Shown here one piece after another: positions 1 to 54,193 of a stretch of DNA of 54,193 nt. Numbering within the stretch: position 1 is the stretch's first letter; each line of letters begins with the position of its first letter. Location: positions 1 to 54,193 of the forward strand of contig JAMOVQ010000039.1 in NCBI GenBank assembly GCA_027067575.1, in the 5' to 3' direction. The notes under the pieces were generated by a model. That model was not told the DNA's origin and ran no database searches. It saw only the letters and a program-made list of their open reading frames with translations. A program made the position numbers and the translations under genes. Source of the DNA: Thermoanaerobaculia bacterium (GTDB lineage: Bacteria; Acidobacteriota; Thermoanaerobaculia; Thermoanaerobaculales; Sulfomarinibacteraceae).

Positions 1-80
1 CCGCGGCGGGAGGGCACCCGGCTGTACAGGTGGTACCAGGTGTCCACGTGGGAGAACTTGAGACGGGGCATCCGGGGCAT
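1..80 (-). CDS. Y1/REP-associated transposase-like protein, N-terminal fragment cut by the window edge
   Basis: Only the first 26 residues are in the window, reading MPRMPRLKFSHVDTWYHLYS and then RVPSRR. The MPRxxRL...YHLYSR pattern resembles the start of Y1 (IS200-like) REP-associated tyrosine transposases, which usually begin MPRxxR and have YHxxxR near residue 17. A strong ribosome binding site (AAAGGAGG) sits 6 bases before the ATG at 80; a second in-frame ATG is at 71. The catalytic HUH motif and Tyr would lie outside the window, so the call rests on the N-terminus alone. Short GGGACACTGTT-type repeats begin 67 bp upstream, which fits this family. Confidence 0.5.
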   Translation of the reverse strand, partial: MPRMPRLKFSHVDTWYHLYSRVPSRR

Positions 81-146
81 GGTGCGCCTCCTTTGGATTG
101 TGATGGGAACAGGGTAGGGCGGGGAGGGGAGGTTGTCAAGAGAAAA

Positions 147-160
147 ACAGTGTCCCTTTA
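147..160. repeat. REP-like short repeat, ACAGTGTCCC type
   Basis: ACAGTGTCCCTTT preceded by a run of A. The same core occurs twice at 9125-9162, and the related ACACTGTCCC form occurs near 6070, 6136 and 54037 (on either strand). It lies between the start of the truncated transposase and the 3' end of the MBL-fold gene. Confidence 0.55.
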
Positions 161-205
161 TTGGCGCTATTGGCGTTATCGCTGAGGTCGAGGCGACGGC
201 TGGGG

Positions 206-1099
206 TTAGGGGTGGGTGAGGGCGCGGTACAGGCCTGCGCCGTTCATCTCCATGGGGCAGGCGCGGCGGTACGCGTCGATGGCTGCCTCGTCGGCTCCCA
301 GCGCGATCAGCCGTTCCCGATCGAGGCGGTCGAGGGCGGCGGTCAGCGCCGCTATGTCACCGCCGTTCGTGACGACTCTGGTCGCTTCGGCGAGCCAGGC
401 GTGGAGCGCCTCCTCCAACCGGTGCAGGTGGTCCTCCGGGTCGTCGAAGATTCCGAAGTGTGTGAGGAGGAGCCGCCTGGGCTGCACCGAACGAAGGGTC
501 CGGACGCTTTTCAGCCAGGTGGGGATGTCGATGTCCGGCGGCGGCGTGGGCGGCACGACGTGGTGCCACCCGGGCAGCCGGATACCGCCCACGTCCCCCG
601 TGGCGAGATCATCGCCGATCTTCCACGCCACGTGGTGCCGGGCGTGGCCGGGCGTGTGGAGCGCCTGGACACGGAGGCCGCCGACCTCCACAAGCTCACC
701 GTCCCCCACGGTCCTCAGACGCTCGGCCGGAACCGGGACCATCGTTCCCCACAGCATGTCCATCAGGTCGCCGTAGATCCGCCCTGCGCTGGCCAGGAGT
801 CGCGAGGGGTCGGCCATGTGACGGGCGCCGGCCGGGTGGACCGCGACGAGCGCCCCCGTGCGGCGGGAGAGTTCCCCCGCCGCCCCTGCGTGGTCCAGGT
901 GCACATGGGTGACGAAGACGGCCCGGAGGTCGCCAAGGGAGAACCCCGCGGCCTCCACACCACGCTCCAGCGTACCCAGCGTGCTCCCGGGCCCCGACTC
1001 GAGCAGCACGAAGCCGCCCTCGGGGCACGGCACGAGGAAGGAGGCGATGACCTCGGGCCTGCCGAGGTGCTCCAGGTCGAGAACCGTGATACCGTCCAT
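206..1099 (-). CDS. MBL-fold metallo-hydrolase
   Basis: This 297-residue protein has the metallo-beta-lactamase fold signature. It contains THVHLDH at 64-70 (metal ligands H65, H67, D69, H70), TPGH at 149-152, TGD at 167-169 and LLTHFG near 211-216, in the order typical of glyoxalase II-like and other MBL hydrolases with a dinuclear metal site. No signal peptide is visible, so it should be cytoplasmic. The substrate cannot be told from the sequence; thiolester hydrolase-like and lactonase-like members share these motifs. The ATG start has no Shine-Dalgarno but follows a TAGAAT box by 6 bases, so a leaderless mRNA is expected. It is divergent from the 5'-nucleotidase gene. Confidence 0.85.
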   Translation of the reverse strand: MDGITVLDLEHLGRPEVIASFLVPCPEGGFVLLESGPGSTLGTLERGVEAAGFSLGDLRAVFVTHVHLDHAGAAGELSRRTGALVAVHPAGARHMADPSRLLASAGRIYGDLMDMLWGTMVPVPAERLRTVGDGELVEVGGLRVQALHTPGHARHHVAWKIGDDLATGDVGGIRLPGWHHVVPPTPPPDIDIPTWLKSVRTLRSVQPRRLLLTHFGIFDDPEDHLHRLEEALHAWLAEATRVVTNGGDIAALTAALDRLDRERLIALGADEAAIDAYRRACPMEMNGAGLYRALTHP

Positions 1100-1105
1100 G
1101 GACCG

Positions 1106-1111
1106 ATTCTA
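1106..1111 (-). promoter_or_regulatory. -10 box of a predicted leaderless promoter for the MBL-fold gene
   Basis: TAGAAT on the minus strand is followed by 6 bases and the ATG at 1099. No Shine-Dalgarno lies between. Transcription should start at or within a base or two of the start codon. Confidence 0.55.
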
Positions 1112-1159
1112 CGCCGGCCCGTAGAGGAGAGCGTCCGCGGAACAGGACCCTCCCGGTGG

Positions 1160-1165
1160 TATGAT
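1160..1165 (+). promoter_or_regulatory. -10 box of a predicted leaderless promoter for the 5'-nucleotidase gene
   Basis: TATGAT is followed by CCGGCC and then the ATG at 1172. There is no Shine-Dalgarno and no clear -35 box. It is divergent from the equivalent box at 1106-1111. Confidence 0.55.
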
Positions 1166-1171
1166 CCGGCC

Positions 1172-2851
1172 ATGGCACGTCGACTCCGCACCGCCTTCGT
1201 CGTGTTCCTCCTCATGGCGGGCACTGTGTTCGCCGCTCCCCGGTCAGCCCGTCTGACCGTGCTCCACACGTCGGACCTGCATGGCAGCGTGCTGCCGTGG
1301 GACGACGCGGCCGACCGGCCGGCCCGGGGCTCCCTGGCCCAGGTGGCCACGGTGGTCGCCCGGGTCCGGAAGGCGGTGGATCACCCGGTCCTGCTCTTCG
1401 ATTCGGGCGACGCGCTCCAGGGGACGCCCCTCGAGCTGTTCACCCACGTCCGGTGGCAGCGGCCCAGCCCAACGATCGGCGCCATGAACCGGATCGGGTA
1501 CCTCGCCATGGCCGTGGGCAACCACGAGTTCAACTTCGGCCTCCGGCTGCTCGACGATGCCCGGAAGCAGGCCCGGTTCCCGTTCCTCTCGGCCAACGTC
1601 ATCGACGAGGCGACGGGGAAGCCCCGGTTCCGGCCGTACATCGTCCTCGAGCGCGAGGGGATCCGGATCGGCGTGCTCGGCCTGACGACGCCCAACATCC
1701 CGGGGTGGGAGATGCCGGACCACTACCGGGGGCTCTCCTTCGAGCCGATGGACGAGGCGGCGCGGAAGTGGGTGCCGATCCTCCGCGGCACGGAGCGGTG
1801 CGACCTCGTGATCGTGCTGGCCCACACGGGGTTCGAACGGGATCCGGAAACCGGGAGGCCCGAGGGCGGCGATGTCGAGAACTTCGCATGGCGTCTCGCT
1901 CACGTCCCGGGAATCGACCTGCTGCTGACCGGCCACACCCACCGGAACATCCCGCCCCGCATGCTCGACGGCGTCATCGTCTCCCAGCCCGGGAGCCACG
2001 CACGGTTCGTCACCCGGATCGACCTCGAGATGACCCGGAAACATGGGCGGTGGTCCATCGCACACTGGAGCGGCGAAAACATTCCGGTCCGGGACGTGCC
2101 GCCGGATCCCGGGATCGAGGCCGCGTTCCGGGAGGATCACGAGCGACTCGTGGCCGAGCTCGAGCGCCCCGTCGGCCAGGTCGTCCGGGACGTCACGGTG
2201 AAAGGGTGCCGCCTCCACGATTGTGCGGCACTCGACCTGATCCACGCCGTACAGCTCGAGGCTTCCGGGGCCCAACTGAGCCTTGCCTCCTTGCTGACGG
2301 ACCGCACGCCGGATCTCCCCGCGGGACCCGTGACGTGGCGGTGGGTGTACGCACTTTACGTCTACCCCAACACCCTGGTTGCTGTCCGCCTGACGGGACG
2401 GCAGGTCCTGGACCTCCTGGAGCATTCCGCCCGGTTCTACGATGGGATCGACTGCTGTCCCGGACCGGGATGCGTCGTCCTGACCGACCCCAACGTCCGG
2501 CACTACAACGTCGATACCATCGAGGGACTGACCTACCGGATCGACCCCACGGCCCCCGAAGGACACCGTATCCGGGACGTTCGCTACGAGGGTCGTCCGC
2601 TCGCCCCCGATGCGAGTTTCACACTGGTCTGCAACAACTACCGGGCCGCCGGTGGCGGGGGCTTTCCTCACCTGCAGGACGCGCCAGTGGTCTGGAGGAG
2701 CTCGAGGAGCGTAACCGAGCTGATCGGCGAGTACCTGGAGCGGCACCGGCCGTGGCTCGCACTGGCGGACGGAAACTGGTATCTTGCGCCTCCGCTGACC
2801 GGCGCCCGTCGCTTGCCAGCGGAAACGGGAGCCGATAAAGTATCGCCGTGA
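1172..2851 (+). CDS. Secreted bifunctional 5'-nucleotidase / 2',3'-cyclic phosphodiesterase family protein (UshA-like)
   Basis: This 559-residue protein has a signal peptide (residues 1-22, ending VFAA) and then a calcineurin-like metallophosphatase domain. The domain carries LHTSDLHG at 31-38, GDALQ near 79-83, GNHEF at 116-120 and an LTGHTH motif near residue 255. The second half matches the 5'-nucleotidase C-terminal domain, with a YPNTLVAVRLTG stretch and an NNYRAAGGGGF motif near the end that fit its nucleotide-binding region. Length and layout match UshA/NutA-type periplasmic enzymes that release nucleosides and phosphate. The start is the ATG at 1172, which gives the signal peptide and lies 6 bases after a TATGAT box. 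The open frame extends further upstream but lacks support there. Confidence 0.85.
   Translation: MARRLRTAFVVFLLMAGTVFAAPRSARLTVLHTSDLHGSVLPWDDAADRPARGSLAQVATVVARVRKAVDHPVLLFDSGDALQGTPLELFTHVRWQRPSPTIGAMNRIGYLAMAVGNHEFNFGLRLLDDARKQARFPFLSANVIDEATGKPRFRPYIVLEREGIRIGVLGLTTPNIPGWEMPDHYRGLSFEPMDEAARKWVPILRGTERCDLVIVLAHTGFERDPETGRPEGGDVENFAWRLAHVPGIDLLLTGHTHRNIPPRMLDGVIVSQPGSHARFVTRIDLEMTRKHGRWSIAHWSGENIPVRDVPPDPGIEAAFREDHERLVAELERPVGQVVRDVTVKGCRLHDCAALDLIHAVQLEASGAQLSLASLLTDRTPDLPAGPVTWRWVYALYVYPNTLVAVRLTGRQVLDLLEHSARFYDGIDCCPGPGCVVLTDPNVRHYNVDTIEGLTYRIDPTAPEGHRIRDVRYEGRPLAPDASFTLVCNNYRAAGGGGFPHLQDAPVVWRSSRSVTELIGEYLERHRPWLALADGNWYLAPPLTGARRLPAETGADKVSP
2813..2841 (+). promoter_or_regulatory. Sigma70-type promoter for the first Oar-type receptor gene
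   Basis: TTGCCA, a 17-base spacer, then TAAAGT. It overlaps the 3' end of the 5'-nucleotidase gene and predicts a 5' UTR of about 68 bases before the ATG at 2916. Confidence 0.5.
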
Positions 2852-2915
2852 CCTGGCATCGTCCGGTTGAGAGGGAATCACGATTCAGGGGAAACATCCC
2901 CGGGGAGGAAGGAAG

Positions 2916-5762
2916 ATGACATTCGAGGCAAGGAGGAGTTTCGCGTGGCTCGTCGCAGGGCTGCTGCTCCTGGCGCCGGCCGCGGCCCTGGCCCAGTCCA
3001 ACGCGGTGACGGGCCAGATCTTCGGCACGGTGACCGACCCGGACGGCGGTGTCCTGCCTGGCACCACCGTCGAAGTGAGGAACGTCGAGACGGGGCTGGT
3101 CCGGCGGGCGATCGCCGATGCCAGCGGTTTCTACCGGATCGACCTGCTCCCGTCCGGCACCTACGACGTCAAGGCGACGATGGACGGCTTCAAGACCGAG
3201 ATCCAAAAGGGCGTGCGCGTCACCCTCGGCTCGGCGATCCGCGTCGACTTCAAGCTGTCGCTCTCCGCCGTCAAGGAGGAGATCGTCGTGACGGCCCAGG
3301 CCCCCGTGGTGGAGACGAGCAACCCGAGCATCGCCGCCGAGGTCAGCTCGGAGCAGATCGCCAACCTGCCGCTCAACGGCCGTGACTTCACGGACTTCAT
3401 CGCCCTGACGCCGGGCGCCATCCCCGATTCCGTCGGGAGGACCCACATCAGCGGCATGCGGGGCATCCAGAACTCGTTCAACATCGACGGTGCCAACGAC
3501 CAGTCGACGTTCTTCGGCGAGGAGCGGGGCGGCACACGGCCGCCGTTCACCTTCTCCCAGGCCGCGATCAAGGAGTTCCAGGTCATCTCCTCGTCGTACA
3601 GCGTCCAGTTCGGCAACGCGTCGGGCGGTATCATCAACGCCATCACCAAGTCCGGTACCAACGAGTTCAAGGGCGAGGCGTGGTACTACTACCGTGACGA
3701 GAGCTTCGTCGGCGACGACGCCCTGGGCAATCCGGCCACCGACTTCGACCAGCAGCAGTTCGGTGCTGCCATCGGTGGTCCGATCATCAAGGACAAGCTG
3801 CACTACTTCGTGTCGTACGACGGCCAGCGGTTCACGACGCCGACCTACCGGACGTTCTACAACTTCCCGACCAACCGGATCGCCGAGTGGGAGGCCCTGA
3901 CCGGCCTCAGCTACGCCAACGAGGTCGGGAAGATCGACCAGACCAACGACCAGGACGTCTTCCTGGCCAAGGTCGACTGGCAGCTCAACGAGAACAACAT
4001 CCTGACGTTCCGGGACAACTACTCGGACAACGAGGGTGAGAACCTGACCAACCGGTACCGTACCTCCGGATGGTCCAACAACGGACTCGAGGAGAACAAG
4101 TTCAACTCCGCGGTGCTGACCTGGAACTCGGTGTTCTCGGAGAACGTGTTCAACGAGGCGCTTCTCCAGTACTCCAAGGAGGAACGGCCGCGCACCGCCA
4201 ACATCACCTCGATCCCGGAGGTCCGGATCGGCCGGACCTACGAGGGCGTCTTCGGGCAGAACAACTTCCTCCCGAACTGGCTGGACGAGGAGCGGTGGCA
4301 GTTCATCGACAACCTGACCTGGTACGTCGGTGACCATACCCTGAAGTTCGGTGTCAACCTCGACATGGTCGAGTACGACGACGGATTCTTCCGTTACGGT
4401 GGCGGCCACTACTTCTACTCCGACTGGGACGCCTTCTTCGCCGGTGAGCCGGACTACTACACCCAGGCGTTCTCGAACTACAACGGCGCCGTCAAGTTCG
4501 ACACCGGGTTCTACTCGGGCTACATCCAGGACGAGTGGCGCTCGAACCCGAACTTCACCCTGACCTTCGGCCTGCGGTACGACCTCCAGGACCATGACGA
4601 TCCCAAGGAGACCAACCCACTGTTCCCGCAGACCGGGAAGATTCCGGACGACACCGACAACATCGCGCCGCGCGTTGGATTCGCCTGGGACATCGCTGGC
4701 GACGGCAAGCAGGTCCTGCGCGGTGGCATCGGCTACTTCTTCGACCGCAGTCCGACGCTGCTCGACGCCAACGCCATGCTGGCCAACGGCGTCCGGGTGG
4801 TCCGGATGACGGTCTACTGCGACAGCGGCGACTGCCCGAGCTTCCCGGAGCGGATCAGCGATCCTTCCGGCATGAGCGGCGGCCGCCCCGACATCTACGT
4901 CTTTGCGCCGAACTACGAGAACCCGGAGACGCTCCGGATGTCCATCGGCTACGAGCGTGAGGTCGCTCCGGACTTCTCCATCGGCGTGGACCTGATCTAC
5001 TCGGAGACCAAGAAGCTCGAGCGGAAGATGGACCTCAACCTCGCGCCCGACGGCGGCGAGACCGTGGACGGCCGGCCGACCTACCAGACCCGGGCGAACT
5101 ACCCGGACTTCAACAAGATCGTCCAGTTCACCTCCGACGCCCGGGCCAACTACAAGGCGCTCGTCCTCAAGGCTCGCAAGCGGTTCTCCCACGGCTGGAT
5201 GCTCGATGCGTCCTACACCTACAGCCGGGCCCGCGACAACGACTCCAACGAGCGGTCCGTTTCCTCCCGGTCCAACTTCCCCGAGGACCAGTACAACATC
5301 GACGCCGATTGGGGACCGTCTGCGTTCGACGTCAAGCACAAGTTCGTCATGTCCTCCACCATGGACCTCGGTCTCGGCTTTACCTGGTCCACCATCGTGT
5401 CGGTCCGTTCCGGGTTCCCGTTCACGGCGACCCAGTACTACGACGCCAACCATGACCGGTACTACAACGATCGTGCGACGGTCCAGCTGCCTGATGGCAC
5501 CTGGTACCACTACCGGCGCAACTCGTTCCGCCAGCCGTGGTTCCACAATGTGGACATGCGGCTCTCCAAGATCTTCACACTCGGCGGAGACTACGAGATC
5601 GAGCTGATCGCCGAGGTGTTCAACCTGTTCGACAACGAGAACTGGCGGACCACCCGGACCCAGCTCCTCGACCGGCACGGCGACATCCGGGACGACTTCG
5701 GCAAGAAGACCGACCCCGGAAACCCGCGCCAGTTCCAGGTCGGCGTCAAGTTCCGGTTCTGA
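2916..5762 (+). CDS. TonB-dependent receptor with N-terminal carboxypeptidase-regulatory-like domain (Oar-type)
   Basis: This 948-residue outer-membrane receptor has a signal peptide (1-27, LLLLAPAAALA). A carboxypeptidase-regulatory-like (CarboxypepD_reg) domain follows at about 30-115 (GTVTDPDGGVLPGTTV). A TonB-box-like EEIVVTA comes near residue 122, then a plug domain (LPLNGRDF, INAITKSGTNEFKG), then a long beta-barrel ending in KFRF with a terminal Phe as expected for Bam-dependent proteins. This architecture is abundant in Acidobacteriota and resembles Myxococcus Oar. The ligand is unknown; such receptors have been linked to polymer, siderophore and protein export or uptake. The start is set by a GGAGGAAGGA ribosome binding site. 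A strong terminator follows the gene, so it is probably monocistronic. Confidence 0.9.
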   Translation: MTFEARRSFAWLVAGLLLLAPAAALAQSNAVTGQIFGTVTDPDGGVLPGTTVEVRNVETGLVRRAIADASGFYRIDLLPSGTYDVKATMDGFKTEIQKGVRVTLGSAIRVDFKLSLSAVKEEIVVTAQAPVVETSNPSIAAEVSSEQIANLPLNGRDFTDFIALTPGAIPDSVGRTHISGMRGIQNSFNIDGANDQSTFFGEERGGTRPPFTFSQAAIKEFQVISSSYSVQFGNASGGIINAITKSGTNEFKGEAWYYYRDESFVGDDALGNPATDFDQQQFGAAIGGPIIKDKLHYFVSYDGQRFTTPTYRTFYNFPTNRIAEWEALTGLSYANEVGKIDQTNDQDVFLAKVDWQLNENNILTFRDNYSDNEGENLTNRYRTSGWSNNGLEENKFNSAVLTWNSVFSENVFNEALLQYSKEERPRTANITSIPEVRIGRTYEGVFGQNNFLPNWLDEERWQFIDNLTWYVGDHTLKFGVNLDMVEYDDGFFRYGGGHYFYSDWDAFFAGEPDYYTQAFSNYNGAVKFDTGFYSGYIQDEWRSNPNFTLTFGLRYDLQDHDDPKETNPLFPQTGKIPDDTDNIAPRVGFAWDIAGDGKQVLRGGIGYFFDRSPTLLDANAMLANGVRVVRMTVYCDSGDCPSFPERISDPSGMSGGRPDIYVFAPNYENPETLRMSIGYEREVAPDFSIGVDLIYSETKKLERKMDLNLAPDGGETVDGRPTYQTRANYPDFNKIVQFTSDARANYKALVLKARKRFSHGWMLDASYTYSRARDNDSNERSVSSRSNFPEDQYNIDADWGPSAFDVKHKFVMSSTMDLGLGFTWSTIVSVRSGFPFTATQYYDANHDRYYNDRATVQLPDGTWYHYRRNSFRQPWFHNVDMRLSKIFTLGGDYEIELIAEVFNLFDNENWRTTRTQLLDRHGDIRDDFGKKTDPGNPRQFQVGVKFRF

Positions 5763-5784
5763 CCGGATCGAGACACGATCCACC

Positions 5785-5813
5785 ACGGCGGGGCCTCGGC
5801 CCCGCCGTTTTTT
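5785..5813 (+). terminator. Rho-independent terminator after the first Oar-type receptor gene
   Basis: A perfect 10 bp stem (ACGGCGGGGC / GCCCCGCCGT) with loop CTCG is followed directly by a T tract. Confidence 0.9.
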
Positions 5814-6069
5814 CGTCGGGCGTGCGACCTCGGGCCGATGCCTGCGAACCTCGTTCGAGCCTCCCTACCGGCAGCGCGTCCGCACCAGCATAAGGACCGC
5901 AGCAAGAAGGCTAGCACCAGCCACCCACCGCCCTCAGTTCCGCACGGATCCCCAGCGGACGATCCGCCTTGCCCGTCGAGGGCCGAGCGAAGCGGCGTCC
6001 CGGCCTGCCACCCCCACCAGGACGAAGCCGATCACGATCGGGACTGCCCCGTCGGTGCAGCACGAATTC

Positions 6070-6105
6070 AACACTGTCCCCTACTTCACTTTGGATGACG
6101 GGGAC
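6070..6105. repeat. REP-like repeat with possible hairpin, copy A
   Basis: AACACTGTCCCC at 6070-6081. Its GTCCCC can pair with GGGGAC at 6100-6105 across an 18-base loop. Its flank CTACTTC is shared, on the opposite strand, with the copy at 54031-54047. Confidence 0.5.
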
Positions 6106-6135
6106 GTTCCGACGACGGAAGCGCGGGAAGAGCTC

Positions 6136-6159
6136 AACACTGTCCCCTTCTCTGGGGAC
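6136..6159. repeat. REP-like repeat with hairpin, copy B
   Basis: AACACTGTCCCC at 6136-6147 followed by TTCTCT and GGGGAC at 6154-6159, giving a 6 bp stem with a 6-base loop. It has the same orientation as copy A, 66 bases away. Confidence 0.55.
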
Positions 6160-6206
6160 GTGGGTGTGGGCCGGGGGTTGGCCGCTGGAGGAGTTGCCGG
6201 TCTGGA

Positions 6207-6674
6207 TCAGTCCAGGAAGCGGCTCTCCCGCTCGAGGGCCTGACAGGCCTCGCAGAGCCCCTGGATCTGCAACGAGTAGAAGGAAGGCCGGAAGTTGTGT
6301 TCCTGGCAGATCTGCCGCTGCCGCTCATCCAGGGCGGGATCCCAGAACTCGATCACCTTCCCGCAGTGGGTGCAGACCATGTGGTCGTGGCGGCGGCCGG
6401 GTTGGACCTTCTCATAGAAGTAGTGCTCCTGCCCAAGCCGGCTCTTCCTGACCAGGCCGCACTGGACGAGAAGATCGAGGGTCCGGTAGATCGTCGCACG
6501 GGAGACCTTCTTCTTCTTCGCCTTCATCCGTGCCAGCAAGTCGTCGGCGTCGAGGTGCTCGTTGGTCGAGAAGATCTCGTCGAGCAGGGCGAGCCGCTCC
6601 TGGGTGACCTTGAGGTTGTTCTCCCTGAGGTACTGAATGAAGAGCTTCTGCGCCCGCTGGCTCAACGTCGCCAT
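6207..6674 (-). CDS. fur: Fur-family metal-responsive transcriptional regulator
   Basis: This 155-residue protein fits the Fur family. It has a winged helix-turn-helix with the recognition segment SRATIYRTLDLL at 58-69, the metal-site motif HDHMVC at 96-101, and two CxxC zinc motifs (C101/C104 and C141/C144). Members sense Fe(II), peroxide or zinc and repress uptake genes; which metal this one senses cannot be read from the sequence, but nearby B12-receptor and FetAB-like genes fit metal homeostasis. The ATG at 6674 has a GGGGAGG ribosome binding site; a longer frame starting at 6752 would cover the promoter. A 7-1-7 palindrome overlaps the -35 region, which suggests autoregulation. Confidence 0.88.
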   Translation of the reverse strand: MATLSQRAQKLFIQYLRENNLKVTQERLALLDEIFSTNEHLDADDLLARMKAKKKKVSRATIYRTLDLLVQCGLVRKSRLGQEHYFYEKVQPGRRHDHMVCTHCGKVIEFWDPALDERQRQICQEHNFRPSFYSLQIQGLCEACQALERESRFLD

Positions 6675-6710
6675 TCCCGGCCTCCCCGTCTCATCTTTCG
6701 TCCTCGAATC

Positions 6711-6739
6711 ACGATAGGAGCGCTGAGACTCATTGTCAA
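6711..6739 (-). promoter_or_regulatory. Promoter of fur
   Basis: TTGACA (perfect -35, at 6734-6739), a 17-base spacer, then TATCGT (6711-6716) on the minus strand. The 5' UTR would be about 30 bases. Confidence 0.65.
6724..6738 (-). promoter_or_regulatory. Candidate Fur/PerR-type operator overlapping the fur -35 box
   Basis: TGACAATGAGTCTCA matches the 7-1-7 Fur-family consensus TGATAATNATTATCA at 11 or 12 of 14 informative positions. The two half sites are imperfect inverted repeats. It overlaps the -35 element, where a repressor would block RNA polymerase. Confidence 0.45.
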
Positions 6740-6836
6740 GAAAGAGCAGCAAACCTACCGAACGGCTCCAACCGACGATCGGCCGTGGTGTGCAGGCCGG
6801 GGCCGCCCCTCGTCGAACGGCCCCACATCGGACCGT

Positions 6837-8708
6837 TCAGAGCCCCCAGCGCAGCCCCGCCACGAACCGGCGGCCCGGCGCCAGGTACCCGAGCACCTCC
6901 TCGTACGCCCGATCCGCGAGGTTGATCACCCGCAGCGTCAGATCGAGCGACTCCGCGATGCGCCATGCGACGGCGAGGTCCGCCGTGGCGAACCCTCCCG
7001 TCCGGACACGGTCGAAGGTGACCGGATCGATGTCGTCCCGGGCTCCGACGTACCGCAGAGTCAGGTCCCCCCGCAGCCGTGGGAGGAACCGGCCGGCCAG
7101 GGTGAGACTGCCGCTCAAGCCGGGGCGCCGCAGGAGATCGTTCCCGTCGCCGTCCTCCGTGTCGAGCCAGGTGACGGCGGCCTCGAGCCGCAGGTCCTTC
7201 CCGAACCGTTTCCCGAACCCAAGCTCGGCGCCGGTGATGTCCGCCTCGCCGACGTTGCCGAACCGGTAGGCCGCGTAGTCGAACTGGATCATGTCGTCGA
7301 TGCTCGTGTCGAACAACGAAAGCCGCCAGTCGATGCCGTACCGCTCGCACGACCGCACGAGGCCAACCTCCCACGAGCTGGACCTCTCCGCGTCGAGGTC
7401 CGGGTTGCCCGAGTACGGGAAGTACAGCTCACCGACGCTGGGCTGGCGGAACGCCTCGCCGTACCCGGCGTCCAGCCGCCATCCACGGGCGAACCGCCAC
7501 CCGACGGCCAGCCGGGGCGAGAGCTCCGATCCCCACTCGTCGGCGTCGTCCCAGCGCACCCCAACGATGACGGTGACCGCCTTGGACGCCGTCCACACGT
7601 CCTGGACGAACAGGCTGGACGTGTTGGTCTCCCTCCCGTCCAGGTTCGTGCCGAACACCGAACGATCGTCCACGGTGTCGCTGCGCCACTCCAGCCCCCA
7701 GGACAGGTCGCTGTCTCCAAGGTGGTGATGGCTGACGGCCCGGAGGGAGTCCGTGTCCGCGTCGGTGTCCGAGGCCGTGAACCCCCAGGGGTCGTCCGGA
7801 TCGCGGAACGAGAAGCCCCGGTCCACGTGGGAGGCGACGAGCTCCACACTCCACCGTTGGGAGAGCCCGAGGGTCAGGGGGAGAGCGAAGACCGTCTGGT
7901 CCGAGGACTGGTGGCGGTTCGGCGTCGGCGAGGCGCCGGTGAACGGGATCTCCACTTCCGCCGAGAGGTCCTGGACCACGAGGGCCACACGGCTGCCGCG
8001 CCCCCAGGAATACCCCGCGTCCAGCAGCCACTGGTCCGTGGAGAAATCCGAGTTCGGCAGCCCCTGGTCGGCCTCCCGGTGGAAGCCCGAGACCAGGACG
8101 TCCGTTCGCCCGTCGCCCCACGAGACGGTCCCCTCGGCCCGGGCCCAACCGTCCCCTCCGCCTTCAAGGGCGATCTCCGCACCGATGCCGTTCCCACCGC
8201 GGCGCGGCACGACGTCGACCACGCCGCCCACGGCATCGGCGCCCCACAGCGCCGAGTAGGGGCCGCGGACGATCTCGATCCGTTCCACGCCGGCCGTCAC
8301 GAGCTGGCTGAAGTCGTATCCGCCGAAGTAGGGCGAGTTGAGGCGGACGCCATCGAACAGGACCAGCGTGTGGTTGGAACCGGTACCCCTCGTGAAGACC
8401 GAGGTGACCGTGCCTTCCGCACCGGACCGCATCACCGTCACGCCGGGTACCTGGCGGAGCAGGTCGGCCACGGTGTCGGCGCCGGAGTCCTCGATCTCCT
8501 CACGATCGACGACGGTGACGGGCACCGGAAGATCGGCCGGATCTGCCGCTTCCCCGGTCGCGGTGACCGTAACCTCACCCGCGAAGCGGGCCTCCCTCTT
8601 CTCCGACGGAGCGTCCGTCGCGACGCCATCCACGGCCCACGCGGGAACCGACCCTGCGAGGAACACGACAACGAGACAGGTGGACAGGGAACGTACCAGA
8701 CGAGCCAT
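6837..8708 (-). CDS. btuB: BtuB-like TonB-dependent receptor (predicted cobalamin uptake)
   Basis: This 623-residue outer-membrane receptor is close to the length of BtuB (about 614). It has a signal peptide (1-25, ending PAWA), a TonB-box-like EVTVTA near residue 43, and a plug domain with DTVADLLRQVPGV, RGTGSNHTLVLFDGVRLNSP-type and RIEIVRGPYSALWGADAVGG-type signatures. A 22-strand-type barrel ends in a hydrophobic residue. The strongest evidence for the substrate is the cobalamin riboswitch directly upstream. The ATG at 8708 has a GGGAGG ribosome binding site 6 bases away; the open frame further upstream runs through the riboswitch and is not coding. No BtuCDF partner is in this window. 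Confidence 0.85.
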   Translation of the reverse strand: MARLVRSLSTCLVVVFLAGSVPAWAVDGVATDAPSEKREARFAGEVTVTATGEAADPADLPVPVTVVDREEIEDSGADTVADLLRQVPGVTVMRSGAEGTVTSVFTRGTGSNHTLVLFDGVRLNSPYFGGYDFSQLVTAGVERIEIVRGPYSALWGADAVGGVVDVVPRRGGNGIGAEIALEGGGDGWARAEGTVSWGDGRTDVLVSGFHREADQGLPNSDFSTDQWLLDAGYSWGRGSRVALVVQDLSAEVEIPFTGASPTPNRHQSSDQTVFALPLTLGLSQRWSVELVASHVDRGFSFRDPDDPWGFTASDTDADTDSLRAVSHHHLGDSDLSWGLEWRSDTVDDRSVFGTNLDGRETNTSSLFVQDVWTASKAVTVIVGVRWDDADEWGSELSPRLAVGWRFARGWRLDAGYGEAFRQPSVGELYFPYSGNPDLDAERSSSWEVGLVRSCERYGIDWRLSLFDTSIDDMIQFDYAAYRFGNVGEADITGAELGFGKRFGKDLRLEAAVTWLDTEDGDGNDLLRRPGLSGSLTLAGRFLPRLRGDLTLRYVGARDDIDPVTFDRVRTGGFATADLAVAWRIAESLDLTLRVINLADRAYEEVLGYLAPGRRFVAGLRWGL

Positions 8709-8734
8709 ACGAAACCTCCCGTTTCCTTCTCGGA

Positions 8735-8927
8735 CGGTCGGTCTCCTGGCTCCCGGATCAACCGGGGCCGCTCGCCTTCCCAGCCGGCCAACCCGCCTCG
8801 GCGGATCGCACCGACCAGTGGCTGGCCTCGCCCGATCAAATCGGCCTCGGCCGTGAGCGCCCCGTCCCCGGTCACAGTGGCGGGGGCCGCGCCGGATTTC
8901 CACCGGCTTCCCGGAACCGTCCGGTTC
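8735..8927 (-). ncRNA. Cobalamin (AdoCbl-type) riboswitch
   Basis: On the minus strand, in order, are GGAAGCCGGTGGAAATCC, CGCCACTGTGACC, GCCAGCCACTGG, CTGGGAAGGC and the B12 box AGCCAGGAGACC (8740-8751). These are the conserved blocks of the cobalamin riboswitch. It ends about 27 bases before the btuB-like start codon, so control is likely at translation initiation by masking GGGAGG; no T-rich terminator is seen. Transcription from the promoter at 8934-8962 would begin exactly at its 5' edge. Confidence 0.92.
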
Positions 8928-8933
8928 GTCCCG

Positions 8934-8962
8934 AGGGTACGGCTCCCGGCCGCCGCGGTCAA
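8934..8962 (-). promoter_or_regulatory. Promoter of the riboswitch-btuB transcript
   Basis: TTGACC (8957-8962), 17-base spacer, TACCCT (8934-8939) on the minus strand. The predicted start, about 8927, is at the beginning of the riboswitch. Confidence 0.55.
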
Positions 8963-9189
8963 GGACCAGTCGGCTTCCGGAACCGTCCCGCCCCCACGGC
9001 CCCGGGGAGCGCAGCGACTCGGGGGAGCCGCGCACGCGGCGCCCGGCCTGCGATTGCCTCCCAACGAAGCGATGAGGGGCCGCGCAGGCTCGTTCTCCGG
9101 GGCCGTAGCGAGCGATCATATAAAAACAGTGTCCCTTTCTCTCAAAACAACAGTGTCCCTTTTTCCTGTCCCTTTTTCTGGACCTGTGA
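8963..9189. other. Gene-free stretch upstream of the B12 riboswitch promoter, with REP-like repeats
   Basis: No gene is supported here. Positions 8971-8988 nearly duplicate 18 bases of the riboswitch 5' part (8904-8922, with one extra base there). The right end carries a cluster of ACAGTGTCCCTTT repeats. A second promoter-like pair, TTGAGA-17-TATATG at 9117-9145 (minus strand), has one of these repeats as its spacer. Confidence 0.5.
9125..9181. repeat. Cluster of three REP-like repeats, ACAGTGTCCC type
   Basis: AACAGTGTCCCTTT occurs at 9125-9138 and again at 9149-9162; a partial TGTCCCTTTTT follows at 9167-9177. All share one direction and abut the 3' end of the M1 peptidase gene. Spacing between the full copies is 24 bases. 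Confidence 0.65.
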
Positions 9190-10848
9190 TCATTGGGGGA
9201 CGATGATGCGGGCGTTCCGGGCGACGTAGGTGGCCAGGGTCCAGCCCTCGGGGTCCACCGTCACCGTGGCGCCCTCGGGCACGGCGACGGACCAGCCGTT
9301 TGCCGGCCCCAGCACGGCCCGGCCGCCCTCCCACGAGACCGGCACGGGGAGCTGGAACGCATCGTCCTTCCACCGGACGCGGACCCGATCCCCCGGCTCG
9401 ATGGAGACCGTCGCCTCCGGCAGCTCGGCCCGGTACAGGTACCGGCTCCAGAACCAGTCGAGATCCCGGCCCGTCGCCTCCCGGACCCAGGCGATCCAGT
9501 CGCCGGTCGTCACGGTGTGGTACCGGATACGCGGATCCGTGGCGAACCCGAGGATCACCCGGCGGAACGTCTCGTCACCGAGGATCCCCCGGAGCATGTG
9601 GAGCACCCAGGCGCCCTTCGCGTAGATGTCCCCGGTGTACGCCTTCGCGGCCGTCAGGTTCCGGCCCTGGACGATCGGCTTGCGGTTGGCGATCCGGTGC
9701 CGGAGCAGCCGCATGTACCGCAGGTACTCCTTCCGCCCGCCGAGGCTGTCGGCGCAGGCGGCCTCCGCCCAGGTCGCGAACCCCTCGTGCAGCCAGAAGT
9801 CGGCCCAGTCGGCCGCGGTCACGGCGTTGCCCCACCACTCGTGGGCCGTCTCGTGGAGGAGCAGGTCGTCGAAGCCGTACGAGTTGTCCTCGAAGTCGGC
9901 CCCGTAGGCCACGAGGGTCTGGTGCTCCATTCCCAGGTAGGGCGCCTCCGCGACCCAGTACTTGTCCCGGATGAACGGGTACTCACCGAACCACGAGGCC
10001 AGGATCCCGAGGAGCCGCGGCGCCTGGCGCCACATCCGTTCCGCCTCGGCCCGGTGTTCCGGAAGGGCCCAGAACAGGATCGGGAGGTCCAGGGTGCCGT
10101 CCACACCATGGTACCGGGCCTCGACGGGGACGTACGGTGCGATGTTCACCGTCACGTCGTAGTTGTTGATCGGGTACGTCACCTCCCACCGGCTCGTGAC
10201 CGTCCCGTCGCCGTTGTCCGTCGTGCCCAGGGGCCGGCCGTTGGAGAGGCCGACCAGCCCCTTCGGGACCGTCAGCGCGATCCGGACCCCCTCGTCGGGC
10301 TCGTCCGAGGGGTGGTCCTTGCACGGCCACCAGATGTCGGCGCCATCGCCCTCGCAGGTGACCCCGATCCACGGGCGGTCCCCCTCGGGGGTCCGCTTCC
10401 AGACGAACCCATCGATCCACGGCGCCTTGAGCGCCTTCTTGGGCCGGCCACGCCACTCGATCCGGACCTCGTGCCGTTCTCCGCTCCGCCACGGCCCGGG
10501 GAGCTCGATCCGGACGGCACCGTGGCGGTGGACCCAGGATGCCGCCGACCCGTCCACGGCGAGCGCCGTGATCTCCAGCCGCCCGTCGAGGTCGAGCTCG
10601 ATCGCCGTCGCGTCCTCCACCGCCCGGAGGGTCGCCACGTTGCGGCCACGGATCGACCGGGAGGCTGGGTCCACGGCGAGATCGAGGTCGTAGTGCCGGA
10701 CGTCGTAGACGGCCTCGAGCGGCTTGAGCGGCCCACCCGAATCGAGGATCTGGGACTTGGCGTAGAACCCGATCCCCACGACCACGAGGATGACGAGGAC
10801 GACGAGGACGGCCAGGGCGATCAGGACGTTCCTGAGCAGGCGGTTCAT
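9190..10848 (-). CDS. Membrane-anchored M1-family zinc aminopeptidase
   Basis: This 552-residue protein has the gluzincin site HETAH at 332-336 with the distal ligand E355 (WLHEGFATW), which defines peptidase family M1. The exopeptidase GxMEN position reads GMEHQ at 306-310. The N-terminus has one membrane helix (about 7-29) and no cleavage site, so the catalytic part is probably outside the cytoplasm. It lacks the large C-terminal helical domain of PepN-type enzymes, and ends soon after the catalytic domain. The chosen ATG at 10848 puts the helix at the N-terminus. A TAGGAT box sits 5 bases before it, with only a weak ribosome binding site. It is divergent from the isochorismatase-like gene. 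Confidence 0.83.
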   Translation of the reverse strand: MNRLLRNVLIALAVLVVLVILVVVGIGFYAKSQILDSGGPLKPLEAVYDVRHYDLDLAVDPASRSIRGRNVATLRAVEDATAIELDLDGRLEITALAVDGSAASWVHRHGAVRIELPGPWRSGERHEVRIEWRGRPKKALKAPWIDGFVWKRTPEGDRPWIGVTCEGDGADIWWPCKDHPSDEPDEGVRIALTVPKGLVGLSNGRPLGTTDNGDGTVTSRWEVTYPINNYDVTVNIAPYVPVEARYHGVDGTLDLPILFWALPEHRAEAERMWRQAPRLLGILASWFGEYPFIRDKYWVAEAPYLGMEHQTLVAYGADFEDNSYGFDDLLLHETAHEWWGNAVTAADWADFWLHEGFATWAEAACADSLGGRKEYLRYMRLLRHRIANRKPIVQGRNLTAAKAYTGDIYAKGAWVLHMLRGILGDETFRRVILGFATDPRIRYHTVTTGDWIAWVREATGRDLDWFWSRYLYRAELPEATVSIEPGDRVRVRWKDDAFQLPVPVSWEGGRAVLGPANGWSVAVPEGATVTVDPEGWTLATYVARNARIIVPQ

Positions 10849-10886
10849 GGAGTATCCTACGGCGGGGAACGAAGGAGGTTGCACCG

Positions 10887-11456
10887 ATGATCCCACATCC
10901 CGAGACGCTGTCGCCCTCCCGTGCCATGCTGCTCGTCATCGACGTCCAGGAACGGCTCGACGCCGTCATGGCCGACGGCACCCACCGGCCCCGCCTCGAG
11001 GCCCTGGTGGATGGCTTTGTCGCGCTGGAGTTGCCCGTCGTCGCCACGGAACAGTACCCCAAGGGGCTCGGCCCGACCCTTCCGGCGCTCTCGGGGAAGC
11101 TCCCCAAGTCCCCGATCGAGAAGATGAGCTTCTCCTGCCTCCGCGATGCCGACGTGCTGGAGGCCATCGAGGCGACCCGTGCCCGCCAGGTCGTGGTGAC
11201 GGGGATCGAGACCCACGTCTGCGTCCTTCAGACGACCCTCGACCTGCTGCACGCCGGTTACCAGGTCCAGGTGCCCCACGATGCCGTCAACTCCCGGCGC
11301 GCCCGCGACCGCGAGTGGGCGCTCCACCGCCTGACGGCGGCCGGCGCCGTGGTCACCTCGACCGAGTCCGTGCTGTTCGAGCTCGTGGAGAGGGCGGGTA
11401 CCGACACGTTCCGGACGATCTCGAAGCTCGTCCGCACGATCCCCGTGGAGCCCTGA
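10887..11456 (+). CDS. Isochorismatase-like (cysteine hydrolase) family protein
   Basis: This 189-residue protein has the full cysteine hydrolase triad. D19 lies in VIDVQ, K79 in IEKMSFS and C112 in TGIETHVCV, with the cis-peptide region before the Cys. Family members include isochorismatase, nicotinamidase, N-carbamoylsarcosine amidase and YcaC-like enzymes. The metal-binding DxH motif of nicotinamidases is not apparent, so that activity is less likely; the substrate is unknown. A GGAGG ribosome binding site precedes the ATG. The stop codon directly abuts the stop of the convergent CPBP gene (TGATCA). Confidence 0.82.
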   Translation: MIPHPETLSPSRAMLLVIDVQERLDAVMADGTHRPRLEALVDGFVALELPVVATEQYPKGLGPTLPALSGKLPKSPIEKMSFSCLRDADVLEAIEATRARQVVVTGIETHVCVLQTTLDLLHAGYQVQVPHDAVNSRRARDREWALHRLTAAGAVVTSTESVLFELVERAGTDTFRTISKLVRTIPVEP

Positions 11457-12071
11457 TCAGAACCGGGCCACGATCGCCAGCCACGGATCGCGTCCGAGCA
11501 CCGCGAGGTAGGTCAGTGCCCCGAGCACAGCGTGGGAGACGGTGAGGGGCCAGATCGAACGGTGCCGGAGGAACAGTCCCGCCCACACCGTGCCCACGGC
11601 GAAGGTCAGCCCTGTCAGGACCGGATCCGGCAGGTGCGCCAGGGCGAACAGCGCCCCGGCCACGGCAACGACGGCCCGCCCGGGGACGAACGTCTCGAGC
11701 CCCCGGAGCAGGATCCCCTGCAGCGCCACCTCCTGGACCAGCGCCCACGGCAGGTAGAGGAAGGCGAGGGCCCAGACATGGCCTGGGACGGAGTGCCCCA
11801 GCCGAGGCCCGATCCACAGCAGCCCCACCGCCACCGGGACGGTGAACGCGGCCGTCTCCATCCACGCCCGGAGCGGGGCACGGGTCAGCCCCCAGGCGGC
11901 CGGCAGCCCCGGCTCCTCCCGCCACCTCCGGACGATCCAGACCACCCAGACGCACCCCACCGCCAGGAGGAACGGCCCCTTGGCATGGAACACGTTCTCG
12001 AACACGAGGTGAAGCGCTCCCGTCGCCAGGAGGAGCGCCATGTCCCGCCGTGCGCCGCGTACGGACTCCAC
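11457..12071 (-). CDS. CPBP-family intramembrane protein (Rce1/AbiI-like), degenerate catalytic motif
   Basis: This 204-residue protein has about six hydrophobic segments and the CPBP (Rce1-type) layout: motif 1 VQEVALQGILLRG, motif 2 FALAHL, motif 3 SHAVLG. Motif 1 normally reads EExxxR; here it is QEVALQ, so the first Glu and the Arg are replaced while the second Glu and both His are kept. It may be a non-classical protease or an inactive relative. The GTG at 12071 is chosen because a TACGAT box ends 6 bases before it, matching other leaderless starts here; the next candidate is the ATG at 12041. It is divergent from dus. Confidence 0.68.
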   Translation of the reverse strand: MESVRGARRDMALLLATGALHLVFENVFHAKGPFLLAVGCVWVVWIVRRWREEPGLPAAWGLTRAPLRAWMETAAFTVPVAVGLLWIGPRLGHSVPGHVWALAFLYLPWALVQEVALQGILLRGLETFVPGRAVVAVAGALFALAHLPDPVLTGLTFAVGTVWAGLFLRHRSIWPLTVSHAVLGALTYLAVLGRDPWLAIVARF

Positions 12072-12077
12072 CGCCGG

Positions 12078-12083
12078 ATCGTA
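12078..12083 (-). promoter_or_regulatory. -10 box of a predicted leaderless promoter for the CPBP gene
   Basis: TACGAT on the minus strand, then CCGGCG, then GTG at 12071. The -10 box and 6-base spacer closely match TATGAT-CCGGCC-ATG of the 5'-nucleotidase gene. Confidence 0.5.
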
Positions 12084-12118
12084 CCAGGATCGTCGCGAGC
12101 CACGGGGAACGCCCGGGG

Positions 12119-12124
12119 TACACT
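12119..12124 (+). promoter_or_regulatory. -10 box of a predicted leaderless or near-leaderless promoter for dus
   Basis: TACACT followed by 8 bases and the ATG at 12133, with no Shine-Dalgarno. The 5' UTR would be 0-2 bases. Confidence 0.45.
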
Positions 12125-12132
12125 GTCCGGCG

Positions 12133-13110
12133 ATGCGAATCGGCACACTCTCGATCGAGCCTCCCCTGATCCTGGCCCCGATGGCGGGGATCACGGACTC
12201 CCCGTTCCGGCGGATGCTCCGCCGACTGGGCGGGGTCGGTCTGCTGACCATGGAGTTCGTCTCCTCCGAGGCCGTCACCCGCGGGATCGAGGCCGAGCTC
12301 GCCAAGCTGCCGTTCGATCCCGAGGAGCGTCCCCTGGCGATCCAGGTCTACGGCTCGGACCCCGACCGCATGGCGGCCGCCGCACGGCTCGCCGAACGCG
12401 CCGGGGCCGACGCGGTGGACATCAACATGGGATGCCCGTCCCGCCCCATCGTCCGGAACGGCGCCGGAGCGGCGCTGATGGGCGACCTCGACCGCGCCCG
12501 GGCGGTCATCCGGGCGGTACGGGACGCCGTCACCGTGCCCCTCACGGTCAAGTTCCGCCTGGGCCTCAGGGAAGACGATCCGGCGTTTCTCGAGCTCGGC
12601 GCCATCGCCGAGGAGGAGGGGGCTGACGCCGTCACCCTCCACCCGCGGACCGCCCGCCAGCAGTACTCCGGCTCGGCGGACTGGGCGCGGATCGCCGAGC
12701 TGGTGCGGGCGCTCTCGATCCCGGTCGTGGGAAACGGGGACGTCCGGAGCCCGGAGGACGCCTGCCGGATGTTCGGGGAGACGGGGTGTGCCGCGGTGAT
12801 GATCGGCCGCGCCGTGCTGAAGGACCCGTGGATCTTCGCCAAGACGGCGTCGTTCCTGGAGACGGGCCGGTGGGAGGAGCCGTCGCTGGAGCAGCGGGCC
12901 GCGTTCGTGCTCGACCACTTCCGCCTGCTCGCCGAGGAGCTCGAGGGCCGGGCGCTCCTCCACAAGCTCAAGGTTTTCACGGGCAAGTACACCCACGGCC
13001 TGCCGGGGGGCCGCGAGCTGCGCGGGCGGCTCGACGGGATCCGGGATCCCGGGGAACTGATGGCCGCCGTCGAGTCGTTCTTCGCCCGCCTCCTCACCGG
13101 CAGGCGATGA
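12133..13110 (+). CDS. dus: tRNA-dihydrouridine synthase
   Basis: This 325-residue flavoenzyme reduces uridine to dihydrouridine in tRNA D-loops. It has the FMN-site start ILAPMAGITDSPFR (13-26), the catalytic Cys in DINMGCP (C101), the VKFRLG strand, the LHPRTARQQYSGSADW segment and the GNGDV and MIGR phosphate-binding loops. The YSGSADW and C-terminal helical segments are closest to the DusB subfamily, but subfamily cannot be fixed by eye. The ATG at 12133 lacks a ribosome binding site and follows a TACACT box. The frame upstream of it overlaps the divergent CPBP promoter. Confidence 0.93.
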   Translation: MRIGTLSIEPPLILAPMAGITDSPFRRMLRRLGGVGLLTMEFVSSEAVTRGIEAELAKLPFDPEERPLAIQVYGSDPDRMAAAARLAERAGADAVDINMGCPSRPIVRNGAGAALMGDLDRARAVIRAVRDAVTVPLTVKFRLGLREDDPAFLELGAIAEEEGADAVTLHPRTARQQYSGSADWARIAELVRALSIPVVGNGDVRSPEDACRMFGETGCAAVMIGRAVLKDPWIFAKTASFLETGRWEEPSLEQRAAFVLDHFRLLAEELEGRALLHKLKVFTGKYTHGLPGGRELRGRLDGIRDPGELMAAVESFFARLLTGRR

Positions 13111-13113
13111 AAC

Positions 13114-13135
13114 GAGGGGGCCCGAAGGCCCCCTC
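13114..13135. terminator. Bidirectional hairpin terminator between dus and the GWxTD gene
   Basis: A perfect 9 bp stem (GAGGGGGCC / GGCCCCCTC) with tetraloop CGAA lies between the convergent stops. The T content after the stem is modest on both sides (GTTTCATC on the minus side). Confidence 0.7.
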
Positions 13136-13160
13136 TGGTGTGTTCTGCCCTGTGATCTAC

Positions 13161-14600
13161 TCACTCCACGAGGTCGAGGTAGACCACGGCGTGGCGCTTG
13201 GCACCGCTCGACGGCTCCTCGAGCGTGAAATCGAGGTCCCATTTCCCCGCCTCGGGCAGGCCGGTCAGGTTGAGCGTGCTGGCGTAGACCCACAGTCCGT
13301 CCGCGATCTTCGCCAGCGGAAGCTCCAGCGCGATGGGCCGCCCAGCCTTCTTCCCGTCACGGATGAGCTGAACCTCGATCCTGAGCTTCGGGTTCTCGGC
13401 CTTCACACCGGCCACGAACCCGAAGTACGAGAACTCGTCGGTTTTCCGGATCTTCCCGCTGACGTCGGGAATCAGATGGATGATCCCGAACTGGAACGGC
13501 GCGCCGAGCACCACCGAACCCTCCCGGATCGTCCGTGTCCCGTACCACGGACCGGCGATCCACGCCTCGTCGTCGGGAACGACGGGAATCGTCACACCGC
13601 GCTTCTCCACGAACTGCACGGCCCCGCCGGCGGCCCCGGCGAACTCCACGGTGTACTGCCCCGGAAGCAGCGGGAACGAGAGCTGGTACCCGGTGCCCCA
13701 TCCCGTGTCCAGCGCCGTTGGAGCGATCTCGAAGGTGCTGTTCACCGAGCCGTCGGCGCTCAGCACCCGGCCCGCGAGCAGATCGAGGGGCGGCGCCTCC
13801 TTCGGGAGCTCCACGTGAACCCACAGCGGACGGTGGGCCGCGTCGGCCACACCGATGCTGGCCATGACCTTCACCTTCCCGTCCAGGGCGCCCGTGCCAT
13901 CGAGCCAGGCCAGGTGCTCCGGCGAGGCCGGCTTGCCCCCCGCCACCGACACCGGCTTGGGAGGCTCCTTGAGCTCCGGATGGACGAGCCAGACCTCCGG
14001 CGCCCTGGCCAGCGCCCGCAGCCCCTGTGTTCCCTCCCGGTGCGTCCGGTCGAGGGTGAACAGATTGCTGTTCGGCTTCTCCTCGTAGAAGACGAAGACG
14101 AGACGGGAGCCCTTGATCTTGAACGCTGCGGGCAGCTTCTCGGGAAGGTACATCCACAGCTCTGCATTGTTCCACGCCTGGTCCGTTCCCGCCGAGTTCT
14201 TGGAGATGGTCTCCATGGTGTGCGTCGGTCCCCGGTGCTCGATGCTGTACGGCATCCCCATCAGGATCAGGACCTTCCCACGATCCGTCATCGCCCCGCG
14301 CTGTTTCTCCGTGCCGAAGTGCTCGTCGGCGTACCGGATCAGCGCCTCCGTCCGCGCCTTGAACTCGTTGTACGGGGTGTCGAGGTTCGGGTCACGGCGC
14401 GCCCAGAACAGGTCGATGAACCGCTTCGCCTCGGCGTCGGTCGTGATCCTCTTCCACTGTTTCCGCTCCTTCTTCGTCAGCAGGTATCCCAGCGGGCCGT
14501 CGGCCCACCCGGCGTACTCCGGGGAAAGTCCGGCGAACGCCGGCACGGCCAGCACGAGCCCGATGACGATGGCGAGTCCGCTCTTCAACGATCTTCTCAT
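13161..14600 (-). CDS. GWxTD-domain secreted protein
   Basis: This 479-residue protein has a signal peptide (about 1-23, VLAVPAFA). It then has the GWxTD-type N-terminal domain: LLTKKERKQW, FIDLFWARRDP, FKARTEALIRYADEHF, MTDRGKVLILMGMP. Proteins of this family are common in Acidobacteriota and related phyla; no biochemical function is established that I can name. The C-terminal part (about 200-470) is beta-rich and looks like immunoglobulin-type sandwiches, with no catalytic motif. A GGAGG ribosome binding site 6 bases before the ATG at 14600 sets the start, and a TAGACT box lies at 14628-14633. It is probably monocistronic. Confidence 0.75.
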   Translation of the reverse strand: MRRSLKSGLAIVIGLVLAVPAFAGLSPEYAGWADGPLGYLLTKKERKQWKRITTDAEAKRFIDLFWARRDPNLDTPYNEFKARTEALIRYADEHFGTEKQRGAMTDRGKVLILMGMPYSIEHRGPTHTMETISKNSAGTDQAWNNAELWMYLPEKLPAAFKIKGSRLVFVFYEEKPNSNLFTLDRTHREGTQGLRALARAPEVWLVHPELKEPPKPVSVAGGKPASPEHLAWLDGTGALDGKVKVMASIGVADAAHRPLWVHVELPKEAPPLDLLAGRVLSADGSVNSTFEIAPTALDTGWGTGYQLSFPLLPGQYTVEFAGAAGGAVQFVEKRGVTIPVVPDDEAWIAGPWYGTRTIREGSVVLGAPFQFGIIHLIPDVSGKIRKTDEFSYFGFVAGVKAENPKLRIEVQLIRDGKKAGRPIALELPLAKIADGLWVYASTLNLTGLPEAGKWDLDFTLEEPSSGAKRHAVVYLDLVE

Positions 14601-14682
14601 GCGATCCTCCACGATCCACGTTCCTCCAGTCTACGGAACCTGGCGCCCGCAGGTTACCATGCCTCGCCAAAGCGCCGGACCC

Positions 14683-15531
14683 TCACCCCGCGCTCCGCCG
14701 GACGGCGCGCCCCTTCCCGCGTCCACGGGCCCCACCGGCCCGGAACAGACGCTCGAGCCTCAGCGTACCCTCCCGCGTGACGAGCCGGCGTGTCGCCCCC
14801 AGCGAGATCACCACGGCCCCGATGGCGTTGGCCGCCGCCAGCATGAACATGACCACGACCTGATACGCCACCGCCTGCATCGGAGGGGTCCCCGCCAGGA
14901 TCTGGCCCGTCATCATCCCGGGCAGGGCGACGATCCCCGCGGCCGTCATGGCGTTGGTGATCGGGATCAGGCCCGTACGCAGCGCCGTCCGCAGCGGCTC
15001 CCGCAACGCCTCGGCACGGGTCGCGCCGAACGCCAGCAGCAGCTCCACCTCCGCACGCCGGGTGTCCAGATGTTCCAGCAGACGCTCCAGCGCCAGGGAG
15101 ATCCCGTTGAGCGAGTTACCCAGGATCATGCCCAGCAACGGAATGACGTACTGCGGCTCCCACCACGGCGTGACGCCCACCACGACCCGCGTCACCACGC
15201 CGCCCACCAGGAGACAGGACACCGTCATGGTCAGCCAGGCGTCGAGCCAGATCCCGCCGTACCGTCGTGTCGAGCGCGCCACGGCCTCCCGCCCGGCGAA
15301 CACGATCATCCAGGCGATCATCGCCACGACCACGATCGGCCGCCTGACGGCGAACACACGCTCCAGCACGAGACCGAGGAGACCGAGCTGGACCACCGTC
15401 CGCACGGCTGCGACGAGAATGCGCCGTTCGAGCCCCAGCCGGAGCGCAACGGACAACCCCGCCGCCACCAGGACGAACAGCGACGCCACGACCAGATCGG
15501 ACGGGGTCAACGCGATGAGGGCGGGGTTCAT
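14683..15531 (-). CDS. fetB: FetB-like ABC transporter permease (UPF0014 family)
   Basis: This 282-residue membrane protein has about seven hydrophobic segments and the UPF0014/FetB hallmarks: AAVRTVVQLGLLG, MIAWMIVFAGREAV, PLLGMILGNSLNGISLALERLL, and GLIPITNAMTAAGIVALPGMMTGQILAG-type segments. Its start codon overlaps the stop of the ATPase gene (ATGA), so the two are translated together. E. coli FetAB exports iron and aids oxidative stress tolerance; that role is likely here but not proven. The C-terminus is Arg/Gly-rich. Confidence 0.86.
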   Translation of the reverse strand: MNPALIALTPSDLVVASLFVLVAAGLSVALRLGLERRILVAAVRTVVQLGLLGLVLERVFAVRRPIVVVAMIAWMIVFAGREAVARSTRRYGGIWLDAWLTMTVSCLLVGGVVTRVVVGVTPWWEPQYVIPLLGMILGNSLNGISLALERLLEHLDTRRAEVELLLAFGATRAEALREPLRTALRTGLIPITNAMTAAGIVALPGMMTGQILAGTPPMQAVAYQVVVMFMLAAANAIGAVVISLGATRRLVTREGTLRLERLFRAGGARGRGKGRAVRRSAG

Positions 15532-16193
15532 GCAACCTCCATCCCGCGCGGTGTCATGCGAATCCTCCGGACGGAGTCCCGGTCCACGATCGGATCGTGA
15601 AGAACGACCAGGGCGGCGTGTCCCGAACGGGCGGCGAACGCCTCGAGCAGACGCCGGCACACCTCCGCCATCTTGCGGTCGAGCCCGGAGAACGGCTCGT
15701 CGGCCAGCAGGACCGGCGGATCCCACAAGAGCCCCCGGACGAGTGCAAGCCGGTGCCGTTCCCCTCCGGACAACGAGCGTGCCTCCCGATCCGCCGCCAC
15801 CCCCCCGAGGCCCACTGCCTCGAGCAACGCCGCCGCGCGCTCGCGGGGGAACGCCCGCCCGTCCGCAGCCCGGAGCCGGAACGGCCACTCCAGGTTCCAC
15901 TCGAGCGTTCCCGGGAGGACCGGTGCGTCCTGGGCGAGGAGCGTCACCCCCGCCCGCCATTCCGGCAGCTCGGAGCGCCCGTAAGACCTGCCGCCGAGCT
16001 CCCGGATCTCCTCCCCTGTCGTGGGGAGAAGCCCCGATATCATCCGGAGCAGCGTGCTCTTGCCGCACCCCGAGGGCCCCTCGAGCACCGTCACCGATCG
16101 CTCAGGGAGCTCGAGGACCGCGCTCTCGAACAGTACACGGCCTTCACCGTCCCGGGCGCCGAAAGGCCCGCACCGCAGCAACACGTTCTCCAC
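15528..16193 (-). CDS. fetA: FetA-like ABC transporter ATP-binding protein
   Basis: This 221-residue ABC ATPase has Walker A GPSGCGKST (39-47), a Q-loop LLAQD, the signature LSGGERHRLAL, Walker B VLLADEPFSGLD and an H-loop His in VVLHDP. The length fits single-domain FetA. It is the first gene of a two-gene operon with the permease. The GTG start at 16193 has no Shine-Dalgarno; a TAGACT box ends 6 bases before it, predicting a leaderless mRNA. Confidence 0.86.
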   Translation of the reverse strand: MENVLLRCGPFGARDGEGRVLFESAVLELPERSVTVLEGPSGCGKSTLLRMISGLLPTTGEEIRELGGRSYGRSELPEWRAGVTLLAQDAPVLPGTLEWNLEWPFRLRAADGRAFPRERAAALLEAVGLGGVAADREARSLSGGERHRLALVRGLLWDPPVLLADEPFSGLDRKMAEVCRRLLEAFAARSGHAALVVLHDPIVDRDSVRRIRMTPRGMEVA

Positions 16194-16199
16194 GCCCGG

Positions 16200-16205
16200 A
16201 GTCTA
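16200..16205 (-). promoter_or_regulatory. -10 box of a predicted leaderless promoter for fetAB
   Basis: TAGACT on the minus strand, then CCGGGC, then the GTG start at 16193. Confidence 0.5.
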
Positions 16206-16275
16206 CCCCACGCCGGGGGAAAACCGTGCACGGCGGACGACGAGTGCCAGAGTGCCGCGACATTCCGCTCGCAAA

Positions 16276-16288
16276 GGGGAGTGTCCCC
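16276..16288. repeat. Short palindrome GGGGAGTGTCCCC
   Basis: A 4 bp stem with loop AGTGT. The right half, AGTGTCCCC, resembles the dispersed REP-like repeats; it may be a divergent copy. Confidence 0.3.
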
Positions 16289-16290
16289 AC

Positions 16291-16459
16291 CCCGCCGCGG
16301 CGGGGACCGGGGAACGGTCCGTCGCGAGACGGCCGAGATGGTGCGGTATCCGACAGGATCCGACAGCCGAGGAAGGGAGGCGTAGCCCAGCTCCGCCGCA
16401 CCGCCCGAGGCCGAGGAGACGGAGGAGACCGGACCATATCGGCCGTCGCAGCAGGACCC
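16291..16459. repeat. 169 bp tandem direct repeat, unit 1
   Basis: This unit is repeated head-to-tail at 16460-16628 with about four base differences. Each unit begins with a copy of the inverted end sequence and holds a subterminal imperfect inverted repeat (a GACGGCCGAGATGG-like arm and a CCATATCGGCCGTC arm). The period is not a multiple of three, so reading frames through both copies differ and are not likely coding. Confidence 0.8.
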
Positions 16460-16645
16460 CCCGCCGCGGCGGGGACCGGGGTACGGTCCGTCGCGAGACG
16501 GCCGAGATGGCTCGGTATCCGACAGGATCCGACAGCCGAGGAAGGGAGGCGTAGCCCAGCTCCGCCGCACCGCCCGAGGCCGAGGAGACGGAGGAGACCG
16601 GGCCATATCGGCCGTCGCAGCAGGACCGTTCCCCGGTCCCCGCCG
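16298..16645. mobile_element. MITE-like non-coding element with 23 bp perfect inverted ends
   Basis: Positions 16298-16320 (starting CGGCGGGGACCGGGG) are the exact reverse complement of 16623-16645. Between them lie the two 169 bp tandem units. The element carries no transposase and no credible gene, and no clear target-site duplication is seen. It lies between the fetAB promoter and the terminator of the second Oar-type receptor gene, filling most of a 503-base gene-free stretch. Confidence 0.55.
16460..16628. repeat. 169 bp tandem direct repeat, unit 2
   Basis: Second copy of the 169 bp unit. Its own left end (16467-16489) differs from the outer left end by one base. Confidence 0.8.
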
Positions 16646-16675
16646 AAAAAAGGAGGGCGGCCGAAGCCGCCCTCC
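16646..16675 (-). terminator. Rho-independent terminator after the second Oar-type receptor gene
   Basis: On the minus strand a perfect 10 bp stem (GGAGGGCGGC / GCCGCCCTCC) with loop TTCG is followed by TTTTTT. Confidence 0.92.
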
Positions 16676-16696
16676 CGAAAGACCCTGAGGTCGTGA

Positions 16697-19675
16697 TTAC
16701 CAGGAGAACTTCACGCCAACACGGAAGTTCCGCGGCAGCTGGTACGCCGTCGGCGCACCCCAGTTGGGGTTGCGGCACTCGGGCGACTCGTCCTGCGACG
16801 GATCGTTGCAGAAGCTGTACTCCTGGTCCACCGCCGTGGCAGTCTGCATGTTGAGCACGTTGAACACGTCGAGCATGAGCTCGAGGTTGAACCGGTCGCC
16901 AAGAGCGAACGGATACGCCAGGTGGAGGTCCAGGTTCATCAGGGTCGGCGTGCGGCCGTAGGCGCCACGGTTGCCGATGAACCGCTCGTTCGGACCGTAG
17001 GTCTTGTGGGCGCCCAGCTTGCTGACCGGGGTCCCGGTCATCCAGCTGAAGTTGAAGCCCGTGATCAGGCCGAAGTCCCACTTGTACGAGCCGTACGTCT
17101 TGAACTGCCACTTGTGGTCGTTCGGCAGGAGGCCGTACGCACCGTTGAGCAGGTCGGGCAGGTCGTACAGGGAGGTGATGTTCGGGTCGAGCTGGCCGTT
17201 GTCCTGACGGAAAAGACCACCGTAGTTCCCCTTGTTCCGCGACCACAGCAGCGAGGCGTCCATCTGCCAGTTGTTCGAGTACCGCTTGTGGAAGCTGAGC
17301 TCGATCGCCCGGTAGATACGGGACGGCTTCGGGAAGTACACCGGCTCGTCCAGCGGAATGCCGGTCACCGGATTCTCGTAATACCAGCCGCCGGGGTTGG
17401 TGATGAAGTAGGAGTTGCCGCCGTCGACGGAGATGTCCTCGATCACGCGGCCCAGGCGCCGGTAGATCCCGGTGATGCCCACGGCCACGTTGTTGTAGAT
17501 CTCGTAGTCGGCGCCCAGCACGTACTCCTCGAGGTACTGGCCCTTGAGGCCCGGGTCGGCCGCGGTGCCGCCGCCGGCCTTCAGGATGTAGAACAGGGTG
17601 CCAACGTTGTTGCCGAAGCCGGCCGCCGCGTTGTTGATGGTGGGCAGGCCGCTCTCGGGGTACAGGTAGAAGTAGAAGTCGTAGTTCTCGTTGCCGAACG
17701 CGCGGACGTTGATGTCCAGCGGGATCGACTCGTAGAACTGCCCGTAGTGGCCGTACAGCTTGGAGCGGCCGTTGTGGGCGAAGTCCCAGGTGAAGCCGAT
17801 GCGCGGCTGGATCGTGTCCTGGAAGCTCAGGCTGATGCCACGGTTGGCGAGGAGCTTCGAGGCGTCGCCGCTGACGTCGGTGGACTCGGCGCGGGCGCCG
17901 ACCTTCAGGGTCAGGTAGTCGGTGACCTTCCAGGCGTCCTGGATGAAGATCGCGCTCTCGTCGGTCTCACCGTGCGAGTTCTGCTTGTAGTTGGAGTTGT
18001 ACCAGCCCCAGCCACGCATGCGGAGACGGTTACCCCGGCGGGCCGGAATGGCCACGCCGCCGTACGGGTCGCCGTTGCCCGGATCGCAGAAGTGGATCCC
18101 GATGGCGGCGAGCTGCTCCTCGTTGTCCGGCGTCAGGTCGATGTAGTCGCCCACATGCCAGTCGAAGGTGTAGGCCCACGGCTCGATCGGCGCGCAGAAC
18201 GCGTCGGAGGAACCGACCACGCCCGCCACGTCGTCGAACTCGACCCAGTTGTACTGAAGACCGGCCTTGACCTCATGCTTGTCGCCGATGAACCAGGTGA
18301 AGGTCGCCCGCGCCTGGTCACGCCACCGGTCGCCGTCGAGCTGCTGGAAGGAAGGACCACCGAAGCGGACCCGGCTGCCCACGCCGTCGGACCACACGCC
18401 CGTGGTGCCGTCCTCGTACCACGGCAGGTCGGAACGCGGCTTCGTCTCGTCCTTGGTCTCGTGGTGGCCGAGCTTGACCTCGAGGATCATGTTCTCGTTG
18501 AGAACCGAGTTCCAGGTCAGGCCGTAGTTCAGACCGCCACTCTCGTCGGTCGAATAGATCATGTCCGTCGGCAGGTACGGCGTGTCGATGAAGTACGAGG
18601 TGTTGTACCCATCGTCGGTCTCGGTCGGATCGCCGATCACCGTGGCGGTCAGCGAGTTGTTCTCGTTGATCTGCCAGGTCAGCTTGCCGGAGTAGTAGTT
18701 CCGGGTGGTGCTGGGCTCCATCTTGTTGGTCTGCTTGAGGGAGCCGTCCCGGCGGTGGATCGCGTTGATAACCGTCCGCTCCGAGAAGTTCGGGTTGTAC
18801 GCGACGAAGTACCACAGCTTGTCCTGGATGATCTTGCCGCCCACATCGAAGCCCACGTCCCAGTTGGTGTACTCGGGAAGCGCCGAGCCACGGCCCTCGG
18901 GAACCTTCGCCTCGACGGAGAAGGAGTCGTCGGTGTAGTACGCGAACACCTCACCGTGGAACTCGTTCGAACCGGACTTGGTGATCATGTTGATCACGCC
19001 GCCCAGTGCGCCGCCGTACTCCGGCTCGTAGCCACCGGTCTGCACCTGGATCTCCTGGATGAAGTTGAAGGAGACGTTGGTGCCGCTGGTGCCGTACGCC
19101 GGGTCGGTGGTGTCGAGCTCGTCGACCACGTACCGGTTCTCCGCCGCGGACGAACCCATGATCGAGGCGTTGCCGCCCAGGCCGCCGCCAACCGCGCCGG
19201 CCGCCAGGAACGTCAGGGACTGGAACGTCCGGCCCGTCGGCAGCTCGGAGATCATCTTCTGGTTGAGGTTGCTGCCGATGGTCGTGGAGGTGGTGTCCAC
19301 CACCGGTGCCTCGGACGTGACCAGGACCTCCTCCTGGAAGGCGGAGTTCAGGGTCACCTCGAGGGTGATCGTCTGGGCCACGTTGATGTGGATCCCCTCG
19401 TTCTCCACCTTCTGGTATCCGGGCAGGCTGAAGACGGCCTTGTAGACACCAGGGGGGAGCAGGTTGAAACGGAACTTGCCGTTGGCGTCCGTCACGGCGG
19501 TCCGCGTCCCCTGCATGTTGGGGGACGAGATCACGACCGTGACGCCCGGAAGCGGCTGGTTGCCCTCATCGACGACGGTGCCCTGGAGCGAACCCTTGGT
19601 GGTCTGCGCCATCAGGCTCCCCGCCGCAAAGAGGACGACGAGCGTCAGAATAAAGAACTTTCCACGCACTCTCAT
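16697..19675 (-). CDS. TonB-dependent receptor with N-terminal carboxypeptidase-regulatory-like domain (Oar-type), second copy
   Basis: This 992-residue outer-membrane receptor has a signal peptide (1-23, SLMA). A CarboxypepD_reg-like domain follows (about 28-112, GTVVDEGNQPLPGVTV), with EEVLVTSEAPVVD near the TonB-box position, a plug (LPTGRTFQSLTFLAAG, GGVINMITKSGSNEFHGEV-type) and a long barrel ending KFSW. It has the same architecture as the receptor at 2916 but is clearly diverged, including a longer barrel with extracellular-loop-like Cys pairs (for example in NDPSQDESPECRN). Ligand unknown. The ATG at 19675 has a GGAAGGAG ribosome binding site. A sigma70-type promoter lies upstream and a strong terminator follows, so it is monocistronic. 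Confidence 0.9.
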   Translation of the reverse strand: MRVRGKFFILTLVVLFAAGSLMAQTTKGSLQGTVVDEGNQPLPGVTVVISSPNMQGTRTAVTDANGKFRFNLLPPGVYKAVFSLPGYQKVENEGIHINVAQTITLEVTLNSAFQEEVLVTSEAPVVDTTSTTIGSNLNQKMISELPTGRTFQSLTFLAAGAVGGGLGGNASIMGSSAAENRYVVDELDTTDPAYGTSGTNVSFNFIQEIQVQTGGYEPEYGGALGGVINMITKSGSNEFHGEVFAYYTDDSFSVEAKVPEGRGSALPEYTNWDVGFDVGGKIIQDKLWYFVAYNPNFSERTVINAIHRRDGSLKQTNKMEPSTTRNYYSGKLTWQINENNSLTATVIGDPTETDDGYNTSYFIDTPYLPTDMIYSTDESGGLNYGLTWNSVLNENMILEVKLGHHETKDETKPRSDLPWYEDGTTGVWSDGVGSRVRFGGPSFQQLDGDRWRDQARATFTWFIGDKHEVKAGLQYNWVEFDDVAGVVGSSDAFCAPIEPWAYTFDWHVGDYIDLTPDNEEQLAAIGIHFCDPGNGDPYGGVAIPARRGNRLRMRGWGWYNSNYKQNSHGETDESAIFIQDAWKVTDYLTLKVGARAESTDVSGDASKLLANRGISLSFQDTIQPRIGFTWDFAHNGRSKLYGHYGQFYESIPLDINVRAFGNENYDFYFYLYPESGLPTINNAAAGFGNNVGTLFYILKAGGGTAADPGLKGQYLEEYVLGADYEIYNNVAVGITGIYRRLGRVIEDISVDGGNSYFITNPGGWYYENPVTGIPLDEPVYFPKPSRIYRAIELSFHKRYSNNWQMDASLLWSRNKGNYGGLFRQDNGQLDPNITSLYDLPDLLNGAYGLLPNDHKWQFKTYGSYKWDFGLITGFNFSWMTGTPVSKLGAHKTYGPNERFIGNRGAYGRTPTLMNLDLHLAYPFALGDRFNLELMLDVFNVLNMQTATAVDQEYSFCNDPSQDESPECRNPNWGAPTAYQLPRNFRVGVKFSW

Positions 19676-19796
19676 ACTCCTTCCTCCTCGAAGTTTCGAT
19701 CATGCACTCCGATCGGTTTGACTCTTCCACGCATCTCGCTCGATCCGCCCCTCCTTTCCCTCAAGATGTCGGCGGACGTGCCGCCGCCAAAGAACT

Positions 19797-19825
19797 CATA
19801 TATCAGCGAGCAATTCTACTGCCAA
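19797..19825 (-). promoter_or_regulatory. Sigma70-type promoter for the second Oar-type receptor gene
   Basis: TTGGCA (19820-19825), 17-base spacer, TATATG (19797-19802) on the minus strand. The 5' UTR would be about 115 bases. This AT-rich patch stands out from its surroundings. Confidence 0.55.
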
Positions 19826-19908
19826 CCCCGTCACCGCTGTCAAGCGTATCCGGGGCTCGATCCGCCGGAAACGTCCGAGGATTCGCACGCAATATCCGAA
19901 AATCCGGA

Positions 19909-20415
19909 TCACTCCCCGATCTCCACCAGTGCCGTGCCGGCGTCCACCGTCTCTCCGGCCCCGACATGGACCGCCCGCACAGTACCGGCCCGTTCCGCCA
20001 CGAGCTCGTTCTCCATCTTCATGGCCTCGAGCACCACGAGCGGCTGTCCCGGTTCCACGGCGTCCCCCTCGGCGACCTTGACCGCCACGACCTTGCCGGG
20101 GATCGGCGCCTTCACCGTCGCCGAACCGGATCCGGCCGCCGTGGACTCGGCCTCGACGGCCTCGGCCGGCGACAGCACCTCGAGCGCCACGTCGCCCCTC
20201 CACAGGCCGATCCGCCAGTGGCGTCCCTCGCGGTGCGCCAGCACCTTCCAGGAACGGTGGTCCTCGGTGCACCGCATGGAGCTCAGGCTCCCGTTGAGGC
20301 GGACGAGGTCCACCAGCCGCTCCCTCTCCCCGTCGACGACCCTGAACAGACCATCCGGCCGCCGCTCCACCTCGAACTCGCGATCCCCCGAGGGGGTCCG
20401 GATCACCCATCTCAT
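19909..20415 (-). CDS. Biotin carboxyl carrier protein of an acyl-CoA carboxylase
   Basis: This 168-residue protein ends in a biotinyl domain (about 98-168) with the biotinylation motif EAMKMEN and the flanking APIPGKV strand. The first half has no strong signature. It is the last gene of the pccB-biotin carboxylase-BCCP operon; its ATG overlaps the stop of the biotin carboxylase gene (ATGA), and the product should carry the biotin between the two catalytic subunits. A GGAGG sequence 8 bases before the ATG at 20415 supports the start. The longer frame upstream is within the preceding gene. Confidence 0.85.
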   Translation of the reverse strand: MRWVIRTPSGDREFEVERRPDGLFRVVDGERERLVDLVRLNGSLSSMRCTEDHRSWKVLAHREGRHWRIGLWRGDVALEVLSPAEAVEAESTAAGSGSATVKAPIPGKVVAVKVAEGDAVEPGQPLVVLEAMKMENELVAERAGTVRAVHVGAGETVDAGTALVEIGE

Positions 20416-21941
20416 CGCGGAAACCTCCCGTGGAGGATGCGCAGCCCCTCCTCCCACCACGACCGTTCGCCGGCGTGGGCCCACGGATCATCGGGAAGAC
20501 GGCCGGCCTCCAGCGTCGCCAGACAGGCCGCCGCGATCGCCGCCGCTTCCTCCGTCTCGGCGTCCGGCCCGCGACGGAGCGCCTCGGCCCGCTCACCCTC
20601 GAGCAGCCGGTCCAGGAACCCCGTGTGGATCCGGCCCGCCCGGAAATCGGGGTCGTCCACGAGCATCCGGAAGAGCGGCAGGGTCGTCGCGATCCCGTCG
20701 ATCCGGTACTCGCCCAGCGCACGCCGCAGCCGCTCGATCGCCGTCCCACGGTCCGCCGCCCAGACCACGAGCTTGGCCACCATCGGATCGTAATCCAGCG
20801 GCACCGTCCCGCCCGGCAGGACACCCGAGTCCACGCGAACGCCGGGCCCCGAGGGTTCGGTCAGGTGCTCGATCGTCCCCGGCGACGGCGCGAACCCCCG
20901 CAACGGGTCCTCGGCGTAGATCCGGCACTCGACGGCGTGCCCCCTGGGGACCAGTTCATCCTGCCGCCAGGAGAGCGGCTCGCCCAGGGCGATCCGGATC
21001 TGCTCCCGGACGAGATCGACGCCGTAGACCATCTCCGTCACGGGATGCTCCACCTGGAGACGGGTGTTCATCTCGAGGAAGAAGAACGAGCCGTCCTCAT
21101 CCATCAGCATCTCGACGGTCCCCACGGACCGGTACCCCGACGCGCGGGTGACGGCCAGCGCCGCCTCGCCGAGACGCTCCCTGAGCGCTCCATCCACAAC
21201 GGGCGACGGGCTCTCCTCCACGACCTTCTGGTGCCGCCGCTGGATCGAGCATTCACGCTCCCCGACGAACACCGCCGCGCCGTGGGCGTCGGCCACGACC
21301 TGGACCTCGATGTGCCGCGGCCTGACCAGCAGCCGCTCGACGAACACCCGGTCGTCGCCGAAGTACGCCTTCCCTTCCGAACGAGCCCGTTCGAACGCCG
21401 GGAGCAGCTCGTCGGGGCCGTCCACCCGCCGCATCCCCTTGCCACCGCCGCCTGCCACCGCCTTGAGCAGCAGCGGGTAGCCGTGCTCGGCGGCGAACGC
21501 CTCGAGCTGGGCGGGGTCGGAGACGGGGTCGTTCAGCCCCGGGATTACCGGTGCACCTGCCTCCACGGCGACCTTCCGGGCCTCGGTCTTGGAGCCCATC
21601 AGCTCGATGACCTTCGCCGGCGGCCCGACCCAGGTCAGGCCGGCCTCCTCCACCATCCGGGCGAACCCCGCGTTCTCGGCGAGGAATCCATACCCCGGAT
21701 GGACCAGCTCCGCGCCGGTGGCCAGGGCAGCCTCGACGATCCGCTCGCCCCGAAGGTAGCTCTCGGCCGCGGGCGCGGGTCCGATCGGGACCGCCTGGTC
21801 CGCCATCAGCACGTGGGGCGCCGTCCGGTCCGCCTCGGAGTAGACGGCCACCGTATCGATCCCCATCTCCCGGCACGCCCGGATGATCCGCACGGCGATC
21901 TCGCCCCGGTTCGCCACGAGGAGCTTGTGGGTGCCGCTCAC
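20412..21941 (-). CDS. Acyl-CoA carboxylase biotin carboxylase subunit (propionyl-CoA carboxylase alpha type)
   Basis: This 509-residue ATP-grasp enzyme carboxylates biotin. It starts LLVANRGEIAVRIIRACREMG, then [12 protein letters not shown], the glycine-rich ATP loop [33 protein letters not shown], and [22 protein letters not shown]. It is longer than AccC (about 450) because of an extra C-terminal part, but the biotinyl domain is encoded separately by the next gene. Genes 21965-23512 and 19909-20415 complete the enzyme. The start is GTG at 21941, with GGGGGAGGA 6 bases upstream. Confidence 0.9.
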   Translation of the reverse strand: MSGTHKLLVANRGEIAVRIIRACREMGIDTVAVYSEADRTAPHVLMADQAVPIGPAPAAESYLRGERIVEAALATGAELVHPGYGFLAENAGFARMVEEAGLTWVGPPAKVIELMGSKTEARKVAVEAGAPVIPGLNDPVSDPAQLEAFAAEHGYPLLLKAVAGGGGKGMRRVDGPDELLPAFERARSEGKAYFGDDRVFVERLLVRPRHIEVQVVADAHGAAVFVGERECSIQRRHQKVVEESPSPVVDGALRERLGEAALAVTRASGYRSVGTVEMLMDEDGSFFFLEMNTRLQVEHPVTEMVYGVDLVREQIRIALGEPLSWRQDELVPRGHAVECRIYAEDPLRGFAPSPGTIEHLTEPSGPGVRVDSGVLPGGTVPLDYDPMVAKLVVWAADRGTAIERLRRALGEYRIDGIATTLPLFRMLVDDPDFRAGRIHTGFLDRLLEGERAEALRRGPDAETEEAAAIAAACLATLEAGRLPDDPWAHAGERSWWEEGLRILHGRFPR

Positions 21942-21964
21942 GCCATCCTCCCCCGATCCCCCGC

Positions 21965-23512
21965 TCACAGCGGGATGTTCCCGTGCTTCTTCGTGGGCAT
22001 CCAGTCGCGCTTGCCCTCCAGCGCGGAGAACGCGGCCACGAGCTTGCGCCGCAGCACATGGGGCCGGATGACCTCGTCGATGTACCCCTTCTCCGCGGCA
22101 ACGAACGGGTTGGCGAACTTCTCCTGGTACTCGGCGATCAGACGGGCGCGCTCGGCCTCGGGATCCTCGGCCTCCGCGATCTCCCGGCGGTAGAGGATGT
22201 TGACCGCGCCCTGGGGCCCCATCACCGCGATCTCCGCGGTCGGGAAGGCGAAGTTGAGGTCGGTCCGGATGTGCTTGGATCCCATGACGCAGTACGCGCC
22301 GCCGTACGCCTTCCGCGTAATGACCGTGACCTTCGGGACCGTCGCCTCGGCCAGAGCGTACAGCAGCTTCGCCCCGTTGCGGATGATGCCGCCCCACTCC
22401 TGGGCCGTCCCCGGCAGGAACCCCGGCACGTCCTCTACGATCCACAGAGGGATGTTGAAGGCGTCGCAGAACCGTACGAACCGCGCACCCTTGGTCGAGG
22501 AGTCGATGTCGAGGACGCCGGCAAGATGGGCGGGCTGGTTGGCCACCACCCCGACCGGCCGTCCTCCGATCCGGATGAAGCCGACGACGATGTTCCTGGC
22601 GAACTGCTCGTGGACCTCGAACAGCTCGCCCCCGTCCGCCGCCGCCCGGATCACCTTCCGGATGTCGTACGGCTTGTTCGGATCCTCGGGCACGACCCCG
22701 TCCAGCTCCGGCGTCTCCCGGTCCAGCGGGTCGTCGCACGGCGCCACCGGCGGCTTCTCGGCGTTGTTCGACGGCAGGTACGACAGGAGCCGCCGGATCT
22801 TCGCCAGACAGTCGGCGTCGGAGGCCGCGGCGAAGTGGGCGACGCCGGAGACCGAGTTGTGGGTCACCGCGCCGCCGAGCTTCTCCATGGTCACCTCCTC
22901 GTGGGTGACCGTCCGGATCACGTCCGGCCCCGTGACGAACATGTACGACGTGTTCTCCACCATGAAGATGAAGTCAGTGATGGCGGGCGAGTAGACCGCT
23001 CCGCCCGCACAGGGGCCCATGACCGCGGAGATCTGCGGGATCACACCGGAGGCCAGCGTGTTCCTGAGAAAGATATCCGCGTACCCGGCCAGGGAGGCGA
23101 CACCTTCCTGGATCCGCGCCCCCCCGGAGTCGTTGAGACCGATCACGGGGGCCCCGACCTTCATGGCAAGGTCCATGATCTTGCAGATCTTGGCAGCGTT
23201 GGCCTCGGACAGCGAGCCGCCGAACACCGTGAAGTCCTGGGCGAAGACGAACACGGGACGCCCGTCGACCCTCCCGTGGCCGCACACCACACCGTCGCCG
23301 GGAACCTTCTTCCGCTCCATCCCGAAATCGGTGCACCGGTGCGTCACCAGGGCGTCCACCTCCTCGAAGGTCCCCTGGTCCAGCAGCAGCTCCACACGCT
23401 CCCGCGCAGTCAGCTTGCCGGCGGCGTGCTGGCGCTCGATCCGGTCCTCGCCCCCGCCCCGGCGGTTCTCGGCCAGCAGGGCGTCGAGGCGTTCGAGTAC
23501 GCGCGAACCCAT
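21965..23512 (-). CDS. pccB: Acyl-CoA (probably propionyl-CoA) carboxylase carboxyltransferase beta subunit
   Basis: This 515-residue protein has both carboxyltransferase halves of the PccB/AccD5 family. These include [17 protein letters not shown] near the start, [35 protein letters not shown], the oxyanion loop [12 protein letters not shown], and later [46 protein letters not shown] and [14 protein letters not shown]. It transfers carboxylate from biotin to an acyl-CoA. Propionyl-CoA is the usual substrate for this type, feeding methylmalonyl-CoA, but acetyl-CoA use cannot be excluded. The ATG at 23512 has GGAGGGAG upstream; the next gene starts 23 bases downstream. No methylmalonyl-CoA mutase is in the window. 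Confidence 0.9.
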
Positions 23513-23556
23513 GCTCCCTCCTTCCGTGCTCCCGTCCCCGGTGGGACCGAGGCCGC

Positions 23557-23562
23557 ATTCTA
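23557..23562 (-). promoter_or_regulatory. -10 box for the propionyl-CoA carboxylase operon
   Basis: TAGAAT on the minus strand, 44 bases before the pccB ATG, leaving a leader with room for the ribosome binding site. No convincing -35 box. It lies back-to-back with the tldD-like promoter. Confidence 0.4.
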
Positions 23563-23586
23563 CCCCATGCGGGGCCACGCCTCGTG

Positions 23587-23592
23587 TACGAT
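23587..23592 (+). promoter_or_regulatory. -10 box of a predicted leaderless promoter for the TldD-like gene
   Basis: TACGAT, then 7 bases, then the ATG at 23600; no Shine-Dalgarno. It overlaps an alternative in-frame ATG at 23591, which this reading disfavours. Confidence 0.45.
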
Positions 23593-23599
23593 GCCCCCG

Positions 23600-24892
23600 A
23601 TGGACACCGGACCGGCAGGGGCGTTCGAGAGAGTGTGGCTGGAACGGCTGGCCGGCCTGCTCGGGTCGCGCCGCGCCGGAAAGGCGCGTGTCATCGACCT
23701 GTACCTCGAGCGCCGTGTGGAACGCCGGCTGCTCCGGACGGAGGAACGGCTGGAGGAGATCGAGGTCCGAGACGAGGGGTGCGCGCTTCGCCTGCGGTCA
23801 GCGAACGGCCCCGTCATGGAGGCCACCAACGGTCTGGACAGGAACGCGGTGGCCTCCCTGCTCGGCCGAATCGCCCCCCCCCGCTCGATCCCGATGCGCC
23901 CCCCGGGAACCGCCCCGCTCGCCGTTCCGGACCGCTGGACGGCGTGGGCCGAGTCGGCGTCCGCGAGCCTCGGACCCGGGCCGGTGGAGGTTCGCCTCCT
24001 CGCCAGGGAGGCCGCCGTCGTCCGCCCCGGGCGGTGGGCCATCGTCCGGACACCGCCCATCATCCGCATCGCGGTCCGGACGGTTCCCGGTAGTACGCTC
24101 CTGGCCGTCTGGGGACACCCCGCTCTCGATCGCTGGATCGAGGCGCTCGCACGACGGCCCGCTCGGACGGGATGGCTCCCCGAGGCCGGCACCCGGCGGC
24201 CCGTCGTCTTCACGGAGGGTGCCGGGGGCGTTCTCGTCCACGAGCTGGTCGGGCACATGGTGGAGTCCGACCTCCTCGCGGCGGGGCTCTCGCCCCTGGC
24301 CGGACGTGGCGGCGAGCGAATCGCCCCCCAGCCTCTGACCGTGGTGGACGATCCGCTCCGCGACGACCTGCCGGGGGCGTTCGACCACGATGACGAAGGC
24401 GTTCCTGCCATGCCGCGCACGCTGCTCTCCTCCGGCGTCCTCTCGGGGAGTCTGTGCGACGGTGAGGGGGCCCGCTCTTTCGGGGAGACTCCCGGACGCG
24501 GCCGGCGGTCCGCCTGGCAGCATCCTCCGGTTCCCCGGATGAGCAACCTCGTCACGGCCCCCGGGGAGCACGATCGGGCCGAGCTCGAGACCGGGGTGGG
24601 GCAGGGGCTCGTGGTCACACGGGCCGGCGCGGCGATGGTGGACCCCGCGGAGGGCCGAGTCGTGCTGCGGATCGAGGAGGGGTGGGAGCTCCTCCACGGC
24701 CGCCGCCGCCGGCCGCTCGCCCCGTTCCACCTCGTGGGCGATATCGTCCGCGTGCTTTCCGGGATCCGGCCCGAGGTCGGGAACGACCCCGAACCGGACT
24801 GGCGGACCGGCTGGTGCCACAAGGACGGCCACACGCTCCCCACCGGCGCACTGACCCCCACCCTCGTCGTCGAGGGGCTCGAGGTTCTCTGA
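23600..24892 (+). CDS. TldD/PmbA-family metalloprotease-like protein
   Basis: This 430-residue protein has the TldD-type metal motif HExxxH (HELVGH, 214-219) in the context [18 protein letters not shown]. Further family-like segments are TVVDDP, a [21 protein letters not shown] turn, [13 protein letters not shown], and GGxxDPAxGxV-like [19 protein letters not shown]. TldD pairs with PmbA (TldE) to degrade unfolded peptides such as antitoxins and microcin precursors. No PmbA gene is nearby, so this may act alone or with a distant partner. It is very Arg/Pro-rich, a reflection of the high GC. Confidence 0.68.
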
Positions 24893-24919
24893 TCCGGCCG
24901 CGCCACAGGGCGGACGGGC

Positions 24920-24925
24920 TATGCT
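24920..24925 (+). promoter_or_regulatory. -10 box of a predicted leaderless promoter for the AmgK-like kinase gene
   Basis: TATGCT, then GGGCCG, then the GTG start at 24932. No Shine-Dalgarno. It lies in the 39-base gap after the TldD-like gene. Confidence 0.5.
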
Positions 24926-24931
24926 GGGCCG

Positions 24932-25876
24932 GTGGGGAAGATCGACATCGACGCCCTGCCCGTGATCGAGACGATCCCGGGCGACGCGTCCTCGCGGCGG
25001 TATCGGAGAGTGCGGCTGCCCGGGGGCGGAACGGCGGTGGAGGTGCAGTACCCGCCGGGGAGCGGGATCACCTTCTCGAAGGACCTCGAGGTCCGGGACT
25101 GGCTCGAACGGCACAGGCTGCGGGTCCCCCGGCTGATCGCGATCGATCCCGCCACCAGCCGGGCCGTCCTCGAGGACTTCGGCCCATGCGGTGCCAGCGC
25201 GACGCTCCGCTCGATGCCGTCCGGGGCACGGTCCGCGGCGGCCCGTGCCCTCGTCACCCCCCTCGAGATCCTCGCCCGGATCGATCCGGCCACGCTCCCG
25301 GCGTGGAACGCCCCGCTGGACGAGCACCGGATGCGGTGGGAGCTGGCCGGATTCGAGCTGTGGTTCCTCCGGTACGGCAGGGGGCTTTCGCCCTCACCCG
25401 CCGTGGGCCACTGGCTCGACGAGCTTGCCGCGCGGGTCGCCGCCCACCCCCGGCGGGTCTGCCACCGGGACTATCACACGGACAACCTGTTCCTGCTCCA
25501 GAACGGGGAGGTCGGGGTCATCGATTTCCAGGACCTCCTCATCGGGCCCGAGTCGTACGATCTGGTCTCGCTCATCGGAGAACGGGACCTGCCGTCGCTG
25601 CTCCCGGGGGGCGACCTGGCGGAGGTCTCCGCCGAATGGGCCCGACGGACGGGTGCGGCGCCCGGCTGGGAGGATCGGCTCACCGAGACAGCCGCACAGC
25701 GGGGCCTCAAGGTCCTTGGCACCTTCGCGCGGCTGGTGGCGTCGGGGCGCGAGGGGTACCGGCGGTGGCTCGAGGAGCTCGTCCCGCGGCAGGCGGCGCT
25801 GCTCCGCGCGCTCGGCGCACCGGAAGAGCTCGTCGCGGCCCTCTCCGGGGACACACCCCCCACCGACGCCCGGTGA
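24932..25876 (+). CDS. AmgK-like amino-sugar kinase (aminoglycoside phosphotransferase fold)
   Basis: This 314-residue kinase-fold protein has an N-terminal PGDASSRRYRRV segment typical of the AmgK group (COG3178). The catalytic loop is CHRDYHTDNL and the metal motif IDFQDLLIGPESYDLVSLI. AmgK phosphorylates N-acetylmuramate or N-acetylglucosamine at C1 in a peptidoglycan recycling route that also needs the nucleotidyltransferase MurU. murU is not in the window, so the assignment rests on the motifs. The GTG start follows a TATGCT box by 6 bases. Confidence 0.72.
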   Translation: MGKIDIDALPVIETIPGDASSRRYRRVRLPGGGTAVEVQYPPGSGITFSKDLEVRDWLERHRLRVPRLIAIDPATSRAVLEDFGPCGASATLRSMPSGARSAAARALVTPLEILARIDPATLPAWNAPLDEHRMRWELAGFELWFLRYGRGLSPSPAVGHWLDELAARVAAHPRRVCHRDYHTDNLFLLQNGEVGVIDFQDLLIGPESYDLVSLIGERDLPSLLPGGDLAEVSAEWARRTGAAPGWEDRLTETAAQRGLKVLGTFARLVASGREGYRRWLEELVPRQAALLRALGAPEELVAALSGDTPPTDAR

Positions 25877-25964
25877 CGGCCGCACCGCCACGGTCCACAG
25901 GCGGTCGGCAGGCTCCGGTGCCGCGAAGGCGGCCGCCCGGGACGCAAGCGGGACCACTCGCTGG

Positions 25965-25970
25965 TACAAT
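25965..25970 (+). promoter_or_regulatory. -10 box for tatA
   Basis: TACAAT with a predicted leader of about 18 bases that includes the GGGGG ribosome binding site. No clear -35 box. Confidence 0.4.
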
Positions 25971-25994
25971 GGAGACCGAAAGGGGGTGACACTG

Positions 25995-26168
25995 ATGGGC
26001 AGTGTCGGTCTTCCCGAGATGCTGTTGATCGCCGCCGTCATCGTCCTCATCTTTGGAGCGACGAAACTTCCCCAGCTCGGGCGCGGGCTGGGCGAGGGGA
26101 TCAGGAACTTCCGGGACGCGCTCCGAAAGGACGAGGACCCGGGGAACGGCGACGACACGGCCAGGTGA
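25995..26168 (+). CDS. tatA: Twin-arginine translocase subunit TatA/TatE
   Basis: This 57-residue protein has the TatA layout. It has a short N-terminal membrane helix (LPEMLLIAAVIVLIFGATKLP), the FGxxKLP hinge, and an amphipathic helix LGRGLGEGIRNFRDAL with a charged tail. TatA oligomers form the passage for folded proteins across the inner membrane. No tatB or tatC is adjacent. AAAGGGGG before the ATG at 25995 serves as ribosome binding site, and a hairpin follows the stop. Confidence 0.9.
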   Translation: MGSVGLPEMLLIAAVIVLIFGATKLPQLGRGLGEGIRNFRDALRKDEDPGNGDDTAR

Positions 26169-26193
26169 CGCCGTATCCGCATGAATAAAGAAT

Positions 26194-26218
26194 CGGGGCT
26201 GCACGGCGTGCAGCCCCG
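26194..26218. terminator. Bidirectional hairpin terminator between tatA and the LysM gene
   Basis: A perfect 11 bp stem (CGGGGCTGCAC / GTGCAGCCCCG) with a 3-base loop. On the minus strand it is followed by ATTCTTTATT, making it a better terminator for the long minus-strand operon than for tatA. Confidence 0.75.
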
Positions 26219-26244
26219 TCGCATGTAGGGTTCCTTCGAACCGC

Positions 26245-27351
26245 CTACTTCAGTTCCACACGGTCACCCACGTGGATCGGCATCAGGGCCCGTGTGACGA
26301 CTCCTGTGGCGTACCCTTCGCCCACGGTCAGGATCCCGACCTCACCGAGGATGATCCTCGGCATCCCCTCGACCTCGTTGTCGCGAAACAGCGTGACGAA
26401 CTGGCCCGGGTAAACGCCCTCGGCCTTGCCGAGGTCGATCATGACCGGCATGCCCGTGGCAGCGTTCAGGAGGTCGTCCTTGGTGTAGACGATGTATCCC
26501 GTCAGCTTTCCATTGGGAGGATCGCACCGCCTCGTGGGGTCGACGGGAAAGGCCAGGGGGACCGGGATCGGCTCGTACGGCTGGAGCACGTCACCGATGG
26601 CGATGGGATCGCAGGCGTCGGTGATCTCGCAGATCGAGGTGTGTTCCTGGGCGCATAGCACCTTGAGGATCCCCATCCGGCGGTAGATGATCCCCATCTT
26701 CGCGCGGGATACCGGGTGCTCGAGCTCCCGGGCCCGCTCCAGGATGAAGAACCGGTCTCCGGCCTTGACACCCTCCGCCGTGCCACCGTCGATGTACACG
26801 ACGTTCGACACGGAGTAGTGATCCTGCATGTGCGCCGACTCTGCCGAGCGGATTGTGAACGGAAAGACCGAGTCGTCCTGCACGAGGATGGCAAAACAGT
26901 TGACGTCCGCCGTCGTGCCGACGGGCTGAGGCATACCCTCCCCAATCGGAACCTCGGCGGGCGCCTCCTCCGCGGCCATCGGCTCTCCGGACCCCTCCGC
27001 GGGCTGCTCCTCCATCGGCTCGACGGCCTGTTCCTCCACCGCAACATCCATGACGAGCGGATCACCGGGGTAGATCCAGTGCGAATCCTTGATGTACGGG
27101 TTCCGCTCCCAGAGCTGGGGCCACAGGTAGGGATCCCCGAGGTACTCCCTTGCGAGATCCCACAGGGTGTCGCCCTTCTGGATCGTGTACACCCTCGTCC
27201 CCTCGGGAAACTCCTGAGGCGGATCGTACGGCGTCCAGTGGGACCCCACCATGTGGAGGGGTCGCGGCGGAGGGCTGACCCCCTGCTGTGCCGCAACAAG
27301 TCCCGCTACCGCGAGCATCAGGATGAACGACCGGGCGATTCGGCTCATCAT
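26245..27351 (-). CDS. LysM-domain secreted protein
   Basis: This 368-residue protein has a signal peptide (about 1-22) and one LysM domain at about 54-101 (YTIQKGDTLWDLAREYLGDPYLWPQLW...IYPGDPLVM). A Glu/Pro-rich linker follows at about 103-150. The C-terminal region (160-368) contains two Cys-rich stretches and repeated GxAEGVxxGD/Q elements (GGTAEGVKAGDRFFI, GKAEGVYPGQFVTLF), suggesting paired beta-barrel modules. LysM binds peptidoglycan, so a periplasmic wall-linked role is likely. It is the last gene of the run after bamD, with a 55-base gap. Two adjacent ATGs (27351 and 27348) are possible starts after GGGGGA. Confidence 0.8.
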   Translation of the reverse strand: MMSRIARSFILMLAVAGLVAAQQGVSPPPRPLHMVGSHWTPYDPPQEFPEGTRVYTIQKGDTLWDLAREYLGDPYLWPQLWERNPYIKDSHWIYPGDPLVMDVAVEEQAVEPMEEQPAEGSGEPMAAEEAPAEVPIGEGMPQPVGTTADVNCFAILVQDDSVFPFTIRSAESAHMQDHYSVSNVVYIDGGTAEGVKAGDRFFILERARELEHPVSRAKMGIIYRRMGILKVLCAQEHTSICEITDACDPIAIGDVLQPYEPIPVPLAFPVDPTRRCDPPNGKLTGYIVYTKDDLLNAATGMPVMIDLGKAEGVYPGQFVTLFRDNEVEGMPRIILGEVGILTVGEGYATGVVTRALMPIHVGDRVELK

Positions 27352-27406
27352 ACATCCCCCACCATCGGAAACCATGAATAAGCTTAAACCAGCGGCTCCG
27401 CCGCCG

Positions 27407-28222
27407 TCAACGTCTTGGGGCACCGGCGTCCTTCTCACCCGGCTTTTCTGGACCGTTTTCGGGCGCCTTCGTGTCCCCGCTCACCTTTTCTCTCCCCTTG
27501 CCGCCCGTATTCTTCTCGCTCGCCAGCTCCCCATCCACGCTGTACCACTCCTCCACCTGGGCCGTTGCCTTGGCGAGGAGCTCGTCGACCTTCTCCATCT
27601 CCGGGTACTCGGGGTAGTGGTCCTTGAGGTACTGGAGACGCCATTGGGCACCGATCCACTGCTTGTTGCGGGCGTAGTACCGGGCCACGAGAAACTCGTG
27701 GTCCGCAAACATCCGCCGGAGGACGGCCATGTTCTTCCGGGCCTCCTCGACATACTCCGACTGGGGGTAGAGGTTGATTAGCTGCTGATACGCAGCCATG
27801 GCCTCCCGCGCGTTGGTCAGGTCGAGGTCCGGCCTGCCACGCCGCACGAAGTAGGTGTTCCCCAGCTTCAGCAGCGCCTCGTCCCGGTCGGGATCGTTGG
27901 GGTACCGGTTCGCGAAGTCCCGGTACCGGAGCCGGGCCTCGGTCAGGTTGATGGAGTCCTTCTTGACCGCATAGGTATCGGCGACCCGGAGCGCCGCCTT
28001 GTGTCCGAGCGGATCGTTCGGGAACGAGTCGTAGATGAACTGGAAATACTTTCGGGCTTCCTCGTAATCCTCCTTGGCGTACAGTTCCTCCGCCTTCTGG
28101 AAGATCGTATCCTTGTCGAGGTTGGCAAGACGGTTGAGCAGATCCTCGTCGGTGGAGGTGCTCGAACAGGCGGCCAGACCAACGGCCATCGCCGCAAGCA
28201 GGATCCATCCGGCTCGTTTCAC
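27407..28222 (-). CDS. bamD: Outer membrane protein assembly factor BamD (lipoprotein)
   Basis: This 271-residue lipoprotein has a type II signal peptide with lipobox LAAC (Cys19). About five TPR-like helical pairs follow: AEELYAKEDYEEARKYFQFIYDSFP, YRDFANRYPNDP, AYQQLINLYPQSEYVEEARKNM and so on. This is the BamD/YfiO pattern of the Bam complex that inserts beta-barrel proteins; such proteins here include PilQ and the TonB receptors. The C-terminal 35 residues are charged and low-complexity. The GTG start at 28222 overlaps the rpe stop (GTGA) and has a GGAGAG ribosome binding site. Confidence 0.85.
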   Translation of the reverse strand: MKRAGWILLAAMAVGLAACSSTSTDEDLLNRLANLDKDTIFQKAEELYAKEDYEEARKYFQFIYDSFPNDPLGHKAALRVADTYAVKKDSINLTEARLRYRDFANRYPNDPDRDEALLKLGNTYFVRRGRPDLDLTNAREAMAAYQQLINLYPQSEYVEEARKNMAVLRRMFADHEFLVARYYARNKQWIGAQWRLQYLKDHYPEYPEMEKVDELLAKATAQVEEWYSVDGELASEKNTGGKGREKVSGDTKAPENGPEKPGEKDAGAPRR

Positions 28223-28875
28223 GCTCGCTCTCCTTCCTCAGCAGCCCGGCGGATCGCGGCGATGGCTGCCCGCCGGTCCGGCGCACCGAACACGGCACTG
28301 CCGGCGATCAGCGTCGCCGCGCCGGCCCGGGCCAGCGCACCCGCGTTGGACGGGGCCACCCCGCCGTCGGCGGCGACCTCCACATCCCCAAGCTCCCGGA
28401 TCCTCCGAACCGTCGCCAGCGCCTCCGGGATGAACGCCTGGCCGCCAAACCCCGGATCGACACTCATCACGAGAACGAAGTCGGCCCACTGCACCGCCGT
28501 GTCGAGCAGGCACGGCGAGGTGGCGGGGTTGATGGCGATTCCCGGGGACATTCCCGCATCCCGGATCGAGGCCAGGGTCCGGTGCAGGTGAACACACGCC
28601 TCCACGTGGACCGCGACCCGCGCCGTTCCCGCCGCGGCCAGGGGGCCGACGAGCGGATCGGGGTCGGTCACCATCAGGTGGGCGTCCAGCGGCAGTCTCG
28701 TCGCCCCCCGGAGCCACCGCACGAGGGGGGGGCCGAACGTCAGGTTCGGGACGAAATGGCCGTCCATGATATCCAGGTGGATCATGTCCGCACCGGCCCG
28801 CTCGACCTCGGCGATCTCCTCGGCCAGGCGTGCCATGTCCGCCGACAGGATCGAGGGTGCGATCTTCACCGTCAT
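28219..28875 (-). CDS. rpe: Ribulose-phosphate 3-epimerase
   Basis: This 218-residue TIM-barrel enzyme interconverts ribulose-5-phosphate and xylulose-5-phosphate. Hallmarks are APSILSADMARLAEEI at the start, HLDIMDGHFVPNLTFGP (metal and catalytic Asp), DAHLMVTDP, HVEA, VMSVDPGFGGQAFIPEAL, and VAADGGVAPSN with the phosphate loop AGSAVFGA. Both ends overlap neighbours by 4 bases (PASTA gene and bamD), so it is translated as part of an operon. Confidence 0.95.
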   Translation of the reverse strand: MTVKIAPSILSADMARLAEEIAEVERAGADMIHLDIMDGHFVPNLTFGPPLVRWLRGATRLPLDAHLMVTDPDPLVGPLAAAGTARVAVHVEACVHLHRTLASIRDAGMSPGIAINPATSPCLLDTAVQWADFVLVMSVDPGFGGQAFIPEALATVRRIRELGDVEVAADGGVAPSNAGALARAGAATLIAGSAVFGAPDRRAAIAAIRRAAEEGERA

Positions 28876-29573
28876 CGGCTCACCCAGAGACTGATGATAT
28901 CCGACCGCGAGAGTGGGCTCCCGGCGGGCGGGTACTGCCGGAGGACGATCCCCGGCGGCACCCCCGGGTAGGCCACCTCGTGCACCTGCCCCATGCGCAA
29001 CGCGCGCGTCCGGCAGAACGTGCGGACCCTGCCCACGGCGAGCCCGAGAAACCGGGGTGTCACCCACTGGATCCGGCGCGGCTGGACGTTGACGAGGAGA
29101 TCGACGGTGCTTCCCGGGGCCAGACGCGTTCCGACGGGTGGTGACACCGCCAGCACCGCCTCTCCGGCGGACTCCCCTTCCACACGCACCCTCCGGCCCA
29201 CGGCCAGTCCCTCCTGCTCCAGATCCCGGAGCGCAGCCTGGACCGAGACTCCCTCGACCGGCGGCACACAGGCGATGGCCGTCCCAAGGCTTGGCATCAC
29301 CGTGACCGTGGCCCCCGTCTTGAGATGAAAACCGGGAGGCGGTTCCTGCCGGGCGATCCGACCCGGGGGGACGCTCTCGCTGACGGCGCCCTCGGAGGAT
29401 ACGTCGAGGATCAGGCCGATGTCGTGGCACACCCTCTCTGCCTCCTCGGTCCCGAGCCCCCGGAGGTCGGGCACGGTGACGGTTCCGCTGTGCACCGTAT
29501 GCACCAGCGCGAACCAGAACATCGCGCCCGCTGCGACGAGGAAGACCCCGGCGGCGGCGATCCAGCGTCCCAC
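28872..29573 (-). CDS. Membrane-anchored PASTA-domain protein without a kinase domain
   Basis: This 233-residue protein has one N-terminal membrane helix (about 5-25) and then three PASTA repeats: about 34-98 (VTVPDLRGLGTEEAERV), 99-168 (GVSVQAALRDLEQEGLAVG) and 169-233 (RFLGLAVGRVRTFCRTRALRMG). PASTA domains bind peptidoglycan fragments or beta-lactam-like ligands and normally sit on Ser/Thr kinases or penicillin-binding proteins; neither is attached here. The GTG at 29573 is chosen because it puts the helix at the N-terminus and follows a TACAGT box by 7 bases; the long upstream frame lies inside rseP. Its stop overlaps the start of rpe. Confidence 0.8.
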   Translation of the reverse strand: MGRWIAAAGVFLVAAGAMFWFALVHTVHSGTVTVPDLRGLGTEEAERVCHDIGLILDVSSEGAVSESVPPGRIARQEPPPGFHLKTGATVTVMPSLGTAIACVPPVEGVSVQAALRDLEQEGLAVGRRVRVEGESAGEAVLAVSPPVGTRLAPGSTVDLLVNVQPRRIQWVTPRFLGLAVGRVRTFCRTRALRMGQVHEVAYPGVPPGIVLRQYPPAGSPLSRSDIISLWVSR

Positions 29574-29580
29574 GCCCCGC

Positions 29581-29586
29581 ACTGTA
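29581..29586 (-). promoter_or_regulatory. -10 box of a predicted leaderless promoter for the PASTA-rpe-bamD-LysM genes
   Basis: TACAGT on the minus strand, then GCGGGGC, then GTG at 29573. It gives this gene group a promoter separate from rseP. Confidence 0.45.
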
Positions 29587-29599
29587 CCATGGGAACCGC

Positions 29600-30940
29600 T
29601 CAACGGGCGGGGGTCCGATGGATCAGCCGGTACACGCTGTCGGGAAGGATCTTCACGATGTCGTTGTAGACCACCACGATCATCAGGAGGATCAGCAGGA
29701 CGAACCCCACCTCGAGGATCCGTTCCTTGACCTTCGGTGACAGGTCGCGCCGGATCGCCGTCTCCAGGGCGATGATGGTCAGATGACCGCCATCCAGGAC
29801 CGGAATCGGCAGGAGATTGAAGATCCCGAGCTGCAGCGAGATGACCCCGAGGAGCCAGATGACCGAGCGCAGACCGGACCGGGCGGCCTGTCCGCTGATC
29901 CGGGCGATATCGATGGGGCCCGACATGGTCTGGCGCATCGATGCCTTCCCGGTCAGCAGCTTGCCCAGCACCCGGAACGTCTGGCGGGTCATTCGGACGC
30001 ACTCGAGAACCGCAGTCCGCACCGCCCCGAGCGGGCCCTCGCGGTGGAGCACGGTGGGGAAGACGAGCGCGATCCCGATCTTGCCCTCACCTCCCACGTC
30101 CTCCGGGACGAGCTCGATCTCGAGTGTCTTTCCGTCTCGCCGGACCGTCAGCGTCACCGGCTCGCCGGGGTGGGGCGAGATCAGCCGGATCAGGTCGTAG
30201 AACTGGGCCACGGGCTCGCCGTTCACAGCGACGATCCGGTCGCCGGGCTCGAGCCCGGCCTTGGCCGCCGGGGACCCGGGCACGAGCTGCCGGACCACGG
30301 CCTCAAGCGGCGGCAGGAGCCCGGAGTACCCGAACCCGTACCGGCTGACCGCCTTCGGGCTGAGCTCGACCTCGAACGCCCGGCCGTCGCGGCGGATGAC
30401 CGCCGTCACCGTCCTTCCCCCTGCCGTCAGCATCGCGGTCTCCAGATCGCGCCACGTCGCGATGGTGTCCCCCCCGAGCGCCACGACGGTATCGCCCGGC
30501 TCGATGCCGGCCTCGGCCGCCGGCGACCCCGGCTCCACCCAGCCCACCACGGCCGGGGAGTCCTGGTACGCTGGGACGTTGACGCCAAGCACGAATGCGA
30601 CGGTCAGGAAGGCCACGGCCGCCACCACGTTGGTCACCGGTCCGGCCAGCAGGATCACCGCACGCTTCCACCGGGGCAGCAGCTCCTCCTCCGCTGCCTG
30701 CTCCGCATCGGTCCCCTCGTCGGGTCCGAGGCCCACCACACGGACGTAGCCGCCCAGCGGGATCAGGCTGATCCGGTAGTCGGTACCGCCCCGTTGCACC
30801 CCCCACAGCCGTTTCCCGAACCCGATGGAGAAGACGTCCACCTGCGCCCCGACGGCCCGGGCTGCGAGGAAATGGCCCGCCTCGTGCAGCAGCACGAGGA
30901 CGCCGAGGACGAAGACGAACGCCAGAAGGTTGATCAGCAT
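29600..30940 (-). CDS. rseP: Site-2 intramembrane zinc protease RseP with two PDZ domains
   Basis: This 446-residue M50 protease has the zinc motif HEAGH (19-23) in the first membrane helix and the second catalytic motif NLLPIPVLDGGH near residue 380 in a C-terminal helix. Between them are two PDZ domains (about 110-190, GSPAAEAGIEPGDTVVALGG, and about 205-285, GSPAAKAGLEPGDRIVAVNG). In E. coli it cleaves anti-sigma factor RseA after DegS and also clears signal peptides. The position downstream of uppS-cdsA and close to bamD matches the usual lipid/outer-membrane cluster. GGGAGG precedes the ATG at 30940. Confidence 0.94.
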   Translation of the reverse strand: MLINLLAFVFVLGVLVLLHEAGHFLAARAVGAQVDVFSIGFGKRLWGVQRGGTDYRISLIPLGGYVRVVGLGPDEGTDAEQAAEEELLPRWKRAVILLAGPVTNVVAAVAFLTVAFVLGVNVPAYQDSPAVVGWVEPGSPAAEAGIEPGDTVVALGGDTIATWRDLETAMLTAGGRTVTAVIRRDGRAFEVELSPKAVSRYGFGYSGLLPPLEAVVRQLVPGSPAAKAGLEPGDRIVAVNGEPVAQFYDLIRLISPHPGEPVTLTVRRDGKTLEIELVPEDVGGEGKIGIALVFPTVLHREGPLGAVRTAVLECVRMTRQTFRVLGKLLTGKASMRQTMSGPIDIARISGQAARSGLRSVIWLLGVISLQLGIFNLLPIPVLDGGHLTIIALETAIRRDLSPKVKERILEVGFVLLILLMIVVVYNDIVKILPDSVYRLIHRTPAR

Positions 30941-31034
30941 GCAGCCTCCCTCAATCGGTGAGCGGTCCCCTCACCCGAGGCGCCCCCCCGAGGCCAGCGG
31001 CAACACTGCCCCGTCCGGACCGTGGCACGCACGG

Positions 31035-31847
31035 TCATCCGATCCAGCCCACCAGCAGCAGGTAGCCCAGCACCGGAGGCGCCGCATAGACGAGGCTGTC
31101 GGTCCGGTCCAGGAGCCCCCCGTGGCCGGGCAGGAGGCCAGAAGAGTCCTTGACCCCTGTGTCGCGCTTGATCTGGCTCTCCACCAGGTCACCCACCGGC
31201 GCCGCCACCGCCAGGATCGCCGCCACCGCCATGGTGTGGATCCATGGCAGCTCCGGGAGGAACCAGGCCTTCAGCACGGCCGCAGCGAGGAACGTCGCCG
31301 CCACACCACCGGCAAGCCCCTCCCACGTCTTTTTCGGACTGATCCTGGGAGACATCCGGTGCCGGCCGATGCTCTTCCCGACGTAGTACGCACCGGAATC
31401 ACCGATCCAAATGACCAGGAGGTACAGGAGGATCAGCCGAACTCCGGCCCCTCCCGGCGCCCACGTCCGCAGCCAGCCGAGGCACGCTCCCGTGGCACCC
31501 AGGTACACCACAGCGAACAGCGCCGCGGCGGCGCCCGTCAGCCCACCGGAAGGTCGCTCGGGATGCCCAAGCTGGAGCGTCGGCAGCAGAACGGCCGCTG
31601 TCACCAGCGCCACGAGCAGCCCAACTGGGCCCGCCAGCCAGGCTGCCGCCAGGGTCGCCGCGAGCGCGAGCACCGCGGGGGCACGGAGCACGGCCGCGCC
31701 GGTTCCACGGGCCATGGTCAGCAGCTCCCATCCAGCCGCGGTCACCGCCGCACCGAGCACCGAGAGAAAGACCCACGGCGGCAGCCAGATGATCGCCGCA
31801 AGGAGGAGCGGCGCAAGGACCCCCGCCACCGCCTCACGAGCCGCCAT
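31035..31847 (-). CDS. cdsA: Phosphatidate cytidylyltransferase (CDP-diglyceride synthase)
   Basis: This 270-residue membrane protein has about eight hydrophobic helices and the CdsA signature near the C-terminus, SQIKRDTGVKDSSGLLPGHG followed by GLLDRTDS. A preceding GRHRMSPRISPKKTWEG loop is also typical. It makes CDP-diacylglycerol for phospholipid synthesis. Its ATG lies inside the 3' end of uppS (14 bp overlap), two bases after a run of nine G on the coding strand that replaces a normal ribosome binding site. In many bacteria dxr lies between cdsA and rseP; it is absent here. Confidence 0.92.
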   Translation of the reverse strand: MAAREAVAGVLAPLLLAAIIWLPPWVFLSVLGAAVTAAGWELLTMARGTGAAVLRAPAVLALAATLAAAWLAGPVGLLVALVTAAVLLPTLQLGHPERPSGGLTGAAAALFAVVYLGATGACLGWLRTWAPGGAGVRLILLYLLVIWIGDSGAYYVGKSIGRHRMSPRISPKKTWEGLAGGVAATFLAAAVLKAWFLPELPWIHTMAVAAILAVAAPVGDLVESQIKRDTGVKDSSGLLPGHGGLLDRTDSLVYAAPPVLGYLLLVGWIG

Positions 31848-32655
31848 CGCCCCCCCCCGACGGCTCGAACAGCCCGGCCTCCTCGGGAGAGAGACCGCCG
31901 AACCGCCGCTCCCGCCCCTGGTAGTCCACGATCGCCCGGAACAGCTCGGCCTTCCCGAAGTCGGGCCACAGCACCGGCGTGAAGTAGATCTCGGTGTAGG
32001 CGATCTGCCACAGCAGGAAGTTCGAGATCCGCTGCTCTCCCGAGGTCCGGATCAACAGGTCCGGATCGGGCGTGGCAGCCGTCGCCAGGTGCCCGGCGAT
32101 CCACGCCTCGTCGATCTGGTCGGGGTGGACCTTCCCGTCCCAGGCCAGCCGGACGGCCTCACGGACCATGTCCGTCACCTCCTGCCGTCCCGAGTAGTTG
32201 AGGGCAATCTGGAACACCGTGCCGGTGCACCGGGAGGTCGCCTCCACGGCGCGGCGGAGCGCCTTCTGGACGCTGGGATCCAGCTGATCGATCCGCCCGA
32301 TCGGCACGAACCGGAGGTTGTTCTCCACGACATGCTCCAGCTCCTTCCGGATGTACTCCTTGAGGAGGTTCATCAGTGTCAGCACTTCGTGACGGGGTCG
32401 TTTCCAGTTCTCCGTGGAGAAGGCGTACAGGGTGATCGCCTCCAGACCCAGTCTGGCGGCCGCCTCCACGGTCTCCCGGACCGCGCGGATTCCGGCCCGG
32501 TGACCCGCAACTCTCGGCAGGTTTCGAGCCCGTGCCCACCGTCCGTTCCCGTCCATGATGATGGCGACGTGTCGAGGCAGGCGGTCAGGGTCGATCCTGT
32601 CGAGGAGCTCCCGCTCCGGAGTCCCCGGCCCGGCGATGGTGTCGAGATCGTCCAT
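31834..32655 (-). CDS. uppS: Polyprenyl (undecaprenyl) diphosphate synthase
   Basis: This 273-residue cis-prenyltransferase has HVAIIMDGNGRWAR with catalytic D35, HRAG, LYAFSTENWKRP, and the C-terminal signature DLLIRTSGEQRISNFLLWQ followed by AYTEIYFTPVLWPDF. It makes the C55-type lipid carrier for peptidoglycan and surface polymers. The C-terminus (GGGDGGS) is encoded across a run of nine G. A TAGACT box about 20 bases upstream of the ATG suggests a promoter with a short leader (AGGGGTG as ribosome binding site). It overlaps cdsA by 14 bases. Confidence 0.94.
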   Translation of the reverse strand: MDDLDTIAGPGTPERELLDRIDPDRLPRHVAIIMDGNGRWARARNLPRVAGHRAGIRAVRETVEAAARLGLEAITLYAFSTENWKRPRHEVLTLMNLLKEYIRKELEHVVENNLRFVPIGRIDQLDPSVQKALRRAVEATSRCTGTVFQIALNYSGRQEVTDMVREAVRLAWDGKVHPDQIDEAWIAGHLATAATPDPDLLIRTSGEQRISNFLLWQIAYTEIYFTPVLWPDFGKAELFRAIVDYQGRERRFGGLSPEEAGLFEPSGGGDGGS

Positions 32656-32681
32656 CCATCACCCCTGAGCGCCGAAGTCTA

Positions 32682-33440
32682 TCACAGCGCCCCCGCCGGA
32701 GGCCGGCCGTAGAAGACCCGTTCCAGCGTCAGCCCCCGGCCCGGCGCCGTCCAGACCGGCTGTCCCGGGACGGGCTCTGCGAGGAACCGCTCCACGTCTC
32801 CCGCCGTCCGGCGGCCCCATCCCACCTCCATCAGCGCCCCCACCATCCGGCGCACCTGGTACCGGAGGAACCCGTCCCCCTCCACCACCACGGTCAGCCC
32901 ACCGGGCCGGAAACGCAGCTCGAACCTGCGGATCGTCCGCACCGTGTCCGCCCGCCCGTGGTCGGGAACCGTGAACGATGCAACGTCGTGGCGGCCTCTG
33001 AACAGCGCGGCGACTTCTCCCATGGCCTGGCGGTCGAGGGGGGGCCTCGCCACCACTGAGCGTAGTCCGGCCCAGGGCAGGCGGGGCGCCCTCCAGAGGA
33101 ACCGGTACACGTACCGCTTGCCCCTGGCATCCCGGAGCGCATGGAACGCCGGTGCGGCGCGTCCCGCCCGCACGACCCGCACTTCAGGGGGCAATGCGCC
33201 GTCCATCGCCGCCCTGAGGCCGTGCCCCGGCACGTCGACGGCGAGATCCACGTGCGCCACCTGCCCTGCCGCGTGGACCCCGGAATCGGTTCGCCCGGCA
33301 CCCGTCACCGTCGCCGTCCCCCCGAACAGGCGCGTCAGCGCCTCCTCCACCGTCCCCTGGACCGTCCGGACGCCGGGCTGCCGCTGCCAGCCCGCGAACG
33401 CCGTCCCCAGGTACGCCAGCGTCATCCGGTATCGCGGCAC
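32682..33440 (-). CDS. truA: tRNA pseudouridine synthase A
   Basis: This 252-residue enzyme converts U38-40 of tRNA anticodon stems to pseudouridine. It has the catalytic motif GAGRTDSGVHA (Asp52), LAYLGTAFAGWQRQP at the start, KRYVYRF, FTVPDHGRADTVRTI and FLRYQVRRMVGALMEVG. The start is taken as GTG at 33440, which gives the normal N-terminus PRYRMTLAYLG. A GACCAT sequence (a weak -10) lies 6 bases before it, so a leaderless mRNA is possible; a longer frame upstream runs into accC. The 64-base gap from accC and 26-base gap to uppS hold no other gene. Confidence 0.9.
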   Translation of the reverse strand: MPRYRMTLAYLGTAFAGWQRQPGVRTVQGTVEEALTRLFGGTATVTGAGRTDSGVHAAGQVAHVDLAVDVPGHGLRAAMDGALPPEVRVVRAGRAAPAFHALRDARGKRYVYRFLWRAPRLPWAGLRSVVARPPLDRQAMGEVAALFRGRHDVASFTVPDHGRADTVRTIRRFELRFRPGGLTVVVEGDGFLRYQVRRMVGALMEVGWGRRTAGDVERFLAEPVPGQPVWTAPGRGLTLERVFYGRPPAGAL

Positions 33441-33504
33441 CCGGCCATGGTCGCAGAGTCCCGCCGCCGTGCCAAGCCGGACCACCTCCTGCGGCGAACG
33501 GCAG

Positions 33505-34842
33505 TCAGACCTGGTAACGCTCCATGAAGCCGGTGTGGAGGCGACCCTCGCGGAAGTCCCGGTCATCCAGGATCCGGAGGTGAAGCGCCAAGGAGGTCCG
33601 GATCCCCTCGATCTCCAGCGAGGTCAGCGCGCGCCGGCCCCGTGCGATGGCCTCCTCCCGGTCCCGCCCGTGAACGATCAGCTTGGCCACGAGCGAGTCG
33701 TAGTACGGCGGGATCGAGTACCCCGCGTACAGGTGGGTGTCAACACGCACCCCCGGACCGCCCGGCAGCGCGAGGAAGGAGACGCGGCCCGGCGAGGGTG
33801 CAAACGTCTCGGGATCCTCGGCGTTGATGCGGAACTCGATGGCGTGCCCGTTCGGGACGATCCGTCCCTTGGGGACCGTCATCCGCTGTCCCGCCGCGAT
33901 CAACAGCTGTTCCTTGACGAGGTCGACGCCGGTCACCATCTCGGTCACCGGGTGCTCCACCTGGATCCGCGTGTTCATCTCCATGAACGAGTACGTCCCG
34001 TCCGGTGCGAGGAGGAACTCCACCGTCCCGGCGCTGAGGTACCCGGCCGAACGCGCGGCCGCGACTGCCGCCCGCCCCATCTCCGCCCGCATCTCGGGCG
34101 TCAGGGCCGGCGAGGGCGACTCCTCCAGTAACTTCTGATGCCGCCGCTGGATCGAGCACTCGCGCTCGCCGAGGTGGATCACACGGCCGTGGGTGTCGGC
34201 CAGGATCTGGAACTCGATGTGCCGTGGCTGTTCCAGGTACTTCTCCAGGTAAATCGCCGGGTCCCCGAACGCCTTCTCGGCCTCGTTCCGCGCCGTGTCG
34301 AACGCCCGCTTGAGCTCCCGCTCGTCGTGGGCCAGGCGCATCCCACGGCCCCCGCCGCCTGCCGACGCCTTGAGAATGACCGGGTAGCCGATCTCCGCGG
34401 CGAGCTCCAGCGCCTCCCCCCGGTTCTGCAGCGGCTCGAGCGAGCCCGGCAAGACGGGGACGCCGGCTGCCGAGACCTTCTTCCGCGCCTCCGACTTGTT
34501 CCCCATCAGGCGAATCGCCGACGGCGGCGGACCGATGAAGGTCAGGCCGCACTCGTGGACGATCTCTGCGAAATGAGCGTTCTCGGCGAGGAACCCGTAC
34601 CCGGGATGGATCGCGTCGGCGCCGGTGATCTCGGCGGCGGCGATGACCGCCGTGATGTTGAGGTAGGAGTTCTGCGGGTACGGCCCGCCGATGCAGACGG
34701 CCTCGTCCGCCTGCCGGACGTGGAGACAGTCGCGGTCGGCCACCGAGTGCACGGCCACCGTCGCGATACCCAGTTCACGGCAGGCGGCGATGATCCGGAG
34801 CGCGATCTCGCCCCTGTTGGCGATCAGGACCTTCGAGAACAT
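33505..34842 (-). CDS. accC: Acetyl-CoA carboxylase, biotin carboxylase subunit
   Basis: This 445-residue ATP-grasp protein has the standard AccC length. Motifs are [90 protein letters not shown] and RINAED. It carboxylates the biotin on AccB in the first step of fatty acid synthesis. The ATG lies one base after the accB stop (TGAGATG), so the pair is translationally coupled. It is a separate copy from the propionyl-CoA-type biotin carboxylase at 20412. Confidence 0.95.
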
Positions 34843-34843
34843 C

Positions 34844-35350
<507 letters not shown>

Positions 35351-35364
35351 CGTGTCGGATCACC

Positions 35365-35718
35365 TCAGATGAACTCGGAGTGAAGCCGTGCCCCGGCAAG
35401 CCTGGACAGGAACCGCGCCTTCCCCTGGAAACCACCGGCCGCGAGCAACACGACGAGGAAGTAACCCGCCGCGATGGTCGTCAGGATGATCGTCAGGAGG
35501 TCGGCCTCCACGGTCACCTGGGCGAGCTCGCCGTGATCGAGCTCGCGGGCCGCCCGCTGGATCTCACGCACGACGGTGGAGTACTCGGCCGCCAGCTCCT
35601 CGAGCCGGCCGTCGTCGTCCACCGTCACCACCGGGATCCCGTCCGCGTCGATGATCGCGGCGCCCCTGGCGCCGGGACACCGCTGCACCACCTCACGGAC
35701 GACATCATCGAATACCAT
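35365..35718 (-). CDS. Roadblock/LC7-domain small protein
   Basis: This 117-residue protein has the Roadblock/LC7 (MglB-like) pattern. It has an amphipathic helix (MVFDDVVREVVQRCPG), a beta-hairpin (GAAIIDADGIPVVTVDDDG), a long helix (LEELAAEYSTVVREIQRAARE), and C-terminal strands (LAQVTVEADLLTIILTTIAAGYFLVVLLAAG). Such proteins dimerise and often act as GTPase-activating or scaffolding partners of MglA-type GTPases that control pilus polarity. No MglA is in the window. The start overlaps the 3' end of the TPR gene by 14 bases; ATG 35718 is taken, with GTG at 35724 as an alternative. Its place after the pil cluster suggests a polarity or assembly role, which is inference. Confidence 0.68.
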   Translation of the reverse strand: MVFDDVVREVVQRCPGARGAAIIDADGIPVVTVDDDGRLEELAAEYSTVVREIQRAARELDHGELAQVTVEADLLTIILTTIAAGYFLVVLLAAGGFQGKARFLSRLAGARLHSEFI

Positions 35719-36967
35719 GGTCACGACTCTCCGCGGCCAGTCTAACCGCGCGCATCCACCCCTGCAACCGCTCGATCTTCCGCTCAGCGAGCGTCGCCGC
35801 GCCCGCGCCCGTCTCGGCGGCACGGATCCGATCGGCAAGCGCGATCGTCTCCTCGGTCTCGCCCTTGAGCGCGACAACCTGCTCGAGCGTGCGCCGGGCC
35901 AGCTCCGGATCCCCCTGTTCCAGCGCGAGGCGCGCCAGCGTCACCGTCGGGAGCGGCATGCCCTCTGGAGTTCCAGGCGGCGACGAGGGCGCCGCGCCAT
36001 CCGGAACGGCCCCAACCTTCACTGCGGATTCGCCCCCCGGCTGGGCCATCTCGTCCCCGTCCGGCGGCAGTCCCAGCGTCTCCGGCCCCACTGGCGGAAC
36101 CTCGTCTGGCGCCCCCTCCACCGGCCACGGGTCCGGGGCCTCCACCGGCACTGCGGCAGCATTCCCCGCCTCCTGGGCCACTGGCCCGGCGGCCTCGGCA
36201 GCCGGTTCCCTGGCCTCCGTCTGCTCGGCCAGGACCAGCGGCTCCTCAGGTTCGAAGGGCGGGGCCTCCCCGGCACCCGGCGGCTCCGGGAGTACCTCCG
36301 GCGGTTCGGGCTCCCCGAACGGCCCCCCCGGCTCCGCGACGGGTTCGGGCGCGGTGGAGCTCTCCACCGCGAACACGTCGTCCTCCGTGGCCCAGACCCC
36401 CGTGTCACCCATGGGAGCGGACCGGAACGGATCCTCCCCGGAGGTGATCGTGACCACCTCGCGCGGTAACGCCGGACGAGGCATTCCTGCGGCGTTCCCC
36501 TCGAAGGCGGCGCCGGAACGAGGCCTTGCCTCCCCGGCCGTTGCGGACGAAACCGCGTCCGGCCCAGCCAGGTTCCGTTCGGCCTCGGCGATCCCCTCAC
36601 CGGCCTCGGCGTCTCCCGGGGCCAGGGCCAGCGTCAGGCGCCACGCGGAGAGTGCCCGGCGCCAGTCCCCCCGGCGGCTCGCGGCCCGTGCGATCAACCG
36701 GGCGGCCTCGGCGTTCTCCGAGTCCACATCGAGGGCCCGGGCGCAGGCCGTCTCGACGGCCCTGAGCTCGCCCCGTTCGAGCTGGACCCCCGCCAGCACG
36801 ACCCACCCCTCCGCAAGCCGCGGATGCCGGCGGAGACCCTCCTCGAGCACCTGGACGGCCTCGTCCAGCGCGCCGTCGTCGGCGAGAGCCCGGCCCAGCG
36901 CCACGAACTGGCGCGAGTCGGGATCCTCGGCGAGCACCCTGCGAAGTCGTTCGACGGTGTCGTTCAT
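35705..36967 (-). CDS. TPR protein with a long acidic Pro/Glu-rich middle region
   Basis: This 420-residue protein has three or four TPR-like repeats at about 3-140 (FVALGRALADDGALDEAVQVLEEGLRRHPRLAEGW and AVETACARALDVDSENAEAARL as parts). A Pro/Glu/Ala-rich region with no fold signature follows at about 150-345. A final TPR-like unit lies at about 350-405 (LARLALEQGDPELARRTLEQVVALKGETEETI). There is no signal peptide, so it is probably cytoplasmic. It starts 10 bases after the hairpin that ends the preceding gene and has no clear ribosome binding site. Its end overlaps the Roadblock gene, so the two products may work together. Function unknown. Confidence 0.65.
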   Translation of the reverse strand: MNDTVERLRRVLAEDPDSRQFVALGRALADDGALDEAVQVLEEGLRRHPRLAEGWVVLAGVQLERGELRAVETACARALDVDSENAEAARLIARAASRRGDWRRALSAWRLTLALAPGDAEAGEGIAEAERNLAGPDAVSSATAGEARPRSGAAFEGNAAGMPRPALPREVVTITSGEDPFRSAPMGDTGVWATEDDVFAVESSTAPEPVAEPGGPFGEPEPPEVLPEPPGAGEAPPFEPEEPLVLAEQTEAREPAAEAAGPVAQEAGNAAAVPVEAPDPWPVEGAPDEVPPVGPETLGLPPDGDEMAQPGGESAVKVGAVPDGAAPSSPPGTPEGMPLPTVTLARLALEQGDPELARRTLEQVVALKGETEETIALADRIRAAETGAGAATLAERKIERLQGWMRAVRLAAESRDHGIR

Positions 36968-36970
36968 GGC

Positions 36971-37006
36971 ACGAAGAAGGCCGCCCGGTCCGGAGACCGG
37001 GCGGCC
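36971..37006 (-). terminator. Hairpin terminator after the IPT-repeat lipoprotein gene
   Basis: A perfect 12 bp stem (GGCCGCCCGGTC / GACCGGGCGGCC) with a 4-base loop, followed on the minus strand by TTCTTCGT. The weak T tract and the TPR start codon only a few bases on suggest partial read-through. Confidence 0.6.
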
Positions 37007-37016
37007 GGACCGGTCG

Positions 37017-39290
37017 TTACTGGCCGTTGCCCGTGACGTTGACCACGGCCGAGTCCTGGGCCCCGCACGCCCCGCCCACGGCGACGATCTGGATCGCGCC
37101 GCCGTACGGTACGGCGTTGGCCGGAGTGAAGGTGACCGTGACCTGGACCTGGCTACCCGGAGAGAGCGTTCCGGTGTCCGGGGAGACCGTGAAGCCGTCG
37201 GGCGGCGTCGCATTCCACTGGAAGGACAGGTCCTCGCCCGTGGTCCCATCGTTCCTGATGGTGAACTGCCACGTCGAGCTGCTGCCGACCGTCACGTTTC
37301 CGAAATCGTGTGACGTGTCACTGACACCCACCACGACCTCCTGGCAGGCGGTCACCGGCGGCACGAGGCTGAACGCCTGGTCCAGGGTGTCGCTACAGCC
37401 CGTGTCCAGGTTCTCCACCGTGACGTCCACCGGGCTCGCTACTTCCTGGCAACCGTTCTTGCCCGCGTTTCCGGTGCACTCGATGACATCGAAGTCGTAG
37501 GTCGAAACGTCCGGCACCGTGGTCTGGATCGTGTCCAGGTCGCCCGCGTTGGGGAACGTCGCGATCTGCGGCTGCAGGTCGTCGAACGTCACCCGAACGG
37601 CCTCCGTGGTATTTGCGACGGCGAAGTTCCGGCCCGAGACGGTGACCGTGTCGCCCGTCGTCCCCTGGCCCGGTGTCAGGTTGTAGATCCGGAGGTCCTG
37701 GCCACCGTAAGTGTACGACCCACCCTCGGCGGTCACGCCGGAGTCGATCTGGGTGACCCGGAACTGCCCGGCCACGTCGGCGCAGGGAACCGGGTCGGCC
37801 GCCCCGGTGACGATGACGATCTGGTTGCCAGAGACGGAGACCACCTGGGCCGGGATCGTCCGGGTCGCGCCACTACCGGGGATCCAGTCAACGGTCAGCG
37901 GTGCCCGGAACCCCGAGCCGAAGATCGTCACCTGGGTCCCGCCGGTGGGCGGACCCTCGGACGGGGCGTTGGAGGTGATGAACATGCTCTCGCCGTAGGT
38001 AAAGGCGCCGGGCAGGGTCGAAGTCAGGCCGCTGTTGACATTGCGGACGGTGACGTCGACGGTCACCGGCGGCGTCAGACCCGTCGGCGTGTAGTCCGGC
38101 GAGAGGCAGACGATCTGGTCGTACGCCACCGAGAGGACATCGGCCTCACGGTCACCGAACATCACCTGGGCCGGGAACTCGAACCCCGTTCCGAAGATCG
38201 TCACATGGGTCCCGCCCTCCATCGGCCCCGAGGTCGGCGAAACGCCGGTGATCTCGGGCTCGGGGTGATCTGCGGTGAAGACGAAACCGTTCGGGCGCGT
38301 CGCCGTCTTCTCGTTGCCGGTCCCCACGCCGCTGCGAACGGTGACGTCGGCGACGTGGTCGCCCTGCACCGGCTCCGCCGAAAGCGGTGGCGTGATCAGG
38401 GAAATCTGGGTCCCGTCGGCGGACAGTGCCACCTCCTGGGCCTGCACGGTCCCAAGATCCGTGGTGAAGCTGACCTCGACGGGCGACTGGAAGTTCCGTC
38501 CGTAGACGGTCACCTGATCGCCGCCCCGCGCCGTGCCTTGAGCGGGGTAAAGCGAGTAGATCTCGGGCTCACCCGTGGTATGCACGAACCGGAACGCGTC
38601 TTGGAGATTGGCCGTGTACGCCAGCCCCGGAATACCGACGACGATCGTCGCCAGGTAGTCCTGCGTCGGATCCGCCCCTGAGAGGGCCGGTGTTCTGACG
38701 AGCGCGGAGTGGTGATCCGCCGCAACGGAGACGACCTCCGCTTGGAAGTTGCCGAGTCCTGCCACGGAGAAGATCACCTGCATGTTGGTGGTGAACCCCG
38801 TTCCCGCGAGGTTGACGGTCTCGCCGCCGTCCTGGGAACCCTGGCTCGGCACGACGCCGTAGAGCGCCAGGACCTCGTCCGCCGCAAACGAGACGGTGAG
38901 CGTCGTCGTGGCCGACTGCGCGCGGACACGAATCGAGTAGTCGCTCGCCGTCGCCGAGTAGAACCGCGCGACGGCCTTGCCACCCGAGGTCGTCGTGGTG
39001 ACGCTGGTGGAGGAGGTCGAGACGAAGAACCCTCCGCCCTCTCCTGAGAGAACCGACGCCTCGAACGCCACGCCCGTCCCGTCCGGCGCAGCGGCTCCGT
39101 TCTTCTGGATCGTGGCGGTCAGCACGACGGTCTCACCGACGATCGGGGTGGCGGGCTGGGCCGTGAACGCCGAAACCGTCCACGTGTCGGTTGGCGGCGT
39201 CGGCGCGGCCGGGGCCGTGGGGCTGTCCCCCGAGCACCCCGCCATGAACGCGAGCGCCGCGACGATGACGAAAGGAAGTGCCTTCTTCAT
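37017..39290 (-). CDS. Lipoprotein with about five IPT/TIG repeats and a C-terminal Ig-like anchor-type domain
   Basis: This 757-residue protein has a lipobox FMAGC (Cys19) and a first Ig-like domain (about 36-135). It then has IPT/TIG-type repeats starting near 145, 245, 346, 437 and 535, each with a GGxxVxxxGxxF core (GGETVNLAGTGF, GGDQVTVYGRNF, GGTHVTIFGTGF, GGTQVTIFGSGF, TGDTVTVSGRNF). The last 100 residues (DFGNVTVGSSSTWQFTIRN) resemble an ASH-like domain. It should be an elongated surface or periplasmic rod. It follows pilQ by two genes and is probably co-transcribed with pilMNOPQ, pointing to a pilus or secretin accessory role that is not established. Confidence 0.78.
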   Translation of the reverse strand: MKKALPFVIVAALAFMAGCSGDSPTAPAAPTPPTDTWTVSAFTAQPATPIVGETVVLTATIQKNGAAAPDGTGVAFEASVLSGEGGGFFVSTSSTSVTTTTSGGKAVARFYSATASDYSIRVRAQSATTTLTVSFAADEVLALYGVVPSQGSQDGGETVNLAGTGFTTNMQVIFSVAGLGNFQAEVVSVAADHHSALVRTPALSGADPTQDYLATIVVGIPGLAYTANLQDAFRFVHTTGEPEIYSLYPAQGTARGGDQVTVYGRNFQSPVEVSFTTDLGTVQAQEVALSADGTQISLITPPLSAEPVQGDHVADVTVRSGVGTGNEKTATRPNGFVFTADHPEPEITGVSPTSGPMEGGTHVTIFGTGFEFPAQVMFGDREADVLSVAYDQIVCLSPDYTPTGLTPPVTVDVTVRNVNSGLTSTLPGAFTYGESMFITSNAPSEGPPTGGTQVTIFGSGFRAPLTVDWIPGSGATRTIPAQVVSVSGNQIVIVTGAADPVPCADVAGQFRVTQIDSGVTAEGGSYTYGGQDLRIYNLTPGQGTTGDTVTVSGRNFAVANTTEAVRVTFDDLQPQIATFPNAGDLDTIQTTVPDVSTYDFDVIECTGNAGKNGCQEVASPVDVTVENLDTGCSDTLDQAFSLVPPVTACQEVVVGVSDTSHDFGNVTVGSSSTWQFTIRNDGTTGEDLSFQWNATPPDGFTVSPDTGTLSPGSQVQVTVTFTPANAVPYGGAIQIVAVGGACGAQDSAVVNVTGNGQ

Positions 39291-39306
39291 GATGCCCTAC
39301 CCCCTG

Positions 39307-39867
39307 CTACTGTGCTGCCGCGTAGGAGAAGTTGAAGGAAACCGGGAACGGTCCGCACTTGATGCTCTTGCCGCTCACCGTCCTGCCGTAGATCTCGATC
39401 TTCAGGCTCTGCCTGATGTTCGACCGGCCGGTCTCCGGATCCGCCCCGCCGTTCTCGGGGTACAGGTTCGACAACGGCAGCTGGTGGAAATACTCCGCCG
39501 GGAAGACGCGGTAGTTGGTCAGGGTCGCGTTGCCACCCGCCGGAACGTAGACGTGCTGATCGATCTGCCACTGGGGCGAGGCCGTCGTACCGCCGTCTTC
39601 CCGGACCGGTGTGATCACCCACCGCGAGAGGTTGACGTCCTGGTTGCTCGTCAGGTCGCCGTTTGGTTCCTTCGGGTGGGACGTGATCGTCATGTTGTCG
39701 ATGACGACGTCGACGGGAATGGCGATGTTGACATCCGGCTGGTACTCGGTGATGTCCGCGGTCAGAAAGACGACGGCCTCGGTCTCGTTCATGGTGCTGT
39801 TGCCGCCGCATGACAGGGTGACGGCGAGGGCCACCGAAAGGACGATGATCGGCAGGGCACGTTGCAT
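39307..39867 (-). CDS. Predicted lipoprotein of unknown function next to pilQ
   Basis: This 186-residue protein has a type II-like signal peptide ending at Cys20 (VTLSCGG, a non-ideal lipobox). It then has a beta-rich region without a motif I recognise; TADITEYQPDVNIAIPVDVVIDNM and SRWVITPVREDGG are notable parts. It lies 13 bases after pilQ and 16 bases before the IPT-repeat lipoprotein gene, so it is in the pil operon. The start is the ATG at 39867, with GGGAGG 7 bases upstream; a GTG directly before it is an alternative. The product could be an outer-membrane partner of the secretin. Confidence 0.6.
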   Translation of the reverse strand: MQRALPIIVLSVALAVTLSCGGNSTMNETEAVVFLTADITEYQPDVNIAIPVDVVIDNMTITSHPKEPNGDLTSNQDVNLSRWVITPVREDGGTTASPQWQIDQHVYVPAGGNATLTNYRVFPAEYFHQLPLSNLYPENGGADPETGRSNIRQSLKIEIYGRTVSGKSIKCGPFPVSFNFSYAAAQ

Positions 39868-39880
39868 CACGCTTCCTCCC

Positions 39881-42337
39881 CTAGTACTTGACGATTCTCG
39901 GAGTGATGAAGATCAGCAGCTCGTCGTGCCGCTTGTTGATCTCCTTGCTCCGGAAGAGGGCACCGATGATCGGAATGTCCCCGAGACCGGGAACCTTGTT
40001 GTTCGTCGTCTGGTCGTTGACCTGGTAGATGCCGCCGATCACGGTGGTTCCGCCGTCCCGGACGAGCAGCTTGGTCGAGGCGTCCCGGGTCGAGATCGGC
40101 GCGTTGGTGGCCTGCTGCACGAGGAACGCCTGGAGTGGCTCGCGCTTCGCGACCTTGAGGTCGAGCATGACAGTCCCCTCCGCCGTGATCTGCGGTGTGA
40201 CGTCCAGGCTCAGCGTGGCGTCCACGTACTGCACCGTGACGGTGTTGTTGGCCACCGTCTGCACCGGCAGCTGCAGGCCCGACCGGATTGTCGCCTTCTG
40301 CATGTTCTGAGCCAGGACCGTCGGCGAGGAGACGATCCGGACGAGTCCGTCGTTCTCGGCCGCCGTCAGCATGAAGTCCAGGTTGAAGGTGTTGAGGATG
40401 TCGCCGAACGAGAACCCGATCAGGCCGCCGCCACCGGCCCGCGTCCCGGGCTGGTACGGGAGCCCCAGGCTGACGCCACCATCGACGTTGACGCTGTTCG
40501 GGAAGTTCAGGCCCGTGTCGTTGCCGTGCGCGGCGTCCATGACCCCCGAGAACCCCCAGTTGATCCCGAGCTTGTGGGAGAAGTTCCGGGTCGTCTCGAC
40601 GATCCGGGCCTCGATCATCACCTGAGGAACCGGCTTGTCCAGCTGGGCGATCAGCTTGAGAATCCCGTCCACACGATCGACGGTGTCCCGGATGATCAGG
40701 GTGTTCGTGCCCTTGTCGACGATCACCGAACCTCGCTGGGACAGGAGGAACCCGTCCTTCGTGATGATGGAGGCGGCCTCGTTGGCCCTGGCGTAGGAGA
40801 GCGGCTTGACAACGGTCCGGAGCGGCTTCGTCATCTCCTGCTGCTCGTAGAGGTTCGCCTGGGCCGCCTTCTCCGCGGCCAGTTTCGAGATCGGGGCGAC
40901 CCGGAGCACGTTGTTCTCGAGCACGTAGTCCAGCCCGTTGATCTTGAGGATGAGGTCGAGAGCCTGGTCCCACGGCACGTCGTGAAGCTCCACCGTCACC
41001 GACCCGCTCACACCGGGATCGACGACGATGTTGAGGCCCGTCAACTCGGAGAACGTCCGGAGAACGTCGGTGATGTCGGCGTCCTTGAGGCGCAGCGAGA
41101 TCGGCTCGCCCGTGTAGTGTTTCTCCTCGGTCTGGACCTCCTTCGTCTGGTACTGCTCTGGGGTGGGCAGATCGAGCTCCTGTGCCCCGACCGCCCTCTC
41201 AACGAGCTGCGACTCGTCCGCGGTGAACGGATCGCTGGAGACGGCCGACCGGTCCGTTCGGGCCGGCTCCGCCTGTGCGGAGGGCACGGCGGAGGGCACT
41301 GGCGAAGGCGTATCGGCGCGCAGGCGGGCGCCCCCCTGGAGAGGTCCCTGGTCCACGGAACGGGACCGCGAGATCTCGATGGTCCCCGCCGGCAGCGCAT
41401 CGATCCGCGCCGGGGCCGTCGACACGGCGTGGTCCGCACGCCGCGAGGTGGCCGAAGCCGGCCGCGGAGCGTGCCGCGCCGGGGCCGTCGCCGGGACGGC
41501 CTGCACCGGGACACCGTTCCCTCCGATCGTCACCACCGCGCCGTCCACCGTGGGCCTCACGGTGTACTCCACCGGCCGGTCGAGATCGACCACGAGGCGG
41601 GTCACCGGGTCGGGAACCGCCCGGTGCTGTGCCACACGAACCCTGCGGACAACACCGTCGGCAACGGGGATCACGTGACGGTTCACCCGGCAGACCACCC
41701 CTCGCAGATCGACGACGATCCGCTCGGGGTCCGGCAGCCGGAAGGTATGGAGATCGAGCGCCCCATCGCCCTCGAGCCGGATCGTCAGCCCACCGGATCC
41801 AGCCTCGGGAACGACATCCAGGAGGTTCTTCCCGGACACCGCCCCGGAGGAGACGGGCTGCGGGGCGACGGGCTCCACGGAGACGGTGGCCGTAACCGGC
41901 TCGGTGACGCCGGCAGCCGGAGTCTCCGCCTTCGGATCGGTGAAGACGAGATCGAACCCATCGTCGCGATCCTCGAGCGTCATCGCCATCGGCCGGCCAA
42001 GGGTCACGGTCAGCCGTGTGAGCTTCTTCCCGAACTCCTCGACCTCGGCGGCCTCGGCGCGCTCGATCCCCAGCTCCGGAGCGCTGACCGCTGGAACCGG
42101 GGCCCAGGCGCCTTCCGGCATCTCCACCAGCCACACACCGGGCCGGGGACTGTAGGCGACGGTCTCCAGGCGGGCCGATGCCCGAACGTGAAGCACGGGC
42201 CCCGAGTCTCCGGACCCAGCGGTGATCGCAGTGAGCACCGGGACCCCATCGCCGGACACCGCGAACGCACTCGCGGCACCGAGCGCCAAACAGGCTGCTG
42301 CCACCAGGACGAGGACGCGGGCATGTCTGACCATCAT
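39881..42337 (-). CDS. pilQ: Type IV pilus secretin PilQ
   Basis: This 818-residue outer-membrane secretin has a signal peptide (about 1-26). Two AMIN-type domains follow at about 35-130 and 165-270 (LEGDGALDLHTFRLPDPERIVVDL), then a Pro/Ala-rich linker, an N0/STN domain (about 395-460, ISLRLKDADITDVLRTFSEL), N1 and the secretin core. Parts of the core include VPQVMIEARIVETTRNFSHKLGI, ASTKLLVRDGGTTVIGGIY and VPGLGDIPIIGALFRSKE-type segments. The C-terminus IFITPRIV is standard. It forms the pore through which the pilus leaves the cell. Two adjacent ATGs (42337, 42334) follow GGGGGA; pilP ends 19 bases upstream. Confidence 0.95.
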   Translation of the reverse strand: MMVRHARVLVLVAAACLALGAASAFAVSGDGVPVLTAITAGSGDSGPVLHVRASARLETVAYSPRPGVWLVEMPEGAWAPVPAVSAPELGIERAEAAEVEEFGKKLTRLTVTLGRPMAMTLEDRDDGFDLVFTDPKAETPAAGVTEPVTATVSVEPVAPQPVSSGAVSGKNLLDVVPEAGSGGLTIRLEGDGALDLHTFRLPDPERIVVDLRGVVCRVNRHVIPVADGVVRRVRVAQHRAVPDPVTRLVVDLDRPVEYTVRPTVDGAVVTIGGNGVPVQAVPATAPARHAPRPASATSRRADHAVSTAPARIDALPAGTIEISRSRSVDQGPLQGGARLRADTPSPVPSAVPSAQAEPARTDRSAVSSDPFTADESQLVERAVGAQELDLPTPEQYQTKEVQTEEKHYTGEPISLRLKDADITDVLRTFSELTGLNIVVDPGVSGSVTVELHDVPWDQALDLILKINGLDYVLENNVLRVAPISKLAAEKAAQANLYEQQEMTKPLRTVVKPLSYARANEAASIITKDGFLLSQRGSVIVDKGTNTLIIRDTVDRVDGILKLIAQLDKPVPQVMIEARIVETTRNFSHKLGINWGFSGVMDAAHGNDTGLNFPNSVNVDGGVSLGLPYQPGTRAGGGGLIGFSFGDILNTFNLDFMLTAAENDGLVRIVSSPTVLAQNMQKATIRSGLQLPVQTVANNTVTVQYVDATLSLDVTPQITAEGTVMLDLKVAKREPLQAFLVQQATNAPISTRDASTKLLVRDGGTTVIGGIYQVNDQTTNNKVPGLGDIPIIGALFRSKEINKRHDELLIFITPRIVKY

Positions 42338-42356
42338 TTCATCCCCCACTCGTTGA

Positions 42357-42890
42357 CTACTTCTGTCCAATCTCACGCACAACCTCAGTGTACGGCTTCA
42401 AGGCCTTCGGATCACTGACCTGCTGCTTGAAGACGATCTTGTCCGGAAGGATCTTCTCAACCTCGCCGTTGTAGAGCTTCGTGCCGGGCTTCAGTGTGTA
42501 GCTGAGATTGTCCCGGCTGTTCTGGGCGAAGGCGATGATGCCGTCCGGCGTCTCGATGACCCCTTCGACCCGAAGCTCCTCGATCATGGTTCCAGGAAGG
42601 CCAGGCGGCCTGCTGGTGGACCCGGCCCCCTCCTGGACCCCATCGCGGAGCGAGCGGAACGGATCCCGGCGGCCGGCCGGGTCGTAGAAGAAGATCTCGC
42701 CCTGCATGACCCGCTCTTCGCCGCGGAGGATCCTGTCGATCTGCGAGACGTCGATGCTCTGGCCCTCCTCGCCCGCGGCGGCCGCCGCCTCGTTCTTCGC
42801 CCCCGCACTGTCCTCCTGGGCGCGGAGAGGCCCTGCGGCCACAAGGACGATCGCTGCGGCGATGACGGTCACCGGACCGATCCGGTTCAT
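42357..42890 (-). CDS. pilP: Type IV pilus assembly protein PilP
   Basis: This 177-residue protein has an N-terminal signal or anchor segment (about 5-24) and a linker. The PilP motif YDPAGRRDPFRSL follows at about 69-81, then the small beta domain (LRVEGVIETPDGIIAFAQ, GTKLYNGEVEKILPDKIVFKQ). PilP links the PilMNO inner-membrane platform to PilQ. It lacks a lipobox Cys, unlike the lipoprotein PilP of Neisseria and Pseudomonas. The ATG overlaps the pilO stop by 4 bases and has GGGAGG upstream. Confidence 0.92.
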   Translation of the reverse strand: MNRIGPVTVIAAAIVLVAAGPLRAQEDSAGAKNEAAAAAGEEGQSIDVSQIDRILRGEERVMQGEIFFYDPAGRRDPFRSLRDGVQEGAGSTSRPPGLPGTMIEELRVEGVIETPDGIIAFAQNSRDNLSYTLKPGTKLYNGEVEKILPDKIVFKQQVSDPKALKPYTEVVREIGQK

Positions 42891-43471
42891 TGTGCACCTC
42901 CCGCGGTACTCTCTTCTTCCTTGTAGACGAAGGTCCGCATCGTGAACGTGGCCTGAATCGTGTAGTTGTCCCGCTTCCCCTTGAACGGCGAGATCGTCAG
43001 GTCGTCCACGTTGATGATCCTGGAGAACCGGCTCAGCCGGTCGAACAGGAGCCCGAGCTCGTGGTACGTCCCCCGCAGACTGACCTGGATCGGCCACTCC
43101 CAGTAGAAGTCCTTGTCGGCAAACTCACCAGGCCGGAAACGGATCAGCTGGAAGCGGCCCCGCTCAGTCAGCTGCTTGAGCTTCTTGATCAAGTCATCGG
43201 TCTCCCGCTTGGTCGGAAGGATCCGGCGGAGGCGGTCCAGCTCGATCTCGAGGTTCTGGATCTCCTCCTCGAGCTTTGGCAGGTTCTTCTTCGCGGTCCG
43301 CCCCTTCTCGACCTCGCGCTGCAGCTTCTCGATCGACTCCTCGGTCCGTCCGATCTGCTCCCGGAGATCCTTGAAATAGTAGTGATTGACCGCGAACAGG
43401 AGCGCGAGGCCGATTCCGAGCCCGACCGCAAGGGCCACGTACCAGGGCTTCTCGTTGAGATCCAACGCCAT
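42887..43471 (-). CDS. pilO: Type IV pilus assembly protein PilO
   Basis: This 194-residue protein has a short cytoplasmic start and one membrane helix (about 11-30). A coiled coil follows at about 35-105 (IGRTEESIEKLQREVEKG, LEEEIQNLEIELDRL) and then a ferredoxin-like domain (WPIQVSLRGTYHELGLLFDRLSRFSRIINVDDL). It pairs with PilN. It sits 3 bases after pilN and overlaps pilP. Confidence 0.93.
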   Translation of the reverse strand: MALDLNEKPWYVALAVGLGIGLALLFAVNHYYFKDLREQIGRTEESIEKLQREVEKGRTAKKNLPKLEEEIQNLEIELDRLRRILPTKRETDDLIKKLKQLTERGRFQLIRFRPGEFADKDFYWEWPIQVSLRGTYHELGLLFDRLSRFSRIINVDDLTISPFKGKRDNYTIQATFTMRTFVYKEEESTAGGAQ

Positions 43472-43474
43472 GGC

Positions 43475-44092
43475 TCAGCTCCTTCCCCCGGCCCCACCAC
43501 GGGCATCTTCACCCTCCCCCCCCTCGACGGTCGGGGTGAAGTGGAAGATACAGGTGAGACTGAATCTGTAGCCGCCCTTTCCGTCCCTGCTCAGATCCTT
43601 CAGGACCGGCTCGGAGAAGAAGGGCGACTGGTCCAGATTCGTGATGTAGTTCGCCACGGCGTTCTCGTCCATGGCAACGCCGTTCAGCTCCACGACGGAA
43701 CCTTTCAACGTCATCTTCGTCAGCCACACGAGATCCGGGAGAGCCTTCGAGACCTCATCCATCACCCGCACCGGTCCGTGCTGCTTCTCCTTGAGATCGT
43801 TGATGATGTCGATCCGCTCCTTGAGCGTCGCCCGCTTCTTCTCCAGCTCCTCGACCTTGTCGATGTACTGCTGAAGCTGGTCCCGCTCCCGCCTCAGGCT
43901 GGACTCCTGGGCGCGGAGCCTGTCGAGCTTGCTGCTCAGCTGCCACCACATGACGCCGACGACGATCATCGAGAGCAGGAGCGCACCAAGGAGGATGATG
44001 TCACCCTGGCGGGCTCCCAGCGAGATCTCCGGGCGCTTCTTCTTCGTCGCAGCCTGTGCGGTCGGTTCGCCGATCAGGTTGATCTTGATCAT
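43475..44092 (-). CDS. pilN: Type IV pilus assembly protein PilN
   Basis: This 205-residue protein begins with the conserved cytoplasmic INLIGEP motif that docks into PilM. It continues with one membrane helix (about 30-51), a coiled coil (about 52-100) and a ferredoxin-like periplasmic domain (ALPDLVWLTKMTLKGSVVELNGVAMDENAVANYI). The C-terminal tail is Gly/Glu/Arg-rich. It starts 3 bases after pilM. Confidence 0.94.
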   Translation of the reverse strand: MIKINLIGEPTAQAATKKKRPEISLGARQGDIILLGALLLSMIVVGVMWWQLSSKLDRLRAQESSLRRERDQLQQYIDKVEELEKKRATLKERIDIINDLKEKQHGPVRVMDEVSKALPDLVWLTKMTLKGSVVELNGVAMDENAVANYITNLDQSPFFSEPVLKDLSRDGKGGYRFSLTCIFHFTPTVEGGEGEDARGGAGGRS

Positions 44093-44095
44093 CGA

Positions 44096-45154
44096 TCACT
44101 CCCCGACGGTTCTCATGGCCAGGCCAACCGCGATCGCCATGGACGGCGCGTGACGGTTGATCCACTCGGGATCGAACTCCGACTCGTCGTACCGGATGTT
44201 CCGGAACGGGTTCATCACCTCCACCGGAACCTGGAACCGTTCTTTCAGGATCTCATCGAGTCCCAGGAGCTGACTCCCGCCCCCCGCAAGCACGAGCCGG
44301 TCGAGACTGTCCACGGAGGACGTGGCGACGAAGAAATCGATCGTCTTCTGGAGCTCGGCCGCAAGATCCTCGGAGACGCTGTTGACCACCCCGAGCACCT
44401 GCTGGATCGACCGTTCTCCGACCCGCTCACCCCGCTTCAGCCGCTCCGCCTCCTCACGCGGCAGGTTGAGCTCCCGCTGAATCGCCTCCGTGAACTGGTT
44501 GCCACCGAAGGAAACATCCCGCCAGAAGACCGACTGCCCCTCGTGGAGCACGTTGATGTTCATCACGGACGCCCCGATGTTGACCAGGGCGATGGCCTCG
44601 GGACCGAGCTCGTAGTTGAGCTCGTAGGCGTTCTGCAGCGCGAAGACGTCCACGTCGACCAGCGCGGGCTGCTTCCCGGCCTGAATCAACACCGAGGTGT
44701 AGTCGGCGATCTTTTCCTTCTTGACCGCCACGAGGAGGACGTCCATGGTCTCGCCCTGGCCCTCCTCCAGCACCACGTAATCGAGGTTGACCTCGTTGAT
44801 GTCGAACGGGATGTACTGCTCCGCCTCCCACTGGATCGATTCCGCGAGCTCGGCCTCGCTCATGGAGGGCAGCGGAATCTTCTTGAGGATCACCGAATGC
44901 CCGGAAAGCGAGGTCCCGAAGTTCGGGTTCTTGATCCCGTTGTCGGCGATCAGCCGGGAGAGCGACTCGACCACCAGGGAGGAGTCCATGATGGCGCCGT
45001 CCACGATCGCCTCGGAGGACAGCTCCGCGATCGCCGCGTTCGCCAGCTGGAACTCGCCGTTCTTCAGGGGTTTCAGCTCGACGACCTTGATTGCCGAGGA
45101 GCCGATGTCGCAACCAACGATTTGTTTCTTGCGTTTCCCAAACACGGCTCGCAC
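44096..45154 (-). CDS. pilM: Type IV pilus assembly protein PilM (actin-like ATPase)
   Basis: This 352-residue actin-fold protein has VGCDIGSSAIKVVELK at the start (phosphate 1), SLSGHSVILKKIPLPSM, EAEQYIPFDINEVNLDY, VNIGASVMNINVLHEG, and GGGSQLLGL (adenosine motif). It binds the PilN cytoplasmic tail on the inner face of the membrane. It is the first gene of pilMNOPQ. The start is GTG at 45154, without a clear ribosome binding site; an internal GTG at 45145 is possible. Candidate promoter elements just upstream are weak. Confidence 0.94.
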   Translation of the reverse strand: MRAVFGKRKKQIVGCDIGSSAIKVVELKPLKNGEFQLANAAIAELSSEAIVDGAIMDSSLVVESLSRLIADNGIKNPNFGTSLSGHSVILKKIPLPSMSEAELAESIQWEAEQYIPFDINEVNLDYVVLEEGQGETMDVLLVAVKKEKIADYTSVLIQAGKQPALVDVDVFALQNAYELNYELGPEAIALVNIGASVMNINVLHEGQSVFWRDVSFGGNQFTEAIQRELNLPREEAERLKRGERVGERSIQQVLGVVNSVSEDLAAELQKTIDFFVATSSVDSLDRLVLAGGGSQLLGLDEILKERFQVPVEVMNPFRNIRYDESEFDPEWINRHAPSMAIAVGLAMRTVGE

Positions 45155-45263
45155 CTTAGCCCATGGATTTGAGAAGCTTTTCCATATCTCCTCTGAAATC
45201 AGGCTAGCAAAGGGCCGGACGACATGTCAAGAATATCGAGAGCCATTGTGAGCCCCGCCACAC

Positions 45264-45292
45264 TTGCCAAAGCGGACGTTCCGTGGTATCAC
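45264..45292 (+). promoter_or_regulatory. Sigma70-type promoter for rpmB
   Basis: TTGCCA, 17-base spacer, TATCAC. It predicts a leader of about 33 bases ahead of the rpmB ATG. Confidence 0.5.
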
Positions 45293-45331
45293 GGTGCGCC
45301 CCATCGGGGGAGTCGTGAGGAGGAACGAGAC

Positions 45332-45529
45332 ATGGCGCAGCGATGCGAGATCTGCGGCAAGGGGCCGATGACCGGGAACACGATCAGTCACGCCCACAAC
45401 CTCAACAAGCGCCGGTGGCTGCCGAACCTGAAGAAGGTCCGGGCGATGGTGGACGGCCGTCCCCGCACGATCAAGGTCTGCACCCGGTGTCTCCGGTCGG
45501 GGAAGGTCGTCAAGGCTCCACGCCTGTAA
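45332..45529 (+). CDS. rpmB: 50S ribosomal protein L28
   Basis: This 65-residue protein starts MAQRCEICGKGPMTGNTISH and includes NKRRWLPNLKKVRAMVDG. It keeps two CxxC pairs (CEIC near residue 5 and CTRC near residue 50), so it is the zinc-binding version of L28. A GAGGAGG ribosome binding site precedes the ATG. Its last 20 bases overlap the 3' end of the convergent rel gene. Confidence 0.97.
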   Translation: MAQRCEICGKGPMTGNTISHAHNLNKRRWLPNLKKVRAMVDGRPRTIKVCTRCLRSGKVVKAPRL

Positions 45530-47690
45530 CGAGCCCCTGCCGGCCGACTTCCAGTACATCGTCCATCGTCCGAAGGCGCTCGAGGATACGTTCGAGGTGT
45601 GCCGCGCCGCGGACCTCGACGGTCAGCGACGCCGTGCCCCGCTGTTCCGGACCCTCCGCCCGGAGCTGGCAGCCGACGATGTTCCCCCGCTCCTCCGCGA
45701 TCGCCTGGGAGACGTCGGCCAGAAACCCCGGCCTGTCGGTGAAGACGAGCTGGATCGTCACCCGTGACGGCGCCACGTCGGCACCGTCCGCCCAGCGGAC
45801 CTCGATCTCACGCTCCGGGTTGTAGAGGAGCTTTCGGACGTTCGGGCACCACCGGCTGTGCACGGTCACGCCGCGGCCGCGGGTGACGTACCCGACGATC
45901 TCCTCCCCCGGAACCGGGTTGCAGCACCGTGCCAGATGGACGAGGAAGTCCGAGCTTCCCGTGACCTCCAACACTCCGCTCGAACCCGTGTTGCCGGCGG
46001 CGCTCCGTGACGGGACCGGGAGCTCCGCCTCGCCATCGTCCCTCGGGAACAGCTCCAGGGCCACGGCCTCCGCGTCCAGGTGACCGAACCCGATGGCGGC
46101 AAACATCTCGTCCGCCCCCGCGTGACCGTGCGCCGATGCAGCCTCGGCGAGCCGCTCCGCCGGAACCCCCTTGAGTGCGAGCTGCCGTTTCCGGAGCTCC
46201 TTTTCCAGCAGGCGCCGCCCGATCTCCAGTGCGTGCTCCTTCTCCTCCCGCTTGAGCCAGGCGCGAATCTTGTTCCGGGCCCGGCTCGTCTCCACCATCG
46301 TCAGCCAGTCACGCCGCGGGTGCTGCTGCTGGGAGGTGACGATCTCCACCACGTCGCCGTTGCTCAGCCGCGTCCTGAGCGGAATCCACTTGCCGTTGAT
46401 CCGCGCCCCCGTGCAGTGGTGCCCGACCTCCGTATGGACACGGTAGGCGAAGTCGAGGACCGTGGCACCGCGGGGGAAGGAGAAGACATCGCCCCGCGGT
46501 GTAAAGCAGTACACCTCGTCCGGGTAGAGATCGACCTTCAGGGAGTCGAGGAACTCCCTCGGGGAGGTCCCCTCCGTGGTGTCGAGCAGGCTCCTCAGCC
46601 AGGCGATCCTCGTGTCGTTCGCCTGATGTTCGGATCCCACCTCCTTGTACGACCAGTGCGCGGCGATCCCGTGCTCCGCCAGCTCGTGCATCTTCCACGT
46701 CCGGATCTGGATCTCGAACGGGTGCCCCTCGGGTCCGAGCACGGTGGTGTGGAGCGACTGGTAGGCGTTGGGCTTGGGAATCGCGATGTAGTCCTTGATC
46801 CGTCCCGGAACCGGCGGCCACTCCTGATGCACGAGCCCCAGCACGGCGTAGCACTCGGACACGCTCCGCACGATGATCCGGAACGCCAGGAAGTCGAACA
46901 CGTTGGCCACGGAGATCCCCTGCCGCCGGAGCTTCTGCCAGATCGAGTAGAGGTGCTTGACCCTTCCCTGGATCGTCCCCTCGATCCCCGCCTTCTTCAG
47001 CAGATCCCGGATGACCTCCTCGAGATCCGAGTACCACCGCTCCACGACCTCGGACCGCTCCTGGAGCTCCTTCCGGAGGCGTTCGTACTCCTTCGGGTGG
47101 AGGTAGCGGAAACAGAGATCCTCGAGCTCCCGCTTGATCGACCCGATCCCGAGCCGGTTCGCAATCGGCGCGTAGATGTCCAGCGTCTCCTGCGCGATCG
47201 CCTTCTGACGATCCGGCTTCATGTACTCCAGCGTTCGCATGTTGTGGGTCCGGTCGGCCAGCTTGACCAGGATCACGCGGACGTCGCTCATCGAGGCGAG
47301 CAGCAGGCGCCTGAAGTTCTCCGCGATGGTCGCCTCGCGCGAGGTGAACGTCGACTCGTACCCCGACATCTTGGTCAGCGCCACCACGGCCCGTGTGACC
47401 TCCGGTCCGAACTCGGCCTCCATCTCCGCCTCGGTGGTCTCCGTATCCTCGAGGATGTCGTGCAGGAGGCCGACGGCCACGGCCAGCTCGTCGAGCTCGA
47501 GATCCGCCAGGATCCACGCCACCATCAGCGGGTGGGTCAGGTACGGCTCCCCCGACCGGCGGACCTGCCCCTCGTGGCGCTTCGCAGCGAAGACGTAGGC
47601 GTGGCGCAACAACGCCTCGTCCACGTCTGGAAGGTACTCCTCCATCCGGTCGATGATGTCTTCGAAGCGGACCCTCGCCGGCGCCTTCAT
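45510..47690 (-). CDS. rel: Bifunctional (p)ppGpp synthetase/hydrolase Rel/SpoT
   Basis: This 726-residue stringent-response enzyme has four domains. The HD hydrolase domain (about 25-180) carries intact LLHDILED. The synthetase domain (about 225-350) has GRIKDYIAIPKPNAYQSLHT, where RxKD marks the bifunctional type. TGS (about 385-445) and a C-terminal ACT domain (about 650-720) complete it. The ATG at 47690 follows a TACGAT box by 6 bases, with TGAAGG in the spacer, so the mRNA is predicted to be leaderless. The 3' end overlaps rpmB by 20 bases on the opposite strand. Confidence 0.95.
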   Translation of the reverse strand: MKAPARVRFEDIIDRMEEYLPDVDEALLRHAYVFAAKRHEGQVRRSGEPYLTHPLMVAWILADLELDELAVAVGLLHDILEDTETTEAEMEAEFGPEVTRAVVALTKMSGYESTFTSREATIAENFRRLLLASMSDVRVILVKLADRTHNMRTLEYMKPDRQKAIAQETLDIYAPIANRLGIGSIKRELEDLCFRYLHPKEYERLRKELQERSEVVERWYSDLEEVIRDLLKKAGIEGTIQGRVKHLYSIWQKLRRQGISVANVFDFLAFRIIVRSVSECYAVLGLVHQEWPPVPGRIKDYIAIPKPNAYQSLHTTVLGPEGHPFEIQIRTWKMHELAEHGIAAHWSYKEVGSEHQANDTRIAWLRSLLDTTEGTSPREFLDSLKVDLYPDEVYCFTPRGDVFSFPRGATVLDFAYRVHTEVGHHCTGARINGKWIPLRTRLSNGDVVEIVTSQQQHPRRDWLTMVETSRARNKIRAWLKREEKEHALEIGRRLLEKELRKRQLALKGVPAERLAEAASAHGHAGADEMFAAIGFGHLDAEAVALELFPRDDGEAELPVPSRSAAGNTGSSGVLEVTGSSDFLVHLARCCNPVPGEEIVGYVTRGRGVTVHSRWCPNVRKLLYNPEREIEVRWADGADVAPSRVTIQLVFTDRPGFLADVSQAIAEERGNIVGCQLRAEGPEQRGTASLTVEVRGAAHLERILERLRTMDDVLEVGRQGLVTGVEP

Positions 47691-47696
47691 CCTTCA

Positions 47697-47702
47697 ATCG
47701 TA
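47697..47702 (-). promoter_or_regulatory. -10 box of a predicted leaderless promoter for rel
   Basis: TACGAT on the minus strand, then TGAAGG, then ATG at 47690. The AAGG could act as a weak ribosome binding site if transcription starts further upstream. Confidence 0.4.
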
Positions 47703-47862
47703 CACTGGCGCCGAACGGCACGAGCGGCTGGAGGGCGATTCCCCGCGGCGGTCGACACGCGAGCACTCCTCCGAAGAAAACCGCGTGGTCCCGACCCTCT
47801 CGTGTGCCGATCCCCGGTCCCCCGCCACGGCCGCGGTCGCGATTGAGGCCGGCGGTCCCACG

Positions 47863-47889
47863 AAAAAGCGGGAGGCCGAAGCCCCCCGC
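47863..47889 (-). terminator. Rho-independent terminator after sdhB
   Basis: On the minus strand a 9 bp stem (GCGGGGGGC / GCCTCCCGC, one G-T pair) with loop TTCG is followed by TTTTT. Confidence 0.88.
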
Positions 47890-47913
47890 ACGGTGTTTCC
47901 GTTCCCGTCCGGC

Positions 47914-48708
47914 TCAGGTCGCCGGCAGCAGCTTGACCTTTTCCAGCTTGCCGCCACCCTCCGCCTTGCCCGGGAGGAAGGCACGGCGGTAGTCGCGGTT
48001 CATCCGGGCGATGGCCGAGATGGAGATCTCCTTGGGGCACACGGCCTCGCACGACGTGAAGTTCGTGCAGGCGCCGAACGGCTCCTTCTCCATCGCCTCG
48101 ACCATGGCCTTGACGCGGCGATCCGCCTCGACCTTCCCCTGGGGCAGCATCCCGAGGTGGGCGATCTTGGCGCTCATGAACAGCATCGCCGCACCGTTTG
48201 GACACGCTGCGACGCAGGCGCCGCACCCGATGCACTCCGCGTAGTCCATGGCGAGCTCGGCATCTTCCTTGGGCACGAGGATCGTCGCGGCATCGGGCGG
48301 CGCTCCAGTATGGATGGAGATGAACCCGCCGGCCTGGATGATCCGGTCGAACGCGCTCCGGTCAACCACCAGGTCCTTGAGGACCGGAAACGCAGCCGAC
48401 CGCCACGGTTCCAGTGTCAGCTCCTCGCCATCCTTGAAGTGACGCATGTGGAGCTGGCAGGTGGTGGTGCCCTTGCGCCCGCCGTGTGGCAGGCCGTTGA
48501 TGACGATTCCGCACATGCCGCAGACACCCTCGCGGCAGTCGTGCTCGAACGCCACGGGATCCTCGCCGTTCTCGATCAGCTGCTGGTTCAGCACGTCCAG
48601 CATCTCGAGGAACGACATGTGCTCGTTGACGTCGTCCAGCTTGTAGGTCTCGAAACGCCCCTTGGCGTCGGGGCCGCTCTGGCGCCAGATGTGGAGTGTC
48701 AACCTCAT
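47914..48708 (-). CDS. sdhB: Succinate dehydrogenase/fumarate reductase iron-sulfur subunit
   Basis: This 264-residue protein carries three Fe-S sites. The 2Fe-2S site is C58, C63, C66 and C84 (CREGVCGMC...TTTC). The 4Fe-4S site is [11 protein letters not shown], and the 3Fe-4S site is [12 protein letters not shown]. It passes electrons between the SdhA flavin and the quinone site in SdhC. The ATG at 48708 overlaps the sdhA stop (ATGA). The long N-terminal frame extension lies inside sdhA. It is the last gene of the cluster and is followed by a strong terminator. Confidence 0.93.
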
Positions 48709-50618
48709 TTGTAGCTCCTCTGCGTCGGTGTCACCGCCTCGAAGACCAGGGGCTCGACGTGCCGGATCGGTTCCTTGCCGTCCCCGGCGTACTCCCACAC
48801 GGCCACGTGCTGGAAGTGCTCGTCGTCACGCAGGGCCTCGCCCTCCTCGGTCTGGTACTCCTCGCGGAAATGCCCGCCGGCCGACTCCTCGCGGGCCAAT
48901 GCATCGCGGGCGATGAGCTCCCCGAGCTCCAGGAAGTCGGCCACCCGGGCCGCCTTCTCCAGCTCCTGGTTGAGCTCCTCATTCCGGCCCGGGACCCGGA
49001 CGTCGTTCCAGAACTCCTCCCGGAGCGCCTGGATCCGCTGAATCGCCTCGGTGAGCCCCTGGGCGTTCCGGGACATGCCGACCTTGTCCCACATGACCTT
49101 CCCGAGCTCACGGTGGAAGTGGTCGACCGTCTTCGTACCGTCCACGGCGAGGAGCTTCCGGAGCCGCTCGTCCACGTCGGCGAGGACGTTCTTGAACTCC
49201 GTGGCGTCCGTCGAAACCTTCTGGAGCCGCTCGCTGGCCAGGTAGTCCCCAATCGTGATCGGGATGATGAAGTACCCGTCGGCCAGCCCCTGCATCAGCG
49301 CACTGGCGCCGAGCCGGTTCGCCCCGTGGTCGGAGAAGTTGGCCTCGCCCAGGACGAACAGACCAGGAATGGTGCTCATCAGGTGGTAGTCGACCCAGAG
49401 CCCTCCCATGGTGTAGTGGGGCGCCGGGTAGATCCGCATCGGGACCTCGTAGGCGTTCTCACCCGTGATCCGCTCGTACATGTCGAACAGGTTCCCGTAC
49501 CGCTGCCGGATCACCTCGACACCGAGCCGCTCGATGGCGTCCTTGAAATCGAGGTAGACACCGCGGCCGTTTGGTCCGACGCCATACCCGAGGTCGCACC
49601 AGTACTTGGCGTTCCGCGATGCCACGTCACGCGGTACCATGTTGCCGTAGGATGGGTACTTCTCCTCGAGGTAGTAGTTGCGCTCCTCCTCGGGGATCTC
49701 GTTGGGCGGACGGGTATCGCCCTTCTTGCGGGGCACCCAGACCCGCCCGTCGTTCCGGAGCGACTCCGACATCAGGGTCAGTTTGGACTGGTAGTCGCCG
49801 GACTGGGGGATGCAGGTCGGGTGAATCTGCATGTAGCACGGGTTGGCGAACCCGGCACCGCGCCGGTGCGCGCGCCAGATCGCCGTGGTGTTGCACCCCT
49901 TGGCGTTGGTCGACAGGTAGAACACGTTGGCGTATCCACCCGTCGCGAGGATCACGGCGTCCGCGGCGTACGCCTCGAGCTCCCCCGTCAGCATGTCCCG
50001 GACGACGATCCCCCGGGCCTTGCCGTCGACGATCACGATGTCCTGGACGTCTGCTCGGGGGTGCATCTCCACGTTGCCGAGACCGACCTGGCGGCTCAGC
50101 GCCGAGTAGGCTCCGAGCAGGAGCTGCTGCCCCGTAGCGCCCCGGGCGTAGAACGTCCGCGACACGAGGGCGCCGCCGAACGTCCGGTTGGCCAGGTAGC
50201 CCGCATAGTCGCGGGCGAACGGTACGCCCTGGGCCACACACTGGTCGATGATGTTCGAGGACAGCTCCGCCAGACGGTAGGTGTTGGCCTCACGGCCCCG
50301 GAAGTCACCGCCCTTGATCGTGTCGTAGAACAGGCGCCAGACCGTGTCTCCGTCGTACGGGTAGTTCTTGGTGGCGTTGATCCCGCCCTGGGCCGCGATG
50401 GAGTGGGCGCGCCGGGCGCTGTCCTGGTAGCAGAACGCCTTGACCTTGTAACCCAGCTCGGCGAGGGTCGCCGCCGCGGACGCACCAGCGAGGCCGGTAC
50501 CCACGACGATGATGGAGTGCTTGCGCTTGTTGGCCGGACTGAGCAGCTTGACGTGGTCGCGGAAGTTCGTCCACTTCTGCTGGAGCGGACCGGATGGAAT
50601 GCGTGCGTCGAGTTTCAT
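48705..50618 (-). CDS. sdhA: Succinate dehydrogenase/fumarate reductase flavoprotein subunit
   Basis: This 637-residue flavoprotein has the dinucleotide fold [14 protein letters not shown] (36-49) and [18 protein letters not shown], where H72 is the likely covalent FAD attachment site. [15 protein letters not shown] and a [20 protein letters not shown]-type substrate/FAD region follow. Its length and motifs match the B-type enzymes of Bacteroidota and epsilon-type bacteria, which use a di-heme SdhC and menaquinone. Direction (succinate oxidation or fumarate reduction) cannot be told from sequence. Acidic GGGAGAGGCG precedes the ATG. Confidence 0.92.
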
Positions 50619-50633
50619 CGCCTCTCCCTCCCC

Positions 50634-51293
50634 CTACCTGACCAGTCCGGCCAGGATGGAGACCGGAATGGAGATGTTCGCCGCCGCCACCCCGATGCCG
50701 ATCACGGCCGAGGCGACCCGGCGGCACCGGTCGAACCGCGGATGGGTCCAGCCCAGCGTCTGGGTCAGGCTCCACAGGCCGTGGTAGAGGTGGAACCCCA
50801 GCCCGATGTTGGCGACGATGTAGACCACGGCGATGGGCCAGAGCCGGAAGCTGTTGATGAGGTTCTGATAGACGTGCCCTTCGACGAAGAGGTCGGGGTA
50901 CAGCGCGCCGTAGGTCAGGTGCAACAGGTGGTACAGGACGAACAGCAGGATGATGGGACCGGTCCAGATCATGGTCCTGGCCGCCATGTCCGTCGCGAGG
51001 TTGACGCGCACCTTGTACCTGATCGGACGGGCGCGGCGGCTCTGGAGCCAGACCTGCACCGCCGCCACGATGTGGACCAGGAAGCTGAAGGTGACGGCGA
51101 TCCGGACCAGCCAGAGGATCTCCGGCACACTGTGCAGGAACTTCGCGTACCGGTCGAGCTCCTCCTGGCCGATGAAGATCTGGAGGTTGCCCGCCATGTG
51201 GAACAGCACGAAGAAGAAGAGGATCATGCCGGTGACGGCCATGAGGATCTTCTTCCCCACGCTCGAGCTGTAGAAGCCTGGTGATTCGTTCAT
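50634..51293 (-). CDS. sdhC: Succinate dehydrogenase/fumarate reductase cytochrome b subunit (B-type, di-heme)
   Basis: This 219-residue protein has five membrane helices. His residues at helix ends (LFHMAG, FLHSVPE, LVHIVAA, LYHLLHLTYG, GFHLYHGLW) can ligate two b hemes, as in Wolinella FrdC-like subunits. No SdhD gene is present, which fits this type. The ATG at 51293 is taken; AGGAGGTGG lies about 13 bases upstream, a long spacing. A GTG at 51308 overlaps that site and is less likely. Confidence 0.9.
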   Translation of the reverse strand: MNESPGFYSSSVGKKILMAVTGMILFFFVLFHMAGNLQIFIGQEELDRYAKFLHSVPEILWLVRIAVTFSFLVHIVAAVQVWLQSRRARPIRYKVRVNLATDMAARTMIWTGPIILLFVLYHLLHLTYGALYPDLFVEGHVYQNLINSFRLWPIAVVYIVANIGLGFHLYHGLWSLTQTLGWTHPRFDRCRRVASAVIGIGVAAANISIPVSILAGLVR

Positions 51294-51417
51294 CGTGGTT
51301 CGATCCACCTCCTCCCGAGGATTTCGACGGCCCCGGAGCCGTCGCCGGGTCGATCGGCCCGGTGAAGGGCCCGAGAGACGGCGGGAAGGCCCCGGCCCCT
51401 CCCCGCCGGCGGAATCG

Positions 51418-52992
<1,575 letters not shown>

Positions 52993-53005
<13 letters not shown>

Positions 53006-53877
53006 TTCACGTCCCCTCCTTCCCCGATCCGGACCGCCGCCCGGCGGTCGGCCCAGCACATGTAGCTGATGGTCACGAAGTAGCAGGCGGGGAGCCGGTC
53101 CAGGTGGCCGATCTTCACGCCCAGGAGCGTCGTCCCGCCGCCAAACCCCATGGGACCGATCCCCAGCTCGTTGGCCTCGCGGAGGATCCGCGCCTCGAGC
53201 TCGGCGAGCTCGGGCACCGGATTCGTGTCGGGAATCGGCCGGAGCAGCTGGCGCTTCGACTCCTCGAACCCGGACACGCGGTCCCCGCCGATACAGATCC
53301 CGAGGATCCCCGGCGCGCACCCCTTGCCCTGGGCCCTGAACACCGCATCCAGGACGACCCGGCGGACTCCCTCGAGGTCGCGCCCCGCCTTGAGGCCCGG
53401 ATCCGGCAGCTTGTACTGCGCACCGACGTTCTCGCTGCCGCCGCCCTTGAGGATCATCCGGACCTCGACCGTGGGCTCGTCCCACTCCTCGAAGTGGAGG
53501 AACGGGATCCCCCGCCCCGTCCCCACGCCGGTGTTCTTCCCGGTCAGGGTCTCCACTGCGTTGGGTCGGAGGTACTGCTTCGCCGTGGCCTGGCGCACCG
53601 CCTCGGTGAACGCCTCTCCCAGCATCCGGGTGCTGACCCCCACCGGGTGGTGGATCCACACCACCGGCGTGCCCGTGTCCTGGCAGATCGGGAGGGAGAC
53701 CTCCCGGGCGATCCGCACGTTCTCGAGGATCGTGTTCAGCGCCCTCTCCGCCAGGCTCTCGGTGGCCTCGCGCCGCCGCCCCTCCTCCAGGGCGTCCACG
53801 ACGTCCTGGGGCAGCTGTGTCGAGGCGCGGCGGATGAGCTCGACGAACGTCTCGATCAGGCGATCTCTCTCCAGCAT
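52993..53877 (-). CDS. Class I fumarate hydratase, alpha (N-terminal) subunit
   Basis: This 294-residue protein has the Fe-S ligands of class I fumarases: C65 in LPICQDTGTP, C187 in KGCAPGILG, and C265 or C274 near the end (LPACYFVTISYMC). KGGGSENVGAQY and GFGGGTTLLGVKIG are family segments. The 4Fe-4S cluster is oxygen-sensitive, which points to an anaerobic or microaerobic lifestyle or strong protection. The ATG at 53877 has CGGAGGGG upstream. It is the first gene of the fum-mdh-sdhCAB cluster; a TATAAT box lies 40 bases upstream. Confidence 0.92.
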
Positions 53878-53916
53878 TCGCCCCTCCGTTTCCAGGCCGG
53901 GGTCACGGCCCTTGTG

Positions 53917-53922
53917 ATTATA
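53917..53922 (-). promoter_or_regulatory. -10 box of the TCA gene cluster
   Basis: A consensus TATAAT on the minus strand in an AT-rich patch, about 40 bases before the fumarase alpha ATG. The -35 region is weak (CTGGCA at a 19-base spacing). Confidence 0.55.
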
Positions 53923-54193
53923 TGCACAACCCCCCGGAGAATGCCAGCGGGCAGCGCCCCCCCGGACGAGGGAAACGCGGCTCGCACCGGGACGGACCCA
54001 TCGCAGGACCAATGCCGACGCCGACCGTCTGAAGTAGGGACAGTGTTTATCTCATTATACACCCCACTCTCCACCCCCACCACCCAAAATCCTCTCCCTT
54101 CGTACCCGATCCCCTCCCTCCACCCACCAGCCCCCCTCCCAGCCCCGTCTCCAGACACACCTCTCCCGCAAGACCGTCCCGCCCCCACCTTGT
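53923..54193. other. Gene-free right end of the window
   Basis: I see no supported gene. A GGGACAGTGTT repeat lies at 54031-54047. From about 54062 to the end the plus strand is almost all C with T and A and few G, a strong strand asymmetry. Confidence 0.5.
54031..54047. repeat. REP-like repeat GGGACAGTGTT, right-end copy
   Basis: GAAGTAGGGACAGTGTT shares the extended flank GAAGTAGGG with the reverse complement of the copy at 6070. It opens an AT-rich patch (TTATCTCATTATAC). Confidence 0.5.

Follow-up and report, generated by a model that had tools for sequence, protein, structure and literature searches.

Two genes encoding Ig-like lipoproteins follow pilQ in the type IVa pilus operon of a Thermoanaerobaculia bacterium (Sulfomarinibacteraceae; assembly GCA_027067575.1, contig JAMOVQ010000039.1), and their association with pilQ is well supported. 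Hereafter, the window is the whole stretch of DNA analysed (54,193 nt), and the two proteins are LP1 (186 residues) and LP2 (757 residues). LP1 behind pilQ is a common arrangement across Acidobacteriota. The original prediction had presented the two genes as foreign to the standard pil operon, which holds in so far as both are real additions; they are, however, no oddity of one genome.

Results

ORF analysis of the window placed pilMNOPQ on the minus strand at 45154-39881: pilM (44096..45154; Pfam PilM_2 PF11104, 2.2e-80), pilN (43475..44092; PilN PF05137, 1.5e-20), pilO (42887..43471; PilO PF04350, 7.1e-29), pilP (42357..~42893) and the secretin gene pilQ (39881..42382; TIGR02515 1.1e-117; PF00263, PF11741). 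Of these, pilP was assigned by position and by tblastn matches in relatives, its Pfam match (PF04351, E 0.0059) being weak and below cut-off; its start was set at an internal ATG, the longest ORF starting at 43097. The pilQ start is a TTG at 42382, with an alternative ATG at about 42337, and Pfam divides the protein into AMIN, N0/STN and secretin domains. The five genes and their order are thus identical to those of known type IVa operons, including a PilQ with AMIN and secretin domains; the difference lies in a pair of additional lipoprotein genes that follow pilQ on the same strand, LP1 (39307..39867, starting with ATG, or 39870 if GTG is used) and LP2 (37017..39290). The spacings originally given for them, 13 bases between pilQ and LP1 and 16 between LP1 and LP2, agree exactly with the ORF coordinates.

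A single-sequence scan of genome contigs with LP1 gave no match, and an alignment-based scan yielded 23 named loci. LP1 was detected in 165 of 396 Acidobacteriota genomes and matched in 115 of the 210 genera sampled. Conservation beside pilQ, the point on which the original prediction had staked the pair, was found for LP1: in all 100 phylum genomes for which both places were among the matches listed, it lies directly behind pilQ, at a median gap of 29 bases; this comparison comprises 102 LP1 entries, the two extra ones lying elsewhere (G257 C5, at a contig edge, and G024 C298). Within the window's family, LP1 is the next gene after pilQ, and on its strand, in all 19 genomes with a match. The same holds for 52 of 53 loci of the window's class, which are partly non-independent (some are one genome under two handles); the exception, L058, begins at a contig end.

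LP1 and PilQ also tend to occur together. Genomes with LP1 carry PilQ at E ≤ 2e-92 in 161 of 165 cases (tables read by eye), and the four with weak PilQ (G067, G109, G177 and G372) are fragmented assemblies. In the window's class, LP1 is present in 33 of 47 genomes. The 14 without it all belong to a single genus (f7/g20) in which no pilQ exceeds the cut-off either, the best secretin match being only 1e-21 to 1e-24; this co-absence is probably a single event. An iterated LP1 profile gave a match at 33 of the 40 phylum pilQ loci, with all matches below 1e-3 at the same place; as inclusion inflates the E-values of later rounds, those at first appearance were taken separately. One further match, inside pilQ of L089 (E 0.0097), was weak and taken as chance. 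No LP1 was detectable with this profile at the other seven pilQ loci, and one family (f35) was negative in both loci tried; f33 and f16 are further families that gave no match. Since some PilQ lineages are without detectable LP1, the protein is not universally needed.

Immediately beyond LP2 lies a GC-rich hairpin (36979..37006, minus strand; 12 pairs, 11 of them GC, no clean T-run), which is terminator- or 3′-end-like and would end the pil-LP1-LP2 unit. The unit had been predicted to run to the first terminator. As a count, this did not stand: a consensus terminator scan of the window found 6 sites against 4.7 ± 2.3 in shuffles, which is not above chance, and we replaced it by comparison with relatives. 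There the boundary itself was kept, a hairpin directly following the LP2 stop in all 18 class relatives examined. All 19 class loci, the window included, have a stem of at least 9 pairs (range in the class, 9-14 bp) behind the LP2 stop, compared with 31 of 380 dinucleotide shuffles, and no such stem follows the LP1 stop in any of 18 loci. Conserved gene order and the hairpin after LP2 together bear out the claim that LP1 and LP2 go with pilQ. Outside the class the picture is mixed: some LP2 genes have a hairpin and others run straight into a TPR gene. Genes on the same strand continue beyond the hairpin in the window as far as 33505, namely those for two conserved neighbours, a TPR protein (35705..36967, TPR matches in Pfam) and a Roadblock/LC7 protein (35365..35718; PF03259 1.1e-13), followed by accB and accC. 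Of the 23 named loci, 18 have the TPR gene downstream, and four of the five that gave no match come to an end close to the TIG gene.

Of the two proteins, LP1 shows the higher conservation. Its lipobox Cys (C20) is present in every one of the 41 members aligned. Pfam and NCBIfam gave no match and a PDB sequence search gave no relatives; to judge by these searches, LP1 appears to form an undescribed family without a name in Pfam or NCBIfam. The AlphaFold model is an Ig-like β-sandwich (pLDDT 90.3), predicted to be all-beta except for the signal helix and short turns. A fold search with it returned Ig-like matches (TRAP-alpha, ApaG, transglutaminase C-domains); pilotins are absent among the matches listed, which excludes nothing. 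The predicted Ig fold is a generic one, with Z never above 8.7, and says nothing on function.

LP2, with its lipobox Cys at C19, was originally described as a rod of IPT/TIG repeats. Five TIG domains (PF01833) do exceed the curated Pfam cut-off, at about residues 142-642, but the protein is not a pure rod: the N-terminal domain (about 37-137) is Big_1-like and the C-terminal one (about 650-757) is of an ASH/HYDIN-like Ig type. Plexin IPT and other Ig rods came top in the fold search, as expected. The emphasis on TIG was over-weighted. TIG repeats in LP2 were seen in no class but the window's; other lineages have Ig lipoproteins of PKD, BACON or Big_1 type at this position, or lack an array. 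None of 23 LP2 proteins outside the class matches TIG and 11 match PKD, so that TIG was rejected as an essential feature and any argument resting on TIG itself is weak. LP2 is modular, its array type being exchanged between lineages. TIG and non-TIG forms share an N-terminal part (hhalign 96.9%, E 1.8e-10, a match that partly reflects signal peptide and linker); the Big_1 match in one TIG member (L045) is below cut-off.

Among 33 LP1 loci, screened with a permissive lipobox pattern, 25 have an LP2 lipoprotein (L099, L100 and L114 judged by eye), one has a fusion (L086), six have no LP2 (L080, L092, L093, L104, L108 and L111, a 62-aa ORF in L080 being discounted) and one is an open call (L101). 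LP1 and LP2 are further linked by family f27, in which a fusion joins LP1 to Ig-like repeats, with long frames in five of five genomes.

Discussion

The reading that we favor, at about even confidence, places both proteins in the PilQ complex as outer-membrane lipoproteins, with LP1 as a secretin accessory and LP2 as a modular stalk. Their mechanism and location, that is, PilQ binding, membrane side and role, we infer as follows. Both proteins would be made from the pilMNOPQ unit, exported, lipid-anchored and gathered at the PilQ secretin. Most likely, LP1, a single compact Ig-like sandwich, would bind PilQ and aid its assembly or retention, a task that falls in other systems to accessory lipoproteins unrelated to it (Tgl/PilF/PilW, GspS). 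LP2 would be its elongated partner, composed of a lipid anchor, a proline-rich linker, the Big_1-like domain and a replaceable Ig-type array (TIG here), and this array would form a stalk that encircles the pilus portal or stands above it. Asp at +2, which sections of PMC10653833 describe as able to retain lipoproteins in the E. coli inner membrane, is absent from both sequences. More tentatively, we can imagine a new lineage-wide Ig-fold secretin partner that replaces the proteobacterial TPR lipoproteins and is coupled to an exchangeable Ig rod setting the reach or binding of a ring at the pilus exit. The original prediction had offered three candidate roles for LP2: a contribution to the secretin collar, anchoring of pilin, and adhesion.

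TsaP and FimV carry a LysM-type peptidoglycan-binding domain; unlike them, neither LP1 nor LP2 has a peptidoglycan-binding domain in Pfam. Both of those proteins are described, in parts of PMC4471445, as peptidoglycan-binding accessories around the PilQ ring. The portions of PMC4471445 and PMC10653833 that treat secretin-associated proteins do not name the LP1 and LP2 genes, and searches of openly licensed PMC literature showed no description of them among the matches listed.

Alternatively, LP2, with LP1 as its base, could be a surface adhesin or coat at the pilus pole, the pilus being needed only for co-expression and shared location; we regard this as a rather doubtful, though serious, possibility. 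Big_1/Invasin_D3, TIG, PKD and BACON are module types characteristic of surface proteins, and those of the invasin/intimin type or with TIG or PKD repeats carry Big_1/Invasin_D3, TIG and PKD in rows, as LP2 does; the domain types predicted for LP2 are compatible with a surface adhesin. Its arrays vary, like those of adhesins, in both type and length, and it evolves fast, class members being 29-44% identical to the window's LP2. In contrast to invasin/intimin-type proteins, LP2 is a lipoprotein within a pilus operon, and Pfam revealed no autotransporter part in it. An adhesin would moreover leave both the strict tie of LP1 to pilQ and the presence of LP1 in loci without LP2 unexplained.

A further alternative is that LP1 is the true PilQ pilotin here, in place of TPR-type Tgl/PilF/PilW, which we consider unlikely. 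LP1 is a small lipoprotein whose gene comes immediately after that for the secretin; it has the lipoprotein signal and Cys of a pilotin, and in this it resembles GspS and similar small secretin-linked lipoproteins as outlined in sections of PMC4471445, to which it has no sequence relation in the PDB search. According to the same sections, PilW is almost exclusively proteobacterial, and known pilotins are structurally diverse and mutually unrelated. Tgl/PilF/PilW are likewise lipoproteins tied to PilQ, there by experiment and here by gene order; they are helical TPR proteins, whereas LP1 is predicted to be all-beta and has no match to their NCBIfam family (TIGR02521). A PilW-type pilotin exceeds the NCBIfam cut-off in none of 60 class genomes, but the control genomes also gave 0 of 14 and all 60 class genomes have TPR matches below cut-off, and we dropped the missing pilotin as support. 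The PilQ sequence itself stops at the close of the secretin domain, and it thus shows no additional C-terminal segment to which a pilotin might bind.

It is very improbable that LP1 and LP2 are envelope genes unrelated to the pilus and in the operon by chance: accB and accC, which have nothing to do with pili, do follow in the same order, but the class hairpin splits LP1-LP2 from their side, and LP1 stays directly behind pilQ and is missing where PilQ is missing in the class.

Secretin assembly and bracing are known mainly from Proteobacteria, and the helper lipoproteins described differ between systems. Genetic work on Acidobacteriota, a major phylum of soils, is scarce. The LP1 family is a concrete, testable candidate for a secretin helper in this phylum, and naming it would improve annotation. 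The swap of TIG for PKD in LP2 offers a natural experiment on the purpose of the putative stalk. Taken together, the pair of Ig-like lipoproteins behind pilQ suggests an undescribed part of the type IV pilus machine.

Results

The window corresponds to contig C39 of a genome assembled in 191 contigs (3.08 Mb). Its minus strand carries pilM, pilN, pilO, pilP and pilQ and, behind them, two genes for lipoproteins, LP1 (186 aa, 39307-39867) and LP2 (757 aa, 37017-39290). The pil gene identities were confirmed by Pfam and NCBIfam, the PilP match being weak, and the spacing claimed in the original prediction for the two added genes (13 and 16 bases) was borne out. Neither Pfam nor NCBIfam contains a match to LP1, as its description as a lipoprotein of unknown family implied. 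LP2 had been read as an IPT/TIG rod; five TIG domains are indeed present, and all five TIG matches found in this genome fall within the gene, but its C-terminal domain is an ASH/HYDIN-type Ig domain. The PilQ model matches this genome four times, and further secretin-like genes are therefore present there.

LP1 is predicted to be a beta-sandwich (mean pLDDT 90, core near 98). Among solved structures it most resembles Ig-like domains of a generic kind, with Z no higher than 8.7; a sequence search of the PDB found no relative. The LP2 model strings together Ig-type domains (pLDDT 85) and has plexin IPT regions as some of its top fold matches; at a pTM of 0.41, the placement of the domains relative to one another is unreliable.

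The proposed survey of pilQ neighbourhoods showed the pair to be conserved. LP1 occurs in 19 of 20 Sulfomarinibacteraceae genomes, the window's own counted, always in the order PilQ-LP1-TIG protein. Across 53 Thermoanaerobaculia loci (23 named records, their class membership inferred from the 9 whose titles read Thermoanaerobacul-, and 30 further loci that include the window and four genomes of the family set), the TIG protein stands behind LP1 in all 53 and PilQ ahead of it in 52, the remaining locus beginning at a contig end; some named records look identical to genomes under other handles, so the loci are not all independent. Within the class, LP1 is present in 33/47 genomes. The 14 without it all belong to one genus (g20 of family f7), probably through a single loss, and the best secretin matches there reach only 1e-21 to 1e-24; going missing together with a strong PilQ is how a pilus part should behave.

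A first LP1 profile matched 42/396 Acidobacteriota genomes. We then took the region downstream of pilQ in 40 genomes, with a single genome for most families. An iterated profile, searched against 6364 ORFs of 93 loci, placed LP1 immediately after pilQ in 33 of these, with E-values between 2.4e-3 and 5e-26 when first seen, in round one or two; it did not find LP1 there in seven (G021, G046, G115, G060, G064, G223 and G303). In locus L079 of G021 (family f16), a 176-aa lipoprotein unrecognised by the profile occupies the LP1 slot (bases 615-1145, pilQ strand) with a C-terminal pattern similar to LP1, and is perhaps a very divergent LP1. Family f35 seems to be without the module: its loci L089 and L090 have PilQ over the cut-off and no LP1 behind it by the iterated profile. 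A 41-member profile matched 165/396 genomes (141/338 good genomes, 115/210 genera); among the matches listed, LP1 lay directly downstream of PilQ on the same strand in all 100 genomes with both places. PilQ exceeds its cut-off in 297/396 genomes as against 165/396 for LP1, which is thus common, not universal; 50 of the PilQ genomes listed have no LP1 among the matches listed, and some of these genomes do carry it. Genome G024 holds a second, divergent LP1 (C298, 2590-3123) apart from its listed PilQ place.

LP2 is a modular protein. TIG was found in none of 23 LP2 from outside the class, where PKD occurs in 11, BACON in one and Big_1 at E < 0.001 in 12 (two over the curated cut-off), with no domain match at all in four; each of six TIG-form proteins scanned alongside has 2 to 8 TIG stretches. 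By profile, the N-terminal regions of LP2 with and without TIG align (96.9%, E 1.8e-10), partly via signal peptide and linker, and the LP2 of locus L045 combines TIG with a Big_1 match below cut-off. LP2 is missing from 6 of the 33 LP1 loci. In family f27, LP1 forms the N-terminal part of a longer lipoprotein with about three Ig-like repeats, counted by eye (445 aa; 626-1966 of locus L086, genome G142); long LP1 frames occur in all five f27 genomes. The fusion is an argument for joint action of LP1 and the rod.

The window and all 18 relatives examined share a stem, 9 to 14 pairs long, behind the LP2 stop codon; stems of at least 9 pairs arose in 31/380 shuffles and in 0/18 stretches following LP1. 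The stem is kept while sequences vary, with T-runs in several, and the hairpin is variable outside the class. Beyond it lie TPR and Roadblock/LC7 (MglB-like) genes (35365-36967), a succession that recurs in many relatives, then, on the same strand, genes resembling accB and accC (33505-35350). These two, assigned by look of sequence rather than family scan to the biotin carboxyl carrier and the carboxylase, follow in this order in many Acidobacteriota families as well.

Discussion

MglB, a Roadblock protein, regulates pilus polarity in Myxococcus, and for this reason the TPR-Roadblock pair may be a polarity module tied to the pilus genes. Passages of PMC3983030 mention MglA/MglB in Acidobacteria.

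Passages of PMC4471445 name PilP, PilW, FimV and TsaP as secretin partners, PilW being almost exclusively proteobacterial, and Tgl of Myxococcus is described in part of PMC10653833. The terms Acidobacteria and lipoprotein do not occur in the searched main text of PMC6668835, and an Ig-fold lipoprotein behind pilQ is not described in the portions of these three papers considered here.

These results support the assignment of LP1 and LP2 to the acidobacteriotal pilus system. Our best guess is that the two are putative members of an outer-membrane complex at PilQ, with LP1 as a secretin accessory and LP2 as a stalk.
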